DNA from: Candidatus Poribacteria bacterium
GTDB lineage: Bacteria > Poribacteria > DTPJ01 > WJIO01
DNA: 15,132 nucleotides
Reading direction: 5' to 3'
Assembly (NCBI GenBank): GCA_014730235.1
Contig: WJIO01000042.1
Location: 1 to 15,132 of the forward strand
Program-made: the position numbers and the translations under genes
In this document: positions 1-15,132 of the stretch, piece by piece
How positions within the stretch are numbered: the stretch's first letter is position 1
Layout: each line of letters opens with the position of its first letter
Notes under the pieces: generated by a model
The model's database searches: none
The model's input: the letters and a program-made list of their open reading frames with translations, nothing else
What the model was told of the DNA's origin: nothing

Positions 1-27
1 TTAATAATTAGTGTATATTGAATTGAA

Positions 28-3000
28 TTATTTTTCAACAGAATTATTGGGCAATGTAGAAATTGTCTCTTTCTCCATTACTTCATCTACATTTTCAGGA
101 AACTGCTGTGACTGTAGTTTCTTTAACGCTTCTCTATCTTCAGGCTTATTAATATCTATTATATGAGGTGTGATGAGAATCAGCAGTTCTGTATCCTCTA
201 TAACCTCGTCAGTTTTCTTAAACAAACGTCCTAAAAAGGGTATGCTGCCCAATATTGGTAACTTGTGAACAACCTTTTTCTTTTCAGACCTGATCATTCC
301 ACCAATTATTATCCGTTCACCGTTTTCCACATCAACATAAGTGGTTACATTGCTGTCAGAGGTAACAGGAGCATTAAAATCCGTATATTCAATAAAATTG
401 CTTACATTCATTGTAGTTATGTCCAGTCCGACTGTACGCTTTTCACCTTCTTTTAACATCCTGGTTTTTGCTATATGTGGTGTTATCTCGATATTAATAC
501 CTACATCTTCCAGAAAGCTGTAATCATAAAGTATATTACCGAAATTGTCCGTCCTGGTGCTTTCCAGATACGGGATATCTTTGCCTTTGCTAAGAACTGC
601 GGTCTGGTTATCCCTGGTTAACAGTGATGGAGTTGATAGAACTCTGACTTTATTTTCCCGAATCAGGGTATGCAAGAGAGCCGTTAAATTCTTATTGAAT
701 ACTTTATAGCTGAAGCCTATACTTTCCTGACTTAACTGGAAGTCAGTACCAAATTCACCTGTCCAGCCATCTTTGCCAAAGTGATTGCCTTCTCTCCATG
801 CCCATTCCAGACCAAGTTTTGTATCATCCGAAAGGGTAACCTCAAGAACTGTAATTTCAAGCCATACCTGACCTCTTACTATGTCAAGTTGGCGCAGAAT
901 TTCCTTTATCTGCTCAAAATTTCTTTCCGGTGTTGTAAAAATAAGAGAGTTAGTCAGGGTGTCGGCATTTACTCTTACCTGACCGGCCAGAGTAGTCATA
1001 TCTTTCAGCATGGTAACCTGACCGCCCATCATCATTCGGAAAAAGCTTCGTTCCCTTCTCTGCCAGGAACTACCGCCACCTTCCTCAGAGAATAGGTCAT
1101 TTAGCAGGTCTGACATATCCTCAGCCTGGGAATACTCCAGGGGATAAATCATGGTGCTGTATTTAAACTCTGATGGCGTTGGTTGATCCAGTTCCTTGAT
1201 TAAATCCTCCACAAGCTCGAAATTACGGGCTGACGATGATGTAACAATCAATGAATTATTTCTTGGATACGCAGATACTGTTATAGTTCCTGTAATGGTT
1301 GAACCTCTGGAACTGCTTCTGGAACTGCGGGGAAGCCAGAAAAATCTATCCCGGCCCCTATTACCTCCACCACTCTGATATATATTAGTTAGTATATCGG
1401 CCAGGTTTTCCGCATCGGCATTTTTTAACGGATAAATACGGGTATCGCTTTCCAGATCAGGTATAGTTGTATCCATCTTTTTTAGTAAATCTTTTATTAT
1501 GGGTATATTTGCAGAAGCGGTAGAAACGATAATAGAATTTAATCTTACATCTGCTATCATATTAACAGTGCCCTGTATTCCTGTTACTTCCTCTTCCTGA
1601 CCCCATCTTCTTCTTTCCCAGCGTCGTCGTTCTCTTTCCCACCAGGGTAGGTTTCGGTCGCTTGTACCCTCGAAAAGGTCTTGCAGGTTTTGTACTATTG
1701 TCTCAGCATCAGCATACTCAAGGGGAAATATATCTATGACTTCCTGAGGATCTGTCTGTTGATCAAGCTGTTTAATAATGTTTTCAATTAAAGGAAAATT
1801 TTGGGGATCGGATGTTACCAGAACAGCGTTTAATCTTTCGTCAGATACTATATTTACCTGTCCCTGAATACCTTTAACGCCGGATTCTTGCCGCTCACGC
1901 CTTCGCCATCTTTCCCAGGGCGGCATATTTCTACTCTGTGAACCTTCTAGCAAATCTTCCAGTTCTTCAGCCACATCCTCAGCAATAGCGAAATCCAGCA
2001 GAAAAACCTTTATCTCTGATTGAGCTACATCGCTGGTATCCAGTTCCTTTATCATCTGTTCTATACTGATCAGGTTTTCTTCTGAGGCTGTAATGATAAG
2101 TTTATTGGTACGTTCATCAGCAGAGATCATAACCAGACCTCGCACAAAATCTATACCTCTACCGGGCATGCGCCCACTTTTACGGGCCTGATCCAGTTCG
2201 TGCATCATATGATCTAATCCGCGCGTACTAAGTTTCTGAAGTCCCCGAGCCATCTCAACACCTTGGCTGAAAAGCCTTTCCAGGGTTTGTGACAGGGATC
2301 TGGCTTCTGCGTATTTCAGTGTAAAAACCTGAGTTCTTAAAATTTCTCCGGGTTCAGAGTCCAGTCTTTCCAGTATTGTTGCAATACGACGAATATTGGA
2401 TGAAATATCTGTAATAATCAGATAGTTGTTGGTGGCGTCTGCAAACATGTCGGCATTTTTGGCAATGAGGTTTTTCAGATTCTGCGACATCTCCGCAGCA
2501 TCAGCATAGTTTAGAGGAATAATCTGGGTAATCATCTCATCGCTTGATTCTATCTGCTCAGGATCTGCACCAAATTGGACCTTTACAGGTCTTGTTTTTG
2601 CTTCATCCAGTGAAATTATTACTATAGTCTTATTAACCCTTACTGTAGTAAAACCAAGAGTATTCAAAGCTGTTTTTACGGCTTCCAAAGCTTCTTCAAC
2701 AGTTATTTCCTTCAGATTTACGATGGTAACTTTCCCCTGCACTTTTTCACTTGCAATAAGGGTTAGGTTTGTTTCATCACTCATGAATTTCAATACATCA
2801 TGGATATTAGCATTCACCAGGTTAAAGAAAGAAAGCTTTGTAGCTTTCCCCGCTTCATCACGTTCCAGAACTTTTATCTGGTCTTCACCTATTTTACCCC
2901 CCTGAGCAAATACGGAATTACTTATCCCGGTTATTATCACCAGACATAAGGCAAAAGCCCAAAAGGTAAAGACAACTCCTTTTTTATGAAGAATGTCCCT

Positions 3001-3030
3001 GTCCCCTCTTTTACTGAATTCAAACACCAT
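28..3030 (-). CDS. gspD: Type II secretion system secretin GspD with an expanded N-domain stack
   Basis: This is the outer-membrane channel of the T2SS, 1000 residues (classical GspD is about 650-700). A hydrophobic signal peptide spans about residues 17-42 and ends VFA-Q, a plausible signal peptidase I site. N0 lies at about 66-145. Six N1-type ring domains follow at about 165-229, 230-333, 338-427, 430-523, 527-619 and 623-720; each has an opening strand like IYPLEYADA and closes with a strand such as LNAVLVTS and a helix ending in KxLD. The secretin barrel domain is about 720-960, with VLSTPSLLTRDNQ (797-809), the VGINIEITPHI strand, GERIIIGGMI and LPILGSIPFLGRLF. The C-terminus (961-1000) is short and polar. 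There is no lipobox. The ATG is preceded by GGAGG at 9-nt spacing and by a second AGGAG closer in. It is the last gene of the operon; only 27 nt follow it, with no terminator visible. Confidence 0.97.
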   Translation of the reverse strand: MVFEFSKRGDRDILHKKGVVFTFWAFALCLVIITGISNSVFAQGGKIGEDQIKVLERDEAGKATKLSFFNLVNANIHDVLKFMSDETNLTLIASEKVQGKVTIVNLKEITVEEALEAVKTALNTLGFTTVRVNKTIVIISLDEAKTRPVKVQFGADPEQIESSDEMITQIIPLNYADAAEMSQNLKNLIAKNADMFADATNNYLIITDISSNIRRIATILERLDSEPGEILRTQVFTLKYAEARSLSQTLERLFSQGVEMARGLQKLSTRGLDHMMHELDQARKSGRMPGRGIDFVRGLVMISADERTNKLIITASEENLISIEQMIKELDTSDVAQSEIKVFLLDFAIAEDVAEELEDLLEGSQSRNMPPWERWRRRERQESGVKGIQGQVNIVSDERLNAVLVTSDPQNFPLIENIIKQLDQQTDPQEVIDIFPLEYADAETIVQNLQDLFEGTSDRNLPWWERERRRWERRRWGQEEEVTGIQGTVNMIADVRLNSIIVSTASANIPIIKDLLKKMDTTIPDLESDTRIYPLKNADAENLADILTNIYQSGGGNRGRDRFFWLPRSSRSSSRGSTITGTITVSAYPRNNSLIVTSSSARNFELVEDLIKELDQPTPSEFKYSTMIYPLEYSQAEDMSDLLNDLFSEEGGGSSWQRRERSFFRMMMGGQVTMLKDMTTLAGQVRVNADTLTNSLIFTTPERNFEQIKEILRQLDIVRGQVWLEITVLEVTLSDDTKLGLEWAWREGNHFGKDGWTGEFGTDFQLSQESIGFSYKVFNKNLTALLHTLIRENKVRVLSTPSLLTRDNQTAVLSKGKDIPYLESTRTDNFGNILYDYSFLEDVGINIEITPHIAKTRMLKEGEKRTVGLDITTMNVSNFIEYTDFNAPVTSDSNVTTYVDVENGERIIIGGMIRSEKKKVVHKLPILGSIPFLGRLFKKTDEVIEDTELLILITPHIIDINKPEDREALKKLQSQQFPENVDEVMEKETISTLPNNSVEK

Positions 3031-3084
3031 ACTCCTATACCTCCAACAATATTTTACATTAACATAAAAGCTTATGTCCTTTTA

Positions 3085-4215
3085 TTATCTACGTCGGTTT
3101 CTTCGACCGGAAACTTCTCTCATCATCTGAGGATTATTTCTAATCTGGGTCTCAAATTCCTGGCGTAATTTTTCTCTGAGATCCGGGTTATTTTGCAATT
3201 CCTCTATAGAAATGCCACGTTCTTCCAGCATTCTTCTGGCAAAGGGTGGTATTTGACTGGCATCAAAACTATCTCTATCATCTCTTCTGGCATCTCTGCG
3301 TGATGAATCACCACCCCTGTTACCTCTGTCGCTTCGTCCTTGCGGTCTATTATTAAAGCCTCCCCCGGCTCTTCTTCCCCCTCCGGAAGTACCCACACCA
3401 AGTCTTATTTCTTCTTCATTACCATCACGTTCAAATTTTACCACTTCATCTTCAATATTTATAACCTCTAGATTACCGGCAAATTTATCTCCTTCAGTTA
3501 CATAGTAACTTTTTCTTCCACCCTCTTCTTCAATTATGGCCTTTTCACTAGTATCCGGATCAGAGCTTGCTATAACTGCTGTCAGAGAAAAGGATGTCTT
3601 CCTTTTTTCGCCACCTGATCCCAGCGGCATAAATAGGTTTTTATTAACGACTGCATCAATATAGGCTTTAATCGGGTCCTGATTATCGTTACCTTCATCA
3701 CGCCTTCGTCTTTTTTCCCCTTCTCGTCCTTCATTTTCAGGTATATCATCAGTTAAGTCATTATTCTGCATACTTTGACGCATTTTCTTCATTATTTCTT
3801 TTCTGAGTTCCGGATTATCTCTTAGATCCCTTGGGGTCAATCCTTCCTCTTCCAGCATCTTGCGGAATTCTCCTGGCCCGCCGCCCGAACGTTCCGGGGA
3901 TTCCTCCTCAGGTGGAAGATTTCCATCCGAAGTTTCCGGTGGTGCTTCCTGTCCTGATTTTATGGATTCATATTTTGCATCATTATTAATTTCAACAGGA
4001 ACTTCATCCTTGATTATAAAATTCTCAATTTCAAGGGTTTCACCCTTATCAACCTGGATTTCTTTAACTTCAGTCGCTTCTTTTTGTTCAACAATTACCG
4101 CCCTCTGAGCCGAAGCAGTTGCAGGTAATAAAAGAAAAATAGAGAAAAAGATAAAGCTATTTATGTTCCAAGTGTTTTTTTCTATTTTTACTAGTTTACG
4201 AAACAAAGACAACAT
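3085..4215 (-). CDS. GspC/PilP-like periplasmic linker protein (HR domain) with two flanking helical repeats
   Basis: I infer the adaptor between the inner-membrane platform and the secretin N0 domain. I chose the ATG at 4215 (376 aa): an in-frame GTG at 4227 lies directly against the AAGGGG Shine-Dalgarno-like sequence, too close to use it. A hydrophobic segment (about 17-33) ends ATASA-Q, so the protein may be cleaved rather than anchored as normal GspC is. Residues about 182-273 match the GspC homology region/PilP fold: a YIDAVVNKNLF entry, strand FSLTAVIAS, then YYVTEGDKFAGNLEVINI and VVKF. This core is flanked by two copies of a ~40-residue motif (113-152 and 323-362). An Arg/Gly-rich linker follows the core and the C-terminus ends GRRNRRR. 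It lies between the PilO/GspM-like gene and gspD, the pilP position in pil operons. The assignment rests on the HR-like core and on context; overall identity is probably low. Confidence 0.72.
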   Translation of the reverse strand: MLSLFRKLVKIEKNTWNINSFIFFSIFLLLPATASAQRAVIVEQKEATEVKEIQVDKGETLEIENFIIKDEVPVEINNDAKYESIKSGQEAPPETSDGNLPPEEESPERSGGGPGEFRKMLEEEGLTPRDLRDNPELRKEIMKKMRQSMQNNDLTDDIPENEGREGEKRRRRDEGNDNQDPIKAYIDAVVNKNLFMPLGSGGEKRKTSFSLTAVIASSDPDTSEKAIIEEEGGRKSYYVTEGDKFAGNLEVINIEDEVVKFERDGNEEEIRLGVGTSGGGRRAGGGFNNRPQGRSDRGNRGGDSSRRDARRDDRDSFDASQIPPFARRMLEERGISIEELQNNPDLREKLRQEFETQIRNNPQMMREVSGRRNRRR

Positions 4216-4236
4216 ATCCTTTTTCACCCCTTAATA

Positions 4237-5427
4237 TTAGTCATATAACACAGTGGCCATCATGTTAATCTCTACAGCCAATATAGTCTCTCTTCTATCT
4301 GATACTGATAAGCGCATGCTTTCTATTTTAAGCCATTTGGCATTTTCCTGCAAGTTATATAAGAACCTAACCAGTTGATCCATACGGCTTTTGAAAATAA
4401 CTTTAACGGTAAATAGACCTGTCTTATCATTTACCTGATCTCCCCGAGTTGGCTGTAATTTGGAAAGCGAATCAATAATTTCAGCTTTTGTCTGTCTAAC
4501 TCTGTCACCATATACTTTTATAATATTTCTTATTCTTTCTCTCTCTACATCATCATCTATCCCGGCTTCATCCAGTACAACATTTATGACTGTAGTTGGA
4601 AGGATTTTTCCATCCCGCTGAGTGATCCATTTAATCATGGTCGCTTTAACTTCATCAGGCATATCAACAGGAATAGGGAGGAATACAGGTTTCTTTCCAT
4701 CAGATTTAGTCTTATTGTTATCTTGTTTTTCTTCCTTTGGTTCATCCGGACTTGATTCTCCGACCTGCTCTTTTTCCATCTGCCACTGACTGAACTCCCG
4801 GATCATTTTGTTCCTGAGTTCTTTATCAGACATTAACTGTTCCGCAGTCACACCTTTTTCCTTAAGAAATTCATGGGCTTCCGGGGGTATTTTATCAGGA
4901 TCAAAATCAGCTTCAACGTTTTCTGCCATTTCAGCTTCAATATCTTCAGGCTCAGGGCCTCCCATGCCAAGTCCCTCAGCCTTAAAAACTTCCATTTCCC
5001 GGGCCAATTGCCCCATATACATGCTGTCAACTGTAGCTTGCAGGAGATTGCGCTGGCTTATTTTTGCACTTGAACGCTTCCCTGTATACGGTTTGGCATC
5101 CAACTGTTCCAGTTCACCTATCTCTGATCTACCAGCAAGTTGTGCGATGAAGTTAATAATCATGGAATCAGCAATACCCCTTGTGAAAGAAATATCACCA
5201 TAACCTGATTCCTGACGAAGTTGCTTTTCCAGATCAACCAATTTAGGCCCTAAATCCTGAAGCTTTTCCATTGCCTCAATTCGGGCTTCCATTTCATCTA
5301 TGCTAAGGCCAGGACCGGAATTGTTTCCTTCTAAAGCTGGAAGGAGAAAAAAGTATACCAGTATAACTACAGCCGCAAGAACGCCTATGCCGATAAAAAC
5401 CTTTTCACGTTTGGTTATTTGCCTCAT
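4237..5427 (-). CDS. PilO/GspM-like inner-membrane platform protein with a large central insertion
   Basis: Bitopic platform protein, 396 aa from the chosen ATG at 5427. A GTG at 5457 would overlap the upstream gene and has no ribosome binding site, while GGAGG lies 12 nt before the ATG. Residues about 1-10 are cytoplasmic and basic, and a single membrane helix spans about 11-32 (FIGIGVLAAVVILVYFFLL). An acidic, predicted helical/coiled-coil stretch follows (about 42-75). The C-terminal ~60 residues (about 338-396) match the ferredoxin-like PilO/GspM domain: FTVKVIFKSRMDQLVRFLYN, then WLKIESMRLSV and a final strand VEINMMATVLY. Between them is an insertion of roughly 185 residues carrying one copy of the helical motif also found in the next gene (about 181-219), a Lys/Glu/Asp-rich linker (about 225-245) and a second helical region (about 258-322). 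GspM is usually below 200 aa. It starts 4 nt after the PilM-like gene ends. Confidence 0.72.
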   Translation of the reverse strand: MRQITKREKVFIGIGVLAAVVILVYFFLLPALEGNNSGPGLSIDEMEARIEAMEKLQDLGPKLVDLEKQLRQESGYGDISFTRGIADSMIINFIAQLAGRSEIGELEQLDAKPYTGKRSSAKISQRNLLQATVDSMYMGQLAREMEVFKAEGLGMGGPEPEDIEAEMAENVEADFDPDKIPPEAHEFLKEKGVTAEQLMSDKELRNKMIREFSQWQMEKEQVGESSPDEPKEEKQDNNKTKSDGKKPVFLPIPVDMPDEVKATMIKWITQRDGKILPTTVINVVLDEAGIDDDVERERIRNIIKVYGDRVRQTKAEIIDSLSKLQPTRGDQVNDKTGLFTVKVIFKSRMDQLVRFLYNLQENAKWLKIESMRLSVSDRRETILAVEINMMATVLYD

Positions 5428-5431
5428 AATA

Positions 5432-7030
5432 TTAATTAACCTCCTGCATTGCGTCACTGTTTAGCGCACAGACTATTTGTACCTGCAGTACAGGACGTTT
5501 GTCTTTGGTTACTTTGGATATAGCACCATGATCTATGTCTGTAAACAAGTTTACCTTATCCATCAACTTCATTTCACTTAATAACTGTATTGTCTCAGTA
5601 ATATCTGCATGAGAGTTGGCCTCGACGCTTATGGTTAATCTGCCTTTTTTATCAATATTAAAGCTGGTCAGAGCAATCTTTTTCCTGTCGGGGAGGCCGC
5701 TGCTCATTTCTCTCAGAACTTCCAGAGGTGTTAAATAAGGAGTCATGATCTGGCGTGTCAATATACTTTTTTGTAATGAAGCCATTGCTGTTTTTGTCTC
5801 TTTTTTTTGTTCCATCTGTTTAATTCTTGTATTCAGTTCTTCAATACGGGCGTTTTTGGCTCTTCTCCATCCGGCGACACCCAGACCTGCGGCTAGAAAT
5901 ATAATAACAGCAACAACAGTTGCTACGGTTATAGTAAATTTGCGTTTTGCCTTCTCTTCTCGTTCCTTTATTTCTTTTGGTATTAGGTTTGCATTAACAG
6001 TCATATTCTCAGCTTTATTTGCTGCTATCAAACCAAGACCAAGGGCGACTGATATCCTATTTTGTATATTTTCTTCCGGTAGATTACCGGTTAGGCCATG
6101 GGCAGGATTCCATATACCTATTTCAACACCTATTTGATTTGAAAGAAAATCACCGAGACCCGGTATAACAGAGCTACCACCGCATAGCCATATGGCTTCA
6201 ATATCGGCTTTTGCTCTTTCACCGACAAAAGCTCTTATGGATAACTCTATCTCTTTTGCCAGACTTTGACCCCACTTTTGTGTTATTTCGCCTGCCGACT
6301 CGGTATTGAAATTCGCCTCTCTGATCTTCTGCTCTTCCGCCTGATGGAAATCAACACTGTAATGCTTCTGAAAGAGACCTGTCAAATTATTACCACCGAG
6401 GGGAAAACTTCGGGAAAAAGCTAATCTGCCATGTTGTATAATGCAAATATCCGTCATCCCTGCGCCAATATCTGCGAGAATTAAAGTTTTTCCCGCCAGT
6501 TGGTCTTTAAATTGATTAAAAGCTACGGCATAGGTGGCAAATGCTGACGGGACAACCGCTGTAAGACCAAGCCCTACAGCCTCTGCCATTTCCACATAGG
6601 ATTCCACTGAACCTCGTTTGGCAGCAACTACTTCCAGGGACGTACCTTCTTTGGAATGTTGGATATTGTATACACTGTATATAGATTGTTCAATGGGAAA
6701 GGGAAGCTCAGGGGCAACCTGTATGGGCACCATCTTTTTAACGTCCTCGTCAGAGGCCGAAGCTGGCAGATTGCTCAGGCTCTTGATTGTAACATATTGT
6801 CTTGGTATTGAAATAGCCGCCGGTTTAGTATTAAAACCAGAACTGCGTATTAATCCTAACAAGATGTCAGTAATAACGTCCTTTGGAATCTTATCTGAGG
6901 TAGATGCTCGAGGTAAATTTTCAGAAGCTGCCCCGGTAACTACTACCCCTGTCTCTGTCACTTCCAGTTCCATAACTTTAATGGAATTTGTACCAATATC
7001 AACTGTAGTGATGTAATTCTTCTTAGCCAA
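5432..7030 (-). CDS. pilM: PilM-PilN fusion protein acting as GspL
   Basis: Inner-membrane platform component of 532 aa that recruits the secretion ATPase. Residues 1-340 form an actin-like PilM domain with its nucleotide-binding motifs: DIGTNSIKV at 11-19 (phosphate 1), LADIGAGMTDICII at 185-198 (phosphate 2) and LCGGSSVIPGLGDFL at 282-296 (adenosine). A PilN-type start follows (NLIPKE, 348-353), then a membrane helix at about 366-388, a coiled coil at about 390-425 and a periplasmic ferredoxin-like domain to the end. Separate pilM and pilN genes are thus joined in one polypeptide, which is the topology of GspL. The start is TTG, chosen because GGAG lies 6 nt upstream and DIGTNS is properly placed near the N-terminus. 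It follows gspK by 34 nt. I am confident of both domains; calling it GspL is based on the surrounding T2SS genes. Confidence 0.9.
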   Translation of the reverse strand: MAKKNYITTVDIGTNSIKVMELEVTETGVVVTGAASENLPRASTSDKIPKDVITDILLGLIRSSGFNTKPAAISIPRQYVTIKSLSNLPASASDEDVKKMVPIQVAPELPFPIEQSIYSVYNIQHSKEGTSLEVVAAKRGSVESYVEMAEAVGLGLTAVVPSAFATYAVAFNQFKDQLAGKTLILADIGAGMTDICIIQHGRLAFSRSFPLGGNNLTGLFQKHYSVDFHQAEEQKIREANFNTESAGEITQKWGQSLAKEIELSIRAFVGERAKADIEAIWLCGGSSVIPGLGDFLSNQIGVEIGIWNPAHGLTGNLPEENIQNRISVALGLGLIAANKAENMTVNANLIPKEIKEREEKAKRKFTITVATVVAVIIFLAAGLGVAGWRRAKNARIEELNTRIKQMEQKKETKTAMASLQKSILTRQIMTPYLTPLEVLREMSSGLPDRKKIALTSFNIDKKGRLTISVEANSHADITETIQLLSEMKLMDKVNLFTDIDHGAISKVTKDKRPVLQVQIVCALNSDAMQEVN

Positions 7031-7064
7031 TATATTCTCCTTCGCCTTACATAAGAAGCTGGGG

Positions 7065-8600
7065 TCAACCTTGTTTCCAATATTTTATAATTATACGATT
7101 TCCACTACGGTCAATTACCGCATTACAGCTTTCTATTATTTTACCATCCAGTGATTTACCTTCCGACTCAATCCTGTAGGCATGGGATCTGTATGTAATA
7201 TGATCAATAATTTCTCTGAACGTTTGTTCATCAAATCCCTCTACATTAAGAAGCCTACCCAGGTCTGTGAAAGGGCCTGGTTCGTTGCTTTCCGGATCAG
7301 ATGTAATGAAAGCCGATCCGCTTTCAACTGTCCTGTAGTCCACAATTGCCTGAGCTTTATTATCATCCATACCCGGAAGCATACGGAGTATTTCTAATGG
7401 TGCTGTGTTAATATTAATCTTTCCCTGTAATACCGATTCATCTGTAACTGTTATCCGATCAACTATACCCACAAATTCATCCATATTGATAAGTTTAACA
7501 TCTCTTAGCTGTTCTACATTTTCAAATTGGTTTTGTTGCCTGTGATTAACTATACTTTCCGCTATTCCGCTATCAATTCCTTCAAGTTCCTGAAGTTGAT
7601 TCACGTCAGCAGTATTTATATTTATACGGTCTCCCTCTTCGCCTTCCTGGTCATCTGTGGTTATTCTTTCCAAAATTATATCAAGGGTGCTTTGCGAAAT
7701 TGCCGGAACATCCAGAAGCTGGGTTATACTATTAAAAACCTGCTGTTGTTGTCCATCTGGATTATCAGGATCTGTGGGTTGCTGTTCACCTTGCTGTCCG
7801 CCTTGTTGCCCTTCGCTTTCTTCATTTCTATAATCAACTATAGACTGAGCTTCCTGCTCTGTAATGATCTCGTCTCCTTCACCGTTAACACCTTCTCTGA
7901 TCTGATTCGCATCGGCTGTATTCAGATTTACCCGTTCATTTCCATCGCTTGTAGTGTTCTTATCAACTGAATATACCGTTGCTATATCCACCAGTGCTGA
8001 TGCTTCAGTTTCTTCCTCATTTTCTTCATTTTCCGATAATACTGCTGTAGGATCGGTGGATATAAGTAATTCTTCCTCTGCTGATCTGCCGTATAGTATC
8101 TCAGGAGTCATACCTGCGGCTTTAGCAGCTTCTGCCACTGTATTAAATGGGCGTTTTTCGATAACAGCATTTGCCAGAGTCTGAGCTTCGCTTGATGACT
8201 GTTCCTCAGACAATATATCGTCAGTCGTTGTTCCCATGCAGTATAAAATAGCATTTGTCAGTATCTCCTGATTAACGGTATTGAGATTAATCCGGGCTGA
8301 TTCATCTGTAACTGTGGTTGTATAAACGCTGTTATTAAGCTGATCTGAAAGTTCCTCTGTCCATTCTTCATCCAGAGAATCATGTCCTGTTTCGTCATCC
8401 CTCAGCATGGCCACAGCCGTTTCCAGTCCGGCTTTTGCTGCGTAATAGGCCCTTACCTGATCGCTCCAGTTTCGGGCAATCCTGATTTCCAACTGCATGG
8501 AATACATAAACTCCGAGGCCAGAACGGTTAATATGGTTATTATCCACATTACAGCAATCAGGGATACTCCCTTTTCATCTCTGAATCTATACACAAACAT
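7065..8600 (-). CDS. gspK: Minor pseudopilin GspK with four helix-hairpin-helix-type repeats
   Basis: Minor pseudopilin expected at the tip of the pseudopilus with GspI and GspJ. The prepilin leader ends DEKG (residues 8-11), followed by VSLIAVMWIITILTVLASEF. Position +5 is Ala instead of the usual Glu, a hallmark of GspK. At 511 aa it is longer than typical GspK (about 300-340). The signature N-terminal stretch is IARNWSDQVRAYYAAKAGLE (41-60). Four repeats begin with I/V-N-hydrophobic-NT at about 103, 224, 326 and 395 and continue into helical hairpins like LEGIDSGIAESIVNHR or LPGMDDNKAQAIVDYR, recalling the T2SSK helical domain. A Gln/Gly-rich linker (264-287) splits the second repeat. The C-terminal strand region (470-511) includes a late Cys492. 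It starts 2 nt after the gspJ stop with only a weak AAGG ribosome site, suggesting translational coupling. Confidence 0.93.
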   Translation of the reverse strand: MFVYRFRDEKGVSLIAVMWIITILTVLASEFMYSMQLEIRIARNWSDQVRAYYAAKAGLETAVAMLRDDETGHDSLDEEWTEELSDQLNNSVYTTTVTDESARINLNTVNQEILTNAILYCMGTTTDDILSEEQSSSEAQTLANAVIEKRPFNTVAEAAKAAGMTPEILYGRSAEEELLISTDPTAVLSENEENEEETEASALVDIATVYSVDKNTTSDGNERVNLNTADANQIREGVNGEGDEIITEQEAQSIVDYRNEESEGQQGGQQGEQQPTDPDNPDGQQQQVFNSITQLLDVPAISQSTLDIILERITTDDQEGEEGDRININTADVNQLQELEGIDSGIAESIVNHRQQNQFENVEQLRDVKLINMDEFVGIVDRITVTDESVLQGKININTAPLEILRMLPGMDDNKAQAIVDYRTVESGSAFITSDPESNEPGPFTDLGRLLNVEGFDEQTFREIIDHITYRSHAYRIESEGKSLDGKIIESCNAVIDRSGNRIIIKYWKQG

Positions 8601-8602
8601 AA

Positions 8603-9412
8603 CTAACGACCTTGACCTATTGCCATTTCGGGTTCTTTTTCCTGTACCGATTCACTCATAGGAAGATACACAACCACACCTTCAGTTAAAGTCTTTTCCC
8701 CTGTATCAGCATCAGTAATAGTAAGGGTAATTTCTAAACCTTTGGGAAGTCCTTCGTTTTCCTCGCTGTCCCACATATCAATCCATTCTTCGCCATCAAA
8801 ATATCTCAGGTTTAAAGCTGAAACATAATCAGCCAATGCTGATGAAATAATTCCCTGTTCTTCCATATCCTCTGTAGATACTGATGTGGACATAACCTGA
8901 TCAAGGATTTCCTCCAGTTCTTCAATATCCAAATTAGAGGTCTCTATTCTCATCAGGCTTGTTACACTTTCATCATCAGGATTGGGCCCAAGATAATATA
9001 CGATCCTGGCCAGATCGCTTGGTAATGTGTTATCTTCTTCACTTATTAAATCGGCTTCCTCCAAAGGTACATAATCTTCAATCCTTGGTTCAACGATAGA
9101 AACAAAGCTGATCATATCCTGATCAGTGCCCATTTCATCATCAGAATAATCTTCAGAAATTAACACCATTTCTTCATTACCACTTACAAAGAAAATATTA
9201 TTGGCATCCCGAACAATTCTATCCAGAGCAGATCTGCATCTTTGAAGCATTATTATACGGGTTTCATCCCGCTGATAAACTTTTAATGATGAACGAAAGG
9301 CAGCGTACACTGAGCCGATAATCATCATGGTAATTACAGTAGCCACCATGACTTCAATCAGGGTAAAACCTTCTATATTATCATGATTATCATGTGTTCT
9401 ATTCCATGTCAT
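8603..9412 (-). CDS. gspJ: Minor pseudopilin GspJ
   Basis: Minor pseudopilin, 269 aa. The class III leader is 15 residues ending IEG, followed by FTLIEVMVATVITMMIIGSV, with Glu at mature position 5 for membrane extraction and subunit register. The residue before the cleaved Gly is acidic (Glu), which is less usual than Lys. The family signature sits near the C-terminus: LNLRYFDGEEWIDMW, then LPKGLEITLTITD (about residues 201-234), matching the conserved GspJ strand-Trp-LP pattern. The globular domain is strongly acidic, with several Glu/Asp runs between about 110 and 185. The ATG overlaps the gspI stop by 4 nt (ATGA), so translation is probably coupled. In other T2SSs GspJ forms the tip complex with GspI and GspK, both adjacent here. 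Confidence 0.93.
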   Translation of the reverse strand: MTWNRTHDNHDNIEGFTLIEVMVATVITMMIIGSVYAAFRSSLKVYQRDETRIIMLQRCRSALDRIVRDANNIFFVSGNEEMVLISEDYSDDEMGTDQDMISFVSIVEPRIEDYVPLEEADLISEEDNTLPSDLARIVYYLGPNPDDESVTSLMRIETSNLDIEELEEILDQVMSTSVSTEDMEEQGIISSALADYVSALNLRYFDGEEWIDMWDSEENEGLPKGLEITLTITDADTGEKTLTEGVVVYLPMSESVQEKEPEMAIGQGR

Positions 9413-9816
9413 ATCTGCTGTTCTTCCTGCTGAATAGTTTTATCGGCTAAAATTGTGCTGAGTTCCACACTTTGTTCCCGGCCTCTTTCCAGCCATATCA
9501 CAGTAACTGTTACCTGATAAAGTCCTTCTGTTTCTAACTCTGTTGTATCTGAAATCCATGTAAAACGGGAGTTTGCTCCAAATTCACCCTCTTCTGATCC
9601 TGCTTCAAATTCACCCAGCATCTCTATTTCAGCCATCCTGAGTTTAAGCAGATAAAGAGCCGTTGTGCGGTTTTCGATAGTCGTCTGGTTCTTTGTGCCA
9701 TCGGAAAAGGCTTTTAGCAAAACAGGCAAAGCGATAGCAGCTATGGTAAGGGCTACTATAATTTCCAGTAAGGTAAAACCCTTTTGATCTTTGCTTAATA
9801 TTGAATTAATTATCAT
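9409..9816 (-). CDS. gspI: Minor pseudopilin GspI
   Basis: Small minor pseudopilin, 135 aa, close to the family norm of about 120-130. The leader ends DQKG (residues 10-13) and is followed by FTLLEIIVALTIAAIALPVL, with Glu at mature position 5. Family features after the helix include the ALYLLKLRMAEIEML stretch (about 54-68), GEFGANSRFTW (about 77-87) and the paired strands LYQVTVTVIWLERG (about 98-111). GspI is known to nucleate the GspI-J-K tip complex. No convincing Shine-Dalgarno precedes the ATG (upstream bases AAAATATAGTC). This is notable because the gene follows the longest gap in the operon, which contains an inverted-repeat element. Confidence 0.93.
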   Translation of the reverse strand: MIINSILSKDQKGFTLLEIIVALTIAAIALPVLLKAFSDGTKNQTTIENRTTALYLLKLRMAEIEMLGEFEAGSEEGEFGANSRFTWISDTTELETEGLYQVTVTVIWLERGREQSVELSTILADKTIQQEEQQI

Positions 9817-9849
9817 GACTATATTTTATCGATCAAACCATTTAATTTT

Positions 9850-9994
9850 TTGGTTCTTCCGACCCGAGTGTGGCAATTTAAAAAGCATTGTTTAATTAAG
9901 AAAAATATCCTCTTTTTGGTCATTCCCGCTTTTGCAGAAATAACAAGTTGAAAGAATTTTCAAATTATTACCACACTAAACCCGGAAAAACCAA
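9850..9994. repeat. 145-bp imperfect inverted-repeat element between gspH and gspI
   Basis: The 183-nt gspH-gspI gap holds a symmetrical element. Its ends, 9850-9873 and 9971-9994, are 24-nt inverted repeats matching at 18 of 24 positions (both begin TTGGTT and end AGTGTGG when read inward). In RNA made from the minus strand, four of the six mismatches become G-U pairs, leaving 22 of 24 paired. Inside is a second hairpin at 9919-9944: an 11-bp stem around a 4-nt AAAA loop, again fully paired only in minus-strand RNA because three pairs are U-G. A third short hairpin (TTGAAA/TTTCAA) lies at 9948-9963. No ORF is visible and no clear target-site duplication flanks it. It could be a decayed MITE or palindromic repeat, or an RNA structure controlling the downstream half of the operon. 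Confidence 0.6.
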
Positions 9995-9999
9995 TTTCT

Positions 10000-10710
10000 T
10001 TATTCTTCTTCATCTAATAGACCCAATTCTTCCTTTTCTTCATCAATTAGTTCTTTGATGTTTGTTCTACCTGTGGTCCGGGTTACACTTACCATATATA
10101 CCCTACCGGATGAGCTTGAAAGATATATCTCAAAATCCTCAGCGGTGCCATCGGGTCGGAATACTATATAATTATATCCACCTTCCCTGTCACTGCTTCG
10201 GGAAGATATGATCCGGGAAATTTCAATACCGCCGGAAGGCTGTTTTGGTATTCCTAACACACCACCGGTGCGGGAAAACGTAGTTTCACCAAGGCCCTCA
10301 TCATCATTGGCTAAAGGCACTTCATTTGATTGGGCCAGGGCATCCAGGCTGTCAGTAAGGGATGTTCGGGACATGTCACCCACAACCGTCCCGTCAGAGC
10401 CTGCTTCCAGGAGTTCCAGTAGCGATAACCAGTATTCCTGGTTTTCAATATCAAAAAGCACTACATATTCAGTACGTTGCGTAACACTTGATGTCCTGGC
10501 AAATTCCATCAGACTTCTGATACTTCTGGCACTGCTCCGCAGGCGGTTACTTTCAGCAAAGGTTCGCATCCAGGGAACTGTGGCAGAAGTCATCAGCAGC
10601 ATTATAAATATGACAATTGCAATCTCTATAAGCGTAAAACCTGATTTATCAACATGCAGATTCAGGCATAATTTCTCTTTTGTTTTGCCTGTTTTTATTT
10701 TCGATTTCAT
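10000..10710 (-). CDS. gspH: Minor pseudopilin GspH (GspH/FimT family)
   Basis: Pseudopilin of 236 aa. An unusually long 24-residue leader ends DKSG and is followed by FTLIEIAIVIFIMLLMTSAT, with Glu at mature position 5. After the helix comes LRSSARSIRSLMEFARTSSV (58-77), the conserved GspH/FimT pattern that is followed by strands reading EYVVLFDIENQEYWL. A late block FRPDGTAEDFEIYL (184-197) is the family's FxPDG strand. The C-terminal tail is highly acidic, ending DEEE. Family members are more often 150-200 aa; the extra length lies in a variable loop at about 100-175. GspH links the GspG filament to the tip complex. The ATG has only a weak AGAG site upstream. It follows gspG by 31 nt and is followed by the inverted-repeat element, so the region between gspH and gspI may be a processing or expression boundary. 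Confidence 0.9.
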   Translation of the reverse strand: MKSKIKTGKTKEKLCLNLHVDKSGFTLIEIAIVIFIMLLMTSATVPWMRTFAESNRLRSSARSIRSLMEFARTSSVTQRTEYVVLFDIENQEYWLSLLELLEAGSDGTVVGDMSRTSLTDSLDALAQSNEVPLANDDEGLGETTFSRTGGVLGIPKQPSGGIEISRIISSRSSDREGGYNYIVFRPDGTAEDFEIYLSSSSGRVYMVSVTRTTGRTNIKELIDEEKEELGLLDEEE

Positions 10711-10741
10711 GATTTTTGCTCTGTAGCTGTGGATTGCAATA

Positions 10742-11197
10742 TTATAATTCTTCTTCCTGTAGCCAGTTGGTTATATCTGCCCCGTCCTCAGTTCCACCTT
10801 CCTGTCCATCGGCACCGTAAGAGTAAAGGTCATAATCATATCCCTCGTGATTACCGGGAGAAACATAGACATATTTATTACCCCAGGGATCCAGAAAGTT
10901 TGTTGGATCGACGTAAGGGCCGTTCCAGTTCATAGGTTCTGGTGGTGATGTAGGTTGTCGAATAAGGGCTTCCAGACCTTGTTCTGTGGTTGGATAATCG
11001 CCGTTATCTGCTGCATACATATCCAGGGCAACCTTAATCTGGTTTATATCCAGTTGGGCTTTCTGCGGTTTTGCCTGACGCAGACGACCTATTACTCTGG
11101 GCATTACCATTCCGCCAAGAAGAGCAAGTATGGTAATAACAACCATAAGCTCAATAAGCGTAAAACCAGATTGTTTAGATTTTGATAATTTTTTCAT
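10742..11197 (-). CDS. gspG: Major pseudopilin GspG
   Basis: Major subunit of the T2SS pseudopilus, 151 aa, normal for the family. The short basic leader MKKLSKSKQSG (1-11) precedes FTLIELMVVITILALLGGMV, with Glu at mature position 5. The class signature is nearly complete: LDMYAADNGDYPTTEQGLEA (58-77), then GPYVDPTNFLDPWGNKYVY (93-111), PGNHEGYDYDLYSYGADG (114-131), GG, and ADITNW (140-145). The C-terminal Asp-rich loop corresponds to the calcium site of known GspG proteins. This combination distinguishes it from type IV pilins and identifies the system as T2SS. GAGGGG lies about 10 nt before the ATG. The last residues are acidic (QEEEL). It follows gspF by 50 nt in a very AT-rich gap with possible extra expression signals. 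Confidence 0.98.
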   Translation of the reverse strand: MKKLSKSKQSGFTLIELMVVITILALLGGMVMPRVIGRLRQAKPQKAQLDINQIKVALDMYAADNGDYPTTEQGLEALIRQPTSPPEPMNWNGPYVDPTNFLDPWGNKYVYVSPGNHEGYDYDLYSYGADGQEGGTEDGADITNWLQEEEL

Positions 11198-11238
11198 TAT
11201 TATATACCCCTCTAACAGTTTATATTCATTATTATATA
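11193..11238 (-). promoter_or_regulatory. AT-rich gspF-gspG leader with a duplicated 14-nt start-site sequence
   Basis: The 14-nt sequence TATATAATAATGAA occurs twice in direct orientation on the minus strand, once covering the gspG start (11206-11193) and once 32 nt upstream (11238-11225). The upstream copy holds an ATG that would encode only M-N-I-N-C before a TAG overlapping the gspG ribosome site (TAGAGGGG). Both copies contain TATAAT, identical to a sigma70 -10 element, but no strong -35 is visible at 16-18 nt upstream. It may be a mini-leader, an internal promoter for the abundant major pseudopilin, or chance in AT-rich DNA. Confidence 0.25.
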
Positions 11239-11247
11239 TTAATCTTA

Positions 11248-12468
11248 CTAAACAGTAATCATACTGCTTGCTTCAAATATAGGCAATACTGCTGCTGCTA
11301 CCAAAAAGCCAACAGCCAGAGCCATTATCAAGATAATAAGTGGACTTATAAGGCTGGATATACGTTCCAACTGTTTGTCCATCTCTGTATCATAATATTC
11401 TGAAAGTTTAACCAGCATATCCTGGGGATTACCCGATTCTTCACCGATGGAAATCATATGGGTAACAAGGGTGGGAAATTCGCCGCTCCTCTGAAGTGAA
11501 GCCGCCAGAGATTCACCTCGTTCAACCTCTCTTTCACTTCTTTCAACAATATTCCTGTAAACCCTATTTCCTATGGTCTCTCTGACTATAGCCAAGGCTG
11601 AAAGTATAGGAACGCCATTATCCAGCAATGTTGCCAAAGTCCTGGAAAATCGGGATAAGGCAGAGGTGCGGTAAATTGTACCAGCCATGGGAATTTTGAG
11701 TTTTATCCTGTCAATATTTTCTTTTCCTTTATCAGTCTTTGCATATTGACGTATACCAAATACGGCCAAAACAATCACCAGTAAGATAACCCACCACAAT
11801 TTTCTGATTATATCGGTAATAGACATAAGTATCTGTGTAGGCAGTGGTAAAGCTGTACCAAGTTCTGTAAACATGCTGCTTAATCTGGGTATAACAAAAA
11901 GGGTAAGAACAGCACCGATACCTAATCCTACGCAGATTAATATAATAGGATAGAACAAAGCTGATATAACAGAGCTTCTCAGCTTACGTTGTTTTTCCGA
12001 AAAATCCGCAAGCCTTGCCAGCACCAGACCAAGAACTCCCCCGGTCTCACCGGCTTTAACAATATTTATGTAAAGATCTGAAAATATATCCTTGTGGCGT
12101 GAAAGCGCGTCATAAAGAGTGCTTCCATGTTCTACATCGTAGCGTATTTGATCAATTGCATTGCGCAGATAATTGCTGTTAACCTGTTCTGATGCCACTG
12201 ATAAAGCCCTGGTCAAAAGAATACCCGAGTTAAGCAGCGTGGCTAACTGATAGCTGAAAAACTCAAGGTCGCTGGCTTTAACTTTTTTACCAAGTCTGAA
12301 AGACGGCAGGCGACTTTTCTTCTCTTCGATCTTTTCTTCTTCCACAGTCATAGGGAAGTAGCCATTTACCTTAAGCTTTGCTATCAACTCGTTACTGCTT
12401 TCGGCCTGCATAGTCCCGTTGACTACGTTACCTGAATTTGTCATTGCCTCATAGATAAATCTGGGCAT
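11248..12468 (-). CDS. gspF: T2SS inner-membrane platform protein GspF
   Basis: Polytopic platform protein, 406 aa, exactly the family length, that contacts GspE and couples ATP hydrolysis to pseudopilus growth. It has the two tandem T2SSF domains: the first about 68-193, starting LEFFSYQLATLLNSGILL and including GETGG (140-144); the second about 271-396, starting LSRFSRTLATLLDNGVPI and including GEESG (342-346). Three membrane segments are visible at about 169-195, 223-242 and 374-397. The N-terminus FIYEAMTNSGNVVNGTMQAE is the typical small domain, followed by a charged linker (43-63) rich in Lys and Glu. The ATG is preceded by AAAGGA at suitable spacing. It follows gspE by 31 nt. Confidence 0.98.
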   Translation of the reverse strand: MPRFIYEAMTNSGNVVNGTMQAESSNELIAKLKVNGYFPMTVEEEKIEEKKSRLPSFRLGKKVKASDLEFFSYQLATLLNSGILLTRALSVASEQVNSNYLRNAIDQIRYDVEHGSTLYDALSRHKDIFSDLYINIVKAGETGGVLGLVLARLADFSEKQRKLRSSVISALFYPIILICVGLGIGAVLTLFVIPRLSSMFTELGTALPLPTQILMSITDIIRKLWWVILLVIVLAVFGIRQYAKTDKGKENIDRIKLKIPMAGTIYRTSALSRFSRTLATLLDNGVPILSALAIVRETIGNRVYRNIVERSEREVERGESLAASLQRSGEFPTLVTHMISIGEESGNPQDMLVKLSEYYDTEMDKQLERISSLISPLIILIMALAVGFLVAAAVLPIFEASSMITV

Positions 12469-12499
12469 TGTTTATTTCCTTTAAATTTTGGTATTTAAA

Positions 12500-14239
12500 C
12501 TAATAAGTACTGTATTCTTCATCTGCCGTTACTCTTCGAACTTCCTCAATTGTAGTTACACCACGCATTACTTTTAACCAGCCATCTTCACGAAGGGTTC
12601 TCATACCATGTTTTCTGGCAACCTTTCTGATCTCGGTAGTTGGCACTTCCTTGTAGGCCATGTCCCTTATGTCGTCACTCATAATAATTATCTCATATAG
12701 AGCAACACGACCGGAGTAACCACGATAATTACAGTCTGGACAGCCAACAGGTTTTGGTATCAATATATCAGCATCTACAGTTCCGGGCTCCACGCCTAAA
12801 TCCCTGAGTTCAGTATCATCAGGATGATACATTTCCCGGCATCTTCTGCATACTCGACGGACAAGACGCTGGGCTGCTATACCTTCAAGACTTGAAGCCA
12901 CAAGATAAGGCTGGACACCCATATCAATAAGCCTTGTGACAGCACCGGCTGCATCGTTTGTATGCAGAGAGCTGAATACCAGGTGACCTGTAAGGGCTGC
13001 ATGGATAGCCATTTCAGCCGTATCACTGTCACGAATTTCACCTACCATTATTTTGTCCGGGTCCTGACGCAGGATATGCCTTAGAGTGTTGGCAAATGTA
13101 ATACCAATATCAGTATTAACCCCTATCTGGTTTATTCCCGGAAGGTCATATTCCACAGGTTCCTCAACCGTAAGTATTTTTATTTCCGGTGTGTTTATCT
13201 CTTTTAGACAGGCATATATAGTGGTTGTTTTGCCGCTGCCTGTAGGCCCTGTTGTAAGAATAATTCCATGTGGTCTGTTGATAAGTCTTCTGAATTGGGC
13301 CATATTATCTTCCAGCATACCCAGTTCTTCCAGACCAAAAGAGACGATAGTTTTGTCCAGAATACGCATGGCCACCGTTTCACCCCAGAAAGTGGGCACA
13401 GTGGAAACACGGATGTCAATTTCCCTGTTTCCCAGTGTTGGTATTCTACGCTGAATACTGCCGTCCTGTGGTCTTCTGCGTTCTGCAATATTCATATGGG
13501 ACATAATCTTAACACGGGATATAATTGCTCGTTCAATATTCTTAGGTGGTACAGGCCTTTCCTGTAAAACGCCGTCAACGCGAAACCTGATCCGCGTATT
13601 TTTTTCCATCGGTTCTATATGAATATCAGTGGCTTTTTCCCGAACTGCATCAATTATTAACTGGTCTACATAGTGTATAACTGTCGGTGTTTGAGCCAGG
13701 GTTTCCGAATCAAGACCGAAGTCTTCAATAGCTTCAATCTCTTCAACTGGAGTTACGCCAATAGGAACATCAAGATTTCGATTAATTATATCCTCGGCGG
13801 TCATACCATAAAATCTTCTTATGGCATCCAGTATATCATTTTCCTGGGATAAAACGGGTTGAATTTCTGTTTCTGTGATTAGCCTTATGTCATCTATAAG
13901 ACCCACATCCAATGGGTCGGTCATTGCTACATGGAGGATATTATTTTCCAGTTTTAACGGAACAACCTTTTTGTCCGCCGCAAAATTTGCCGGCATAAGA
14001 GCCGTTGCAGATTCATCTCTACTCAGGTGTTCCAGTCGCTTATACTCAAAACCAAGTTCTGCTGCCTGCTTTAGAGCATCAATATCTTCCTGGGTTATAT
14101 GGTCTCTTTCTATCAGGGCTTCTTTTAAAGATATACCGTTCTCTTCTCTATATTTTTCAGCCTCAGCCCTTTCTTCCTCAGTAAAGGCCCCGGCCTCCAT
14201 TAACATATCTATTAATGTGCTTTCTTCATATTCTATCAT
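12500..14239 (-). CDS. gspE: T2SS assembly ATPase GspE
   Basis: Hexameric secretion ATPase on the cytoplasmic side. I chose the ATG at 14239 (579 aa), with GGAGG 13 nt upstream; an in-frame TTG at 14263 would put that ribosome site inside the gene. The N-terminal domain (about 7-147) is MshEN-like but lacks the RLG residues expected of cyclic-di-GMP-binding versions. The ATPase core has Walker A GPTGSGKTT (331-339), the Asp box with EEPVEY (359-364), Walker B IMVGEIRD (397-404) and the His box LTGHLVFSSLHTND (416-429). A zinc-binding tetracysteine motif, CRRC...CPDC (464, 467, 500, 503), is intact, as in GspE and PilB and unlike retraction ATPases. The conserved ATDIHIEP block is at 203-210. 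It is the first gene of the operon. Confidence 0.97.
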   Translation of the reverse strand: MIEYEESTLIDMLMEAGAFTEEERAEAEKYREENGISLKEALIERDHITQEDIDALKQAAELGFEYKRLEHLSRDESATALMPANFAADKKVVPLKLENNILHVAMTDPLDVGLIDDIRLITETEIQPVLSQENDILDAIRRFYGMTAEDIINRNLDVPIGVTPVEEIEAIEDFGLDSETLAQTPTVIHYVDQLIIDAVREKATDIHIEPMEKNTRIRFRVDGVLQERPVPPKNIERAIISRVKIMSHMNIAERRRPQDGSIQRRIPTLGNREIDIRVSTVPTFWGETVAMRILDKTIVSFGLEELGMLEDNMAQFRRLINRPHGIILTTGPTGSGKTTTIYACLKEINTPEIKILTVEEPVEYDLPGINQIGVNTDIGITFANTLRHILRQDPDKIMVGEIRDSDTAEMAIHAALTGHLVFSSLHTNDAAGAVTRLIDMGVQPYLVASSLEGIAAQRLVRRVCRRCREMYHPDDTELRDLGVEPGTVDADILIPKPVGCPDCNYRGYSGRVALYEIIIMSDDIRDMAYKEVPTTEIRKVARKHGMRTLREDGWLKVMRGVTTIEEVRRVTADEEYSTY

Positions 14240-14336
14240 ATTTATTAATACACCTCCTACCAAAAATATTTAGACGAAAAAGCGGTATTCAGGTTTACTT
14301 TATAAAAGGTTTATAGGCGTCATAACGCGTTTTTAC

Positions 14337-14365
14337 TTGACAGTTTATCCACATTGGGTTATATT
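14337..14365 (+). promoter_or_regulatory. Sigma70-type promoter for the plus-strand amidohydrolase gene
   Basis: A perfect -35 TTGACA (14337-14342) is followed by a 17-bp spacer and a -10 TATATT (14360-14365, 5 of 6 consensus bases). Transcription would start near 14372, leaving a leader of about 90 nt before the ATG at 14462. Confidence 0.65.
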
Positions 14366-14372
14366 CCCTCAA
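14344..14372 (-). promoter_or_regulatory. Possible promoter for the T2SS operon, overlapping the divergent promoter
   Basis: On the minus strand, TTGAGG (14372-14367) and GATAAA (14349-14344) are spaced by 17 bp, each matching 4 of 6 sigma70 consensus bases. It overlaps the stronger plus-strand promoter almost completely. Other TATAAA-like -10 boxes lie closer to gspE (around 14297-14319) without good -35 partners, so the real start could be there. Confidence 0.3.
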
Positions 14373-14461
14373 GCTAATAAATTAGACGTATTTTAAGGCA
14401 TAATTGTTCGATTTAATTAATTTCAAACCTTGTATATATTGTGTAAAAGGAGATTCAACCC

Positions 14462-15132
14462 ATGATTGATTTTCACACACACCTGGGAGAAATAAGTTAC
14501 CCAAGCTCAAATCGCAAACCTCTAACAGTACAACAACTGGTTGATTCTATGAACAGATTTGGGATCGACAAATCAGTATTACTGCCCCTCGACAGCCCGG
14601 AGGCATCCGGCGCATATTTTACTACATTTGAAGCCCTTGAAGCATGCAGAAAATATCCTGAGAGGTTGATACCCTTTTGCTGCGTAGATCCAAGACGAGA
14701 CAATATAGAATACCAGATTAAAGGCTATGTTAATATGGGATGTAAAGGCTTTGGCGAGCATAAAATGGGATTATATATAGACGATGAAAGATGTAAAAAA
14801 ATATACAGCATATGCGGCGAGTTAGGCTGGGCTGTAGTTTTTCATCTTGATCCGGGATTAAATATTGATGAAATAGGTCTTCCAAGACTTGAAAAGCTGC
14901 TTCAAGAAATGCCCAATACCAATTTTGTTATGCACGGCCCCGGCTGGTGGGCTGAAATATCTGGTGACAATCAGGTTCGAGGTGGATATCCCAAAGGAAA
15001 AGTTACAGCCGGTGGAGCTGTAGATCGATTACTGCAAAATTATGATAATATTTACGGAGAATTATCCGCCGGTTCAGGATACAACGCCCTGACAAGAGAC
15101 CCGGAATTTACTCCGGGATTCATTGAACGCAA
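14462..15132 (+). CDS. Amidohydrolase family 2-like metal-dependent hydrolase (5' part, cut by the window end)
   Basis: The first 223 codons of a plus-strand gene that runs off the window. It starts at the ATG at 14462, with AAGGAG about 9 nt upstream. The N-terminus IDFHTHLG carries the HxH metal-binding motif (His5, His7) of the TIM-barrel amidohydrolases. Further conserved-type residues are His128 in VVFHLD, His158 in VMHGPGWW and the GELSAGSGYNAL block (199-210). The expected late metal-site Asp may lie just beyond the window. No signal peptide is visible, so a cytoplasmic enzyme is likely. The substrate cannot be deduced; related proteins include decarboxylases and lactone or amide hydrolases. 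It is transcribed divergently from the T2SS operon from its own promoter and shows no functional link to it. Several Cys residues (62, 73, 74, 94, 111, 118) are notable. Confidence 0.85.
   Translation, partial: MIDFHTHLGEISYPSSNRKPLTVQQLVDSMNRFGIDKSVLLPLDSPEASGAYFTTFEALEACRKYPERLIPFCCVDPRRDNIEYQIKGYVNMGCKGFGEHKMGLYIDDERCKKIYSICGELGWAVVFHLDPGLNIDEIGLPRLEKLLQEMPNTNFVMHGPGWWAEISGDNQVRGGYPKGKVTAGGAVDRLLQNYDNIYGELSAGSGYNALTRDPEFTPGFIER

Follow-up and report, generated by a model that had tools for sequence, protein, structure and literature searches.

A predicted three-helix module recurring in the GspC-like proteins of Poribacteria and present in the GspM-like protein of one genome

Introduction

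GspC connects the outer-membrane secretin with the inner-membrane platform. The least conserved and least understood parts of the protein are its two ends. In Dickeya, GspC is linked to GspL and GspM by transmembrane segments, and the periplasmic part of GspC shows no binding to those of its partners (PMC3815138). Models from Xanthomonas show the periplasmic part of XpsC in contact with XpsL and XpsM (PMC11981180). Species differ in the variable second periplasmic (2P) region of GspC, which can be a PDZ domain or just one helix and which is thought to dock substrates; XcpP and XpsC have no PDZ in this region (PMC11981180).

The stretch of DNA analyzed here (the window) is 15,132 nucleotides of contig WJIO01000042.1 and carries a type II secretion (T2SS) operon of a Candidatus Poribacteria bacterium. 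A preliminary description of the window had pointed to a helical motif found twice in a GspC-like protein and once in the GspM-like protein next to it. The repeated unit is a real module of poribacterial GspC, of about 38 residues and three predicted helices, which has not been described before. All features given below are on the minus strand.

The GspC-like protein and its operon

The GspC-like protein is a predicted 380 amino acid chain encoded at positions 3085..4227. It displays a leader, a disordered arm, a copy of the motif, the homology region (HR) domain, a Gly/Arg-rich arm and a second copy of the motif. Scores with T2SSC (20.8 bits, cut-off 27) and with NF041515 GspC_delta (28.2 bits, cut-off 150) are both sub-threshold. 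The HR domain at positions 3400..3663 is a six-stranded domain modelled by AlphaFold2 with a pLDDT of about 90. It matches the family profile A7 with an E-value of 1.7e-28, which is partly by construction. The best matches of profile A7 among PDB sequences are LspC (7.7e-4) and OutC (0.01). In Foldseek the first four fold matches of the HR domain are PilP (3jc8_Pa, first), the PulC HR, GspB and LspC; the PulC HR match (6hcg_e) has a TM score of 0.72 by target length and a probability of 1.00. Membership in GspC is thus indicated by an HR domain recognized by fold and profile, with Pfam and NCBIfam models below cut-off, and by the T2SS operon in which the gene lies, with GspD and GspM/GspL encoded next to it. 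No PDZ domain is found in the protein by Pfam scan, and what follows the HR domain in the model is helical only. As PDZ is optional in GspC, its absence does not decide membership.

The leader (4108..4227) was defined by a rule-based hydropathy and AXA check. It has a 17-residue core and a signal-peptidase-I-like end, ATASA/Q, with putative cleavage at the slash (ASA/Q); by this crude rule the relatives are mixed. Many poribacterial GspC leaders are short with signal-peptidase-like ends, unlike the long transmembrane cores of their GspM. This contrast is blurred in the order-mates G001 and L125, whose leaders are as hydrophobic as a transmembrane helix (KD19 2.6-2.7), and in E. coli, whose GspC reaches only 2.33.

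The GspM/PilO-like protein (406 aa, 4237..5457) is named from gene order and from sub-threshold models, T2SSM at 13.8 bits and NF040576 (XpsM) at 22.8 bits, both below cut-off; it has matches in 23 of 39 relatives. Its N-terminal transmembrane helix has a core of 23 hydrophobic residues and no cleavage-like site. The GspL-like protein (PilM plus PilN-like) is at 5432..7030 (PF11104, 150.5 bits). The secretin GspD is at 28..3030 (PF00263, 125 bits; Secretin_N, 272 bits); this 1000 aa chain has six Secretin_N stretches. The rest of the operon (7065..14263) was assigned from open reading frames, Pfam and gene order, and encodes GspK, four pilin-like proteins, a GspF-like protein and GspE. Pfam identifies GspK by PF03934 and HHH_3, and GspE by PF00437; the pilin-like proteins are named by order and an N-terminal pilin motif and the GspF-like protein by position. 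The GspK-like protein (7065-8600) contains four HHH_3 stretches.

The repeated module

The unit occurs three times in the window, always on the minus strand, at about 3130-3270 and 3757-3891 (GspC-like) and 4768-4908 (GspM-like). Positions 3130-3249 translate to PPFARRMLEERGISIEELQNNPDLREKLRQEFETQIRNNP (the C-terminal copy of the GspC-like protein), 3760-3879 to GPGEFRKMLEEEGLTPRDLRDNPELRKEIMKKMRQSMQNN (the copy N-terminal to the HR domain) and 4771-4890 to IPPEAHEFLKEKGVTAEQLMSDKELRNKMIREFSQWQMEK (the GspM-like copy). The places given in the preliminary description are correct. The homologous stretch begins slightly 5′ of those limits with an FDxx(Q/K)IPP flank, and the copies are taken here as SFDASQIPPFARRMLEERGISIEELQNNPDLREKLRQEFETQIRNNPQMMREVSG at 3106..3270 (GspC C-terminus), GGGPGEFRKMLEEEGLTPRDLRDNPELRKEIMKKMRQSMQNN at 3727..3891 (GspC, N-side of the HR domain) and DFDPDKIPPEAHEFLKEKGVTAEQLMSDKELRNKMIREFSQWQMEK at 4744..4908 (linker of the GspM/PilO-like protein). 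Each was examined by pairwise scores, by a genome profile and by a profile of outsiders, and the GspM-like copy also by tblastn.

The three pairwise local scores are 82, 62 and 80, which lie 7.5-11.3 SD over the values for composition-shuffled sequences; in 2000 shuffles no such score occurred. A tblastn search of the whole genome with the entire GspM-like protein returns itself and the GspC C-terminal copy only (E 3.3e-4). A profile of the copies has exactly three sites in the genome, which is a Poribacteria MAG of 5.5 Mb, with E-values of 3e-26, 2e-25 and 8e-22; these sites are the sequences that built the profile. An independent test of homology comes from a profile made of relatives outside the window's order. 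It recovers each of the three copies in the window (i-E 4e-11, 8e-10 and 1e-6, Z=10000) and matches no other open reading frame there. As judged by sequence comparison, the three copies are homologous above background. The reciprocal profile matches and the unique sites within the genome also bear out the view that the motif is too specific for a generic helix or low complexity.

The consensus is PPxxxxxLxxxG in helix 1, [ST]xxxL in helix 2 and [ND]PxLRxx... in helix 3. AlphaFold2 models of nine copies show helices at residues 9-18, 22-27 and 29-45 and a weak fourth, with a mean pLDDT of 79. The C-terminal GspC copy has predicted helices at the same residues (9-18, 22-27, 29-45 of SFDASQIPPFARRMLEERGISIEELQNNPDLREKLRQEFETQIRNNPQMMREVSG) with a pLDDT of about 85. 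In the full-length GspC model the N-side copy has helices at 118-127, 131-136 and 138-155 (pLDDT 87-89). Both copies (85-89) and the HR domain (89-94) stand out in this model as ordered islands, and the arms between them are mostly below 50. These models suggest that the unit is probably a small, independently folding three-helix module. The core had at first been read as ending in a second helix with a Gln/Asn-rich turn; the models give three short helices, not two, and the relatives do not conserve the turn. The core residues L, G and L and those of the NPxLR region are conserved from family to family, at an identity to the window copy of mostly 23-43%, which suggests that selection acts on the single GspC copy at least.

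The module does not reach the cut-off of any Pfam family and is not a named GspC, GspM, PilO or PilP domain; the preliminary description had likewise not recognized it from standard accounts of these domains. Identity with a known domain was also sought in NCBIfam and PDB sequences and was rejected, as only sub-threshold helical look-alikes were found. A fold search with the isolated module has a best Foldseek E-value of 4.9 and a best Z of 3.9; a 55-residue helical model makes such a search uninformative, and the lack of a match does not speak for a new fold.

Distribution in Poribacteria

An order-only profile, built from the window's three copies and one from its order-mate G001, was searched against 84 genomes from the phylum. 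Its best outside matches are in G004 (5.4e-12), G048 (1.2e-10) and G046 (2.5e-7), all Candidatus Poribacteria and all in GspC-like proteins. The matching proteins have a leader, the module and then an HR domain with the NNLFRPLGYR signature or close variants. A profile search had been proposed at the outset as a check on the motif; it finds only three sites in the genome of origin, and the strong outside matches are all GspC-like. With an 18-sequence profile, 16 of the 84 genomes have matches at E <1e-6, in HR-bearing proteins or same-position fragments, many of these matches being among the sequences that built the profile. Matches weaker than 1e-3, e.g. a recurring lipoprotein-like family, were treated as background. 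A full-GspC profile drew many HR-only paralogues and was left out of the module counts.

The module is found on the N-side only in G004, G007, G012, G014, G016, G022, G046 and G078. It is on both sides of the HR domain in the window genome (G000) and in G042, G043 and G045 of family f4, where the two-copy GspC, to go by a weak tree, probably arose by independent duplication. A C-side copy only is found in G001, L125, a second GspC-like protein of G043, and G003 C32. Among the N-side forms, G040 and G048 are cut by contig ends; among the C-side forms, G044 is cut. Module-free GspC-like proteins are L121/G047, the GspM-adjacent protein of G003 and the short ones of G029. The module is therefore not essential. 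It is a common, dispensable part of poribacterial GspC which changes sides of the HR domain. The order-only profile reaches distant families and the reverse search also works, so the profile evidence marks the module as an old accessory element of GspC across Poribacteria.

Several genomes (G018, G021, G036, G064, G082 and others) have amplified sets of HR-domain proteins that lack the module, such as L155-L164, with up to 15 matches per genome. Often these are small orphan open reading frames beside unrelated genes (LGWTPPRPxEPYRLLGTIIP type); one of them scores 24.9 bits with T2SSC. A distinct C-terminal helical element, similar to RNASPEERRKMIEQEF, ends many poribacterial GspC/HR proteins that have no C-side module; it is present in L151, L153, L154, L162 and L011, with looser forms in L119 and L150.

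Beyond Poribacteria, the search covered E. coli GspC/GspM, without a match, and 34 other genomes from the group that includes G084, without a match below 0.001. Viral contigs gave no module match, and plasmids gave matches only at E of 4 or more. Spread to Omnitrophota via L125 (JAMWBX010000148.1, labelled Omnitrophota) was considered and rejected. This contig has GspM, GspC and GspD of the window-order type. It is thinly covered (0.69), part of its secretin is masked or unread, and its far end looks foreign. As, moreover, no other genome of that group matches, it is probably misbinned.

The copy in the GspM-like protein

The GspM copy is known from one genome only. Its motif falls in a linker between well-conserved blocks, where both order-mates (G001 and L125) are gapped by 15 and 30 residues, the larger gap lying over most of the motif. 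The order-mates have the C-side GspC copy in the same place in the protein (65% identity to the window's in G001, 59% in L125), and the N-side and GspM copies are absent from them. The window's N-side copy sits where most other poribacterial families have their single copy. Compared with the three GspC C-side copies of the order, the GspM copy reaches scores of 91-93; with the N-side copy of the window it reaches 58. It has an FDxxxIPP flank in common with the GspC C-terminal copy. On these scores it looks like a lineage-specific transfer from GspC, and copying from the GspC C-terminus into GspM would be the simplest reading of the direction. A tree of the 41-column module is too short to give the order of duplications.

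The preliminary description had proposed a shared docking or oligomerisation module spread by internal duplication within the platform. Homologous copies and the apparent GspM transfer support duplication; confinement to the platform does not hold, since the module is an old GspC element across Poribacteria. Because it is old there, often as one copy beside the HR domain, duplication explains copy number and not origin.

Other domains are found in GspM linkers. The GspM-like protein L034 of G046 (frame 2, 419 aa) displays Jag_N (61.4 bits, cut-off 25) and HHH_3 (27.9 bits), and L039 of G016 displays HHH_3 at 45.1 bits. By eye, L037 has a Jag_N-like stretch similar to that of L034. HHH_3 is thus in the GspM linkers of two relatives and also in the window GspK. 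Jag_N and HHH_3 in these linkers show that poribacterial GspM acquires domains, some common to operon neighbours, and the present motif is one case of this.

Possible role

The module may be a docking module of old GspC origin that tethers the flexible GspC ends to the platform in the inner membrane, with the GspM copy as an added site; we put the probability of this at about one half. The reading builds on the homology, specificity, positions and distribution of the module, on its predicted helices and on the GspM linker block that relatives lack. The HR domain would bind the secretin, and the module, flanking it on one or both sides via disordered arms, would hold the ends. Since many of its leaders have a signal-peptidase-like end, poribacterial GspC may lack the membrane anchor used by proteobacterial GspC for GspL/GspM; given that Dickeya GspC is joined via transmembrane segments, an anchor-less GspC would need another contact. 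If the leader is cleaved, the module would lie at or near the mature N-terminus in single-copy forms. GspC of the window lineage has two copies of the module; an additional one, closest to the C-terminal copy, would have been inserted into the GspM linker, where it may give the platform an extra docking site. Loss of the anchor, the docking, its partner and the direction of copying are the parts that we infer.

Alternatively, the module may be a local form of the 2P region that binds secreted proteins, extra copies raising avidity. The C-terminal copy does occupy the place of the 2P region, thought to dock substrates (PMC11981180). In most families, however, the module precedes the HR domain and lies towards the membrane, and a GspM copy is unexpected for a substrate receptor, which makes substrate recruitment somewhat unlikely. 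Homotypic pairing of the GspC and GspM copies, ordering GspC-GspM stoichiometry, would account for homologous copies in two neighbouring subunits of one operon and for a lineage-specific GspM copy; it is quite unlikely, as the usual state is a single copy per genome, carried by GspC alone. A form in which GspC is cleaved from the membrane and held by the module instead of a transmembrane anchor, the GspM copy letting both subunits clasp, is very doubtful. Neutral drift of a foldable cassette, with functionless extra copies, would fit the location of every copy in disordered, low-complexity arms or linkers, the GspM copy in one genome and the free variation in number and side; it is made highly improbable by the core residues kept at such low identity. 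Chance or convergent helix similarity is extremely improbable, for although the sequence is short, charged, helical, of a common kind and weakly matched by many helical families, the reciprocal matches are independent, strong E-values occur only in GspC-like targets, and the sites are unique in their genome and missing at 0.001 from the 34 genomes mentioned above.

A defined module on the GspC ends in much of a phylum is a handle on T2SS wiring outside Proteobacteria, and its occurrence in GspM in one genome points to subunits that may have a binding partner in common.

Comparison with known systems

STI1/DP, SHOCT, DUF896 and E3-binding domains have a short helix-turn-helix look in common with the module, the SHOCT likeness being our assumption, and sequence or profile scores are far below cut-off. 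DUF896 (PF05979) reaches at best 17.9 bits, with the GspC N-side copy (gathering cut-off 24.2), and the E3_binding or peripheral subunit-binding domain (PF02817) 14.3 bits (gathering cut-off 23.7). The Sti1 chain 2llv matches at E 1.0 over 22 positions only, and STI1/DP is absent among the listed fold matches.

PilP of type IV pili is a lipoprotein with a PilN/PilO-binding arm. It shares the HR-type beta domain, 3jc8_Pa being the top Foldseek match. Unlike PilP, the window protein has a leader without a visible lipobox and has extra helical modules.

The closest likeness is to GspC/PulC/OutC/XcpP. The window gene lies between the secretin gene and the GspM-like gene, and its product has an HR domain followed by a variable region. 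Unlike these proteins, it has no PDZ, carries the three-helix module before and/or after the HR domain, and has long disordered arms; in poribacterial GspC the leader is, in addition, often signal-peptide-like.
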